Shown: positions 1 through 64,000 of the stretch, piece after piece | Layout of the letters: each line of letters starts with the position of its first letter | Numbering within the stretch: position 1 is the first letter of the stretch | DNA from: Scleroderma bovista | Taxonomy: Eukaryota > Basidiomycota > Agaricomycetes > Boletales > Sclerodermataceae | Assembly (NCBI GenBank): GCA_037178675.1 | Contig: JAYMGJ010000233.1 | Span: 26,893 to 90,892, forward strand | DNA length: 64,000 bases | Direction of reading: 5' to 3' | Position numbers and translations under genes: made by a program | Notes under the pieces: model-generated | The model's database searches: none | Told to the model about the DNA's origin: nothing | What the model saw: only the letters and a program-made list of their open reading frames with translations

Positions 1-2119
1 AAAATGAAGTTGTCCCAGTGTTGCCGCACATCGCGCGTGGTGGATAACGCTTTATCACCTGCAATGACCTCGGCTAGAATCCGCTTGAAAGTAGGGTCAC
101 GATCAGCAAGATTACGTGCGATGGTGGTGAATATTTTTTCGTGGCGACGTTCAGCCTGTTGATCGCGGGTGAAGCAGAAACACGACCCAAGGGCTCCAAG
201 AGATTTGAACCAGCTGGCGATTGTATGGGCGATGGCTGACTTCCCTTTGCCTGCCTGGCCATAGAGCCACAACACCTGAGGAGTATCAGGCTCCGAATTA
301 CTGATCCAGTCTACAATGTCCCCCAGGATATCAACCCTCGTGCCTTCCAAACAGACCTTATCGGCGACAAATGTAGCATCCCCCACATAGGCGAGCTCGT
401 TAAGGGTGGCCGTTTGATCTGCATGGAAATTGCTTAGGACAAGTCGTAACCGTATGGAACCATCCTTACCCGTCTTTGAGAATAAATTCTCAATTTCATC
501 GACTCGATTTAGGACACGCTGGACATCTTGTTGTATGTCTTTGACACCAATGTGCACGTGCTCCACATCCTTGCGAATGTCACCGACGACGTCGCAAATG
601 TTCCCAACATTGGCTGAGATATTGTCAGCCTTGTCATCCAGCTCGTGAACGGTCGCCCAGGTATCCCGAGATATAAGGTCCCGACACTGCTGCGTCAAAA
701 CATCCAACGCGTTGCCATAGGTAGTAATCACAGTGTTGGTTTCATCCCCAACATGCTTCGCTGTTCTTACCCCTTCATGAAGAGACATCAGCCGAACATT
801 GAAACTGAAGTGTGAGTATGACATACAAAAGCTTTTGATTTTAGAATATTTCTGGATGAAGTTGACACATTTGGGCATCAGTTCGGAGATTTTCGACAGA
901 GGTTCCATTATCTTGGTGACCTTTTTGAGGGTACCACCTTCGATGAGGAAAGTATAGACATGGATGATTTTATCTAAGAGACCGCGGACCGACTGATCCA
1001 TCGTGTCTTGTTTAATGATAGTCTGTCCACATATTACATACAGTGCAATCTTGTATAGCTTTGGGACGTACCTGAGCAGCCCATGATAGTGCACATAAAG
1101 CTAGTTTCGCATATGGGTGGATCTAAGCGCAGTTAGTGATGTGTGCACCAAAGGAAAGAGGACGCACGTCGGAAATTGTCTGGACAACGGAGATGAAGAT
1201 TTTAATGGGTTGAAGGCATGAATTCACGTTATCGAATTGATCCACAACAGATTGGGATGTATTCACGCCATCGGACACCTTGTTCATGCTGCCTGGCATA
1301 TTTTTCATCTGCGATAGGTCTTTTTGCGCAACTTCGAGACCGCTGACTAAATTCCTTGCATCATCAGTAGGAGGAACCTGAGGGCGGATGAGACCCCTGT
1401 GAACCTGAACCCAATATTGATTCTACTCCTTACCTGGAAAGGATCAGGTGTAGAACCCTGCGCTTCAGAAACTTGTTGTGCAGGAGACGAAGCCGTGTTG
1501 GTGATAGTATTTGTGGCAAGATTGTCCTGTCATCGATGAAGCCAAATAAAATCGGTGCTTAATACTCGATGATATGCATGTTGGCTCACATTTTGAACCT
1601 CCGAGGGAGGCGCGATTGTCGATATCTCATTGTTGGCATTGACAACCTTAGTTTTGTATCACCACAGAGATCAGAACACGATGCAAGATAACATACGCCT
1701 TGACTCTGCGTGAGCGCAATGTCTGCTACGGATGTGCCGGGGATAGGCACCGTTGCCTGCGGACGGAATTGCGCAATCATAAGGTTGATTGTCTCGCACA
1801 AACCCATTAATGCGCCGATGCACTTACCAAATTGATTGTATCTGGGTTTTGCTCGACGAGAGTGTTCTTTGAGGGCTTGCGAGAGAGGCTGAACAACTGT
1901 ATTGCGGGGCAATTCAGTACAAGTACAGACACCTATGTAATACAACCGAAGTGCATACCTTGCGGCCAGCATCCAAAAGCCTGCCTGCACGAGAGGTGTT
2001 CCCAGAAGATCCCTGCTGTTTCGGTTAGTTTGAAGAGAGATGGAAGTGCGAATCCAAAGCACCAGATTCCGATTTTTTCCAAGCGAAGAGTGGTTCTTAT
2101 TGCTATTATGTTTTGGCAT
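1..2119 (-). CDS. NACHT (STAND/NLR-like) receptor, 5' part, cut by window edge
   Basis: N-terminal and first NACHT part of a fungal NLR-like receptor, a family of intracellular NTP-driven switches implicated in non-self recognition. I start it at the ATG at 2119, because the paralogue ending at 59232 starts at the equivalent place and early splice sites match. Exons can be followed through several ~50-nt introns. A short exon near 1072-1122 encodes IHPYAKLALCALSWAAQ, the conserved N-terminal motif of agaricomycete STAND proteins; a long exon runs from about 781 off the window. It contains the P-loop GQAGKGKSA near 245. Compared with the paralogue it has a 2-base and a 1-base deletion near 430-460 that together keep the frame, so about 15 residues read differently. 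The rest of NACHT and any repeat domain lie outside the window. Confidence 0.8.
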
Positions 2120-3169
2120 GATTTCAGTGGTATACCTTGAGCACGAATGTGTAGTTTCAAAGACGATGATGAGTGTGGACTGAGGGTGTGTGAGCCACAG
2201 CTTGCAAGACGGCTGTGCCACTGCCACACGATTCTCTTACCTTTGGCCAAATATGGAAATCCACGGCCACGCTCAACCCCTCACCCCATATGTGGTCATG
2301 AGGGAACTCGACAGTACATACCCGCCGAGCAGCGTTCCGCCACCATAATATCACCGCGTTGATTTCATCATGTTCATCCTTTACCGTGCTCACCGCACTC
2401 ATTTCAACACGCTCATCCTTGACCACACTCACCTCATTTATGATGGAAACTTCAACATGAATGAGGACAGTCCGGTTTCTGAGCTGTTCTTCGTTTGCAC
2501 GACGGACTCAGAGCCCCAGCACGGTGACGTCGAGTATACATTAACAAGGCCAACTAGCATAGTAACTGTAAATCCACTGATCAGAGTTTCCCTTTCTTTT
2601 CGATCCATTGCCTGCTTAATATAGGGAGAATGGACGGAGCCCCCATCACAGGGTGTAAATCATGGTGACGTTGAGGTACAGGCAGTCCCGGAAGGATGGT
2701 GCGACACTATATGTCGTCATGCTGTGTGGTTGTAAGTCAGATATAAAAATAGTATTTGGGTTGTGGACGGAACTATCGCCGTGCTATGGAAAACACTGTT
2801 TTCCACGAACTGTCCATTTTTTCCTGAATGAAAAGTTCAAAGCGGAACAATAGCAACTTTTGTAGCAGCCTCAAAGTGCTCGTTGTGGCTTGACAACGAA
2901 CATGCTCGAATGTCTGAGTACCTTATTGTCGTTTCCGGTAATAGAACTCAGAACAATCCGCGCCGAATCATTGTCATTGTCCTTCCTGTGAATCGCTGTG
3001 GTAAGTGCCACAGGAGTCTTGTATAGCGCTGGAAATGGTACATAAAGGAGAGATTAGGATACACAATCGTTCTGCATACCCAGTGATTATCCACAGCCCC
3101 ATCAAGTGCAGACCGTTGTCTTCGATATATTCACATCGATTCCACAACTCACCTCCAATTTGAATAACG
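2120..3169. other. Intergenic region between divergent genes
   Basis: This stretch separates the start of the left NACHT gene from the small gene at 3170 and should hold both promoters. Short open frames exist on both strands but none shows a recognisable domain or a consistent splice pattern. Similarity to sequence upstream of the paralogous NACHT gene (after 59232) extends only a few tens of bases beyond the ATG. Confidence 0.5.
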
Positions 3170-3693
3170 ATGATGGACTTTGGGTGCCCTTCACGTCCCC
3201 AGCTAATCCCGCGTGCAACGCAGTCGGTGAAGCTCCACCCCGTTGACCTCGATACGTGGAACGACCGGGTCTATGCAGATCCATTTTACACGGAAGCTGA
3301 GCCGGACGAGCTAGACGAGCCATGGCCATATCGATTTAAGGTGAGCGTTTATGTGTCCGTCACTGGATCTAACATAGACTGACGGAGTGGGCAGAGCGGC
3401 GACCAGGTGTGGGTGTGTACGACGGGAGGAAACTGGCATCGGGGTCGGGTTGTCGGTCAGCCAAAGCAGGGCCGAACAAGACAGGTGCGCTGCAATTCCA
3501 CACTTCATGCACTTGGACACTCACCATGAAACGGCGTGTGCATCAGGGTGAAGGTCTCTTCTGGCTTGTCGTGTTCAACAACAAGTTCCGTAAATATTTC
3601 GCCCCGCTGAACGGAGAAATCAAACCTGATACGCCGCACACGCGTAAGCTGTTGGACGAAGCAGGATGGTCGGAGAGCGACCGTTGGGAGTAA
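3170..3693 (+). CDS. Small conserved basidiomycete protein, three exons
   Basis: Three exons (3170-3340, 3395-3484, 3547-3693) with canonical GT-AG introns of 54 and 62 nt join in frame to give 135 residues ending in TAA. The middle exon encodes GDQVWVCTTGGNWHRGRV, which looks like a small Tudor/SH3-type beta barrel. The last exon carries KYFAPLNGEIKPDTPHTRKL and then an EAGW motif. I recall proteins of this pattern in many agaricomycetes, but no function is known to me. The gene is rich in CpG and intact, like other host genes here. It ends 137 bp before the CAND1 start on the same strand. An upstream exon cannot be excluded. Confidence 0.7.
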
Positions 3694-3830
3694 GCAAGGA
3701 AGTAATTGACCTGTTGTCGCTGGTCGACGGTAGTATTTTGATGGTAGTAATAGGAAGAGGACAAGCCAATTGTAGCACATCACAATCATTTTGTATTCAT
3801 ACGTGTTTTGACTTGCAACCACGAAGAAAA

Positions 3831-6800
3831 ATGACCAAAACATATATGATGAATGGTCTCATCGAAAAGGTGTGCCCCAGGACCGACGAGCATTCGTGTC
3901 TTACAGCGTCCATCGCAGATGCAGTCCCCTGATCAGGACTTCAGGTGCGTTATGGGCGCGTCTGCAGCATCGATGGCTAACCGTGCTCCTGAAGGTTCAT
4001 GGGACTAAACGACCTCATGAACGAAATCAAACAGGATCCAAACAGCTTCATTGGGGACGAATCAGTCGAGAACAAGGTTCTCCGACAAGTGCTCAAACTC
4101 GTCGAAGATAAGATATCCGAGGTCAAGAATCAGGCTGTCAAATGGTACGTATGCATACGAGTGGCACTGCACCACCATCGCCTGTATATGCTCAGTAAAA
4201 TTCATGTAGCCTCGGCCAACTTATCAAGATCATGCGCGAGAGCCAGATGGAGTTCGTCGTCGATTCGCTCATACACTTTCTTGTGGGCAAAGATGAGGAA
4301 TTAAGGGATATATCCGGTCTTGGTGAGTGGCCGTTGCATTAGGTGCAAGACTCGCTGTTCGAACAGTGCCAGCATTGAAAACAATCACATCCGAGTTGCC
4401 ACCGGAGGGCAGGATCGCCGGAAAAGCATGTGCGAAGCTCACGCCAAAACTCTTAAACCAGGTGTTGAACGTGAGCAGATTATGTCGCAGGAGTCATTGG
4501 GGATGTCTAAACAACTATCGACAGCCCGAAACACCACCAGATACTCTGATCGAGACGCTATCCACGCTATCCATCCTGATCACCCGTTTCCCAGCCCACT
4601 TCTCCGATCCTCTCACAAAGCCACAACCTCTCGCAGCCATCGCCCCACTCCTAACACATTCACGCCCAGCAGTGCGGAAACGTGCCATTCTAACTCTGTC
4701 ACAATTCTTTCCAGTGTCCCCTCCCGAGCTATGCAACCATCTTTTGCTCACAAACGTCCTCCCGAACCTCGAACCAAATGCCAGCTTGGAACAACAGCGT
4801 ACGACAGTCAACCTTGTCACCGCGATCCTGAGACAGTCCCCACAACAGCTGACAGCGTCGCTCAGCCAGATTATACCAGGGATTTTGAGGGCCATTCAGC
4901 GTGACGATGATGAACTGCGAGAAGGGTGTTTACAGGTCTGCATCAGAAAGACTGGATAGCGAATTATATGGCTCATGCCGCTTTCCAGGCTTTAGAAACA
5001 CTCCTACTGAGATCCTCGGCTGAAGCTACACCATTCGTGCCGTCCATCATACAGACTGGTATGCAGTACATCAAGTACGACCCGGTACGTTCCTTTCAAT
5101 GATGTTGCGATCCACGTATTGATCGCGCAAAGAATTACACCGGAGGGGACGATGATGATGAAATGGCAGAAGCCGACGAGGAGGAAGAGGATGAAGAACT
5201 CGACGATGAGTCAGTCGAGACTTTCCCTGATGCGTTCCGTCCACTGACATGTCTAAAGGTACTCTGACGACGAGGATACATCATACAAGATCCGCCGTGC
5301 TGCCACCAAACTCTTGGCATCCGTAATCGTCACTCGCCCCGAGCTCCTCGTATCCCTGTACAAGCAAGTCTCGCCAGTGCTCATATCCCGGTTCGGCGAC
5401 CGCGAGCAGACGGTGCGTCTGGAGGTCTGGGCGACATATGTAGCACTGCTCAACCAGACAAGCACATACGGAGGACTGCCTCAGGTTTCTTCGGATGGAG
5501 AGAACGTCATGCGTGGAAAGCGCAAGCGTGATAGCGAGGAGAGGATGGATGTTGAGGAGACCCCTTATACGCTTTTGAAATCCCAAATCCCCTCCCTGTC
5601 GAAAGCATTACTTGCCCAGCTCAGGCCGTCCAAGACCGCACCAACGACGCTGCAAGCCGGTTTCCAAGTCCTCCATGCTCTGCTATCCGTCCTCCCAGGA
5701 TCGTTGCCCTCTCAAGTATCACAGATTGTCATCAGAGTTAAAAGTGTCCTGTCGCAATCACCAACGACGTCCACGTCGACGCTCCATCTTTCCTGTCTGT
5801 CTTTCCTTGGTCTCTTCTTCTCGACACACGCACCTGTCGTGTTCGCACCGTCCTTACCCACCCTCACCCCGGTCCTCCTCAAATCTCTCGGCGAGCGCCA
5901 CCCACGCGTCGCAGCTGAATCTTTCCGTACTTTCTCTGCCCTGCTCAACGCGACCCGCCCGGTCAAAAATGGCGACTTCTCCGAACGCGTCTACGACCAG
6001 GCTCTCCAACGGCTCACCACGAACGACACCGACGCCGAAGTACGCACCTGCGCCGAGGACTGCATTGCCGATCTCTGGGTGTGCGCATCAGACGTGGTGA
6101 GGACCAAGGACGGGAGAGAATGGCAGGCTATATGTCGTGCAACGGGGAACACAGCCGGTGCTGTGCGCGTCGTCACCAAGGTAGCACGAGAAGTCGAGAT
6201 GAGCGATGCATGGGTGGGATCATGCGTCGAGTGGGTGATGGGGCTGTTGAAGAAGAGCGGAAGGGGAGGCAAAACAGAGCTTTTCACTGCGCTGGATACG
6301 CTGCTCAGACGGTACGTGCTTGCTTTGCTTTTTTTACCACCCCCCGGACCACATTTACCTATATATGCGTCAGATACCAGTCTGGCGTCCCTGCCGACCT
6401 CCCGCAGATGCTTGTTCTGCAGGTTAAGCCATACATCACCACGTCAGATATCTCAGTTCTCTCCCAGGCACTTTCCCTGCTCGCTGCCTTGCTCGATCTC
6501 GCCCCATCCACGACCTTCCCCGCCGTCGAGCGCGAGCTACTCACCGATATATACCCGATCGCGCATTCCCCGCTCGTGTCCGGCGCCGCACTCGACGCCC
6601 TTCTCGCCTTTTTCTCTGCACTTGTTCAGGCCGACCTACAGATCGCGACCCATGTCGTGCCGAACCTTGTTATCGCCGTCGAGAAAGGGCAGAGGACAGA
6701 TGCGAACGTGATGAATGTGGCCAAGTGCGTAGGAGAGGTGGTGAGGAGCCAGCAGGCTGTGGCAGCAGGCACGATTGCAGAGTATTCGAGGTACATTAAG

Positions 6801-7078
6801 GTGTGTTGTGGACGCGGTGTGTTAATGGCTGATGGCTGATTGATTTTCCTGCCCATAACAGAAATCGTCGAAGGCGCATGTGTCGACTGTGGTGCTGAGC
6901 TTGCTTATTCTGGGGGAGTTAGGGAGGTTCATGTAAGCCTGCTATGCATTATATGAGAGGTGCTGGACGCTCACGCAAAATAGCGACATGTCTCCTCAAC
7001 ATGATGTATTCAATAATGTAATCGAGCATTTTTCTGCAGGCGAAGAAGGGGTTAGGACCGCCGCGGCGTTCTCTGCTG
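3831..7078 (+). CDS. CAND1: CAND1/TIP120-like cullin exchange factor, 3'-truncated
   Basis: CAND1 is a HEAT-repeat protein that binds unneddylated cullin-RBX1 and exchanges SCF substrate receptors. The start MTKTYMMNGLIEK at 3831 is followed by exons encoding MQSPDQDFRFMGLNDLM, EIKQDPNSFIGDE, NQAVKCLGQLIKIM, ISGLALKTITSELPPE and an acidic YSDDEDTSYKIRR segment, all family hallmarks. I place twelve exons (3831-3869, 3919-3944, 3995-4144, 4210-4322, 4373-4470, 4525-4935, 4989-5084, 5133-5209, 5259-6311, 6374-6800, 6862-6932, 6984-7078), about 885 residues. Homologues have about 1,200-1,250, so roughly the last 350 are missing. The final exon ends ...TAAAFSAG at a possible GTATAC donor, and no matching downstream exon exists in the window. 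Read-through would add a basic tail ending at 7203. Probably non-functional or altered unless another copy exists. Confidence 0.88.
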
Positions 7079-7208
7079 GTATACAACTGTTTCGGAAATT
7101 CTTTTCCGAGTGGCGCAAACGCGCGCAAAGAAAAAAAAATCGAAAAAATCGGAAAAATCATCTTGGTGGATTCCAGTCCCTCACACTCGTTCTTTCTGCT
7201 TGATAGAA

Positions 7209-8865
7209 ATGTCTGACAACGGCTCCGACCCCTTGGATGGCGATTTCGACACCTTTACCAAATTTCCTCAAGAAGATGAGAGCGGCCATGCTGGCAGCCA
7301 GAGCTCAGAAGTTGAGTTCATTGATGATGACAGGCATGGCAAGCGTGACGAGCTTGATGAGCTTGATGAGTCAACAGATGAGGATATTCGTCAGATACAA
7401 GGTAAGGCTTGCATGTCCGAGGTTTCTCACTTGGCTGAAAATTTTCCCGGAAGATGTTATCACCGCCCAAGAGCCTAGCTTGAAGATTCGTATTCCCGCG
7501 AAGCTGAAAAGGGCACTCCCACCATCAGAGGTGATCTCCCCTCCCACTCGGAAGAATATTGCGAGACTGGGTCCCTCGGATGGTTGTGCGACGGAGTTCC
7601 CCCTTACGAAGAAGGCTCGCGGTCGCCCCAAGAAGGCCCAGGTACCTTCTGAAGTACCTTTGCTACCTTTGACAAGCTGTCCGCTGTTTGTCGAGGTTCA
7701 GGTTGACCCTGTAGTCACGAAAGGTCATGGTGGGACTATCAAATATCAGGAACAAGCTCCCTTCATCCTTGGTCCCTGCACGCTTTTGTTTTCGGCTTCG
7801 TGGGAGGACTTACTCTCACTCCTCGCCAAGCAGGTCTATGCCAAATCACCTGTGTGCTTGGTGGTTGACACAATGGTGTGGCGATTCTGTGCGAGTCGCA
7901 CAGCCAAGGTGGACTCATTGCCCCTCACGAGCAAGAAAGGCTTCGAGTACATGGTATCTCATTTGCAGGTATCGCCATTGAGGGCTTCTGGAAATCTGTT
8001 TATCAAGATGACAAAGCCAACAGATGGCCATGAAGGTCCTAAATGTGATACCAGTGGTGATGCTAATTCAGTTCATGTCTCTAGCCTTGGGCAGTGAAGC
8101 CCACCACCCATGAAGCTTTGAAGAGTGATGATAATCAGTCATCATCAAAATGTACTGTAAGTTCAAAACACATCATGAACAATGTCTACCTGAGCTCTTT
8201 TTAGGTCTCACTTGATGAGAAGCTGGCCTCAATTCTACAGAAACTCCAGGATACCTATCCAATAGGTCTTTGTGATTGTCATCCAAAGCTACGATGCTTT
8301 CATCATGGTCCAACTGATAGACATTATGAACTCACCTCTGCCTGTGAAAAAGTGTGGGTGCATGCAATTGTATGTCATTTATTGTTTGATGGATTGCTAC
8401 TGAGTCAAAGATATGTAGCTCAAGAAAGCCACAGACACTAGAGTCCCCCCTCTTAACTCAAAGTTTTCTGGGCCAGATCAGGTTATCAAGGTTTCTTTAG
8501 CCCCTCAGGTTTCTACTGGTTCACTTCCAGGAGTTCCAGGTCAGCATCAACCCATGTACATGATGCCTCCCTTTCCTATGCCAGCATCTCCATGGCCTGG
8601 ATATGGTATGTACCCAGCAGCTCCAATGACCCCTACCCCTGCACCTATCAATGATCACATTCCATCCTCACCAATCATGGAATCCTGCACTCTTGATGAG
8701 TTTTGCAACCAGACTGGCCTTGGAGATCATGAGCATGAAGGCTTGGAGAAATTGGGATACCAGGTAGGTGACAGGTTACAGGATGTTGAAAAAGAGGACA
8801 TCAAAGCTGCTGGATTTCATCCTTGTGAGTGGAACCGAGTTGTCCATGCTGAGAAGAAGTATTGA
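7209..8865 (+). CDS. AT-hook / SAM-like domain protein (copy A), transposon-associated
   Basis: Unnamed protein family. The ATG at 7209 starts an acidic exon to 7401. After a 52-nt intron comes a basic segment with the AT-hook-like core KKARGRPKKA, then a region resembling a PB1-type fold. Further introns at about 7969-8084, 8158-8205 and 8370-8417 keep the frame. A Met/Pro-rich linker near 8554 precedes a C-terminal SAM-like helical domain (CTLDEFCNQTGLGDHEHEG ... LEKLGYQVGDRLQDVE ... GFHPCEWNRVV). It faces the IS630/Tc1 transposase remnant at 9070-9440, and the same pair in the same arrangement recurs at 49171-51543. CpG content falls steeply from about 8400 onward. DNA binding is inferred only from the AT-hook. 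Confidence 0.65.
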
Positions 8866-9069
8866 GCCTTGGTGAAGGCAGGATGCCTCTGAGTACTGGT
8901 TGACAGATATTCTCTTTCTTATACCCCACTCTTGTCACTCATTTTGCTTACCATGTTACTCTGAGCCTTTAATGTTCTTTCTGCTTCTCACATACCCATT
9001 AACCCTTTTAAGTTTTGTTTACTCTACTTTCAGCAATGATATTTGTGGTATGTGGGAACTTGTGGATGA

Positions 9070-9440
9070 TCAAAGGAATCCTGAATCCTGATACCAGCCT
9101 CGAGTCTTCTCAGGGGTCACTGCTTCCATACAAATTGCAATAAGGTCATCTAGTGGTGTCTCACTGTTCTCCAATCTTTGGGAATTCCAGCGAAGGAATG
9201 CCTTGACTATGCAGATGGTCAGTAGTATATTTGTCCATGATGAAAATTTCTTCCTAACTCACCAACATTGAAACTCTCTTCAATGGGATTATAATCAGGG
9301 GAATAGGGGGGAAGAAACACAAGATGGCATCCTGTCACAAGAACAACTCAATATTTGATACAGAGGCCAGATGAGACATTAATTTCCTTACCAGCAGCTT
9401 CTACAACTTCACGCAAAGCCTCACTTTTCATCAGCAACTT
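9070..9440 (-). pseudogene. IS630/Tc1-type DDE transposase, C-terminal remnant (copy A)
   Basis: On the minus strand three exon pieces separated by two short introns give CHLVFLPPYSPDYNPIEESF and a tail containing ITPEK-like TPEKTRGWYQDSGF. This is the end of a DDE_3 (IS630/Tc1-mariner) catalytic core; the E of PDYNPIE is the third acidic residue. The stop is at 9070-9072, about 200 bp from the end of the convergent AT-hook/SAM gene. The N-terminal two thirds, including the first two catalytic aspartates, are replaced by the TCAGA satellite from about 9440. The intact-length relative is at 50481-51543. Confidence 0.75.
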
Positions 9441-9449
9441 GACAAAAGT

Positions 9450-10250
9450 TCTGGAGGTCTGAAAAAATCTGGGAAACTGAAAAAATCTGATATCAGAAAT
9501 TCTCAGAAAATTTCAGATCATCAGTTGGCCAGACACTCAGAAATGGGCTTTTCTGATATCAGACCAGCAGTTTCTCAGACTGTCAGATTGTCAGTTATTC
9601 TCAGACCATCAGGCTCCCAGACTGTCAGATTGTCAGACCACCAGTGATTCTCAGAACATCAGGGTCCCAGACTGCCAGACTGTCAGATATCAGCACATCA
9701 GCTGGTCAGGAATTATCAGACCACCAGTTATTCACAGACTGTCAGGGTCCCAGAAAGCCAGACTGTCAGGCTACCAGATGTCAGACTGTCAGACAATCAC
9801 ATATTCTCAGAACATCAGGGTCCCAGACTGCCAGACTGTCAGACAATCACATATTCTCAGAACATCAGGGTCCCAGACTGTTAGACTGTCAGGCTACCAG
9901 ATGTCAGACTATCAGACAACCACATATTTTCAGAACATCAGCACCCCAGACTGCCAGACTACCAGATGGTCAGATGTCAGACTGTCAGGCCACCAGCTAT
10001 TCTCAGAATGTCAGGGTCCCAGACTGTCAGACTGCCAGATGGTCAGGAATTATCAGGCTACCAGTTATTTTCAGACTTTCAGTAATGTCAAGTATTTTCA
10101 GCCTGCCAGACTGCCAGAGTGTCAGACATCAGCACATCAGGTTTGCAGATTGTCAGACAACCAGATATTTTCAGGTTACCAGCCATTCTCAGACTACCAG
10201 ACTATCATATTTCCAGGCTATCAGATTATCAGACCATTTGACCCTCAGCC
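9450..10250. repeat. TCAGA-rich satellite (about 800 bp)
   Basis: Dense degenerate repeat built from pieces such as CAGACTGTCAGA, CAGGCTACCAGA and TTCTCAGAACATCAGGGTCC, with larger units repeated head to tail between 9640 and 10060. Two overlapping plus-strand frames stay open across it only because of the repeat. Related sequence in opposite orientation lies at about 36590-36965, and both share CAGAACTTTTGTCAAGTTGC at one edge. Confidence 0.85.
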
Positions 10251-10323
10251 TAGATCACAGCTAGACTCAAATTAAAATAGCACCATCAAAAGTCCAAATT
10301 GCAAAGTAGAAACAAGAAACAAA

Positions 10324-11094
10324 TTACTCAGAATCTGGTTCAAAACATTTAGCCCTTCCAGATGGGTGCCTCAACCTAGCTGCCACAGCATCCAAAGTGG
10401 GTTTGGCATGGTAAGCCCCCACATACTTCTGAGCTCCTAACAAAATCTTCTTCCACTGCTTATGTGTAAGGCAATCCACAGACTCCATCACTTCATTAGT
10501 AGCATATCCCCAATTATTTTGACTGAACCTTTGCTGGGACTTGGGCAAGGGGACATATTGTCCTGTTGACCAAGCTTGAAAAGCTCTCTCAACCTGATAT
10601 AAATCAGCTGAAAATGGGAGAATGGAAGGAAAATAAAAACTTACTGCAACTGTAGCCAATGCCAATGCACCATGAGGGAAACACTCTGGACGCTCTCTTG
10701 CACTTTCATTAATAACACGAGTGGACTCAAGATAAAATGCAAATGTGTCAAGGATGCATTCATGCTGAAATGCACCCTTCGGCACCTGAAACATAGTTAA
10801 TCTACTAATACTCAACAGTTCTATCACTTACAGGTTCACCCAAGTCTCCCGCAGACAGAGTTGCCCACATATATGGCAATAAGGTAGGAACAACATTCAG
10901 TTTTCGACCATGGGAATCAACACTTTCAATAACTTCAGGTACAGCCCATTTCACATAGTCTGCTCGGTCCTCAGGAGAACCAAGCTCCTGATATCGATTG
11001 AAGAAAGCCTCAACTGCCTGAAGGGCACATGCAGCAAGCTCACTACGCCAATCATAGGTATGTTGTTTTATCTCCAAGCATGTAAGTAAAAGCT
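10324..11094 (-). pseudogene. DUF6532-like protein, C-terminal half (split gene)
   Basis: Exons read IKQHTYDWRSELAACALQ ... YVKWAVPEV, then VPKGAFQHECILDTFAFYLE, ALALATVAV joined across a ~50-nt intron to ERAFQAW, and TNEVMESVDCL, ending in FEPDSE and a stop at 10324. The pattern fits the C-terminal part of DUF6532, a fungal domain of unknown function. The first exon begins at 11071 after an AG acceptor, with no start codon. The N-terminal half lies 18.8 kb away at 29925-30885 on the same strand, and the interval is an insertion with a 7-bp target duplication. Removing it would restore a normal intron of about 45 nt. Confidence 0.75.
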
Positions 11095-11101
11095 ATAGAG
11101 T

Positions 11102-11318
11102 CACTTCAGGAACCACTTTTGATGAGCATTTAGCCTGAATAGTTTAGTATCGCAATTCAGCCAAATAGCCTATAAAACCATGGTCATCCCAGGGAAGGTC
11201 TGCTTCCCTCCTGGGATGGGCCATTGTTTTTATAATCCCATCCCAGGGCTGGTCCATGCCATATGGGATGGCCCATGCTTGCTTGTGGTGTCAGGGGTCC
11301 TCATACAGTTTTTTTTTC
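11102..11318 (+). repeat. Left terminal inverted repeat of the 18.8-kb element
   Basis: Matches the reverse complement of 29690-29902 with about five differences by eye. It includes its own small palindromic segment around CCATGGTCATCCCAGG and CCTCCTGGGATGGGCC. Confidence 0.85.
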
Positions 11319-11328
11319 ATTCCTGCTT

Positions 11329-11737
11329 AGTGTTTTAAAGTCCAGTCCGGTCTGGTCTATTGCCTCTTTCTCTTTTTGGAGGCAACCAGACTATGACTAG
11401 TTATTTCAGATCTTGCTTGGACCACAACTGAACCAATAGCAACTGGTTGCATGTGGTTGCATAGGGCAGTTGCAACCAGTTTCTTGCACAAATGAAGTAC
11501 TCTCTTGATTTGTGCACAAAAGGGGATCTAAAATCAATTTTAAGCATGCAAAACAGGGGTCCTTGGTCTTTGTTTTTTACTAGATTTATGTATTATGTGT
11601 ACTAGTTAGTCACCAACCAATAGCCCTCAACTAGTCTCAACAAAGACTGGCTGTGACTGGTTTGCAACAGATTTCTGGTACCAGTCCAATTCAGTTGCCA
11701 GGCTTTTTGCAGTCCTAGGACCAGACTTTTAAACACT
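11329..11737. mobile_element. MITE, 409 bp, with 10-bp target duplication
   Basis: Starts AGTGTTTTAAAGTCC and ends GACTTTTAAACACT, an imperfect terminal inverted repeat. It is flanked by the direct repeat ATTCCTGCTT (11319-11328 and 11738-11747). It interrupts homology between the two ends of the 18.8-kb element, which proves it is a later insertion. A 9-11-bp duplication would suit Mutator-like mobilisation. No coding capacity seen. Confidence 0.8.
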
Positions 11738-12690
11738 ATTCCTGCTTACTCCAGATTGTTTTGTATTTTCTTTCCACACTGCACATTCCCTTGCTGCAAA
11801 TGGGTTCTGTGATATTGCAAAACCATCTTCATGCTTTATTTGCTTCTCTAGTCTGGTGACTTTTACCTTCTTCTTCCTTAGTACTGGGGTGATGGACAAA
11901 ACAATATGGGGTATAAAAGTGAGCATGATTACTTCTTGAATATTACATGACACTTCTGTGAATAGCACAATCACCACCATCTATTTAGTTGTTACAAGTG
12001 CTCTACCTATGGACAGGTATAACGTAGCTATAGTAGGAGAGAATGACATTGGCCAAACATTGACAGCACCTTTTGGGTGTTGGAATGTGAGAAGATGCAG
12101 CTGGCTCCCTACCAAATCACAGTTGAGGGATAAGGTTCTACATTCTGGATCTGGATGTGCATCCACCTTGGTGTATATGTATAGATGTGGACTTTGCAAA
12201 TTTTGGGACATCTTGTGATTATGTCAGGAGGCTGCACAAATGTATAATTTTTGTCCACACTGCTGACATACCATGTCAAAGCTATCCAAAAGACAGTTAT
12301 CCAAGCATGAGCAGTGATGAAGATTGTAATGTTCTACAAGTTGCTCCTCCCTTTTGCACTTGGTTTTTTTTTGGACAGGCAATAATAATGTGGAGAAACT
12401 GGCTAGTTTATTTCTACAAAAATGCTGAATTGGACACCCTGTTAGATGGCTGGTCTGAGGAAAAATGGTGTTACATGCTATCTATCTTGTGATGGGGTGT
12501 GTGGATTCCATAAACTCACTGGTAAACCTGTTTCAGGTGGAAGACCTGGTGAGCCTAATACACAGACATGCATGAGATGCTCCCATTTGCAACAGAAGTG
12601 GATGTTGAATGTTGACCAAACCACTTGTTGAGAACACTACTGTATCACACACAACCTAATACTCCAGGAGTGACCTTGTTAAACAAGGTG
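11738..12690. other. Inner flank of left end with degenerate coding-like sequence
   Basis: 11742 to about 11870 is the decayed counterpart of the KDZ fragment in the right end. From 11958 to 12630 several open frames of 60-110 residues lie on the plus strand, one rich in cysteine (near TCMRCSHLQ at about 12570). They do not join into a recognisable protein. CpG is absent from 12181 on. I assign no function. Confidence 0.4.
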
Positions 12691-12842
12691 ATAATATATA
12701 GAGGGGTGCTTGCACAATCAGGAGGTGGGTTTGTACCAACAGACTTGGCCCTGCCACTTGCACTTGAACTCTAAGCAAGCCACTACATTACTACACAAAT
12801 CCACCCACCTCCTGATAGTGTGGGCACCCCTCTATATATTAT
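12691..12842. mobile_element. Short hairpin MITE, 152 bp
   Basis: ATAATATATAGAGGGGTG at the left is matched by CACCCCTCTATATATTAT at the right. The inverted homology continues inward for about 40 bp per arm through AGGAGGTGGGT / ACCCACCTCCT. The interior is about 60 bp with no open frame. Target duplication not clear. Confidence 0.7.
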
Positions 12843-13119
12843 TCCTAGCATCCTTAGATAGTTTTGGGCCAGTTGAAGTTACTCTGTAATTTTATAATGG
12901 GTGCACGGTCCTTACAAGGCTGCTCAAGAATGACAATATGAAAGAATGGTCTGAATTGAAAAATATCTAGTATGGGGCACCCTAGCAGCTGAAAGTATGA
13001 TTTTATTACTGCAAGATTTAGCCTGATATCTAGTGTTTTCAGCAAGATATCACTTGCACAAGTTTACCATATTTCTGAATCACACTTTTGCTCAGAAATG
13101 CCTGACTGCTGTCCATTTT

Positions 13120-14212
13120 TCAAACAGCAATAAAAGCCTGGTCCTAGGACTGCAAAAAGACCAGCAACTGAACCAGACTGCAGTTGCTGGACCTGGGGGT
13201 TGGGTGATTGGTCTAGTTGTGATTGCATGAGCTTGTGGGAAAATATAAAACTAGTTGCAGGGCTACATGAAGATCAAGTACCTCTGTTTTTGCACAAATC
13301 AGGGGTTCTTGGTTTGCATGCTTAAAATTGGTTGCAGACCCTGTTATGACCATGTCCAACTCTATATCTTATCCAGTTACTCCAGTTGCATCACAGCTCT
13401 CCAGCTCAACTCTGGTCGTTTGCAACTTACTCTGGTCATGGTCATGCAGATACACCTCTGTTAAGTATGACCCTTGGGCTAGACTCTATTCAGTCCTTAC
13501 TACACTTCCCTGTCAACCCTGCTTTGCTTCAAGTTCTCCACATCTTGTTATATCCTATGCCTTGTATCATTTTCACCAGACCTGGTTTATTTTACCTGGA
13601 CCTGACTTTATTTTCATCAGACCTGACCTAGTACTTTCTCTGGTTATCCCTTGTCTGCTCTTCAGGGTGTTTACTTGTCACCATATATACTTGTCCCTAG
13701 TTCTTACTGTATAAGTACTCTGTAGTTAATCCTGTACTCTCCAATCTGAAATCATCTAAGTTACTACTCCTGCTCCTTGTCCATCTCCATCTGATCAGAA
13801 CCTACACAAGGGATCAACACTTGTTGTCCTTGTCATTGAATCCAATCAGTTGCAACTCTGGCTCAGGCTAACCTCTTCCCAAACCTCTGACCTCATCTCT
13901 CATCTGTTTTCATCTGGACTTGACCAGACCCCATACTGGAGTAGACCCAGACTTGACAGATCCCCTGTTTTGTGCAAAAAAGGGGATCTTGATTCGTGTG
14001 CTGAAAATTGGTTGTGAACCTCCTTTTCTGTGCAGATCAATTTCAGACCCCTTATTTTGGGCAAATCAGGTAGTCTCAATTTGCATGGCTAAAATTGCTT
14101 GCAGACCCCCTAATTAAAAACTGGGTGTGATTGGTTTGGTTGTGGTCTGAGAAATATTGAAATTTCTGCAACCAGTTGGGGTCTGGTTGCCTCCAAAAAT
14201 GGGAACACTACA
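13120..14212. mobile_element. Probable longer relative of the 11329 MITE
   Basis: The left part GGTCCTAGGACTGCAAAAAG and the right part GTCTGGTTGCCTCCAAAAA both match ends of the 409-bp MITE in inverted orientation. Several GGGGATCT/TGTGCA-type blocks recur inside. The outer ends are worn and I could not find a clear target duplication, so limits are approximate. Confidence 0.4.
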
Positions 14213-14930
14213 CTTTGATGTGCATGGAAGCTTGCCATCATGGTTGAGCAGGAAAGGTTCAGTTGGCATGACACATGAGGTGTGAAAAATGACTGATGAC
14301 CATGATGAGAGGGGATGGTGATGAGGGATAAAAAACTATGATGACAGTGACGAGAGTCATTGAGAAATCATTGCAATAGATGTCTGCTGATAGCCTTGAG
14401 GCTACAATGGGACATCCCACTTGCACATAAAAATACCAATGAAATGTCCCATTGTACCAGGCTGTGATGAATGTTTCATTTTTATGTAGTGATATGTCAA
14501 GAACTGAGTCACTCTAAACACCTCCACCCACCTCTGCCTGCTTTCATGTCACTCACAATGCTGGTGGGATAGTCCATCCTAAATATTGAAAATAGTTGCT
14601 TTGTATCATATCATGGATATGTGGGCATAAAATACAGGTTGTGTTTTCTACAGACATAAAGGACAACAATAATAGATGCTCACCAATGGATGTTTTGTCA
14701 AAGTCCAGCTATTGAATAATGATGCCATATTTTGTATTCATGTGCATTTTACTCCACACACTCTCACCAGTACTTTTTTTTTTTCATTATAGTGCATTGG
14801 GTGATAACACCCATATTGCACTCTACTGGCTACACATCAAACTACCAAACAATGAGTCTGAAGGATCTGACCACATGCCCACATAACCACCCAACTGGCA
14901 GGTACAGGCAGGGCTGGGCAGCCTAGGCTG
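14213..14930. other. Gene-free low-CpG stretch
   Basis: Nothing coding recognised. 14400-14470 has the short inverted pair AATGGGACATCCCACTTG / AATGTCCCATTGTACC, related to the tandem array at 28385-28640. Confidence 0.4.
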
Positions 14931-15523
14931 CCTGAAAATGCACACTATGTAGCTGAGGGGGTGATAGGGGGGAGATAGGAGAGAGGGGGAGCGGAGGGGG
15001 TGGGGGGGGGGTACTATGAGCAGACAAGCTCTCTGGCATGGGGAGCAGGGGGCAGGGGGGCTCCTGGGGGGGCGACCATGGCCTCAACGACTATCTCAGG
15101 GTGGGCCCGTATGGCAATGTAGAGGTCGCCATTGGAGTCAAAATTCACAAAACGGGGCATGTCTACCTGGTAGATGACCTCAACAGCCTGTTGGCAGTCC
15201 TCTGGGAGATCAAAGGGGTAGTAGGGGACCATTGAGGAGTCGATGTGTCAGATGAAAGGGGGGCAGTGAGCCTGATCAAGGACAGGCTGCAGCCACCTGT
15301 GATTGGGATGGGTAATGCCCTCCTGGGCAATGGACATGGATAAAGCAGATGAGGGGGAGTGGGGGGGATAGGCTGGCACCACTGTAGGGGCGGTGCGGGG
15401 AGAGAGGGGGGGATCAAGGGAGGCCTCATGTAGGGCACGGAAGGCATTGAATTTGCGCTGGAGTGCCACAACTTCCTTATGGAGCTCCGCCATGAGGTCA
15501 GTGAGGGTAGAGAGGGGAGGGGG
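14931..15523 (-). pseudogene. Degenerate proline-rich reading frame, left part (target of copia insertion)
   Basis: Minus-strand frame containing STLTDLMAELHKEVVALQRK, a short coiled-coil-like helix, followed by proline-rich sequence with in-frame stops near 15248 and 15014. The plus strand is G-rich (runs of 5-10 G at 14950-15012). The frame continues across the copia insertion into 27366 onward: removing the element and one GGGGG copy joins PTQPAVPPPLSTLTD. Looks like part of an old mobile-element gene, but I cannot name the family. Confidence 0.45.
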
Positions 15524-15735
15524 TGTTGAGTCGTAGTGAGGCTGCGGCAACTCGGCGTCAGCCACAATGACGACAAGTATGATATCATAGTCAATACATA
15601 GTATAAATATATAGCTCCGACAAATAGGAGATGACCTTCTACGCCCTCGTTCCTTGACTGCTTACTCTGAGTGCCTCGCCTTACGTCTCCACTGCGCACC
15701 GCTCTCGCGCACTACGTCCGCTCGTAGCCTTCATA
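15524..15735 (+). repeat. 5' LTR of the copia element
   Basis: 212 bp with TATA-like TATAAATATATAG near 15600. Compared with the 3' LTR I see three substitutions (GACGACA/GATGACA, TCTACGC/TCTGCGC, TCCACTG/TCCGCTG), two of them CpG transitions. Confidence 0.93.
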
Positions 15736-15818
15736 GGTTATGAGCCCTGATTGCTCATTCTAGGTGAGTACTCAATTCATATATCGACGAAACAAATCTG
15801 TTGTCTTGCTCTACCCCT

Positions 15819-17576
15819 ATGTCGTCGCAAGAAAATATCGAACAAGTGTTGATGGCGATGTTAATGGACGAGAATGCCAATACGAACGTAAATACGAATG
15901 TTATGCCCACGGAAGAGGAGACGTACGAACCTCCTCCTCCCCCATATATGCAAAGTTGCTTTCTCGGAGCACTTGGCAGCTGGAAAATGTCGGAGCCGCT
16001 TGACGATACGAACTGGGTCACATGGAAGGGGCAGATGACCTCGATGCTTCGTGTTAATAAAGTTTGGGGTCACTGTGATGGGACCATTGTCCCCCCTGAA
16101 GTGAACGAGCCTCGTGCTTTCGACAAGTGGGCTACCGCCGAAGAGGTAACAAAGTTGCTAATTTCGGGAAACCTAAAGGCTGCGCAATTTGTTCATATTG
16201 CGCAGGCCGTTACGGCCAAGCAAATGTGGGATAACCTCACTGCTGTCCACGAGATGTGCGGACAGCAAAGCATCATGGCGCTACGTCGTACCCTTTACCA
16301 TACAAAGGCTGTTGAAGGCGACAATATTACCGCGCACGTGAATACAATGCGCTCGTACCAGGCGACCCTTCATCAGATGGGCTCGAAGGTAAATGACGAA
16401 GACTTTAAGAGCATTTTAGTTTCTTCGTTGCCCATCACATGGGATGCCTTTACAGCCTCGTATCTCGGCTCTCAGACTGGGAATGCAGTCATGACTTCAC
16501 AAGAACTCGTCGCCATCATTCGTGACGAGTATAATCGAAGGAAGACTGTGCCTGGCACTGAAGAGGGCCAAGATGAAGGCAACTCGTCTCTGACGATGAC
16601 GGCACAGCCGGCGACAGGCCCGCGGGGGAAGAAGAGAGCTCGTGAGGAGAAGAAGGAAAAGAGTGGATCGAAGAAACGTACCTGTGCTATTTGCTTCCGC
16701 GACAATCATGTCACGGACGATTGCTTTCATAAGGGGAAGCCCAAATGCAACAATTGCGGGAAACTTGGACATAAGGCTCCTGATTGTTGGAGCCCAGCCG
16801 CGGGGAAGAAAACCAAAGGCGTTCCTACAAAAGGTGGTAAGCGTCGAAAGGTTGAGCGTACACAACAGGTACGCGATGTAAAGGAAGACAAAGAGATGAC
16901 GGACGCTACGTACGTCACTCAACAACATATATCGCCCGACAATACTGATGCGATTACTTCTGATTCGTGGTTGGCTGACTCAGCCACCTCTTTGCACATA
17001 TCAAATAAAAGAGAAGCTTACCGGTGTTTTACTCCACTCCATACACACATAAAAGGAGTCGGAAATGTACTTGTACCTGTTGAAGGGAAAGGTTCCGTTG
17101 AGCTCAAAAGTCGGGTTAACGAAAAGAATATAACAATTGTCTTACCAAATGTATTATATGTTCCTAGTGCTCCAAATAGTCTTGTCTCGTTGACGCGACT
17201 TGATGAGAGTGGTGGACGTGCCACTATGGGAAACGGAATCATACAACTATATGATAAAAATCAAATTTTAATTGCTGTTGGACAACGAGTTGAACGAATG
17301 TACTTACTTAACGTTTCCATGGCGACGCCGCCACAAGATTCCTCAGCGACCAAAACAGTCCTATTTACTTGGGCCAATTGGCACCGCCGATTCGGGCATG
17401 TGGGTATTAGTGGGTTACAACGAACGTTCTTAAATGTAACTTCATCTGACTCACCTATGACTACCTGTGAGGCATGTATACAAGCCAAACAAGCCCGTGC
17501 ACCGTTTCCGAGACATGCTGAACATTGTGCTCGGAACACGGGGGAATTGACCCACACAGACTTGTGGGAGGCATGA
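15819..17576 (+). CDS. Copia Gag-protease-integrase (first part)
   Basis: I take the ATG at 15819 as start (MSSQENIEQ). The UBN2-type gag region, with WKMSEPLDDTNWVTWKGQM, leads to a CCHC knuckle CNNCGKLGHKAPDCW near 16750. The aspartic protease motif is WLADSATSLHIS, the GAG-pre-integrase block is WHRRFGHVGISGLQR, and the integrase zinc motif region has CEACIQAKQARAPF. The frame closes at a TGA (17574-17576) directly after THTDLWEA, where copia integrases normally continue. The same frame is open on the other side, so this looks like a CGA to TGA change that has recently inactivated the polyprotein. Confidence 0.9.
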   Translation: MSSQENIEQVLMAMLMDENANTNVNTNVMPTEEETYEPPPPPYMQSCFLGALGSWKMSEPLDDTNWVTWKGQMTSMLRVNKVWGHCDGTIVPPEVNEPRAFDKWATAEEVTKLLISGNLKAAQFVHIAQAVTAKQMWDNLTAVHEMCGQQSIMALRRTLYHTKAVEGDNITAHVNTMRSYQATLHQMGSKVNDEDFKSILVSSLPITWDAFTASYLGSQTGNAVMTSQELVAIIRDEYNRRKTVPGTEEGQDEGNSSLTMTAQPATGPRGKKRAREEKKEKSGSKKRTCAICFRDNHVTDDCFHKGKPKCNNCGKLGHKAPDCWSPAAGKKTKGVPTKGGKRRKVERTQQVRDVKEDKEMTDATYVTQQHISPDNTDAITSDSWLADSATSLHISNKREAYRCFTPLHTHIKGVGNVLVPVEGKGSVELKSRVNEKNITIVLPNVLYVPSAPNSLVSLTRLDESGGRATMGNGIIQLYDKNQILIAVGQRVERMYLLNVSMATPPQDSSATKTVLFTWANWHRRFGHVGISGLQRTFLNVTSSDSPMTTCEACIQAKQARAPFPRHAEHCARNTGELTHTDLWEA

Positions 17577-18096
17577 ACCATTGGCCACAATGGAGCCAAA
17601 TATTTTCTTTCGTTTGTCGACGATCACAGCCGCTGTGTGGCAATCGAGTTCCTGAAAACTAAAGATCAGACCGCCAGTAAAATAAAAGGTTATGTTGCGT
17701 ACCTAGAACGTCAGTATGACATGCAACCTAAGGCTTTTAGAGCCGATAATGGCGGGGAATATGTGAACAAAGACCTCGTAAACTGGTGTGAGTTGAAAGG
17801 AATAAAATTTGAATATACAGCTCCACACTCACCAGAGCAAAACGGAGTTGCTGAGCGCATGAATCGAACTTTGGCCGAATTGATGCGTGCGATGTTGATC
17901 GCGTGGGAAGTACCGACTTTCCTCTGGCCAGAAGCTGTCGCGCATGCCGCATACTTGAGAAATCGTACCCATACTTGGGCGCTTGATCGTTCGACACCAC
18001 TTGAATCTTGGTGTGGTCAACGGCCGAATGTGTCTCACTTGCAAGAGTTCGGATCACCTGTTTGGGTGTTGATGGAAGGTCAAAATGTGTCTAAAC
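17577..18096 (+). pseudogene. Copia integrase core, after stop and before foldback
   Basis: Continues the polyprotein frame after the TGA: FLSFVDDHSRCVAIEFLK (first catalytic Asp), FRADNGGEYVNKDLVNWC (second Asp), and HSPEQNGVAERMNRTL with the catalytic Glu. All DDE residues of the integrase core are present. It ends inside QNVSK, where the 9-bp duplication marks insertion of the foldback; the frame resumes at 25106. Confidence 0.88.
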
Positions 18097-18169
18097 CACA
18101 TAGTTCAGTCAAAAGCCCTCGCAAAAGTGGGTCATCGGACATGTACATTTGCCTGTAAAGGTGGGACTA

Positions 18170-19085
18170 GCCGACGCCGGCCGATGCTCGCAAAACTGGG
18201 CCAGGCCGATGTTTTCTATTATTGCAAATCTAGTACAGGCCTGAGGGACATTAATCACTGCAAAACTGGGATGGGCTGATGTTTGATAAAAATTGCAGAA
18301 CTGGGACTGGTGGGAGCATTGTAAAACTAGGTCAGGCCTGTTGAACAAAAAAATTGACAAGTGTTGCAAAGCTGGGACTGGCCGATGTTGTAGATACATT
18401 GCAAAACTGGGTCAGGCCTGTTGAGAAAAAAGTTGTCAATTACTGCAAAACTGGGTCAGGCTGACATGGCAGAATGGGGTCAGGCCTTTTGAGGAAAAAA
18501 TTGTCAAGCATTGCAAAACTGGGTCAGGCTGACATTGTATATACATTGCAGAACTGGATCAGGCCTGTTGAGAAAAAAAGTTGTCAAGCATTGCAAAACT
18601 GGGTCAGGCTGACATTGCAGAACTGGGTCAGGCCTGTTGAGGAAAAAGTTGTCAAGCATTGCAAAACTGGGCCAGGCTGACATTGCAGAACTGGGTCAGG
18701 CCTGTTGAGGAAAAAGTTGTCAAGCATTGCAAAACTGGGCCAAGCTGACATTGCAGAACTGGGTCAGGCCTGTTGAGGAAAAAGTTGTCAAGCATTGCAA
18801 AACTGGGTCAGGCTGACATTGCAGAACTGGGTCAGGCCTGTTGAGGAAAAAGTTGTCAAGCATTGCAAAACTGGGCCAGGCTGACATTGCAGAACTGGGT
18901 CAGGCCTGTTGAGGAAAAAGTTGTCAAGCATTGCAAAACTGGGTCAGGCTGACATTGCAGAACTGGGTCAGGCCTGTTGAGAAACAAAGTTGTCAAGTAC
19001 TGCAAAACTGGGTCAGGCCTGTTGAGCAAAAAAGTTGTCAACCATTGCAAAACTGGGTCAGACCCAAAATTGATACACATTGCAG
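18170..19085. repeat. Satellite array 1, left arm (68-bp unit)
   Basis: Head-to-tail units with AACTGGGTCAGGCCTGTTGA, then AAAAAGTTGTCAAGCATTGC, then a shorter half unit AACTGGGCCAGGCTGACATT. The period is 68 bp in the regular part (18620-18970); outer units are more diverged. Confidence 0.92.
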
Positions 19086-20860
19086 AATTAAATTACTGTG
19101 CTGACTACCAAAAATGTGGACCATTGATTAGGCAATATTGTGTACTGTTGGTGTGATAGTGTTGACTACCAAAGATGTGCAGCTTGGATTATCTAATATT
19201 GTGTTCTATTGGTGTGGTAGTGCTGATTACCAAAAATGCGGACTATTGATTAGCCAATGCTGTGTAGTGTTGTTGTTGTAGTGTACTACCAAAAATGTGT
19301 AGTATTGATTACCTAATGTTGGGTACTCTTGGTGTGGTAGTGCTGATTACCAAAAATGCGGACTATTGATCAACCAATATTGTGTGGTGTTGTTGTAGTG
19401 TACTACCAAAAAAAGTGTAGTACTGATTACCTAATGTTGTGTAGTATTGATGTGATAGTGTTCATTACCAAAAATGCGGACTGTTGATTAGCCAATATTG
19501 TGTAGTGTTGTTGTTGTAGTGTACTACCAAAGATGTGTAGTATTGATTATCTAATGTTTTGTACTGTTGGTGTGGTAGTGTTGATTACCAAAAATGTGTA
19601 GCTTGGATTACCTAATGTTGTGTACTGTTGGTGTGGTAGTGCTGATTACCAAAAATGCGAACCATTAGCCAATGTTGTGCAGTGTTGTTGTTGTAGTGTT
19701 GATTACCAAAAATGTGTAGCTTGGATTACCTAATGTTGTGTACTGTTGGTGTGGTAGTGCTGATTACCAAAAATGCGAACCATTAGCCAATATTGTGTAG
19801 TGTTGTTGTTGTAGTGTACTACCAGAAATGTGTAGTATTAATTACCTAATGTTGTGTACTATTGATGTGGTAGTGTTGATTACCAAAAATGCGAACTATT
19901 GATCAACCAATGTTGTGTAGTGTCATTGTTGTAGTGTTGATTACCAAAAATGTGTATCTTGGATTACCTAATGTTGTGTACTGTTGGTGTGGTAGTGTTG
20001 ATTACCAAAAATGCGGACTATTGATTAGTCAATATTGTGTAGTGTTGATTACCAAAAATGTGTAGTTTGGATTACCTAATGTTGTGTACTGTTGGTGTGG
20101 TAGTACTGATTATCAAAAATGCGGACTATTGATTAGTTGTTGTAGTGTACTAACAAAAATGTGTAGTATTGATTATCTAATGTTGTGTACTGTTGGTGTA
20201 GTAGTACTGATCATCAAAAATGCGGACTATTGATTAGTTGTTGTAGTGTACTACCAAAAATGTGTAGTTTGGATGACCTAATGTTGTGTACTGTTGGTGT
20301 GGTAGTGTTGATTATCAAAAGTGCGGACTATTGGTTAGTCAATATTGTGTAGTGTTAATTACCAAAAATGTGTAGTTTGGATTACCTAATGTTGTGTACT
20401 GTTGGTGTGGTAGTGTTGATTATCAAAAATGCGGACTATTGATTAGCCAATATTGTGTAGTTTGGATTACCTAATGTTGTGTACTGTTGGTGTAGTAGTG
20501 CTGATTATCAAAAATGCGGACTATTGATTAGCCAATATTGTGCAGTGTTGTTGTTGTAGTGTACTACCAAAAATGTGTAGTATTGATTACCTAATGTTGG
20601 GTACTCTTGGTGTGGTAGTGCTGATTACCAAAAATGCGGACTATTGATCAACCAATATTGTGTGGTGTTGTTGTAGTGTACTACCAAAAATGTGTAGTAC
20701 TGATTACCTAATGTTGTGTAGTGTTGATGTGATAGTGTTGATTACCAAAAATGCGGACTATTGATTAGGAAATGTAGTGTAGTGTTTGTGTATTGGAGTT
20801 GATTACCAACATTGTGTAGTTTTCATTAACTAAATTCAGTAGTGTCAACACTTGATTACA
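19086..20860. repeat. Satellite array 2, left arm (about 120-bp higher-order unit)
   Basis: Alternating blocks AAAAATGCGGACTATTGATT, AGCCAATATTGTGTAGTGTT, GTACTACCAAAAATGTGTAG and ATTACCTAATGTTGTGTACT. The AAAAATGCG block recurs about 13 times in this arm. Confidence 0.92.
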
Positions 20861-21702
20861 TAAGCTCTCCAAGCGCCACTACTCCCAAAACATTACCATA
20901 TTTGGTCAATAGTTGACTTCAAATATTCCCACCTTTGTTCTGGTACTTTTCTTCCCCTTCTGTGCTTCATCCCTGGTCCAAATGTACTGTAAAAATGATT
21001 CTGTATCCCATATTACCCTATAGGATCATCATTGGACCCTCATCTAAATGTGCAAGGGGCTCTGTATCCCCAGAGAGTAGTGCAGGCTTAGAAACACCAA
21101 AAATGTTCGCATTTTTGATACATTCAACATATCAGCTTAAAGAATGCATCCCCATACAGGGGATATATGTACCTACAACATATTTACAGTCCACAGCATG
21201 GGATCCATGTCCTGGTGCGATGTTTTATGTTTTTCCTTTGCAAACATATCACCATGGCAGGCAATTACTAGGAGGTATGGTGGCTACTGGATGGTCTCCA
21301 GTGGTATTACTATGCTATACCAAAGTCCCAATACAATCTAGTGAGCAGCTGACCACTCCAAGAGGAGCAGCATAGAAAACAGCACTTTCATAACAATAGG
21401 TGCTGTATGATCCTCCAGGTCAGGTATGCACAATATGACTATCTCAAAAGCTGGGGGATACCATACAGTAGTGGATACAATTTACTCAAGTCAATACCGC
21501 TTGATGTGGGGGAGGGAAGGGCACAATAAGATACAGAAGGCGTGGGAAAATACCCCACAAAATGCGGAGATATGCAAAAACATTACATATCACACAACAC
21601 ATAACATCTACTGACCTAGAAATGCTACCAACAGCCTACTAATATCACATAATGCTTATACTCAGCTGTTCCTGACATGCTTAGAGGCACAAATCATTCA
21701 AG
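20861..21702 (+). repeat. Foldback core, left arm
   Basis: Non-repetitive inner part of the arm; the reverse complement is 21789 to about 22630. A 146-codon frame (20935-21375) and a 62-codon frame (21426-21614) are open in both arms, but open frames in near-identical copies are not independent evidence of coding. A diverged copy at 37140-38000 keeps local similarity (IPFKGPYVSTTYH against IPIQGIYVPTTYL) but has stops. It also holds AAAAATGCGG sites and the palindrome AAAAATGTTCGCATTTTT near 21105. Confidence 0.8.
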
Positions 21703-21788
21703 GTTTGAAAAATGCGGAAATGTGCTACATCATATCAGTACTGCAGGTGCAAAGCTGCAGTGTATATGGACAGTAACAACATGTTCTT
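21703..21788. other. Foldback spacer (loop)
   Basis: About 86 bp between arms, unique in the window apart from one more AAAAATGCGGAAATGTGC site at about 21710. Confidence 0.7.
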
Positions 21789-22639
21789 GGTTCAAATGAT
21801 TTGTGCCTCTAAGCATGTCAGGAACAGCTGAGTATAAGCATTATGTGATATTAGTAGGCTGTTGGTAGCATTTCTAGGTCAGTAGATGTTATGTGTTGTG
21901 TGATATGTAATGTTTTTGCATATCTCCGCATTTTGTGGGGTATTTTCCCACGCCTTCTGTATCTTATTGTGCCCTTCCCTCCCCCACATCAAGCGGTATT
22001 GACTTGAGTAAATTGTATCCACTACTGTATGGTATCCCCCAGCTTTTGAGATAGTCATATTGTGCATACCTGACCTGGAGGATCATACAGCACCTATTGT
22101 TATGAAAGTGCTGTTTTCTATGCTGCTCCTCTTGGAGTGGTCAGCTGCTCACTAGATTGTATTGGGACTTTGGTATAGCATAGTAATACCACTGGAGACC
22201 ATCCAGTAGCCACCATACCTCCTAGTAATTGCCTGCCATGGTGATATGTTTGCAAAGGAAAAACATAAAACATCGCACCAGGACATGGATCCCATGCTGT
22301 GGACTGTAAATATGTTGTAGGTACATATATCCCCTGTATGGGGATGCATTCTTTAAGTTGATATGTTGAATGTATCAAAAATGCGAACATTTTTGGTGTT
22401 TTTAAGCCTGCACTACTCTCTGGGGATACAGAGCCCCTTGCACATTTAGATGAGGGTCCAATGGTGATCCTATAGGGTAATATGGGATACAGAATCATTT
22501 TTACAGTACATTTGGACCAGGGGTGAAGCACAGAAGGGGAAGAAAAGTACCAGAACAAAGGTGGGAATATTTGAAGTCAACTATTGACCAAATATGGTAA
22601 TGTTTTGGGAGTAGTGGCGCTTGGAGAGCTTATGTAATC

Positions 22640-24310
22640 AAGTGTTGACACTACTGAATTTAGTTAATGAAAACTACACAATGTTGGTAATCAACTCCAA
22701 TACACAAACACTTCACTACATTTCCTAATCAATAGTCCGCATTTTTGGTAATCAACACTAAACAATAATGGCTAATCAGAAGTCCGCACTTTTGGTAATC
22801 AACACTACACAACATTGGGTAATTAACACTACAGATCTTGGGTAGTGCACTACAACAATACTACACAATAATGGCTAATCAACAGTCCGCATTTTTGGTA
22901 ATGAACACTATCACATCAACACTACACAACATTAGGTAATCAGTACTACACATTTTTGGTAGTACACTACAACAACACCACACAATATTGGTTGATCAAT
23001 AGTCCGCATTTTTGGTAATCAGCACTACCACACCAAGAGTACCCAACATTAGGTAATCCAAACTACACATTTTTGGTAATCAACACTACACAATATTGAC
23101 TAATCAATAGTCCGCATTTTTTGGTAATCAACACTACCACACCAACAGTACACAACATTAGGTAATCCAAGCTACACATTTTTGGTAATCAACACTACAA
23201 CAATGACACTACACAACATTGGTTGATCAATAGTTCGCATTTTTGGTAATCAACACTACCACATCAATAGTACACAACATTAGGTAATTAATACTACACA
23301 TTTCTGGTAGTACACTACAACAACAACACTACACAATATTGGCTAATGGTTCGCATTTTTGGTAATCAGCACTACCACACCAACAGTACACAACATTAGG
23401 TAATCCAAGCTACACATTTTTGGTAATCAACACTACAACAACAACACTGCACAACATTGGCTAATGGTTCGCATTTTTGGTAATCAGCACTACCACACCA
23501 ACAGTACACAACATTAGGTAATCCAAGCTACACATTTTTGGTAATCAACACTACAACAACAACACTGCACAACAACAACACTGCACAACAACAACACTGC
23601 ACAACATTGGCTAATGGTTCGCATTTTTGGTAATCAGCACTACCACACCAACAGCACACAACATTAGGTAATCCAAGCTACACATTTTTGGTAATCAACA
23701 CTACCACACCAACAGTACAAAACATTAGATAATCAATACTACACATCTTTGGTAGTACACTACAACAACAACACTACACAATATTGGCTAATCAACAGTC
23801 CGCATTTTTGGTAATGAACACTATCACATCAATACTACACAACATTAGGTAATCAGTACTACACTTTTTTTGGTAGTACACTACAACAACACCACACAAT
23901 ATTGGTTGATCAATAGTCCGCATTTTTGGTAATCAGCACTACCACACCAAGAGTACCCAACATTAGGTAATCAATACTACACATTTTTGGTAGTACACTA
24001 CAACAACAACACTACACAACATTGGCCAATCAATAGTCCGCATTTTTGGTAATCAGCACTACCACACCAAGAGTACCCAACATTAGGTAATCAATACTAC
24101 ACATTTTTGGTAGTACACTACAACAACAACACTACACAACATTGGCTAATCAATAGTCCGCATTTTTGGTAATCAGCACTACCACACCAATAGAACACAA
24201 CATTAGATAATCCAAGCTGCACATCTTTGGTAGTCAACACTATCACACCAACAGTACACAATATTGCCTAATCAATGGTCCACATTTTTGGTAGTCAGCA
24301 CAGTAATTTA
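22640..24310. repeat. Satellite array 2, right arm
   Basis: Inverted counterpart of 19086-20860 with different copy number and order. It includes a local expansion of AACAACAACACTGCAC at about 23550-23610 not present in the left arm. Confidence 0.9.
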
Positions 24311-25020
24311 ATTCTGCAATGTGTATCCATTTTGGGTCTGACCCAGTTTTGCAATGGTTGACAACTTTTTTGCTCAACAGGCCTGACCCAGTTTTGCAGT
24401 ACTTGACAACTTTGTTTCTCAACAGGCCTGACCCAGTTCTGCAATGTCAGCCTGACCCAGTTTTGCAATGCTTGACAACTATTTCCTCAACAGGCCTGAC
24501 CCAGTTCTGCAATGTCAGCCTGGCCCAGTTTTGCAATGCTTGACAACTTTTTCCTCAACAGGCCTGACCCAGTTCTGCAATGTCAGCCTGACCCAGTTTT
24601 GCAATGCTTGACAACTTTTTTTCTCAACAGGCCTGATCCAGTTCTGCAATGTATATACAATGTCAGCCTGACCCAGTTTTGCAATGCTTGACAATTTTTT
24701 CCTCAAAAGGCCTGACCCCATTCTGCCATGTCAGCCTGACCCAGTTTTGCAGTAATTGACAACTTTTTTCTCAACAGGCCTGACCCAGTTTTGCAATGTA
24801 TCTACAACATCGGCCAGTCCCAGCTTTGCAACACTTGTCAATTTTTTTGTTCAACAGGCCTGACCTAGTTTTACAATGCTCCCACCAGTCCCAGTTCTGC
24901 AATTTTTATCAAACATCAGCCCATCCCAGTTTTGCAGTGATTAATGTCCCTCAGGCCTGTACTAGATTTGCAATAATAGAAAACATTGGCCTGGCCCAGT
25001 TCTGCGAGCATCGGCCGGCG
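24311..25020. repeat. Satellite array 1, right arm
   Basis: Inverted counterpart of 18170-19085, shorter by about three units. Confidence 0.9.
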
Positions 25021-25105
25021 TCGGCTAGTCCCACCTTTACAGGCAAATGTACATGTCCGATGACCCACTTTTGCGAGGGTTTGTGACTGAACTACCTGTC
25101 TAAAC

Positions 25106-27141
25106 TTGAGCCAAAAAGCGAACAACATACCTTTGTGGGGTTTGCGGATGGCCCCAAGGCAGTGAGATACTACAACAAAAGGACGCACCAAGTGTGCGTG
25201 TTCCACAATTATCGTTTTCCAAATTTGGAAACTTCTACTCACCCTGTTGCCAGTCATGAGCCGCTTGTACCATGCGTGTCGAGCGAGGGGGAGAGAGAGA
25301 CCATACCACCAGTAAATGAACATGAGAATATGGATCATATAAATAAAGAAGCAGGTATTGGTCATAAACGAAAAATTGGGAATAACGAAGAAAATAGCAC
25401 TATAAGGCGTAGTAAACGACCAAAGTCTACACATGACTACAGATTACTTGACGATCCATGGGTAGATGACGACGAACTAAGTATGTTATCTGCTAATAGA
25501 GTGTACACTACATATTGTGACACTCCTATTGCGCCCGATAATCCAAAGTCCCTAGCTGAAGCTCGGAGATCTCCTGAATGGCCTGATTGGGAAAAGGCTG
25601 TACAAGCCGAACTCAATCAATTACATAAAATGGGTACCTGGATACTGGTAAACCCTCCGAAAGAGCGTACACCCATATCTAATAAATGGGTACTCAATAA
25701 GAAATATGATAAAGAGGGCAATTTATTGAAATTTAAGGCATGTTTGGTAGCCAAAGGCTATTCTCAGATGCCAGGTATGGATTATACAGATACATTTGCT
25801 CCAGTAGTAAGACTGGAAACTATTCGTACCTTATTAGCTCTTGCCCTATCAGAGAATTGGGAGATCCAACAGATGGATGTTAAGGGGGCTTATTTAAACG
25901 GTAAAATAAAAGAAGAATTATATATGAATCAGCCCGAAGGATATGATGATGGCTCAGGCCATGTTTGCCGTTTAATAAAATCCTTATATGGATTAAAACA
26001 AGCAGGGCGTGAATGGAACCTTGAATTTAATCAACAGTTGGAGTCTCATGGCTGGACACCTTCCATGGTAGATCCATGTGCTTACTCCCAACATAAAACA
26101 GAAGGGATTGAGATCATTACTGTATGGGTCGATGACCTACTCCTTTTTGCTAGCAATCCAGCACTCATGAAAGATCTAAAACATGAGTTACAATCTACCT
26201 TTGAGATTACTGATCTTGGAGAACCTTCCAAAATTGTAGGCATCGAAATTGATCGCGATCGAACTAATAATACTTTAGTAATTTCTCAGAAACAATTTCT
26301 GGGAATGATCCTCCAAAAACAGGGTATGGCAGATGCTAACTCTGTGGGCATGCCTATGGATCCTAATATAAAACTCAATCCTTCTGAAGGGGAGTCAGAG
26401 GGTTATCAGCAAGGGAATTGCCCTAAAAGTTTTGCATCCGATTATCAGCAGGAGAATTTCTCCAAAAGTTTTGCATCTTTGATTGGCTCATTAATGTATT
26501 TAGCTGTGGCTACTAGGCCTGATATAGCATATGCTGTCTACAGATTGGGTTCATTTATGGCTAATCCCAATATGTCCCACTGGACAGCAGCTAAATGTAT
26601 TTTACGTTATCTCTCAGGAACCAAAGACTATGGTATAACCTATAGGGTTAGTAGGCCTGAACCTGGAGAGAATCACTTTCTAGGATATTCAGATGCCAGT
26701 TATGCTAATAATGATGATCTTACCTCTGTCTCTGGGTATGTATTTCTTATGAATGGGGGAGCTATTTCTTGGGGATCTAAGAAGCAGACTGATGTTGCTC
26801 TATCCTCAACTGAATCAGAATATATTGCCTTAGCAGATGCAACCAGAGAAGCAGTCTGGTTATGTAATCTGTTAAAGGGGTTGGAATTTAACCAACCAAA
26901 ACCCATTTTAATTTATGGTGATAATAGTGGCTCTTTGGCTATAGCCAAAAATCCCCAATATCATAAAAGAACTAAGCATTTTGATACAAGGAATCATTAT
27001 ATTAGGCAGAAGATAAAAGAAGGCATAATAGAGGTAAAATATTGTCCTACTGCTAACATGACAGCAGATATATTTACTAAACCTCTACCTAAGCCAAAAC
27101 ATCAGTTACACTCAGCAGAATTAGGGCTGACCCCTCTTTGA
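25106..27141 (+). CDS. Copia reverse transcriptase / RNase H (second part of pol)
   Basis: The frame resumes with SKLEPKSEQHTFVGFAD just after the foldback, then the linker with KRPKSTHDYRL. Reverse transcriptase motifs are WVLNKKYDKEG, QMDVKGAYLNGKIKEELYM, SLYGLKQAGREW and the catalytic YxDD-equivalent VWVDDLLLFA. RNase H has YSDASYANNDD, SSTESEYIALADATREAVW and YGDNSGSLAIAKNP, and the end is DIFTKPLPKPKHQ. The stop TGA at 27139-27141 lies eight bases before the 3' LTR. No internal stop is seen, so this half is intact although separated from its start. Confidence 0.93.
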
Positions 27142-27148
27142 AGGGGAG

Positions 27149-27360
27149 TGTTGAGTCGTAGTGAGGCTGCGGCAACTCGGCGTCAGCCACAATGATGACA
27201 AGTATGATATCATAGTCAATACATAGTATAAATATATAGCTCCGACAAATAGGAGATGACCTTCTGCGCCCTCGTTCCTTGACTGCTTACTCTGAGTGCC
27301 TCGCCTTACGTCTCCGCTGCGCACCGCTCTCGCGCACTACGTCCGCTCGTAGCCTTCATA
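27149..27360 (+). repeat. 3' LTR of the copia element
   Basis: 212 bp, same ends as the 5' LTR and about 98.6 percent identical by eye. Confidence 0.93.
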
Positions 27361-27365
27361 GGGGG

Positions 27366-28165
27366 CACAGCTGGCTGGGTAGGCCATTGAAAAGACAACA
27401 AAGTGTTTGGGTGGCTGCTCCCTCAGATGAGGTGCATTCGACCCAGGGGCTTCTGGAGGTCTGGAAAGAGCTCCCAGGGACTGGAAAGACTAGAGGAAAC
27501 AGGGAGAGTAGTGGTGTTCAGTCACTCCAGGACTGAGCTCAAACATATACAGAGGAAAGAGGGAGATTGCTTAGTAAGCTAGTACAAGCCTACATAAGCT
27601 AAGGAAGAGAGTCCAGTGTCAGTACTACTATCAGCAACTCTACACACCTAGAGACAGGACAGTCTCTACACCATTTGGGTTTGAGGGGGGGGGGGGGGAG
27701 GGGAGCCTGGGGGTGAGCCTGCTGGGCATGGAGGTGCAGCAGCATGTTATTCTGATAGATTTTGATGTAGGTGGGCAGAACCCAACCCGATGTCGGATCA
27801 AGGGCCTGAGGGGCCAGCTGGGACTTGAAAGAATGGAGAATGGAGACAATCCATTGGATTGCCTTGGGACTGTCCTTCCCACAGGAGGTCAGAACAGTGG
27901 GGACAGAGAAGGTTTTGCCCCCATTGGGGCCAGCCTTGGTGGTCCAGGACCAGCAAGGCAGATGTGAAGCAACATAGCTGAGTACCGAGCAGGATACAGC
28001 AGGGGGGGCAAAGTGGGCCTTGGATGTGCCCTTGGGGAAGGAGTGAAATCTCTTTCCCACCTCAGAGAGGAGGATCAAGCATGGGGATGATGTGGAACAT
28101 TGGTGTTTGGGCTGGGGGGGTGACTTTCCCATGGGGGAAGGTGGTGGTTGAGGAACAAGAGGCAT
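27366..28165 (-). pseudogene. Degenerate proline-rich reading frame, right part
   Basis: Minus-strand frame of 188 codons (27599-28165) with FAPPAVSCSVLSYVASHLP and HLHAQQAHPQAPLPPPPL. It belongs with 14931-15523 across the copia insertion. A run of 17 G with one interruption (27679-27697) lies inside it. I do not recognise the family; it is probably an old mobile-element gene. Confidence 0.4.
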
Positions 28166-28384
28166 TACCAGTACTTATTTATGTCATCTTGTGGACAATA
28201 AAAATGAAATTATTCATTTTATTAATCAATACTTGATTATGAATCCATTTTCAAGCATATGAACCAGGGAGATCTAAAGGTCACATTATCATTCATGCTA
28301 TTATAGCAGTCAGCAGTTCTCTATGTGGATGAAATGTTCAATCTTACATCATGGTACATCTTATGGATTTGTTTTTTTGCATGA

Positions 28385-28640
28385 CAATGAGATGTCCCAT
28401 GACAGCCCCAAAGCTATTATGGGACATCCCACTTGTCTTCTTGCCTGACAATGGGATGTCCCATGGCAGCCCCGAAGCTATTATGGGACATCCCACTGGT
28501 CTTCCTACCTGACAGTGGGATGTCCCATGACAGCCCTCAAAGCTATTATGGGACATCCTACTGGTCTTCTTGCCTGACAATGGGATGTCCCATGACAGCC
28601 CCAAAAGCTATTATGGAAGATCCCATGATAACCCCCAAAT
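28385..28640. repeat. Tandem array, about 64-bp unit, four copies
   Basis: Each unit has GGGATGTCCCATGACAGCCC, AGCTATTATGGGACATCCCA, then CTTCTTGCCTGACAAT. GGGATGTCCCAT and ATGGGACATCCC inside each unit are inverted, so every unit can form a hairpin. Confidence 0.85.
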
Positions 28641-28903
28641 CTATTATGGAAAATCCCATTGGTGCCAATGAGGCATATTTCATCAAAACCTTCAAACCTA
28701 TTACAAGACACCCCAGTGACTACTTTTTATGTAAATAGCACATCTCATTATAGGCTTGAAACTGTTATAGTATATAATCTTCATAAAAAATTCATATCAG
28801 ACAATCAGTCACAGATAAATCCTTAATCCAGTTTATATGTTATTTGTATTGAAAAAAACAAGGTTCATTTCTATAACAATCTTTTACAACAATTAATATA
28901 TAA

Positions 28904-29700
28904 CTATCTACATACTCTTTTGCTTGGAGATGATTGAGGATCCATGTCCAATACATCATCCTCCCATTGCTCTATCCATGTAATTCCTTCCTCCAGACCA
29001 TCTCCAATCTGATGACGATATTCATCAGCAAGAGCAAATTCCTCAGCTGCATCCAATAATTCATCATCTATAGGGAGCTCTTCTCTCCCATTCTCAGAAT
29101 CTATATCATCTATAGTTTCCTCCTCAATGTCAACAACATGCATAAAAGGAAAAATGCAAGTTGCTTTATGAAGATCCTCAGCACTAACACCCCATATCTC
29201 ATCAGGATGTGATGGCATTTCACTCAGCTTCATCTGCCATGCAAGACAAAGGCTTGCTAGCATAGAGCTTTGACAACCCAATTCATATTTGAGATCTTCA
29301 TCTGTACATAAATGTTAGCATTGAATAGTAGTGTCTGATAATATTGCTTACCAGCATTCAACTTTGCTTTCTGGAGCCGACTCCACTCCTCAGCAAACCA
29401 CTCCACTAGTGCTTTTCTTTCTTGTAGCAAACAGATCTCTTCCTCCTCACAACGCCTCAGCTCCAGAAGAGATTTAATCCCTAGGCGAACCTTTTCATCA
29501 GCCAACCAGGCTGGTGGTAAGCCACCAATGCTGTCTCCTAGTCCAACATCCTGCCAAATATCATCATCAACATCTAGTTTGAATAATATAAACTTTGTTG
29601 TTGAATGAAGATGGTTACAGAACTCATTCCAAGCAAGAGAATGTGCAGTGTTTAAAGAAAATACCAAACTATGTGGTAAGCAAGAATGAAAAAAATGTAT
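28904..29700 (-). pseudogene. KDZ-type transposase, C-terminal fragment
   Basis: Two exons joined by an intron of about 50 nt. The first has LPHSLVFSLNTAHSLAW, DDDIWQDVGLGD, PPAWLADEKVRLGIKSLLEL, RCEEEE and LVEWFAEEW. The second has YELGCQSSMLASLCLAW, followed by an acidic tail and a stop at 28904. This order matches the C-terminal region of KDZ transposases of agaricomycetes. The catalytic core is absent; the fragment begins at the inner edge of the right inverted repeat, which itself reads open. A shorter decayed copy lies in the left end (11742 to about 11870). Confidence 0.7.
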
Positions 29701-29902
29701 AAGGACCCCTGACACCACAAGCAAGCATGGGCCATCCCATATGGCATGGACCAGCCCTGGGATGGGATTATAAAAACAATGGCCCATCCCAGGAGGGAAG
29801 CAGACCTTCCCTGGGATGACCATGGTTTTATAGGCTATTTGGCTGAATTGTGATACTAAATTATTCAGGCTAAATGCTTATCAAAAGTGGTTACCTGAAG
29901 TG
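29690..29902 (-). repeat. Right terminal inverted repeat of the 18.8-kb element
   Basis: Inverted match to 11102-11318, ends CCTGAAGTG followed by the target duplication ATAGAGT. Confidence 0.85.
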
Positions 29903-29924
29903 ATAGAGTAGATGACAGACATAC

Positions 29925-30885
29925 CAGAGCAAATATTGGATCATTTCAAAGAGCAACTGTACACTTGATGTTCGGAAAAGTTTTGTCCCAAAGCCTTTGA
30001 GCATATGCAACATGTCCTACATTAGGAAGCTTCCACGGACTGTCAAGAGAAGCAAAATAAAAGATCCAGCATGCCATAAGCAGGTCACAAAATGGTCCCA
30101 TAGTGTGTGGAAGTCCTGGAAGATCTTCATTGCGGAACCTACATGCTTTCTGTCGGGATTTACGGTGTGGCTCGCAAGGCTCACTTGTGTCACTTTCAAC
30201 GTCCTCATCCTCATCTTCTTCCACTGCATGGCCACCATGGTCTTGCATAACACTCCAACCACCAGATACCTGTGATTGAGACAGGCCAGCATGTTGAGTG
30301 CCTGGTTGTCCCATACTCGGAACCTTGCGGGTCAATGGACAAGCAACTACATTGACAGTTGGCTATAAAAGAGTCATCAGTAAGCATAACTGTGTAGAAT
30401 ACAACTCACTTTCAAAGGGCCCCCAGGACCCTTCTTAAATGCCCTTGCATTAAGTGCATGACCTACTGGATGTACTGCAGCCTGAAAGTGTCAGAACCAT
30501 CAGAGTCAGATATATCATTGCACCCCACATCAGGTCGTATGCTAGTATCTCTGTCTTGCTCATAACTGTCGGGGTTCTCATGTCTGGCCAGGTCCTCGGA
30601 TCTGTTTTCATCTCCACCTCGACCTCTATGCTCATTGTAGCCGGGTCTTCTATCAGCGTCACCATCCATGGCCATGTTCTTGGTATGGCATTCACGGTCA
30701 TGCTTGTATTCAGAGCCTTCATGCCATGCGTCCATGTCTACATCACCATCACCATGCGTGTGTGTCATGCTGCTGCATGCGTTCGCAGGGACCGAGCTTT
30801 GATGGAGTGGTTTCTGCCTCAAGTGCAAAAGTGGCAATGTAGGCTCACTGATTGGGGTAAGATGAAATGCTGAGGGGCAAGGCAA
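29925..30885 (-). pseudogene. DUF6532-like protein, N-terminal half (split gene)
   Basis: Exons encode a long charged, disordered N-terminus (30463-30885, rich in D, R and H), a joining block KKGPGGPLK, then PTVNVVACPLTRKVPSMGQP and the DUF6532 start ACRFRNEDLPGLPHTM ... FASLDSPWKLPNVGHVAY and WDKTFPNIKCTVAL. A TGA at 29946-29948 sits where an arginine would fit, and NDPIFAL continues beyond it to a GTATGT donor at 29924. The acceptor and C-terminal half lie at 11071 and below. The start codon is uncertain; 30885 is the outer limit of the open frame. Function unknown; broken by both the stop and the insertion. Confidence 0.72.
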
Positions 30886-31320
30886 TGATGGATTACATGC
30901 AGCACATGTGCTGTCATTGAGTGAGACTTGGGCATGTACATCATTGGTATCATCCCCATCACCAAGTCCCCCATGAGAATGCTTGTAACCTTTGTAATGG
31001 AAATTAGTTCTATGTACGTGTGGAATCCATTTGTATCAGGCTTACCTGCAAGAAGCTCACCACTGTGAGTCAAAGTGTGGGTTTAGGTCAAAACAACAAC
31101 CCAACCATAACACCAACAAAGGACTATGAAAATTGCGAGTGGTGGTTTACCTCTGCAGTGTCCAGAGAGGATATGCTGAGGAGGGGGAAAGGGGATCTAC
31201 ACCAACAGGGTGATGCAGACGGTGATGCAGGATACTCCTGGGGTACAGGAGTAATAGAAGACGAAGGGGATAGGGGTCTGGACTCTTCCTAAAGCCTAGG
31301 AAGTGTCAAAGCGGGGATTG
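30886..31320. other. Stretch upstream of the DUF6532 gene
   Basis: No convincing coding sequence. It probably holds the promoter or further 5' exons of the DUF6532 gene; short frames on both strands have no recognisable motif. Confidence 0.35.
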
Positions 31321-32560
31321 GGTTGACTGAGACTGAAACAGCGATACTACACGTAGAGATTGGTGCAGCAAGGGGACAAGGGGGCTCCTGACGTCCAGAA
31401 GCAATGAGAGATGAAGGATTGACTGGCTAGACTCCGCTTGAGCCTAGAGAAATACTTGGACTTGAATAGATTGAATAAACTTCAGATATCAGAGCCTTTA
31501 GATTTTCACTGAAGCCTACAAGACTCAAAGAGCTGAGGGGATACTGACTGAGAGAGTCTGAGAGAGGGATAATTTCATGCAATTGGGTCCTTCTTCACTG
31601 AGCTGAGCCCAGGGGTTTAAATACATGGGGGGGCACAGCATTAAAGTACAAAAAGAGAAGGGAGTAAGCAGAATTTGTCAAGGATTGGTAAGGGATTGGT
31701 AAGAGCTTTGTAAGGGGTTTGTAAGCGATCAGTAAGCAAGGGATAAGCAGGAATGAGTAAGCATAGGGAGCATGAATAAGCTGCTGAGTAAAGGAATGAG
31801 TAAGCTGCATGACAAGATTGATTGGTAAGGGAGTGAGTCATCAGCTGAGTAATATACCAAAAATGTGAAAGGGATAGAGTAATACTGATGACAAGAGAGC
31901 ATCAGTAAGTAAGGGATGAGTCACTGCACAGCAGAAGGAGTCATTGATGCACAGCCTAAGAAGTTTGATGGGGGGCTGTGTACCATCAGGAATTTGATGG
32001 GACAACAATGGGGAAGATCTGAGATTAATAGGGGGATTGATCCGAGACAAAACAGCCACAAGAAGGGTACCAGGGGTCCAGAGGTCTTTTGGGGGGTCAG
32101 CATACACTAAGGTATAGTGCATGTGTTCTAGTGCCGCTGAAGCGCAACCATGGGCTCCCTTGACGAGCTCTCTTCTGGGAAAGAACGAGAGAGGGTTCTT
32201 CTTCCTAATAGCACTCTAAAGTGGGGGTATAACTGTCATGGTGCTGGGGGACGTCGTCTGAAAGTGGGGAAGCAGATAGAGTATTGAATTCAATGCATCC
32301 AGGGAAGCAAGACAAACAACAGAGGAAGATGGACATGGAAAGTATCTGGGAGGAAGGGACCATAGGCTGAGGGCTTTTCAAGCTTGACAATAGACCTAAG
32401 ATGACCAAAGTACGTTCTTGACGCAGGACTGATGAGGAGAATGTGCTGACCAAGAACGAGAGGGACTGAGGGAGTGGACCATTGCTAGGTATGTAAACTG
32501 CAATGTACCTTTCTGTCCCAATGACTTAGGTCTTTGAACAGATTGCGAAGGAGGCAGTTT
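31321..32560 (-). repeat. LTR-like retroelement remnant (minus orientation)
   Basis: Read on the minus strand it has CCCTCAGTCCCTCTCGTTC, a cluster of short direct repeats (CTTACCAATCCCTTACC type, 31670-31760), a TATTTAAA box at about 31615, and CTCTAGGCTCAAGCG near 31440. The same order occurs on the plus strand at 47295-48890. Long-terminal-repeat-like structure is inferred from the promoter-like middle; ends were not defined. A minus frame of 126 codons (32396-32776, MAPTTCPQNKGKHPG...) runs into it. Confidence 0.5.
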
Positions 32561-33009
32561 ATCCTGTGAGGGTGCAGGTGGCTGACGTGCTGTAGATTGT
32601 GTTTCCTTCTGTGTTGTATGTAGCTCCATTTCAAGTGCAGTGACCTCATTGACAATCATGTCATGCTCTAGCTTTGACTTTCCTTTTGCCCTAGTGGGTG
32701 ACTGAGTGAATTGTCGAGGTAGGTCTGGTAGCCCAGGATGCTTCCCTTTATTCTGTGGACAAGTGGTTGGTGCCATGAGCTGATGTGTTCATAGTATCAA
32801 GTAAAGTGAGAGAGGCGACAGGACCAAACTTTGAAGTCTTGGCTTGTTGCCACAACATCATTTTACCATGGACAAGCACACAAGCGTCACAAGCTGACTT
32901 AAGGTATGCTGTCACTACTACTACCAATGATACTAGTCCTCATTTAATGATCCCACATCTCATTGTGACAAACTTCATAAATCTGATGTCAATGTAATTA
33001 CTGTAGAAG
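32561..33009. other. Stretch between LTR-like remnant and Plavaka element
   Basis: Holds the 5' part of the 126-codon minus frame ending at 32396, a basic, glutamine- and proline-rich sequence without known domain. Otherwise nothing recognised. Confidence 0.35.
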
Positions 33010-36000
33010 AGCTTGGGCATAGTATCCAGACTTTGGAATCAGGGTAGCTTTACTACAATGGCCACAAGGGCTACAAGGCTTTCCACACAACCATACCAAC
33101 CACAAAGATATTACTGCACTGACCCAGTCAACTCTGACTGTCGAAAGGGCTTTATATCCTCAGCAGGATTGGCTCGTCATCATAGTGCTGTACATAAGCA
33201 TCACTACATACCCTCTTGACCTTGACAACATCAACAACCAAATGCAAGTTGTGAGGGGGAAGATGGAAATGATGACCCTCAAGGAGCATATTATATCAAG
33301 CATCCAGTTCTAGATGGTAGGTACTACTAGATTTATACTTTCTGGATTACCATTGTTTTGGTCCACTTACTAGTACCTTCTACTATTGATACTAGGCACA
33401 CCAGTTGATTCAAGTGGTGGTGATCTTCCAGAGGATGCTTCAGCTCCCCAACCTAATCCTCAACATAGAAGTCCATGGCATCCCTTTGAAAGTTGAGCTC
33501 ACTTTGAGCTTGCTGATTTTATTTTCTGTCAAAATGAGATGCCAGGTGCCCAGATAGATGAACTGATGCATATTTGGGCCAGTATGCCAGGCCATCATGA
33601 TGGCACACCCCCATTTTCCAATCATGAGCATTTATATAGCTCAATTGATGCTATTTCAGAGGGAGATGCCCCATGGACTTCTCTCTCCATGTAATCAGCT
33701 GAGGCTGGCACACTACCAGCTGATGATTCAAGTGTACCAAGCTGGAAGAAAGCAACATATGAAGTGGTCTTTCGTGATCCTCAAATACTACTTGATCATC
33801 AAATATCCAATCCTGACTTCAAGAGTCACATAGACTACTCCCAATGATTAGTGTTTGGGGAACAGGGACAACATGTCTGGTCTGATTTCATGACTGGAAA
33901 TTGGGCCTGGAGCCAATGTGTAAGCAAATCTTATATTGTTTTTATGCTCTTAATTAAAACTGATTCAAATGGATACTTAAAGAATGAACTTTCCAATGAC
34001 CCTGACAATCATGGAGCAATGTTTGTTCCCATTATTTTGGGTAGTGACAAAACTACAGTTTCTGTTGCAACTGGAAACAATGAATATTACCCAATTTATA
34101 TTTCCACAGGGAATGTGCACAATGGAATGAGATGTGCACATGGTGAAGCTGTAAGTTTACTAGGATTTCTTGCAATACCCAAGAGTAAGTTATTCTAGTT
34201 ATATTTTCTATTATATTTCATTAAAAAGACTGCTAATTAGTGGATAAAGAATTTGAATCTGATCCAGAGTTTCATAAATTCTGGAGGCACCTTTTTCATA
34301 CCTCTTTGGAAGCTATTTTTCATGCCATGTGTCCAGCAATGTCAAAGCCTCGAATAGTAAAATGTGCTGATGGCCATTATCGCAGAGCAATATATGGGCT
34401 TGGCCCTTATATTGCTGATTACCCTGAGCAAGTTTGTTGGCTTGTATAGTTCAGGGGGGGTGTTCAAAGTAAGCAGCTACTTATTAGTAATGGAACACTA
34501 GCTTGGTTTTACTGTTATCTGCTACTAGATGCACTGCTTACCGTGCTGATTTGGATAATGATCCTAATTCAATATCTCAGAATCATAAATATACTCAAGT
34601 TCTAATGGGTGCATTTGCATCTCATGTTTTGTGGAAAAAATATGGAATAGTGGATGATATATTGGTAAAATTTGGTTTGCTGATATGATAGCTCTAAGCT
34701 GACAGGACAAACTTTTGTTATAGCCCTTCACAGCTAGCTTTCCTTGTGCAAATATTCATGAGCTTATTGCTCCAGACATTCTGCATCAAATCATCAAGGG
34801 AACATTCAAGGATCATATTGTGGCTTGGGTAGAAGCATATTTGAAGAAGCACTATAAAAATGATTTTGAGGCTGTCCTAGCTAATATTGATCAACGGTAT
34901 GTTGAAATACACAATACACACCTTTTACTACTAACCTTAATATAGCATTGCAGCAGTACCACCCTTTCCAGGTCTTAGATGTTTTCCACAAGGTCGTGGA
35001 TTTGAACAATGGACAGGTAATGATTCCAAAGCTTTAATGAAGGTTGGTATCATATTACTATTATATTAGCTCTTTATGCTTACTGGGAGATTTGTATTAT
35101 AGGTTTATCTCCCAGCCATTGCAGGGTATGTACCTGATCAAATGGTATGAGCCCTTGCAGCCTTCATGGACTTTTGTTATATTGTCCATCAATCAAGTCT
35201 GGATGAGGCTGATTTGAATGCTCTTGATAATGCTCTCCAGCGGTTTGAAACAGAGCACACTATTTTTGAAACAGAGGAGATTCATCTAGATGGAATTTCC
35301 ATTCCTCGAATTCATTCCCTCCAACATTATCATGAGGCAATAGAGCTGTTTGGAGCCCCAAATGGTCTGTCCACCTCCATTGTGGAGTCCAAGCATATTC
35401 ATGCAGTCAAAAAACCTTATTGGAGATCAAATAAAAATGAGGAGTTGGGACAAGTGCTTTTGATCAATCAATGACTAGACAAACTAGTACAGTTTAAAGC
35501 AGAACGTCTTGCTGAAGGTAAGCCTATTGAAATTTAACAGTATACTACTATATATTTAATTGTACTATATTCAGGGCTTTTGGATAAACCACTTCTACCA
35601 CAAGGCAGTGAAGTTGTAGCTGAAGAAGATGGCAATCCTCGATTCAATTACTATGATGACACTTCTCTTCAGGAGGCAGAAGAGGATAGTGGTGAAAGAG
35701 TAAGTGCAATTGTGCAACTGGCACATAGACCATGTAAGTTTGGATACTTGTCTATGTACTATTGATGAGACATAATTTACTTTCTATATAGCACCCAGGA
35801 GACTTAGAACTTTGTCTGAGATGGGTCAAGGTGTTGGCCATCCTGAATTACCTGACCTTGTGGCAACATTCCTATTTCAACAAAGAAATCCTGGTGTTGA
35901 CATCCCTGATATCTCTAAATGTCCAAAAGTTGTTGACCCAGGGTATTCTTTTAGCTCAGCAATTGCAACTTTTTATGCTCCAAGTGACTTGTCTGGAGTG

Positions 36001-36120
36001 AATGGAATGCATCACCAGTGTATCCATGCCACTTCTTCATGGAGGAATGGTTCATCTCACTATGATTGTGTCTTTGTAGAAAAAGACCCTACTCTTTGTA
36101 ATGGTCTAATTTTTATCTTA
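33010..36120 (+). pseudogene. Plavaka-family (CACTA-like) transposase, decayed
   Basis: Exon pieces in family order: a zinc-finger-like N-terminus with CRKGFISSAGLARHHSAVH (about 33125), WHPFES then AHFELADFIFCQNEMPG, PPFSNHEHLYSSIDAI, WSDFMTGNWAWSQ, FVPIILGSDKTTVSVATGNN, YYPIYISTGNVHNGMR, YGLGPYIADYPEQV, IHELIAPDILHQIIKGTFKD, FGAPNGLSTSIVESKHI and a C-terminal FSSAIATFYAPSDLSG. The block FVPIILGSDKTTVSVATG is diagnostic of Plavaka. Four in-frame TGA stops (33494, 33845, 35148, 35472) and one TAA near 33691 break it; at least three TGAs sit where arginine is usual. The full length is nearly preserved, so it died mostly by point mutation. The tail is interrupted at about 36110. Confidence 0.88.
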
Positions 36121-36560
36121 TCTAATCTGCAATTAGATGACATCTTATCTTATCGTACTGTAGTATCCTATCTAGTGCATCTTATCTGTAGGTCTGTCTA
36201 GACTACACCCTCGTGCTGTACATGCTGTATCCCTTGATGTCATTAGCATAGCCTTACCACAGGATGGCAGCTGTGCTCACTGCCTCATACAGCATACAGC
36301 CTCATGGATAGCCTCGCACAGGACATGTGTAGTGTAGTATATATACTGCAGCAATCCAGCACCCAGAGGCTCTCCATTCGAGCTCTCTTTGGGTCTTTGC
36401 TCTAAGATCTCTAGTCCTATCCTCCTCAGAGTCTTGCGTGTGGTAGTTCTTTGGGTTGTCTGCCCTTAGGGTTGTCTCACTCTTCCTGGATTTCAAGGAT
36501 TATTTGTGGCACAGATCCTACTATTTTTCTCCTTTCATTATTGAAATGTGCACTATCCTT
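36121..36560. repeat. Possible solo LTR
   Basis: Inserted where the Plavaka frame breaks off. The sequence has a promoter-like TAGTATATATACTGCAGCAA at 36340, CTCTCCATTCGAGCTCTC, and CT-rich downstream sequence like copia LTRs. It retains some CpG. Exact ends and target duplication not found. Confidence 0.35.
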
Positions 36561-36589
36561 GTGCTTTCTGGTGGTCTACTGGTCTGGAG

Positions 36590-36965
36590 GTCTGATGGTC
36601 TGATAGTTCTGACTGTGTCTGGTGATTGTATAATTGTCTGAGATTATGAAATTATCTGAGGACCTGTCATTCTGACTGTTTGACTGTCTGACAATCTCTG
36701 AAAATATCTGAGAATCTACTGGTCTGACTGGCTGATGATCTGATGGTCTGAGAAAATCTGGATGTAAAATCTGATGGTCTGAAAAACACTGGTGGTGTGG
36801 TGGTCTGATATCTGATATCAGAAATTTTCAGACTTTCAGATCATTAGATATCAGACCACCACACCACCAGTGTTTTTCAGACCATCAGATCTATGTTACT
36901 GATATCAGAATCTTTCAGAATTTCTCAGACTGTCAGACTTTCTCAGACAGTCAGAACTTTTGTCA
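36590..36965. repeat. TCTGA/TCAGA satellite, second locus
   Basis: Plus strand reads TCTGATGGTCTGA-type units up to 36810, then inverted TCAGA-type units. It shares the edge CAGAACTTTTGTCAAGTTGC with the 9450-10250 satellite in opposite orientation. Confidence 0.75.
36769..36890. repeat. Perfect 45-bp inverted repeat (hairpin)
   Basis: 36769-36813 is the exact reverse complement of 36846-36890, with a 32-nt loop. The arms contain ACACTGGTGGTGTGGTGG. No coding content. Confidence 0.9.
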
Positions 36966-37139
36966 AGTTGCTGATGGAGTAGCTGGGGCTCTGGGGTAAC
37001 TGGCCAGTACTGTCCAGTACTGTCCAGGGGAGGGTTGGTTTGCTGATGTTAGAAGAGTAGTTCATTTCAAGTGCTACCTTGGTGTCATGATCCATGCACT
37101 TTGTAGGAGACATATCATTGAGTCCTACTGTGCACATTT

Positions 37140-38240
37140 TCGCATTTTTGACATTTAGTCAGTACAAACACAGGAATGAAGCATACAGGAAGTCCATTGA
37201 GTTAGAAACTCAATGACATCATTAGTAGAATGCCAAGTGCTGTGTGTTGTGTGATATGGCAAATGTTTGATATGTTTTGCAAGTCTCCGCATTTTTTGAT
37301 ACATTTTCCCACGCCTTCTGAATGTTGTTTTCATTCCACCTCTTCACCACAATGCAGCATCAACCTGAGGGTATTGTAGTAGATACTATATGATATCCCC
37401 CAGCTGCTGAGATACTCAGATTGATGACACCTGATCTGGAAGCCCATAGAGCCCCTATTATTGAAAAAATGCGATTTATTCAGTTCCTCATCTTGTAGTG
37501 GTTAGATGGCCAACATATTTGATACACATATGGTCATAGTATAGTACCACCATCCTAGACCATCTGACATGCATCATCCCTCTTGTTAATGGCCTGTCAG
37601 CAGAATATGTGTACAGGAGAAGAACATGAATCAGCACATCAGAGGGGCCCACCTTGTGCCGAGTGGCTATGATATGTTGTGGACACATATGGTCCCTTGA
37701 AGGGGATGTAGTTTCCAAATGGATATGTCAAATGGTTCAAAAATGCGGACACTTGTGTGTTTTTACCCCTATAGTATTCTCCATTTATCCTGAGGCCCTT
37801 ATACACTGACATAAGGATCCAGTTGGGCTCTTATACACTAATATGACATGCAGGATACCATGTACACTGCATATGGGTCAGGGATGAAGCCCAGGGAGGC
37901 AGGGGAAGTGCATACCAAGGGTGGGAAATATTGCCAGTCAAATGTTGCCATATATAGACAGATTCTGAGTGGAGTGACACTGCTGATGCTTATGTAATCA
38001 TGTTTGGACATGTGCTAATGAATACTACCACATGTGCTAATGAATACTACCACATGTGCTAATGAATACTACCACATGTGCTAATGAATACTACCACATG
38101 TGCTAATGAATACTACCACATGTGCTAATGAATACTACCACATGTGCTAATGAATACTACCACATGTGCTAATGAATACTACCACATGTGCTAATGAATA
38201 CTACCACATTTCCTAATGAATGCTACGCAATTTTGCTAGT
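37140..38240. mobile_element. Diverged half copy of the foldback family
   Basis: Collinear with the right-arm core and start of its satellite (21890-22640). Matching islands are TCCGCATTTT, TTTTCCCACGCCTTCTG, ATGATATCCCCCAGC, GGATGAAGC and GCTTATGTAATCA. It keeps AAAAATGCG-type sites near 37140, 37285, 37466 and 37740. In place of satellites 1 and 2 it carries a different 22-bp satellite. No second inverted arm is seen in the window. Confidence 0.75.
38015..38212. repeat. 22-bp satellite, about nine copies
   Basis: Near-perfect head-to-tail units containing GTGCTAATGAATACTACC plus ACAT, located where the foldback family normally carries its satellite arrays. The CTAATGAATACTACC phrase resembles the GATTACCAAAAATG blocks only loosely. 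Confidence 0.92.
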
Positions 38241-38575
38241 CAAGATAGGGGCTATTTTTTCTTTTGCAACCCATTTAAAAATTATTTTGGCCATAGCTCC
38301 ATCAAATCCTAATGAATTGCTTAGGTAAGACCATATATGGATTCCCCTGATCAGTGGCTATGACTTTGACCCCTATTTCCTTTTTTGGAAATTGTGGCTG
38401 TGTTTGCCAGTCTGGTCCTATCATAAGGCTACTCCTAATTTAGGACTTTCCTCTGACTTGTGGCTATGACTCTGACCCCTATTTTCATTTTTGGAAATGG
38501 TGGCTGTGTTTTCCAATCTGATGACCCCCATACAAATACCTGGTATACCTCTTGGATCCCCCAGGAAATGCTTAT
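38241..38575. repeat. Two direct copies of a ~110-bp unit
   Basis: GTGGCTATGACTTTGACCCC...GGAAATTGTGGCTGTG at about 38350 and GTGGCTATGACTCTGACCCC...GGAAATGGTGGCTGTG at about 38460. No coding content. Confidence 0.7.
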
Positions 38576-38581
38576 TAAGCA

Positions 38582-39900
38582 CTAGGTATAATGCAGGTGG
38601 TTGGCCACCTGGTAGTTGCCAAGGGCTTTGGTCATGAGTCCCCTGTAGCAGGGACTGGTAGTTGCTGTTTCAAGGATCAAGAGGTTCTGTGGTACTTTCC
38701 ATGCTATAAGGTCTAATACTACAACATCAGGTGGCTCTCCAGCACATTTCCAATCTCCACAGCCTGGTGGTGTCAAGCAACATATATTTGCATAATGAAT
38801 GTAGGCTGCAATTATAGTGTGGTCAAGGCTGGCATTGAGTGGGAGTAGGTCAGGCAAGTGCCTAGGAGGGATGGATGTAGCAACTTGCCTTGCAGAGGCC
38901 ACTAGATGACAACTGATCAACTGATACTATGGATCAAGCCCAAGAAAGACTTACATGAAAGTGCATCATTCATGAATGGATCCAAATGCTCATGCAATGT
39001 GTTAATCCTGTCCACCATTTCAAAATAATCCACCGGACAATTGTTAAATACACATAATTCCTGCAGTAATATTGACTTACCATCCTCTGCATGCACGTGT
39101 TGCTGGAATCATGCATGCGATCCAGATGCAGCCTCAGGAGATGATTCTGCCTCCATTGGGGAGGTGGGAATCTGCTGGCTTGATGCTGGGCTGGATAGCA
39201 ATGCTGGGCTGGATGGTGATGCCAGGCTGGATGGTGATGCCAGGCTGGATGGCGATGCCAGGCTGGATGGTGATGCAGGGACTGAGGATGCCGGCATCAA
39301 TGGGGATGACGTCCCAATACTTGGCATGTGCACTGGAGAGGGCAGGATCCATGCAGCCATTGTGGGGGATGGCAATGGTGGCATCCATGCTTGTGGTTCG
39401 GTGCCTTGGGATGATGGCTGAACTGATGGGGTAGCTGCCATTGCTGCCAGGGGTGGCATTGATGCCTGCAACCGAATGGTGAGGGTAGATGGCACATTGG
39501 ATGAACTGGCAGCAATTGGAGGCGACAGTGGCATCCAAGCCTGGCATCTACTTGTGGGGGTTGCTGCACGCATCTCATGTGCTGAGAGGCCAGGGAGGTT
39601 GATCAGAGCTGATTGCAAGGGGGCTGGTAATTGTTTGCTGCTGTTGCTTGTCTGTTGCTGTCCACAGACATTGCATCATTGTTCCTCACAGACACATTTG
39701 CGCTTGTTTCACCTGTGCAAATCCCATGGCATGGGGGGGAGGGTGGCATCCAGTCCATGCTTGATGGCAGGCATTCATCAACAATGGATGGAGGTGGGTG
39801 CCACACTGGCAGTGCAGGAATGGCTGATAATGATGGAGAGAAATTACTCACTCAATTTCTGTGGATTTGCACTATCAAATCTGACAGACTTAGGTGGCAT
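38582..39900 (-). CDS. Hypothetical low-complexity protein, multi-exon
   Basis: Start MPPKSVRFDSANPQKL at 39900, then a GTGAGT donor. A following exon has LPVWHPPPSIVDECLPSS. A third exon (39109 to about 39600) is rich in Ser, Pro and Ala with the repeat ASPSSL. The last open exon (38582 to about 38920) encodes SASLDHTIIAAYIHYANICC-like sequence containing LIAWKVPQNLLILE. I do not recognise a domain in the first exons, and exon joins are only partly certain. It sits among mobile elements and is CpG-poor, so it may itself be an element gene. Confidence 0.4.
39180..39285. repeat. 18-bp coding minisatellite
   Basis: About five to six copies of CTGGATGGTGATGCCAGG (plus strand), encoding the ASPSSL repeat on the minus strand. 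Confidence 0.85.
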
Positions 39901-39959
39901 GGCAGTAGCAAAGATGCAAGTTGACAAGATGGAATTGACATGGAATGGAAATCACAATT

Positions 39960-40860
39960 GAATGATTATATAATAATGGTTTCCATATATAGTTCATTTA
40001 TCTCACCACCAGAAAGATTGCCATAGTTACATAGTGCCAATAGTCTGTTGTGCCAAAGGTATCAGCAAGTGCCAATGTTATACAAGTGCTGATGGTATTA
40101 CAAATGTATGTCCTGCCACCATGGTGTGTGCTGATTGTCTACTGTATGCATGTGCCAATGGAATGCTGTGCTGATTACAGTATGTTACCCAAATCAATAC
40201 CTAATGCCACCATCCACAGCAATTATAGATACTCTTGCTATTTATGTATATCAGTAACATTGAAGAATTACTCCAGAGGTAAATCTTGCATTTGCCAGCA
40301 AAAGATTGGGATAGTATCATGTACATAGTGCCAATAGTGTACTGTGTCGCAAGTGTGATGTGCTGATAGTATGCTGTGCCAATGGTATGTTGTGCCAATA
40401 GTATGTGGTGCCATGCCAATAGTGTCTTGTGCAAATTGTTTGCAAGTGCCAATGTTATGCAAGTGCTGATGGTGTTGCAGTGGCATGGATATAATACTGC
40501 CAGTGGTTGTGCTGATTGTATGCCATATGTATGTGCCGATGCAGTGCTGAGTGGATGTTCTCCCTTGTATGTTCTGCTGATTGTGTTGTGCCAGTGGATT
40601 AAAGTATATTGCTCCTTCTAATACTTGTTGCCGCCATACATGGCAATTATAGTTACATCTGTAGGACATATCTAGCCTGCTCTTGATATTCATGTATATC
40701 AGTAATGTTGAAAAATTACTCCACAGGTAAATGTGGGATGTGCCGGTGACATATTGGCAATGTGTTCATGGCTTTGAGACCATTACTGGCATGTCTCTGA
40801 CAGAGTTCTCAGGCTGCATCAATGATTCACAAGGATAACTCTACATGCATAAATATACTT
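39960..40860. repeat. Degenerate TGCCAAT/TGTTGTGCC repeat region
   Basis: Recurring GTGCCAATAGTATGTTGTGCC-like and CAAGTGCTGATGGTATT pieces, plus a ~100-bp unit duplicated at about 40200-40300 and 40620-40740 (shared pieces TATTTATGTATATCAGTAA / TATTCATGTATATCAGTAA and AATTACTCCA). No coding frame that I trust. Confidence 0.6.
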
Positions 40861-40949
40861 TACAATGCAATGTATATGGTATACATGGAATAGGAAGTGG
40901 AAATTGTACAAAAGACATAGGTATGATAAAAGAAAATTAGTCCATTTGC

Positions 40950-42884
40950 ATTTGCACACCAGCATCATGCCCACCATCGGCATCAGAACTCCTGAGCTCC
41001 ATATCAGATGCTGGCATCCCAACATCTCCATCTTTCAGCAGGCTGACCTCGTTTGCCAGAATATTGCTGGTCTCTATTGTTGCAGCCACTTCATCACAAA
41101 TCACTGTGTCAACAACACAATCTTGTGATCAGTAGCACATGGCTTGGTAATTGACAGACTTACCTTTTGGTGGGGCCCAGTCGTAGCTATCACCAGTTGG
41201 CTTGCTGGCACCCCTTTCATCAACCAAGCCTGGAGTTGCGACCTCCAGACTCGAGGCATTGTTGTGCAGTGCAACATGCATAGCATGAGTGCCAGTTGGC
41301 TCGCTCGAGCCATGCCAGGATGGATTGCTGGATGATGCCATTTCTTCCAGCATTGTGGTAGGTGCTAGTGCCAACAGGCTTGGCAGACTGGGGTGAGTGA
41401 ACTGCATGACCTTGGCACAGGTTGAGTCAGATGCCGGCTGTGTCAGTGTGAATGCCTGCCTTGATGCCAGACATTAAAGGTGGGATGGTGTTGGGAACAT
41501 CTGTTCCCACATCACTTCAACCATCTGCCATAAGCTGGCGACTTCTCCAAGCACGACGGCATTCACTTCATCCACCTTTCATTCCATTTTGGCTTGCTTT
41601 TCCCTCAAACAGACAACCTCCTCCTTGAGATCTTGTACATTCAACGTGTTCGTACTGTTTCCTGGTGTTGTGGGAGGGTTTGTGCCACTGCTGGCAGCTG
41701 TTGACAATGGACTTGCCATCCTCAATGTCTTCCCTAGCCATGCTGGAGTATTGATCAGTACCCCATCAAAAACTGGATGGAATATCAATAGAAATAATAT
41801 TAAATTGTTTGAATAATGAACAACTTACTTTGTTTCCTGGGCAGATTGGCCGCTGCTGGTGCCAGGGTCTGACATTGGCTTTTTGAATGCTGTGACATTC
41901 CTTGGTTGAGCATTGAGGGCACAGATGGTGAATGCTGACATGGTGCAGGTTTCCTTGGTGCTTGTGAATGCGACCTTGACCTCGCTCTGACTGCTGTCAC
42001 CATGCTGCATGCAATCTTGCTGCAGCAACATTGCCAGCAAGCATGACCTGGGTTCACTGCACACTGTCAATCTCACTGTATGCACTTCATGCACCGATCC
42101 TTGTCATCCACCCAGTCATAGCCTGCGTCTGGTGTTTGCATGTCATGAACATTTGGCCTTGGTTGCTTTGGCCATGGTTGCAATGAGGCTTCTTCATTGT
42201 CAATTCGCTGTTGATTGTTGTGACCGATTGGGCATGCTTCCTTGGCTTGTGACTGCAACTGCAGCCCCTAGGCACCTCATTGTCCTCGATGGCACAGCTT
42301 TCTTCTGGTACTGCTTGTGAGTCCTCAGTTTCACTGGGCTCACCTACTTGGCCACAACTGCCTTGCATCTCTGTCTCCTTTACCCCTGATGGTCCTGCCA
42401 CTGCATTGTTCCCCAACAGCTCTACCACTCTCCTCTTTCCCTTGTCCACCTTCTTCTGTGGCTTGCCTAGTTGGAACCAGGGATGGTCCTGGATATCGTG
42501 GTCCATGGTGTTAACAATGTCTGGGAAGTGAGGCCACTTCTCTGTCAACAGGATCACTTCTGGCACCTCCATAAACTGGTTGGCTGCAATGATGATAGTC
42601 GGTATAATGAATCCTGCAGGACATTCTTGACCTGATGCTATCATATCCTAATCAGTGAGTCAATTGATTGCAGATAAATTTGCCACACACCACCTGGGCA
42701 CAGATAGTTGACACTGCTTCCAACCATACATCTTCTCCTGTGTGCTTCTCAAGCCATCAATCCGGCCTTGAATTATTTCAGCAGACTGGGCGACAACTTC
42801 TTCTGCAGTGAGGGATGTAGCCATTGACATGTCCTCTTGAATGGATGAGGCAGAGATGAACTGAGAACCTTCTGAGGTTGCCAT
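40950..42884 (-). pseudogene. Cysteine-cluster / coiled-coil protein, decayed
   Basis: Start MATSEGSQFISASSIQ at 42884; an exon with CPAGFIIPTIIIAANQFMEV, WFQLGKPQKKVDKGKRR; a cysteine cluster of Zn-binding look, DKDRCMKC ... CAVNPGHACWQCCCSKIACS; then a basic S/R-rich stretch; then a coiled coil LKEEVVCLREKQAKME, TGA at 41579-41581, KVDEVNAVVLGEVASLWQM. Later exons are Ser/Thr-rich. Frame changes near 42100 and several TGA stops show decay. I recall similar proteins with tandem CxxC motifs and coiled coils in many copies in agaricomycetes, often near transposons; role unknown. Confidence 0.5.
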
Positions 42885-43440
42885 ATAGATGGTAAGGATT
42901 TGGAAATGGTAAAGTAGTGGTTGAGAGGAAGAACTGGGTCCAATTTCCATGCAGCCTGGAGGATGTTCAATGTATTATATAATCATTTCACACCACAACA
43001 TGTTTTTGCATTGTGGTCACACACCAAAGTGGACTAAATCAAATATAGGTTAATAATTCAGCCACAAGTCTGACCAATCATTGTCCTGACAATTCAGCTA
43101 ATGAACCACACTGCTACATTTCATATTGCATGATGGCCACATTTCTATTGCTTGTGATTGGCTGTCACAGTGCATTGTGCCATCACAATAATAAGGGATC
43201 TCAGATCAGCATTATGATTGGGCTTGCAGTCACCTTATTTTGGAGTGTGTCTATCCCGTCTAGCACTGCTGTCTCTTGGGGAACAATTGATGTGGCATGT
43301 ATTAACACAGCCACAGCTTGAGAAAGGCATAAATGCCACATGTCGGTCATTGTGGTATGGCCATCATTAATTTAATGCTATCATTGCCCATGGTCATTCC
43401 CATATTGCCACACATGCAAGCATGATGGCTGCACAGCTAT
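42885..43440. other. Gene-free stretch
   Basis: Probable upstream region of the decayed gene to its left. No coding or repeat structure that I can support. Confidence 0.35.
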
Positions 43441-44262
43441 TACTCCAGCACATTTGTGATTCTTTGCAAGGTATTGCAGCACCTGGCAATAGCTGCACAG
43501 CCATTACCAGTATTTATGTTGTGCCATTCTTGTAATGCCACAATTCTATTATGCTGATGGTAGATTGCCAATGATATGTTGTGCCACTGTGTTGTTCTGC
43601 CAACAGTCATGTTCTGCCAACAGTTGTGTTCTGCCATTGTGTTCTGCCAATGCCATGTAGTGCTGATTGTGTTATGCCACACCCTGGCTTACCACTACTT
43701 TAGAGAAGGCCAGATGCCTGGCCCTACATTTATACAAGGGATATAGTTCTAAGGGCCTGCTGTGTATATTGGGACACATAATGAACCTACATTGTACCAT
43801 ACTTTACGGCCAGCGGGGGTTGACAATTGGCCATATGTTATAGGCCAGCTGGGGTCAGGCCGGACTACAGGGAGTTGCCATGATTTATGGTCCAGGGTAC
43901 AGCCGGTGGGTTGTCACCATAATATAGGTTTGGGCCAGGATGCAGGTATGACCATAGTGTATGGTCCGGCCAGGGTGTGTAGTTTAACCATAATATACAG
44001 TCTGGCCTGGGTGTGGGTGTCACCATAGTGTATGGTCAGGCCAGGGTAGGGGTGTCACCATATTGTACAGTCCAACCTGGGTGTGGGCATCACCATAGTG
44101 TATGGTCGGGCCAGGGTAGGTGTGTCACCATAATGGATAGTCCAGCCTGGGTGTGGGCATCACCATAGTGTATGGTTGGGCCAGGGTAGGTGTGTCATCA
44201 TAGTGTCCAGTCCGGCCTGGGTGTGGGTGTCACCATAGTGTATGGTCAGGCCAGAGAGGAAA
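43441..44262. repeat. Two minisatellite fields
   Basis: 43490-43690 has degenerate TTGTGCCA / TTCTGCCAACAGT units. 43800-44262 has about seven copies of a unit of roughly 66 bp made of GGCCAGGGTGTGGGTGTCAC and CATAGTGTATGGTC. Confidence 0.75.
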
Positions 44263-44439
44263 AAATATTTTGGATTCAGGCCTTCAATTATAGATAATAG
44301 ATATCACTATAAGATAATTCAAGAACAGAAACAGTACAGGCTGATGATAGCCATGTCAGGATTGTATGTGTTAGCAAAGATGAGACTGGTACTGTATTGA
44401 ATGGAAATGATTATGCAAGTAGTACAAGCTAATGATAAG

Positions 44440-44765
44440 CATTCAGGTGGTGTACTGGCCAGTAATGATTAATCAAGCATTGTACTGGCCGGTAATGATC
44501 ATACCGGTAATGGTTATACCTGTCATACCAGTTGTAATAGTCATGCTAGTAGCATACAAACTGGGAAAGACCATGCCAGTAGTATCCTGACTGGTATTGG
44601 TCATGTCGGTAGTATCCCCACTGGTAGTGTTCATACCAATTGTACCAGTTGTAATCATCATGCTGATAGCATAAGAGCTGGTGATGGTCATGCCAGTTGT
44701 ATGTGGACAGGTAATGATCATACTGGTAGTATCCCAACCGGTAGTGGCCCGACCAGTAATGGTCA
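44440..44765. repeat. CATACCAGT / CATGCCAGT minisatellite
   Basis: Degenerate short units of the form GGTAATGATCATACCGGT and GTAGTATCCCCACTGGT. The minus frame is open across most of it and reads Thr/Gly/Ile-rich, which I take as repeat-driven. Confidence 0.7.
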
Positions 44766-44956
44766 TATAATAAGGTGATTTAATTATCAGGATAGCACTC
44801 CAATGGTTGTGGATTGCTAATCTCGGTTCCAGATCCTATGTAGTTTCTGTCACTGTCAGTGTAATATAAGTCATATATTGAGTTACCCAAAAAAGAGACA
44901 AGTGATGGAAATACACAGGATCTGGTGTATTTCGTATAGAAGGGGGTAGGTCGGTC

Positions 44957-46591
44957 GTGTTGGAGGCAATAACGAATGCCTTCATGGATAACAATCACCT
45001 GTACCCCGAACTGGAGTCACTTGAAGACAAGATTTGTGGTGATCAATGTCAGTGTACAGAATGCATTCACAATCCCACAGCTGAACATCCACCAACTACT
45101 TGTAATCTCGAGGAAAAGGAGCCACAAGCACCACTCCAAATCTACCAAGCTCGCAAGAAGAAGCTTGCCCTCCAAGGCCAAGAACTTGTCCCTAAGGTCC
45201 ATCGTATTCTCGATGCCATCAAGCATGAAGGAATGACACTATCACTCTTTCTGGATGCCCTAAGCTGGGGGGATAAAGGCTGTCATTTGGATGACCGAAT
45301 CCAATTTGCATGCACTGGGCTACTGCTTGGGGAGGAGTTGCCTGGCATCCTCTGGCGCTGGTACCAACTCCCTCAGAACAAAAATAAAGGTCCATGACCA
45401 GTTGGAGCCAAGAAGAGTCTTGTGGCATTTGCTGTTGAATGTGTCAGTCAGATTTTGGAGGACGAGATGGAACATCTCACACCAGACTTTTTGTCGCCCC
45501 CCAAGGAGCTGTCCTTGATGCACTTGACATCATGCGATTTCCGGGCATTCGCTGAAAAACTGAGATTGAAAGCCCCTATCCTATGGAAAGTGATGCAACA
45601 GGTGTCATACAGTGATATGCAATGCAGCCGCAACTCACACAAATCTGTGGACATGGTATGATTGTTTATCCTTCCACAATACTAGCTATACCTGAAACAA
45701 CTTGTCGCCAAGGTTGTATTACATCAGATCGCACAGAGCCAGTATACTTGCTCTCACCATCGAAATCGAATTGCAAAATTATGGGCTATTTACTTGAAGG
45801 CCTGTGGGCTCTCGGCATGGGCATTTGATGCGCTGCATGCACTAGGCATTCTGATGAGTCACAAGTGGACTGCCAATGCATATGGTACACTCTCACAACA
45901 TGCTATGGAGGAAGCCAGATGTGTTGTTCAGCAGAAGCCTTGGATCATCTCCCATGATAACATCAACATGCCACTCCTCTCTCAGCGCCTACACAACCAG
46001 AGCCACTTCATTAGTGGCTGTGCTGCGACAGTGTGGGTTCTCCCAGCTGATGCTGTGCTGCCACCAGGTGTAAACAAGCTGCTTCATACCCAGCAAGCGT
46101 GGGGAATGAATGAACCATTCTTATTTTCCGATTTACTGGATGGAAACAGGGTGGCATCCAGTCGCATTCAACAACAATACATTTATCACATCCTTTGAAT
46201 TCTAATCGACTCCCCTGAGTTTGTTGACTATGAATTTCGGAGTGACAACCAGTTCAAACCTCCCCCTGCAGTGAACCCTCTCCCTTCTGGGCCAGATCAC
46301 GTTGTTCAGCAATATATTCTTGGCATGACAGATATCGAGGAGACAAGTTATGATGGGAACAACAAGGTTTTTAATGAGTTCTTCAAGCAGCTGGGCCTCA
46401 ACACCTTGGACAAGCAGAAGAAAACGGGATTGGAACGAACCATACTGTGGGTTGGTGACCAACTGACAGTAGAGCGGCTGCATGGACTAGCCAAATACTG
46501 CTATGAAGATTTCAATTCGTTCGACCGTATGGAATACATGGTCCCGCTGTCACGCACCAAACAGGTTTGGTACAGTGAACATGGAAGATAA
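44957..46591 (+). pseudogene. DUF6589-like protein, decayed and 3'-truncated
   Basis: Frame pieces read LEDKICGDQCQCTEC, HRILDAIKHEGMTLSLFLDA, LSLMHLTSCDFRAFAEKLRL, KAPILWKVMQQVS, HALGILMSHKWTANAYGTLS, WIISHDNINMPLLSQRLHNQ, NKVFNEFFKQLGL and ILWVGDQLTVERLHGLAKYC, then FDRMEYMV. This order is that of DUF6589, a large fungal family often found repeated and suspected to derive from transposons. TGA stops at 45395, 45659 and 46196 interrupt it. It breaks off at 46556-46591, at a tandemly duplicated non-coding block, before the rest of the domain. No good start codon; an upstream exon is likely. Confidence 0.7.
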
Positions 46592-47235
46592 CACCTATAT
46601 CGAGTGATCCTTATGCAAAGGATAAGCACGATGGACCCTCATCGTAGCCATCTATCGCACAAGAAGACTATCCTGATGCGAGAGACGAATGCCAATGCAG
46701 ACAGTCATCTATCGCACGAGGACCGCCAAGAAGCTGAAGGAATAACGTCAATTGTGGTATGAGAAAGGAATGCACACGTCTGCAGTCCAACTCCCATACC
46801 AGAACGATCAAAGAAGTCGAAGAATTGATGGAGAAACAAAGGAGAAAGAGAAGAAATGATTTTTAGCGCTCAAATGTCATTTTTAGGCGCTGTCATGCAC
46901 CAAACGTGTTTGGTACTGTGGACATGGAGAAAGTTAGCCGATGAAACTAATGCGAAGAATGCACACCCAAGATCTGTTGAAAGATTGTCCCGACTTGAGG
47001 GATACAGACAGCCCTCGCTATCCATATCACGCAAAGTCAAGACTATCCTTATGCGAAGAATGAATACAAGCTCGTCATAGCCATCTATCACACAAGAATG
47101 ACTATCCTGGAGCAAGAGATGATCCAACTCCCATACCAGAACAACCAAAGAAGCAGAAGAAATGATAGAGAAATGAAGGAGAAAAGGAAGAATCATTTTT
47201 AGCGCCCAAATGTCAAATTTAGGCACCCAGTGCCG
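46556..47235. repeat. Tandem duplication of a ~340-bp block
   Basis: 46556 to about 46897 and 46898 to about 47235 share CACCAAACxxGTTTGGTAC, GACTATCCT, CCAACTCCCATACCAGAAC and TTTTTAGCGC...AAATGTCA. The second copy lacks some internal pieces. No coding frame. Confidence 0.75.
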
Positions 47236-47294
47236 GCATTCCGATATTTTGAATAGCTCCGCCATTTTTGAAGCTATCAATCATGTGACTATAC

Positions 47295-48890
47295 CATCAT
47301 GGAGCCTAGACCGTGGTCTATCTGCCTGTCAAGTTCCGACGTAAATCTGTGTATTTCCCACGGAGATATTCCACCCACAATCCAGACACCCACTTCATCA
47401 CTCACTATGGAGTCCGCATTTTCTCTGGAATGTTTCTCCGCTATTGCAGCAGACCTCAACTACATCCTGCTCTTGGGACAGCCTGTCCCTGAGCTCCTGT
47501 GTACTGTCTGGTACATATCTTCCCAGCCTTCTCCCTCAGTCCCTCTCGTTCTCGGTCAGCGCATTCTCCTTGTCAGTCCTGCATTGTGCATCATCTCAAG
47601 TCTATTGTTAGACTTGAAAATTCATACCTGGTTGTCTCTGTGTCTCCTGAGTCCTCTGCATATGGTCCTTTTATCCCAGAGTCCTGTCGCATCCATCTCC
47701 CTCTATCATTCATCTTGCTCCCCTGGACATGTCGAATCTGCTACTTGCGATTCTCTTCCCTGCTATCCCGCAACAAACACAAATGAAACAGTGCTCTAGA
47801 ACCCTTCTTAGGAGCCCTAATAGAGTACAGAACCTTCCCCTTACTGCTCAAGGGAAGACTGCACTTTGGGAGCACTAAATTTCGCGTTTTTGCTCTACAG
47901 AAGCTCAATCCAAGGGATTTGTGACACTCTGTGACCAGCTGTGACTCTACTTGTCATTCCAGGCCCCCTGACACTGCTCTTCTGGTCGGATCAATTCTTC
48001 TATTATCCCCCAGCCACTCCCATCAGTGGCACTGCTTCAGAAGCTCATTTCCAGATCTAAAGTTCAATAAATCATAGGTTGTGCTGCCCTTCTTTCTGAG
48101 TCACACAGAGTCACTCTGGCTCACTCTGACTCACTCTGCTGCGCATTATTCATCCCCTCTTGGCATTACTAATCCCCATTACTCCCCTTACCAATCACTT
48201 ACCAATCATCCTTCAAATCATGCTTATCATGCTGCTTATCAATTCATGACTCATGCCCCTATGATTCATATGCATTATGTCATCGCATATGCTCATTTAG
48301 CTTCGATCTACTCATCCCATGCTTTCCCCCCCTCTCTTTTGGGCCCCATGCAATGATTTTTCCATATTCTTGGTTATACACCCCTTTTTACCTATGTTTT
48401 TGCTCTTTCCCTTGGCTCAGCAGCTTGTTCAGGCTCTCCCAATCGATGACTCAGCCTGATTACACTGCTTATCAATCGCTTACCAATTTCTTACCAATCT
48501 CTTACCAAGCACCTAGTCATTTGTGCTTACAGGGCCACAGCCCCTCCTGTATATAAACCAGCAGCCAAAGGCTGCAAGGAAGTGTCTGCTTCCCCCTCAA
48601 TAAAGCGACCACATTCACTCTCCCTCACTGTCTATAAGCTCTATCTCTGTCTTTGGACTTGTAGGTCACTCAGTGCTGGCCTAAAGCTCCTATATTGCTG
48701 TTTATCAGATATATCTTGTATCTGATCATTTCTCTAGGCTCAAGCGCAGTCTAGCATCACTGACCACTCTATCCCATCACTGTCCATCGCATTCTTGAAG
48801 CAGGAACTGTCCCCTTGCTTCCCTGTTGCTCCATCACTGCTATTACACCCCTATCATCAATCTATCATCGCTCTTCAATCCCAGGACTCT
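47295..48890 (+). repeat. LTR-like retroelement remnant (plus orientation)
   Basis: Inverted counterpart of 31321-32560. It contains CCCTCAGTCCCTCTCGTTC at 47530, many CTTACCAATC repeats at 48180-48210 and 48470-48510, a TATATAAACC box at 48549, an AATAAA at 48599 and CTCTAGGCTCAAGCG at 48735. This is the plan of an LTR with U3, TATA and polyadenylation signal. A frame of 166 codons (47299-47799) is open but has no domain I know. Confidence 0.5.
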
Positions 48891-49170
48891 TCCTAACCAC
48901 TGTAGTAGGCTGAAGAGGAGTCAATACCATCCCCAGTCGCATATCATCCCCATCAGAAGCCCTTCCCTTCCCTCCTGCATCCTGCCTGAAGGCGTGCAGC
49001 ACATCCCCCTGAGGAGATTAAATACCAGAAACACAAAGGAAGACCACCACTCGCATATTGCTGTCATTTGGTGTTGGTTGTTGGTTGTTCTGACCTCTTC
49101 CCTCACTTAGGCGCACACCGGTGAAGATGTATGTAAATTTGTAATTGCATTAGTCAATGCTCACAGGCCT
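48891..49170. other. Short interval before the second AT-hook/SAM gene
   Basis: No recognisable feature; likely the upstream region of the gene starting near 49171. Confidence 0.3.
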
Positions 49171-50440
49171 ATGGCTTACTACAGCTGCAACGAAGCTATG
49201 GACATTGATAATGCAGAGGATTTCAGTGAGATGGCGAAGAAGATCTCTGAGAGGTGTTTACTACCTTTACACCTATGTACTATATCCTCAATGTAATCAA
49301 ATTATAGGGAAACAAAGATAATGATCAAGACTCAGATTCTAATGATGATGATGAGGTATTTCATTGAATTGGGCCATTTGCTTTTTACTGACTTTGAGAA
49401 GGACAATCATGAGGCTACTAGTAAGTGCTGAGGAGCTCCTCAGGGGAGCGAGCTCGAGGAAAATATAGCACTTTTCCATCAGCAGATTCTCAAGGAATGG
49501 GGTAATAATAATGATAACTCTGTTGTCTATCACCACCCATCTGGTGTTGATATTGCTTGCACCCCATTGATGATTCGGGATTGGGCCATTGCCATCGTGA
49601 GTCTATGTGAATTTTGTACACATAGTAACATAGTACTGATCAGCTTGAAAGCATGAGAGGAAGGCCACAGCTGTCCACCCTCCTAACATCCAGTCCTTTG
49701 ATCCTGTCAACAAGAGTACAGCTCTTCATCCATCCCATCGCTCATGCTTGCAAGCCACTCCAGGACCATCCCCTGGAAACTCTGATCTTGCTACCATAAC
49801 ATCTGTACTTCTCATGGACATGGTACAAGAACGGCTCTCCTCTTGTCCAACCCCTATTCCTAGCACTCCAGCTCCAAAGGAACCAGCCAACTCCACCAAC
49901 TTGTTGAATCCTAGCCCAGTACCAGTACCACTTCCAACCCCATCCAAACTCACTTGCTTCCTCCAGTATGCAGAGGCCAACTTAGGGGTGGAGAGTGCTC
50001 AGACACTGGAACCTGCTCTTCGAAGGCTAGGGGTGGGTCCTGACATTCTGTCTGAGATGGATGATACCCTCCTTTGTGAAGCAGGAATCAGCCCTGGTGA
50101 CATCATTTGTCTCAAACGTGGCTCCATTGTGTGGTGGAATGGTCCTGAAGCAAGGTGAAAGCACAGTGCTACACAGTCAGAACCCACTGAGGCACCTGCA
50201 ACCAAAGAACATAAGTTCCAGTATGAGAAGTGTTATGAGGATGGAGGGAGGTCTTGCCTCACTGGAGGACCAATAAAGCCTGCTGAGGATGGGGATGATG
50301 GTAAGGAGTTCAGGGATTATGACTGGTATTACAAATGTGCAAATGCTGGGACTTGGCTCCCAGTTCCAAGAGGTTGGGTTGTTGAAGAGGAAACATGGCC
50401 TGATGAGGCCCCTGCTGACAAGGCTGATGTATTTGCATAG
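49171..50440 (+). pseudogene. SAM-like protein (copy B) with Trp-rich C-terminal domain
   Basis: Paralogue of 7209-8865. Exons begin MAYYSCNEAMDIDNAEDF (49171); a later exon ends CTPLMIRDWAIAI at an intron in the same place as LTSACEKVWVHAI in copy A, and resumes HERKATAVHPPNIQSFDP. The SAM-like part is KLTCFLQYAEANLGVES ... ALRRLGVGPDILSEMD ... ISPGDIICLKRGSIVWW. A TGA at 50156-50158 stands where Arg would fit. The frame then stays open to TAG at 50440 through FQYEKCYEDGGRSCL and DYDWYYKCANAGTWLPVPRG, a domain not seen in copy A. Its end is 40 bp from the stop of the convergent IS630 transposase. Confidence 0.62.
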
Positions 50441-50480
50441 ATTGTGCCTACATCACATACATTCATAAATTGTACTACTA

Positions 50481-51543
50481 CTATGCTATGTACCCTGAAG
50501 CTTGAAAATATCCTTCTGCTTTCTCTGGGGTGATCTCTTGGCAAGCTTGGATAATAGCTGTGATGGATGTATCCTGATGACAACACAGGAAAGCCTTGAT
50601 AGATGAAAATGCAAACTCGATTGGGTTATAATCTGGTGAGTAGGGGGGCAAGAACACGAGACGGCACTCTAGAACATATATCAGTAATGGCCTGGCACTT
50701 GAAATGCAACTTACGTGCTTCATCTTCAATAAGCTGACAAATATCTTTGTTGTGGTGAATTTGACAGTTGTCCAGGACAAGCACACTCTGAGGGCCAGGA
50801 TATTGGGTTGTAAGAGGAAGCTACACACTTGATTAGAATTGGATATGTACTGTTTGATGACCACTTACAACATATTTCTGTAGGAAACGAGCAAACCGCT
50901 CGCTGTTTACAGGGCCCTCGATGATTTCATAGGTAATTATGCTATCAAGGGTGATGATTGGGACAATGGAGTAATGAACGCCTCGTAAAAAATGCTTCTT
51001 CTGTACACATCAAGCACCCTTCAAAGCTCTCCCATCCTTCCGAAAGAGTGTACAAATATCTCTTGCAGCCTCGTCTCCAAACAGTAGCATATTTGCATCT
51101 GGTGCAATCTCTGCAATGCAGTTCATAAAGATGGCTCATTTGGTCTCATTTCATTCAAGTGCGGGAGCAGAAACTCGTTTTCTACTGAAATTGAGGCACT
51201 GTAGGGTGCGAAAGAGGGATGGGATGGATATCTGGCAACCCAGCTGGCAAAGAAGCTCATTTTGGAGTTCATCAAGGTAGATAGTGGGTTTGGACTGAAG
51301 GAGATCAAGGATAAATTGGAGGTCTGCCAAGGAGAGAAACTGGTTGTGGCCTCGGTGGCGATGAGATGGGTTCTCAATGGTGCCAAACGAGCGGTGAAGG
51401 CTGAGAGTCTTGTAAACTAGAGTCATCTTGATACCAAGAGTGTGGCAGATCTTCTGGATCCCATAACCACGGGCATGAAGGACTGGGATCCGGGCCTTGA
51501 GGTCTGCAGACACCATATACAGAGGCATGGCGGATGACGACAA
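50481..51543 (-). pseudogene. IS630/Tc1-type DDE transposase (copy B), near full length
   Basis: N-terminal helix-turn-helix region (51151-51543: MYMVSADLKARI-like start, GYGIQKICHTLGIKMTLVYK, then LQSKPTIYLDELQNELLCQL), then LLFGDEAARD with the first catalytic Asp, LRGVHYSIVPIITLDSIITY, GPVNSERFARFLQKYV, VLVLDNCQIHHNKDICQLI with the second Asp, and LVFLPPYSPDYNPIEFAF with the Glu. Two or three short introns are needed. A TGA at 51010-51012 follows ALKGA where Arg is expected. All DDE residues remain, so one or a few changes inactivated it. Terminal inverted repeats and a TA duplication were not found. Confidence 0.82.
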
Positions 51544-53530
51544 TGCTTGGAGTAAAACTGTACTACCATGCGGCTTGCATTATTTACTGACTACGCAGTT
51601 TCGGGGTCTCAACTCGGGTAGTTCCGCCGCATCAAATCACTTGATGTGTTTCCGCATATATATGAAAACAGCTGTAAGCTTTAAGTTGATTAAAAGCAAA
51701 TGAAAGTGATAAAAAGTAACATAAAGTACTAAAAAGTGTCTAAATGCTGAGGGGCATTTTTGTCCATTGAGTAGTAAATACACCATCTATGTAGTTAGTA
51801 ATTAATAATATATTGGCTTTGATATATGCTATTTGGAGTGCTTGAATGAGTATTAGTATTGAGGTTGGACTTGGTGAATTGAGTGTGAAAAAGTCAGAAA
51901 AAGTCACATAGGAAAGTGCTGGAAGCATTCAGAGCAATATTATAAAAGGCATTTGCAGTTTTTCCTGATTAGTATGCACCAAGTATTGCATTTAGCTGGA
52001 ATCTAGCTTGCTATAAATGCAGTATGTGTTGAATTCAAATTGTGTTTAGCTTGCTGGAGAGATGCTATATATTCAATCAGGATTGTGGCCCTGGCTCTGT
52101 GTTGCTTTATGTTGCTATAGATTGCTTTTTATTGTATTTTTTATGATTAAATTTTTGGACATGTCCTTTTATTGCTTTTGAGCTTTCAGTTGATTAAATG
52201 CAAAAAAGAAGATAAAAAGTAACATAAAGTAACATAAAGCAATAAAATTCCAGGGGGGTTTTTCCTGATGATCTTACTCCACCGCCAGTTGTATAATGCC
52301 CCAGCATATTCTGTTTGAACACTGGAACCTGCAATGCCAACATACTACCTGTCTTGATGCTGGAACAACCATTTCAATGCCAACCCAACCAATCTCCACC
52401 CTAGAACCATCTGTCTCAATGCTAGTGCAGCCAAGTGTCAGCAGCACCAATTGCAATGCCCATCAGTTCCAGACTAAGGTGCCACCAGCCCAAATACCAG
52501 CTTTCTGCATGGTGGAGCCCAGCTCTCTGCATGTCACCCCCAACCCACTCCCATTCACCACCAGCCCCAACCAGTCATGATGCTCAGCCATTGCACATCA
52601 ACACCACCTAGTGCACGTATTTATTAGTGCTTTGCTAGTAGTATTGAATACATATTATTTTTATAAGAGATAGTAGTACTGAGCCTGTTGATAGCTAGAA
52701 GGCTGTACAGTTGGAATCATTATGGTCATCAATCTGACATTTTTGCTTCCACCACTATGGCAATGGGTGATTGTCCAGAACTGTCCAGTCACATTACAAC
52801 TATGGGAAAATATGAAAAAATATAGATAGATTACTAATTTATACCAGTTTACAGATGTAGCTAGTCATTGATAATATATTTGCTGCTATACAAATGAACT
52901 ATGAGTGTGATAAGAGCATGGAAAGACCATGATTGAAGCCTGCAATTGAGTAGTGTTTGTAGCATTTGTACCAGTCCTGGACAGGCCTGGAAGGTCTGGA
53001 AGATCTGACACTGGAGAGACTGGAATCTCTGGGGCATGTTCTGGCCTATAGGGGACCTTTCTGGAAACCCTGGAGACCTGGCTAGGGGAGGGACAGTTTG
53101 CTGATGTTCTATGACAATATTTAATTTGATCTATCTACCCTCCCCTTAATTGACACCCTAGCCCATCATCATGCATTGCAATAATATCCTAGTAGCTAGC
53201 CAAAGCATACCAACTGATAATAACTCATCCAGGGCTCTCTGCCCACTGGCCCATCATACTTAGCTGATTTTCACCCTTGGGTGGCCATGTAAGACAGCCT
53301 AAGTAGGTGCATGGGCTCATCTATTTCCTTTTTCTATTTATTTTTCACTGTTTTATGGTGGTTGCAACTTTGTTTGTGGTACCTGCAATGTATTGTGACA
53401 TGGTATACTTTTTTGATTATTTTGACTATAGTACATGTTTTGACTTCAGCCTTTGAACAAAAGCAGAACAAGTAAGAAAAGTAAGAAAAGCTGTAGTAAA
53501 TAGTATGTAAATAGTAAAATCAGTATTTTG
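51544..53530. other. AT-rich gene-free stretch with direct repeats
   Basis: Two copies of AGTTGATTAAA...GATAAAAAGTAACATAAAGT lie at about 51685-51720 and 52188-52225. 52300-52450 contains ACCCTAGAACCATCTGTCTC-type short repeats that keep a 94-codon frame open. 52980-53110 shares GGGGAGGG...TTTGCTGATGTT with 37020-37050. No gene supported. It ends at the 3' end of the NACHT-WD40 gene. Confidence 0.45.
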
Positions 53531-56500
53531 TTAATTTACTGATGACTCTATCCATCTGGTCCCATGAACCATCCTGCTCAAGTCAAGTTTGGTATGTTTT
53601 CCAATAATAAATAAGCTATAGGGTGAATATAATGATGGTCTTGGCATATATGATGGAACCCATAGAAGTAGGTGACCTTTTGGGTTAACAATCCATGCAC
53701 CACTGTCTAACTCTGATAAATCCCTGTCATTAAAGTCACTTTCTGAGATATACACATTGGAATCCAGCAGGGCATGGGATGGGATTGAAGAATAGCAAAT
53801 TGATTGAGAGGTATGTCTTGTCATGTTGTCAGAGCACAGATTAACTGCTGTGTCTGTAGAACAATCCCACATATGTATGGTCTTGTCATTTGAACCAGAA
53901 ACAACTCTCTGACCATCTGGTGAGAATGCTACTGAGAATATTGTGTCAGTGTGCCCTGTGAGAGGGCTATGTAGCTGCAGTCCAGTCTCAGCATCCCACA
54001 AACATATAGTCTTGTCAGATGAACCTGATGCAATCCTCTTTCCATCTGGTGAGAATGCTACTGACCATACTGAGTCAGTGTGCCCTGTGAGAGGGCTACC
54101 CAGCTGCAGTCCAGTCTCAGCATCCCATAAACATATGGTCTTGTCTTTGGAACCTGATGCAACCCACCTCCCATCTGGTGAAAATGCTACTATGTAGACT
54201 GATTCAGTGTGCCCTATGATAGGACTTCCCAGCTGTAGTCCAGTCTCAGCATTCCACAAACATATGGTCTTGTCAGATGAACCTGATACAACCCTCTTCC
54301 CATCTGGTGAGAATGCCACTGACCATACTGAGTCAGTATGCCCTGTGAGTGGGAGACCAAACTGCAGTCCAGTCTCAGCATCCCACAAATATATGGTCTT
54401 GTCTTTGGAACCTGATGCAACCATCTTGCCATTTGGTGAGAATGCCACTGAATATACTAAGTCAGTGTGCCCTGTGAGAGGGCTACCCAGCCAAAATCCA
54501 GTCTCAGCATCCCACAACCATATGGTCATGTCTTTGAAACCTAATGCAACTCTCTTGCCATCTGGTGAGAATGCCACTGACCATACTGAGCCAGTGTGCC
54601 CTGTGAGAGGGCTACCCAGCTGCAGTCCAGTCTCAGCATCCCAAAAATATATAGTCTTGTCTTTGGAACCTGATACAATCCTCTTTCCATCTGGTGAGAA
54701 TGCCACTGACCATACTGAGTCAGTGTGCCTTGTGAGAGGGCTACCCAGCTGCAGTGCAGTCTCAACATCCCACAAACATATGGTCTTGTCAGATGAACCT
54801 GATGCAATCCTCTTTCCATCTGGTGAGAATGCTATTGACCATACTGAGTTAGTGTGCCCTGTGAGAGGACTACCAAACAGCAGTCCAGTCTCAGCATCCC
54901 ACAAACATATGGTCTTGTCAGAGGAACCTGATGCAACCATCTTTCCACCTGGTGAGAATGCCACTGAGTATACTGAGTCAGTGTGCCCAGTGGGAGGGCC
55001 ATCAAACTGCAGTCCACTCTCAGCATCCCACAAGCATATGGTCTTGTCTTTTGAACCTGATGCAACCATCTTGCCATCTGGTGAGAATACCACTGAGTAT
55101 ACTGAGTCAGTGTGCCCTGTGAGAGGGCTACCCAGCCAAAATCCAGTCTCAGCATCCCATAAACATATGGTCTTGTCAGAGGAACCTGATGCAATCTTCT
55201 TTCCATCAGGTGAGAACACCACAGACCGTACTGAGTCAGTGTGCCCTGTGAGAGGGCTACCCAACTGCAGTCCAGTCTCAGCATCCCACAAACATATGGT
55301 CTTGTCTTTTGAACCTGATGCAATCTTCTTTCCATCAGGTGAGAACACCACTGACCATACTGAGTCAGTGTGCCCTGTGAGAGGGCTATCCAGCTGCAGT
55401 CCAGTCTCAGCATCCCACAAACATACTGTCATGTCTTCAGAACCTGATGCAACCCTCTTGCCATCTGGTGAGAATGCCACTGACCATACTGAGCCAGTGT
55501 GCCCTGTGAGAGGGCTACCCAGCTGCAGTCCAGTCTCAGCATCCCACAAACATATGGTCTTGTCAGAGGAACCTGATGCAATCCTCTTGCCATCTGGTGA
55601 AAATGTAACAGAGGTCACCCAATTATCATGCCCCCTAATTGTTAGCTGAAGGTTTGGCCAACATGGTTCTCCTCCATCAACAATTTGGGCCAGATTTGAG
55701 TACTTGGGTGAGAATTGCTCATAAATGATGGACTGTACTGGAGAGAATGGCAGAGCTGAGATATACAAGTGTGGGGTGCTTTCCATGATGGCACCACCAA
55801 ATGCTCTGACAAACTTGATGGCATCTCTTGCTATTGCTGACACCTGTTTAAATGTATCATCTTTCTAAACATTCTCATTAGCAGTGTTGTTTGGGATCAA
55901 CTTCATAGTAAACATACCTCCAACCATGAAGCTATAGTGGCCAAGTGTGAGGGCACAACATTGAGCACCTTCAATAAGCTGAGTGCTTCAATCCAGAAGA
56001 GCAGTTTGTCCTTCAGCAGCAATTCTATCTCTTGTGCCACCTTCCTCACAAATTGTGTCTCCTGAATATGAATGGCCCAGAGTCGACAAGCATAAGACAA
56101 ATGAGCAGGGATGTATCTATGAACTCGCCAGTCCAGGTCAGTGACCTTCGAGTTCGGTAGGTACGAGGTTTCCAATTGACAGATATTGAAACACAGCCCA
56201 GTTTGCATGACTCGAACACAAGCCCATACAAGCTGACAATGGACATCTTCCATTTTGATAGCAAACTCCATACTCCGTGTAGGGTTGGTCAAGAAATCGT
56301 AGAATGATGCATGTAATGCACGGACTGGGGTTGATACATCAGCAATGCCACTCAGTAGGGCACCCATCGGGTTGAGGATTGCCTTGACATCAGAAACATC
56401 AATGTCAGGGAAGTTTCGCCGCATTGCATTCAACGACACCACTGGGAGAGGCTCCTGGGTCCACAGTATTTGCCGCATCACAGAACGGAATCGTGCAAGT

Positions 56501-59232
56501 GCCTTCGGCTTGTTCTCGACGATGTCTCGCAAAATGGTGAGGTACATCTCATCCAAAAGTCCCTTGCTCTCCCCAGGCGAAACAGAGATCAGCTCCTCGT
56601 ATCGCTCCATGGCTGTGAACCCAGCCTTGTGTGATTTGATGAACTCGCAAGCCAACCGAGCCCACTCGAACAACCCATCTGCCAGCTGTACGAGGCATGA
56701 GATTTCTTCAGTAGAGAAACGATCCATCAGTCTTCCTAGCTGATCAGAAACGTACAGACGAATATCGTGTTCTGTACTCGTGATAGAGATGTCGTCCATG
56801 GATTTGGATATGATATGGGGAACATCCTGCAGGACCTCCATGATGTCAGGTAAAGGGCGGGATGTAATGAGAACACGATAGCTGGACGGGAGCTGGGCAA
56901 CCTGTGCAGAAGCGAGAACGCTGAGAATATGACTCCGAGAGGCCTCAACACCGGACTCATCGAGTGCATCAATCACAATGACCACCCATCCAACCATAGA
57001 CACTGCAGCTTTGGAAATGGGATCAAAAATGAACTTTTGCCACTGCTGCTTCACATCGCGCGTGGTGGATAGCGCTTTATCGCCTGCAATGACCTCGGCT
57101 AGAATCCGCTTGAAAGTAGGATCACGATCAGCAAGATCATGTGCAATAGTGGTGAATATCTTTTCGTGGCGACGTTCCGCCTGTTGATCGCGGGCGAAGC
57201 AGAAACACGACCCAAGCACTCCAAGAGATTTGAACCAGTTAGCGATCGTATGGGCGATGGCCGACTTCCCTTTGCCTGCCTGGCCATAGAGCCACAACAC
57301 CCGAGAAGTATCAGGCTCTGAATTATTGATCCAGTCTACAATGTCCGCCAGGATATCAACTCTCGTGCCTTCTAAGCAGAGTTTGGTGGTGTCTAATCCA
57401 GCACCACCTGCATAGGCGAGCTGGCTAAGGGTAGCCTTTTGATCTGCATGGTTAAATTGCTTAGGACAAGTCACAACCGTGTGAAACCCATCCTTACCTA
57501 TGGCTGAGACACCATCTTTAATATTATCGATGCTGTTTAGGGCATGACGAATAGCATCTTCCACGAGACGGACGCCATTTAGGGCACGCCGAATTTCCTT
57601 GTGGATGTCACCGACAACGTCGTAAATGTTCCCAACATCAGCTGAGATGTGGTCAGCCTTGTCGACGAGCCCGTGAACAGCCACCCATGTATCCCGACAT
57701 ATAAGGTCCCGACACTGCTGCGTCAAGACATCCAGCGCATTGCCATAGGTAGTAATCGCAATAGTAGTTTCAGACAAAACATTCTTCAGCGTTCTTTGCC
57801 CTTCATAAAGACATTAGCCGAACATTGAACCTCAGATACGAGTATGACATACAAAAGCTTTTTGTTTTAGAATAGGACTGGATGAAAACCACGCAGTTGG
57901 GCATCAGTTTGGAGATTTCCGATAGAGGTTCCTTTATCTGGGCGACATTTGCGACGGTATGATCTTCGATGAGGAAAGCATAGACATGGCTGATTTTAGA
58001 CAAGAGAGCGACGACTGACTCGTCCATGGTGCTCTGTGCAATAATAGTCTATGCACATATTAAATATAGTGCAATCTCGTATAAACTTTGGGACATACCT
58101 GAGCGGCCCATGATAGTGCGCATAAAGCTAGTTTCGCATATGGGTGAATCTAAGCGCAATTTAGTGACGTGTGCGCCAAAGGAAAGAGGACGCACATTCG
58201 AAATTGTCTGGACAACGGAGATGAAGATTTTAATGGGTCGAAAACATGAATTCACAGTATCGAGCTGATCCGCAACGGATTGGCATGTATTCACAGTAGC
58301 GAACACCTTGCCCATGCTGTCCGGCATATCATTCATCTGCGACACGCCTTCTCGTGCAGCTTTGAGGCTTGTGACTAGGTGGCTCACATCATCATCACCA
58401 GTAGGAGAAACCTGAGGCCAGATGAGACTGCTGTGAATCTGAACTCGACCTCTTCTACACCTTACCTTGAGAGGATCGGGTATAGAATGCTGTGCAGGAG
58501 ACGAAGCCATGTTGGTGGTATTTATGACAAGATTGTCGAGACCATCCTTTCATTAATGAGATCCAAGTAAGATCAGTGCTGAATATTCGATGACATGCAC
58601 GTTAACCCACATTTTGAGCCTCCGAAGGAGGCACGTTTGCCGATATCTCAACTGCTAAGACGGGAGCACGCTGCACAGGAGTAGCAGTTGCGGGACCAAG
58701 TTCGGTTGGGATATTGGCATCGATGGCCTTGGTTTCGTGTCACCGCAGAGATCAGAACACAATGCAAGATAACATACTTGGCGCTGCATGAGTGCAATGT
58801 CTGCTGCGGATGTGCCAGAGACAGGCAGTATCACCTGCGGACGGGATTGCACAATCTACGCAGTTGACAGTCTCGCACCAACACAATGCGCCGTTGCACT
58901 TACCAAATTGATTGTATCTGGGTTTTGCTCGATGGGAGTGTTCCTTGAGGGGCCGCGAGAGAGGCCGAATAACTATGTATATTGCAGGGCATTTCAGTAT
59001 GGGCACCTAATATACCTGAAATGCATACCTCACGGCCATGAACCAAGGCGTCGAAAAACCTGTTCTGCTGGTTTGTACGGGAGTTGCCCCCAGGAGATCC
59101 CTGCTGTCCCTTCGGTTAGTTTGAAAAGAGACGGTTACTAAGGTGCGAATCTCCAAGCACCTCGGCAGCAAGATTCCGACTTTTTCCACGAAGAAATTTG
59201 AAAAGGTGGTTCTTTTTGCTACGTTCTGACAT
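53531..59232 (-). CDS. NACHT-WD40 (STAND/NLR-like) receptor, complete
   Basis: I start at 59232 (MSERSKKNHLFKFLRGKSRN) because every following exon joins in frame: a Gly/Asn-rich exon, LPVSGTSAADIALMQRQ, a Thr/Pro linker, SSPAQHSIPDPLK, FRPIKIFISVVQTIS, IHPYAKLALCALSWAAQ, and a helical exon ending KSF joined to WQRTLKN at 57826. The NACHT exon (55922 to about 57790) has P-loop GQAGKGKSAIA, Walker B VVIVIDALDES and sensor RVLITSRPLPD. A 52-nt intron leads to the last exon with 14 WD repeats of 43 residues, enough for two seven-bladed propellers, and a C-terminal tail. Proteins of this plan (HET-E/HET-D relatives) control non-self recognition in fungi; ligand unknown. The 3' part is CpG-poor, the 5' part CpG-rich. 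Confidence 0.88.
53860..55625 (-). repeat. Coding array of 14 WD40 repeats, 129-bp unit
   Basis: Units follow GHTDSVWSVAFSPDGK, then ASGSSDKTICLWDAETGLQL. Changes cluster at a few positions: after DSV (W, Y or R), KR/KK/KM before the next strand, S/K in GSxDKT, and GLQL/GFWL/GLLF. Units 1 and 14 are the most diverged, the inner ones almost identical, as expected under unit exchange. Confidence 0.95.
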
Positions 59233-60104
59233 GACTTCAGTGGGGTACCCTTAGGACGAAAAAGAATGTGAACTGACTCATTGTGTGAAGGTACATACCA
59301 CAGCACTGCTTTAGGGCTGTGCACCACGAGTTCAGTTACGACACCGCTACAGACAATTCATTGCTTGACCGTGCTGGACAAACTACACATTTCATACTCC
59401 AAGGTGACCACCAAGCCTGTCGCCGGCTCCTCCGTAGCTTCAGCATGACGTCCCTAGCAGTAGCATATCGATCTCAGTTGCGGCATTTCCTCGATGACGC
59501 ACTCTTGTCCACCGACATGACCAAGGTATCCAACCTACCACGTACCTACCGTTGAGCGCGATCCGCTTGTGCAGAGTGCAACCCCTTGGGGGGTTCCACG
59601 CACAAGGATGATTGTGGTAATAAGCGGGACGGGGTGAAGAACGGAACGAGTGGTACTATTAGTGGTTGAGTCTAGGATAAAGTGGGAGTTGACAGGAGAT
59701 GTGATTGTGTCATATGTACGGATTAGTAGAACAACCAAATGCCAGATCATCACGGTCGTACTGTGCATTACCTTACATTCTACATTTCACGAACGGCCAG
59801 AGGTACAATGCACCCCATATGAAATTATAAAATATAAAACATTGATTATAGGCACACTGCAAAGCGATTTGCGGGCGTTTGCAGCAGCGACAATCCCCGG
59901 ATACGTTGATGATGGTGATGATATCAGCGTTGTGTCGATCGACGAGGTCTTGAACGAGTACGTCGATGGACTTTTCCGTGTGATTTCGTATGATGGGCGA
60001 CTGTCGCTTAGTCAGCACCAACCTTCATCTGCTGCGAGTGCAAACAGGACAAGTCATGGATTCGTTGATATAGAACGCGGCTGGCTTTGCTCTTCTCGGC
60101 GACG
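59233..60104. other. Intergenic region between divergent NACHT-WD40 and kinase genes
   Basis: Should contain both promoters. Plus-strand frames at 59319-59555 and 59650-60108 have no recognisable motif and no splice support. Confidence 0.45.
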
Positions 60105-62196
60105 ATGACAACGGTCGCGGACCAAGCCCAGTCCGACGTCGACGGGCCAGAACAGCCCTCCCAGGATCACCGGGCCCTACCCCTCAATCACATCCGCCCC
60201 GACTCCTCGCGCAGACAACAATCGAAAAACCACACTACAATGTCTCCCACCGTGCAATGCGACCACACTTCATCTTCTCCTTCTGCAGCTACCCCAATCG
60301 TTAAAGGAACACCCCGTCTCAACCTCGATAATCTCGTCGTACAACCTCCCATCAAGCCTAGGGACTTTGCAATGCCGCCATCTGCGCCAGGGTCAGAAAC
60401 ACCCTCGGTCACAGACTCTCCATCCCCTTCCGAGTCTGAAAGCTGGAGCGTTCCATCCACGCGGCCCCCGTCCCAGGCGCCCAGCAGAGCCCCGAGCGTA
60501 TCAGCAGGTATACCCGGCAACAAGCCATTTGTTCCACCTCCATCTTCACATCAGCAGCAATTCCAGCAACAACGACGCCCTTCTACTTCCTCCCTTGCGC
60601 CACCCATGGCAATGCAGCCTGCTCAGAACCCAAGATCGCGGGCCCCAACAGCCCCTTCTTCTCCCCAACCCCCCTCAACCCCGGTCCGTGCACGCGCCTC
60701 ATCAAACGCTCAATCGGATTCGAGCAGATTCTCTCTTGCCAACTTGATAGCCTCCGCTCCCAAATTGAACAGAAAGTCCTCGGGACGTTCAATTGGTTCG
60801 AGTCGCAAATCTGACTCCGACGGCAAGCGAAAGTCTGTTACTGGTGAAAGTGGCGTCAGTCTCACGCAAAAATACGGCGTGTGTCAGAAAGTTGCAATAG
60901 GAAAAGGCGCAACCTCGGTCGTGCGGCTCGCGCACAAATGGGATAGGACCGAGGAGAAGCTGTATGCCGTCAAGGTGAGCCCTGCACGTTCGTGCCTATC
61001 CCCCCCTTTCCCCGGATACTATTCCATGGGTCCAAGTATACTTATCATTCTTCCTCATCCCTCAGGAGTTCCGGAAGCGTCGCAAGAACGAATCTGAAAA
61101 AGAATACGTCAAGAAGCTTACGGCAGAGTTCTGCATCTCCTCCACATTGCATCATGTCAACATCGTCGAGACCGTTGATCTTGTCCAGGACGAGAACAAG
61201 GCATGGTGCGAGGTCATGGAGTATTGCCCTGGCGGGGACCTATATGCTGCGATCAAGAAAGGGCACATGTCACCGAGCGAAGTCGAGTGCTGTTTCAAGC
61301 AAATATTGACCGGAGTGTCGTATTTGCACAGTCAAGGCGTCGCACATAGGGATATCAAACCCGAGAACTTGTTCTTTGACACGCAGGGTCATCTCAAGGT
61401 GTGCCTTATTTTCCCCTTCTCTCACCAACGATCAGCTGAATGATGGATTGATGGCTTATACTTAGATCGGCGATTATGGCGCTTCGACGGTGTACCGTCT
61501 TCCGTGGGAGTCAACAGTGCATATGTCGACTGGGCTGTGTGGGAGCGAGCCGTACATCGCACCAGAGCAGTTTTTGGGAAAACGTAAGCCCCCTTTGCAC
61601 TACTGTCACACCTCGGATTCCGCGATCCTGATGTTTGTTCATTCTCCTTGGTGTGTACGATCCAGCATATGACGCCCGTCTAGTCGATATCTGGGCATGT
61701 GGGATCGTCTACTATTGTCTCTATTTTCATGAAATGCCATGGCGCGTCGCGCAGACGTCCGACACACTCTACGCGGCATACGCCCAGGCATGCACATCCC
61801 ACCCGCTCAAAGACGCACACTCGCACATCGTCAAAGACAGACGCTCCGTCTCTAGCTCTGCGACGTACTCCAGCAACAAAGACCACACCAAGGAACCGCA
61901 TACATCCACATCCACATCGTCGCTGGCCTCCTCCGGGGAGCGCGAACGGGAGCGCGAAAGGGAGAAGGACATGTTTTACCCTGCCACGATTAGTAACCTC
62001 TCGCCGCGTGCATGTCGCTCGCTCATTCGCAGAATGCTCGAGCCTGACCCGAAATATCGAAGAGGTGGTGGCGCATTCCTGGGTGGAGGGGATTGAAGTG
62101 TGTCATTCGATGGAGGAGCCGAAGCATGTGCACTCGTATGCGGTCGCGCAGGCGCAGGCGCAGTTGGGGTTGGGGTTGGGGGGGCGTGATTTTTGA
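60105..62196 (+). CDS. Hal4/Sat4-like Ser/Thr protein kinase, frameshifted near the end
   Basis: Exons 60105-60974, 61066-61398, 61466-61583 and 61666 onward. A 260-residue Ser/Pro-rich N-terminus precedes the kinase: KVAIGKGATSVVRLAHK (Gly loop), YAVKEFRKRRKNE (catalytic Lys), EVMEYCPGGDLYAAIKKG, VAHRDIKPENLFFD (catalytic loop), IGDYGAS in place of DFG, and GSEPYIAPEQ. An acidic, Arg/Glu-repeat insert (REREREREK) interrupts the C-lobe. The GDYGAS and CGSEPYIAPEQ motifs mark the fungal Hal/Npr group regulating plasma-membrane ion and nutrient transport. After EPDPKYR (62060) the frame runs to TGA at 62094-62096; the expected IEEVVAHSWVEGIEVC and tail to 62196 lie in another frame, pointing to a small deletion. 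Confidence 0.85.
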
Positions 62197-63602
62197 GTGT
62201 GGGTGGAAGGGAGTGGTGGCCGACCACACTGCACAGTGACAGGAACGCGAAAAGGAGAAAGATTATTGCAGGAATGAAGACACCCACCGTTGGGCAGTGT
62301 ATCCCCCAGTCCTCCCTATCCACGGCCGGTACGTATCTGTTGCGCAGTGAGCCAGCACTTATACTAACACCAATTCGTTTGAACTTTGACAGTAACCCTT
62401 CCAGCTCCCATTCACCACTCCCATTACATGCATATGCTCTGGCGAGCTTCGTACTAACCAGTCTTGTGGGTACTGCAGGTTGGTCAAATGAGCCCTCCAT
62501 CTCAGGTATATCAGCATGGCAGGGCACGATCGCCTCTGTCAATGGGTGGGATTGTCTCTCGGAAACCAGACAGAGTGCATTGGGTGAGACATACATCATG
62601 GGTTGAGAGTCCTGGTATATCGATCATTGGTACGTGCATTTTGAGAGACATTCTGAAACTGCGTTCGACAGGATCAAGTTCTTCAAGACTGTCGTGTCTG
62701 GTTGAGCGACCCACTCACAGATTCGACAGTCTGTCCTGTCTTGCCCAACAGCTCCAACACTATCGATTCTCGCTGTGAAACTATCTGCCAGAAGCGCATT
62801 GAATGGGAGCATAGGCGCCCAGTATCAACTTTGGAATTGAATGTCCATACCATGTTATTCAGCGCCGCCCATTTGAGGTACACGTGGACGAATCATACAA
62901 TCACGAAGAATATCGGGATAACTAGGATGCAGCTCAGCATGACGATGTCCGTGCCAGCAGCGCAGGTGCGAGTGTGGCAGGGGCACTGTGTCGCAGGTGA
63001 GTTCCGCGCTGCACTTGATACATTCAAGGATGAACGCGGTGAAATCAACCACAAGAATTGGCAAACCAGACACGCATCTTACATCCATGGATGGGAACCC
63101 ATTGCAGGAAGCACAGTGGCAGGGGGGTGCAATCTCACCATTAACTCACAGTCTATCGAATAGTTGATACGACCGCTACTAACGTACAGCAATATACCGA
63201 CATAGATCCTGATACGGGCTCGCAAGCACCTCTACTAGTTTGCCTATAGTCATGCAAAATTCGCGCTGGGGGATATACGTTTTGTCTAAAAGTGCAGACC
63301 AGTAAATTACTTGTCCTGGGACATACATACTGTCCTAGATGGGTGATTGGGCATCCATCCCAGTTCTTGCAATCCCAGATGTGACTCATCCCCCACCCGT
63401 GATCTGATATCGACACTTAGGCAATGAAGGGGTCGGCGCTGCGGTCTGGTCCGGTCGGCTCTGTCGGGACGCCTTTCACTCTTAGGGATCTTGCCGTGAA
63501 GTGCCGTTGACCGACTTTGACTGCACCAGCGTCCTCGATCGTGCTCGTGGCGCGGGCGACGCAGACGTTCGTGACGCAGAATCAAACCCTGAAGGAGACC
63601 CC
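62197..63602. other. Region between kinase and its partial copy
   Basis: A plus-strand frame of 153 codons (62702-63163) is open, but I see no domain or homologue. Overlapping minus frames are similar in length. CpG is normal. Possibly an undescribed small gene, possibly nothing. Confidence 0.3.
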
Positions 63603-64000
63603 GGTGAGCGCTTGAACCCTGTACGTTCATGCTAGCTATTCCCCCCTTCCCCCGGATACTATTCCATGGGTCCAAGTATGCTTATCACTCTTCTTCATCC
63701 CTTAGGAGTTCCGGAAGTGTCGCAAGAACGAATCTGAAAAAGAATACGTCAAGAAGCTTACGGCAGAGTTCTGCATCTCCTCCACATTGTCGAAACCGTT
63801 GATCTTGTCCAGGACGAGAACAAGGCCTGGTGCGAGGCCATGGAATTTTGCCCTGGCGGGGACCTATATGCGGTGATCAAGAAGGGGCCCATGTCACCGA
63901 GCGAAGTCGAGTGCTTGCACAGTCAAGGCGTCGCACATAGGGATATCAAACTGGAGAACTTATTCTTTGACACGCAGGGTCATCTCAAGGTGTGCCTTCT
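63603..64000 (+). pseudogene. Partial, broken duplicate of the kinase gene
   Basis: Matches 60975-61412 from the start of intron 1 onward, including intron sequence (CGGATACTATTCCATGGGTC), so it arose by DNA duplication. Relative to the parent it lacks 16 bp after ...CTCCACATTG (frameshift, loses the HHVNIV part) and 33 bp in the segment after EVEC (in frame). AHRDIKLENLFFD has Leu for Pro in the catalytic loop. No upstream exon or start is present; it continues past the window. Confidence 0.85.

Follow-up and report, generated by a model that had tools for sequence, protein, structure and literature searches.

The 7-kb palindromic element studied here is probably a non-autonomous, recently amplified foldback DNA transposon. 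Its ends would derive from a Kyakuja-like KDZ transposon, a transposase of KDZ type would move it in trans, and the arms within each copy would recombine. Its form and boundaries, its relatives elsewhere in the genome, and the similarity between its arms are considered in turn below.

Structure and boundaries of the element

The window, i.e., the whole stretch of 64,000 nucleotides from Scleroderma bovista that was analysed, contains the foldback inside a copia-type element (Table 1). Moving inward from the tip, each arm comprises a short terminal part, then the 68-bp array, the ~120-bp array with its two ~61-bp halves, and finally the core. The sequence-only reading had described two inverted arms of more than 3.3 kb built from a 68-bp satellite, a ~120-bp satellite and a unique core, and this description was borne out; the spacer, which it had given as 86 bp, is longer (Table 1). 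The two arms of the window copy match at 97-99% over the five longest complementary blocks, and the numbers of array units differ between the left and the right arm. The element has the form of a foldback, with long inverted ends, inner tandem repeats and a short middle; the target-site duplication and the copies elsewhere in the genome reveal its mobility; and, judged by the length of its open frames, it has no transposase gene of its own, the longest stop-free run on both strands being 152 codons and the open-frame scan revealing no evident gene.

Table 1. Features of the foldback element and its host, in positions of the window.
Feature	Position	Strand	Length, basis or remark
Copia-type host element split by the foldback	15801..27141	+	Open frames 15801-17576, 17637-18158 and 25135-27141; named by eye
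Target duplication TCTAAAC, left copy	18090..18096	+	7 bp
Whole foldback element	18097..25098	.	7,002 bp; tips and duplication compared with other copies; uninterrupted site at 4 other genome places
L tip CACATAGTTCAGTCAAAAGCCC	18097..18118	+	Comparison with other copies
Left arm	18097..21698	+	3,602 nt
68-bp array, left arm	18317..19061	+	GGGTCAGGCC 9 times within the outer 969 nt, each facing inward
~120-bp array, left arm	19098..20833	+	Two ~61-bp halves
Core, left arm	20861..21698	+	
Loop, asymmetric	21699..21794	+	96 nt; exact in 20 of 23 loci searched
Core, right arm	21795..22632	-	
Right arm	21795..25098	-	3,304 nt
~120-bp array, right arm	22725..24301	-	
68-bp array, right arm	24338..24878	-	GGGTCAGGCC 6 times within the outer 969 nt, each facing inward
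R tip CAGGTAGTTCAGTCACAAACCC	25077..25098	-	Comparison with other copies
Target duplication TCTAAAC, right copy	25099..25105	+	7 bp

The target duplication had been read as a clean 9-bp repeat, TGTCTAAAC. A direct duplication is indeed present, but its length is 7 bp: the TG before the right TCTAAAC is the terminus of the element, because other copies end in ...CTACCTG or ...CTATGTG, followed by a 7-bp duplication. The uninterrupted site of 30 bases, comprising both flanks and one TCTAAAC, is found at four other places in the genome, twice without any mismatch and twice with a single one; the same 30 bases read backward, as a control, occur nowhere. These four places are taken to be other copies of the copia element.

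The foldback family and its probable KDZ partner

The foldback family is probably recently amplified and non-autonomous. Across the 51.8-Mb assembly, matches to the core (68, from the best 40 of 180 candidates scored) occupy at least 39 places, and the tip pattern CANNTAGTTCAGTCA occurs 111 times, versus once for its backward control. The genome searches scored the best candidates in each case. Collecting copies from the genome, as had been proposed from the sequence alone, gave elements with common termini and target duplications as well as an empty site, and not a set of copies devoid of shared ends or duplications; the claim of a mobile foldback was thereby upheld. The element is real, its boundaries are now corrected, and a Mutator origin is not supported.

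The main kinds of tip in the family are L (CACATAGTTCAGTCAAAAGCCC) and R (CAGGTAGTTCAGTCACAAACCC). The tips listed cover 100 of the 111 places, up to contig C712; 86 tips were read, namely 83 of the 111 and three KDZ right tips of slightly different sequence. On the same contig, the tips form 27 pairs, three of them KDZ elements and 24 not. An exact 7-bp duplication flanks 12 of the 24 non-KDZ pairs, and in all 12 the two tips differ from each other: eleven pairs consist of an L and an R tip, and one, on C199, of CAGATAG and CACATAG. The C199 element, read at its tips, is a relative. The remaining 12 pairs have no 7-bp duplication; three of these have two L tips, and another pair is doubtful (L027 on C244, whose right tip leaves the family after ~19 nt and which was kept in the counts). 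Four stray flanks each find a counterpart on a different contig, versus ~0.1 expected for random 7-mers by our own arithmetic. The pairs without duplication, together with these four matches, therefore indicate that halves were exchanged between elements, either in vivo or during assembly. The 24 non-KDZ pairs span 2,775 to 12,545 bp; 7.0 kb is thus not a constant of the family, and the length of exactly 7.0 kb noted in the sequence-only reading is a coincidence. The elements on C472 and C361 contain nested retrotransposons, recognised by eye from their open frames; as candidates for autonomous elements they were rejected on this by-eye identification and are counted as members of the family. 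A correct duplication flanks, among others, the copies in the window and on C93, C449 and C483.

The genome contains at least 166 KDZ-domain matches (from the best 150 of 317 candidates scored). Six copies, 97-100% alike, form one KDZ subfamily, and in five of the six a family tip lies downstream, on the inner side, within 10 kb (among the 100 of 111 tips and 150 of 166 KDZ matches listed). The subfamily element on C324 contains KDZ, CxC2 and Tet_JBP domains, and the corresponding stretches of C74, C127 and C252 match it at 99-100%; the closest transposase proteins are from Amanita muscaria (66-70%) and from Boletales. The three KDZ copies with both tips read (CACATAGTTCAGTCAC and CAGGTGATTCAGTCAC) are 16,714, 20,228 and 20,204 bp long. 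A 7-bp duplication was found at none of these three, which either counts against a link between foldback and KDZ elements or points to rearrangement. On C74, one foldback arm and the loop, with 6 nt of the second arm, are joined to a stretch of 3.4 kb, after which comes the KDZ gene. The idea that this is an ancestral element with a single arm was dropped, as its similarity to the KDZ right end breaks off ~336 nt before that end and there is no matching duplication.

The tips of the foldbacks and of the KDZ elements are 85-88% alike over 80-115 nt and show a similar asymmetry, and the two ends of the KDZ partner match each other at 91% over 80 nt. The motif GGGTCAGGCC, which recurs in the outer zones of both foldback arms, occurs nine times, always facing inward, in the L-end of the KDZ element (2.4 kb), and is absent from its interior (11.5 kb) and its R-end (2.8 kb). 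It is found once in the other 56 kb of the window, and at most once in 2,000 composition shuffles of each tested zone. The KDZ ends differ at nine positions within the first 40. The foldback R tip follows the R type at positions 3 and 4 and the L type at 6, 7, 17, 18 and 26, while positions 23 and 24 give no information. The R tip of the foldback mixes the two types, and the motif array known from the L-end of the KDZ element is present in both arms. In the simplest scenario for the origin, sequence of the L-end would have been copied, inverted, onto the opposite end and may have spared no more than the terminal bases CAGG; the actual parent may have been different from the C324-type copies. 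The last few bases of the R-end would have been kept because cutting needs two ends that differ. The KDZ transposase, either this one or a related one, would then bind the 68-bp arrays, which are candidate transposase-binding arrays, and cut at the tips. The tips of foldback and KDZ elements are not identical, which counts against a derivation from KDZ ends, and no KDZ element with ends identical to those of the foldback was found among the 100 of 111 tips and 150 of 166 KDZ matches listed.

Similarity and probable recombination of the arms

The two cores are identical in 14 of the 17 copies that have both, whereas the cores of different copies differ at 2.8-3.0 sites on average. Across 13 full copies, arm differences amount to 1.49 per kb within a copy and 3.68 per kb between copies; re-pairing the arms 20,000 times never gave a value as low as the one within copies (among the rows of this comparison, L015 is without an exact loop, L019 has one arm, and L017 was excluded from the permutation). 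Variants private to one copy point in the same direction in the core, where five of seven are present in both arms. Over the whole arm, 17 of 47 private variants are in both arms and 30 in one, some of the latter clustered in weakly aligned arrays; private gaps of at least 20 columns are mirrored in five cases versus nine in one arm only, with the sizes of array gaps depending on the alignment. That most private variants outside the core are one-armed counts against copying between arms. A clear case of mirrored change is L026, a copy with a correct duplication: compared to L023, both its arms are without the same ~1.36 kb, with the same break coordinates, and over 2,455 nt its arms match each other at 99.88%. 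Of 11 copies with differing tips (L027 being doubtful), six have the loop in one orientation and five in the opposite one; among the copies with a duplication the numbers are two and three. The window copy is an exception: its arms, which mix variants of two subgroups, are the least alike of the 13 full copies (4.89 differences per kb).

The likeness within copies, the mirrored private changes and the presence of both loop orientations suggest that recombination probably takes place between the two arms of a copy, through conversion and now and then a crossover, so that each arm corrects the other, and that the arms probably evolve in concert. Judging from these sequences, gene conversion would spread changes to both arms, and an occasional crossing over between the arms would invert the loop. 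Correction between arms could explain the regularity of so large a hairpin. A bolder proposal makes arm copying part of the life cycle: each move would be accompanied or followed by the healing of a hairpin or broken intermediate, with one arm serving as template for the other. The family would then spread as a palindrome that corrects itself, and its two ends would stay distinct in their outermost bases alone, since cutting needs both. We regard this proposal as distinctly improbable.

Alternative explanations and related elements

There is a small but appreciable chance that the ends are KDZ-derived as proposed, while the likeness of the arms is an effect of the assembly, in which a shared path or alike polishing made the arms similar and the orientation of the loop was guessed. 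The 12 of 24 non-KDZ pairs without a duplication, and the four stray flanks that match other contigs where ~0.1 are expected, would fit such an effect. However, the window copy, L025, L026 and L028, all with a correct duplication, have mirrored private variants and yet different tips, and the arms of many copies differ in their array units. Palindromic chimeric long reads exist, and the whole palindrome might be such an artefact; this is hardly credible, as the asymmetric 96-nt loop is exact in 20 of the 23 loci searched, the tips differ, 7-bp duplications flank both arms, and an empty site is present.

The choice of transposase offers two further alternatives to a KDZ enzyme. Long inverted arms with inner repeats would fit a Mutator-like foldback, as most described foldbacks are, and three MULE-domain matches are present in the genome (C740, C182 and C24). 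The sequence-only reading had favoured this origin on the basis of the duplication length and the long inverted ends. Mutator duplications are usually 8-11 bp long, and 9 bp is the length given for Mu, whereas all 12 exact cases here show 7 bp. The MULE transposase with the same termini that had been suggested is not to be seen at C24 and C182, which have no family tip among the 100 of 111 listed, and C740 lies beyond the listed part. We give the Mutator-like origin very little weight. The foldback form and the 7-bp target sites would also be explained by a P-superfamily transposase, in analogy to Galileo, for which foldback-like TIRs and 7-bp flanking sequences are described (PMC3573991). The PF12017 profile has no matches in the genome, which argues only weakly against this possibility as the profile is silent in control genomes too; however, the shared tips and the motif sit on KDZ elements, and we consider a P-type enzyme very improbable as well.

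The preferred reading, a foldback with KDZ-derived ends, places the element close to Kyakuja, a branch of KDZ which a 2025 survey characterises by 7-bp duplications, 5'-CA..TG-3' termini, TET genes and no TIRs (PMC12730594). The foldback shares the CA..TG termini and, in 12 of 24 non-KDZ pairs, an exact 7-bp duplication (0 of 3 full KDZ copies), and its partner element has KDZ and TET/JBP domains. In contrast to Kyakuja as described there, it has inverted arms of 3.3-3.6 kb and no gene, the KDZ transposase being encoded in the partner; the description of published Kyakuja elements as being without TIRs also counts against the KDZ-derived reading. For these reasons, the foldback is not filed as Kyakuja; our claim is that it probably works with a KDZ transposase. 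Cryptococcus KDZ1-3 are likewise KDZ transposons with TIRs (139-241 bp), but they have 4-8-bp duplications and CxC1 instead of CxC2, and the passages on them describe no foldback form (PMC12810828).

Among elements with the same form, Galileo of Drosophila is similar in its tandem repeats within long inverted ends and in its 7-bp target sites; it also has ends that are 98-100% alike within a copy, for which recombination and conversion were proposed, and chimeric copies without matching 7-bp sequences, explained by exchange of halves (PMC3573991). It differs in its P-type transposase, whereas the ends here match KDZ elements; the present analysis further adds counts of the private changes that are mirrored and of the two orientations of the loop. 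Foldback (FB) and Tetris of Drosophila share the long inverted ends filled with tandem repeats and the short middle, and Tetris also has no transposase gene (PMC4079207); however, Tetris has 8-10-bp duplications and was assigned to Mutator by its authors, as opposed to the 7 bp and KDZ-type ends found here. Inverted ends also recombine and invert the middle in IS inversions by end-to-end recombination, there in bacterial insertion sequences (PMC3004938), and recombination and conversion link the inverted arms of the human Y palindromes, which are chromosome arms and not a transposon family (PMC3723533).

A search of titles and abstract starts in the open-access literature revealed no KDZ foldback. 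If the reading proposed here is true, the foldback form has arisen from KDZ transposons as well as from the Mutator and P groups, which would support its repeated origin. The 68-bp array would then be a candidate binding array for KDZ transposases.

Elements with related tips and copies of the foldback

Three full-length KDZ elements are nearly identical to each other, and a 7-bp target duplication, sought at each, was found at none. An 11.5-kb element on contig C199, known here from its ends alone, carries related tips; it is flanked by a perfect 7-bp duplication (CTCCATC), and no KDZ match on this contig was among the matches listed. Two foldback copies on C92 have a common left flank, which at L012 extends to the contig end; this sharing reflects either a duplication or an assembly overlap. 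In the window, the WD repeats of the NACHT-WD40-like gene are visible in the DNA as an array with a 129-bp unit, present in 13.5 copies with 85% matches.

Features located in the window, on other contigs of the genome (C) and in stretches fetched from them (L)
Feature	Location	Remarks
NACHT-WD40-like gene	window 53531-57777	reading frames, judged by eye
22-bp tandem array	window 38008-38226	10 copies, 98% matches
Foldback copies	L011 (C92:114781), L012 (C92:22260)	~92 kb apart, one contig
Foldback-KDZ junction	L033:3978-4085 (C74)	
H3-tail-like gene	L032:9349-9998 (C324 KDZ element)	adjoins TET/JBP gene
Full-length KDZ elements (n=3)	L032/L036 (C324), L034/L038 (C127), L041/L039 (C252)	
Element with related tips	C199:18337-29797	11.5 kb; L059 and L060

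A foldback-KDZ fusion

On C74, a single foldback arm, the loop in full and 6 nt of the other arm are followed by a 3.4-kb stretch, also present within another KDZ copy, and then by a KDZ gene. The junction marks a break at the hairpin base.

A histone-tail-like gene in a KDZ element

One gene of the C324 KDZ element starts with MARTKQTAKKSSGGKAPR, a near match to the histone H3 tail; the PHD-like stretch that follows is weak (E 0.069, below the cut-off). This region can also be aligned in C74, C127 and C252. A search found 25 relatives; among the six fetched, the one from Boletus edulis starts with MARTKQTAKLSSGGVAPR, and two more have looser versions of the H3-like start. The transposon possibly carries a histone-tail mimic.
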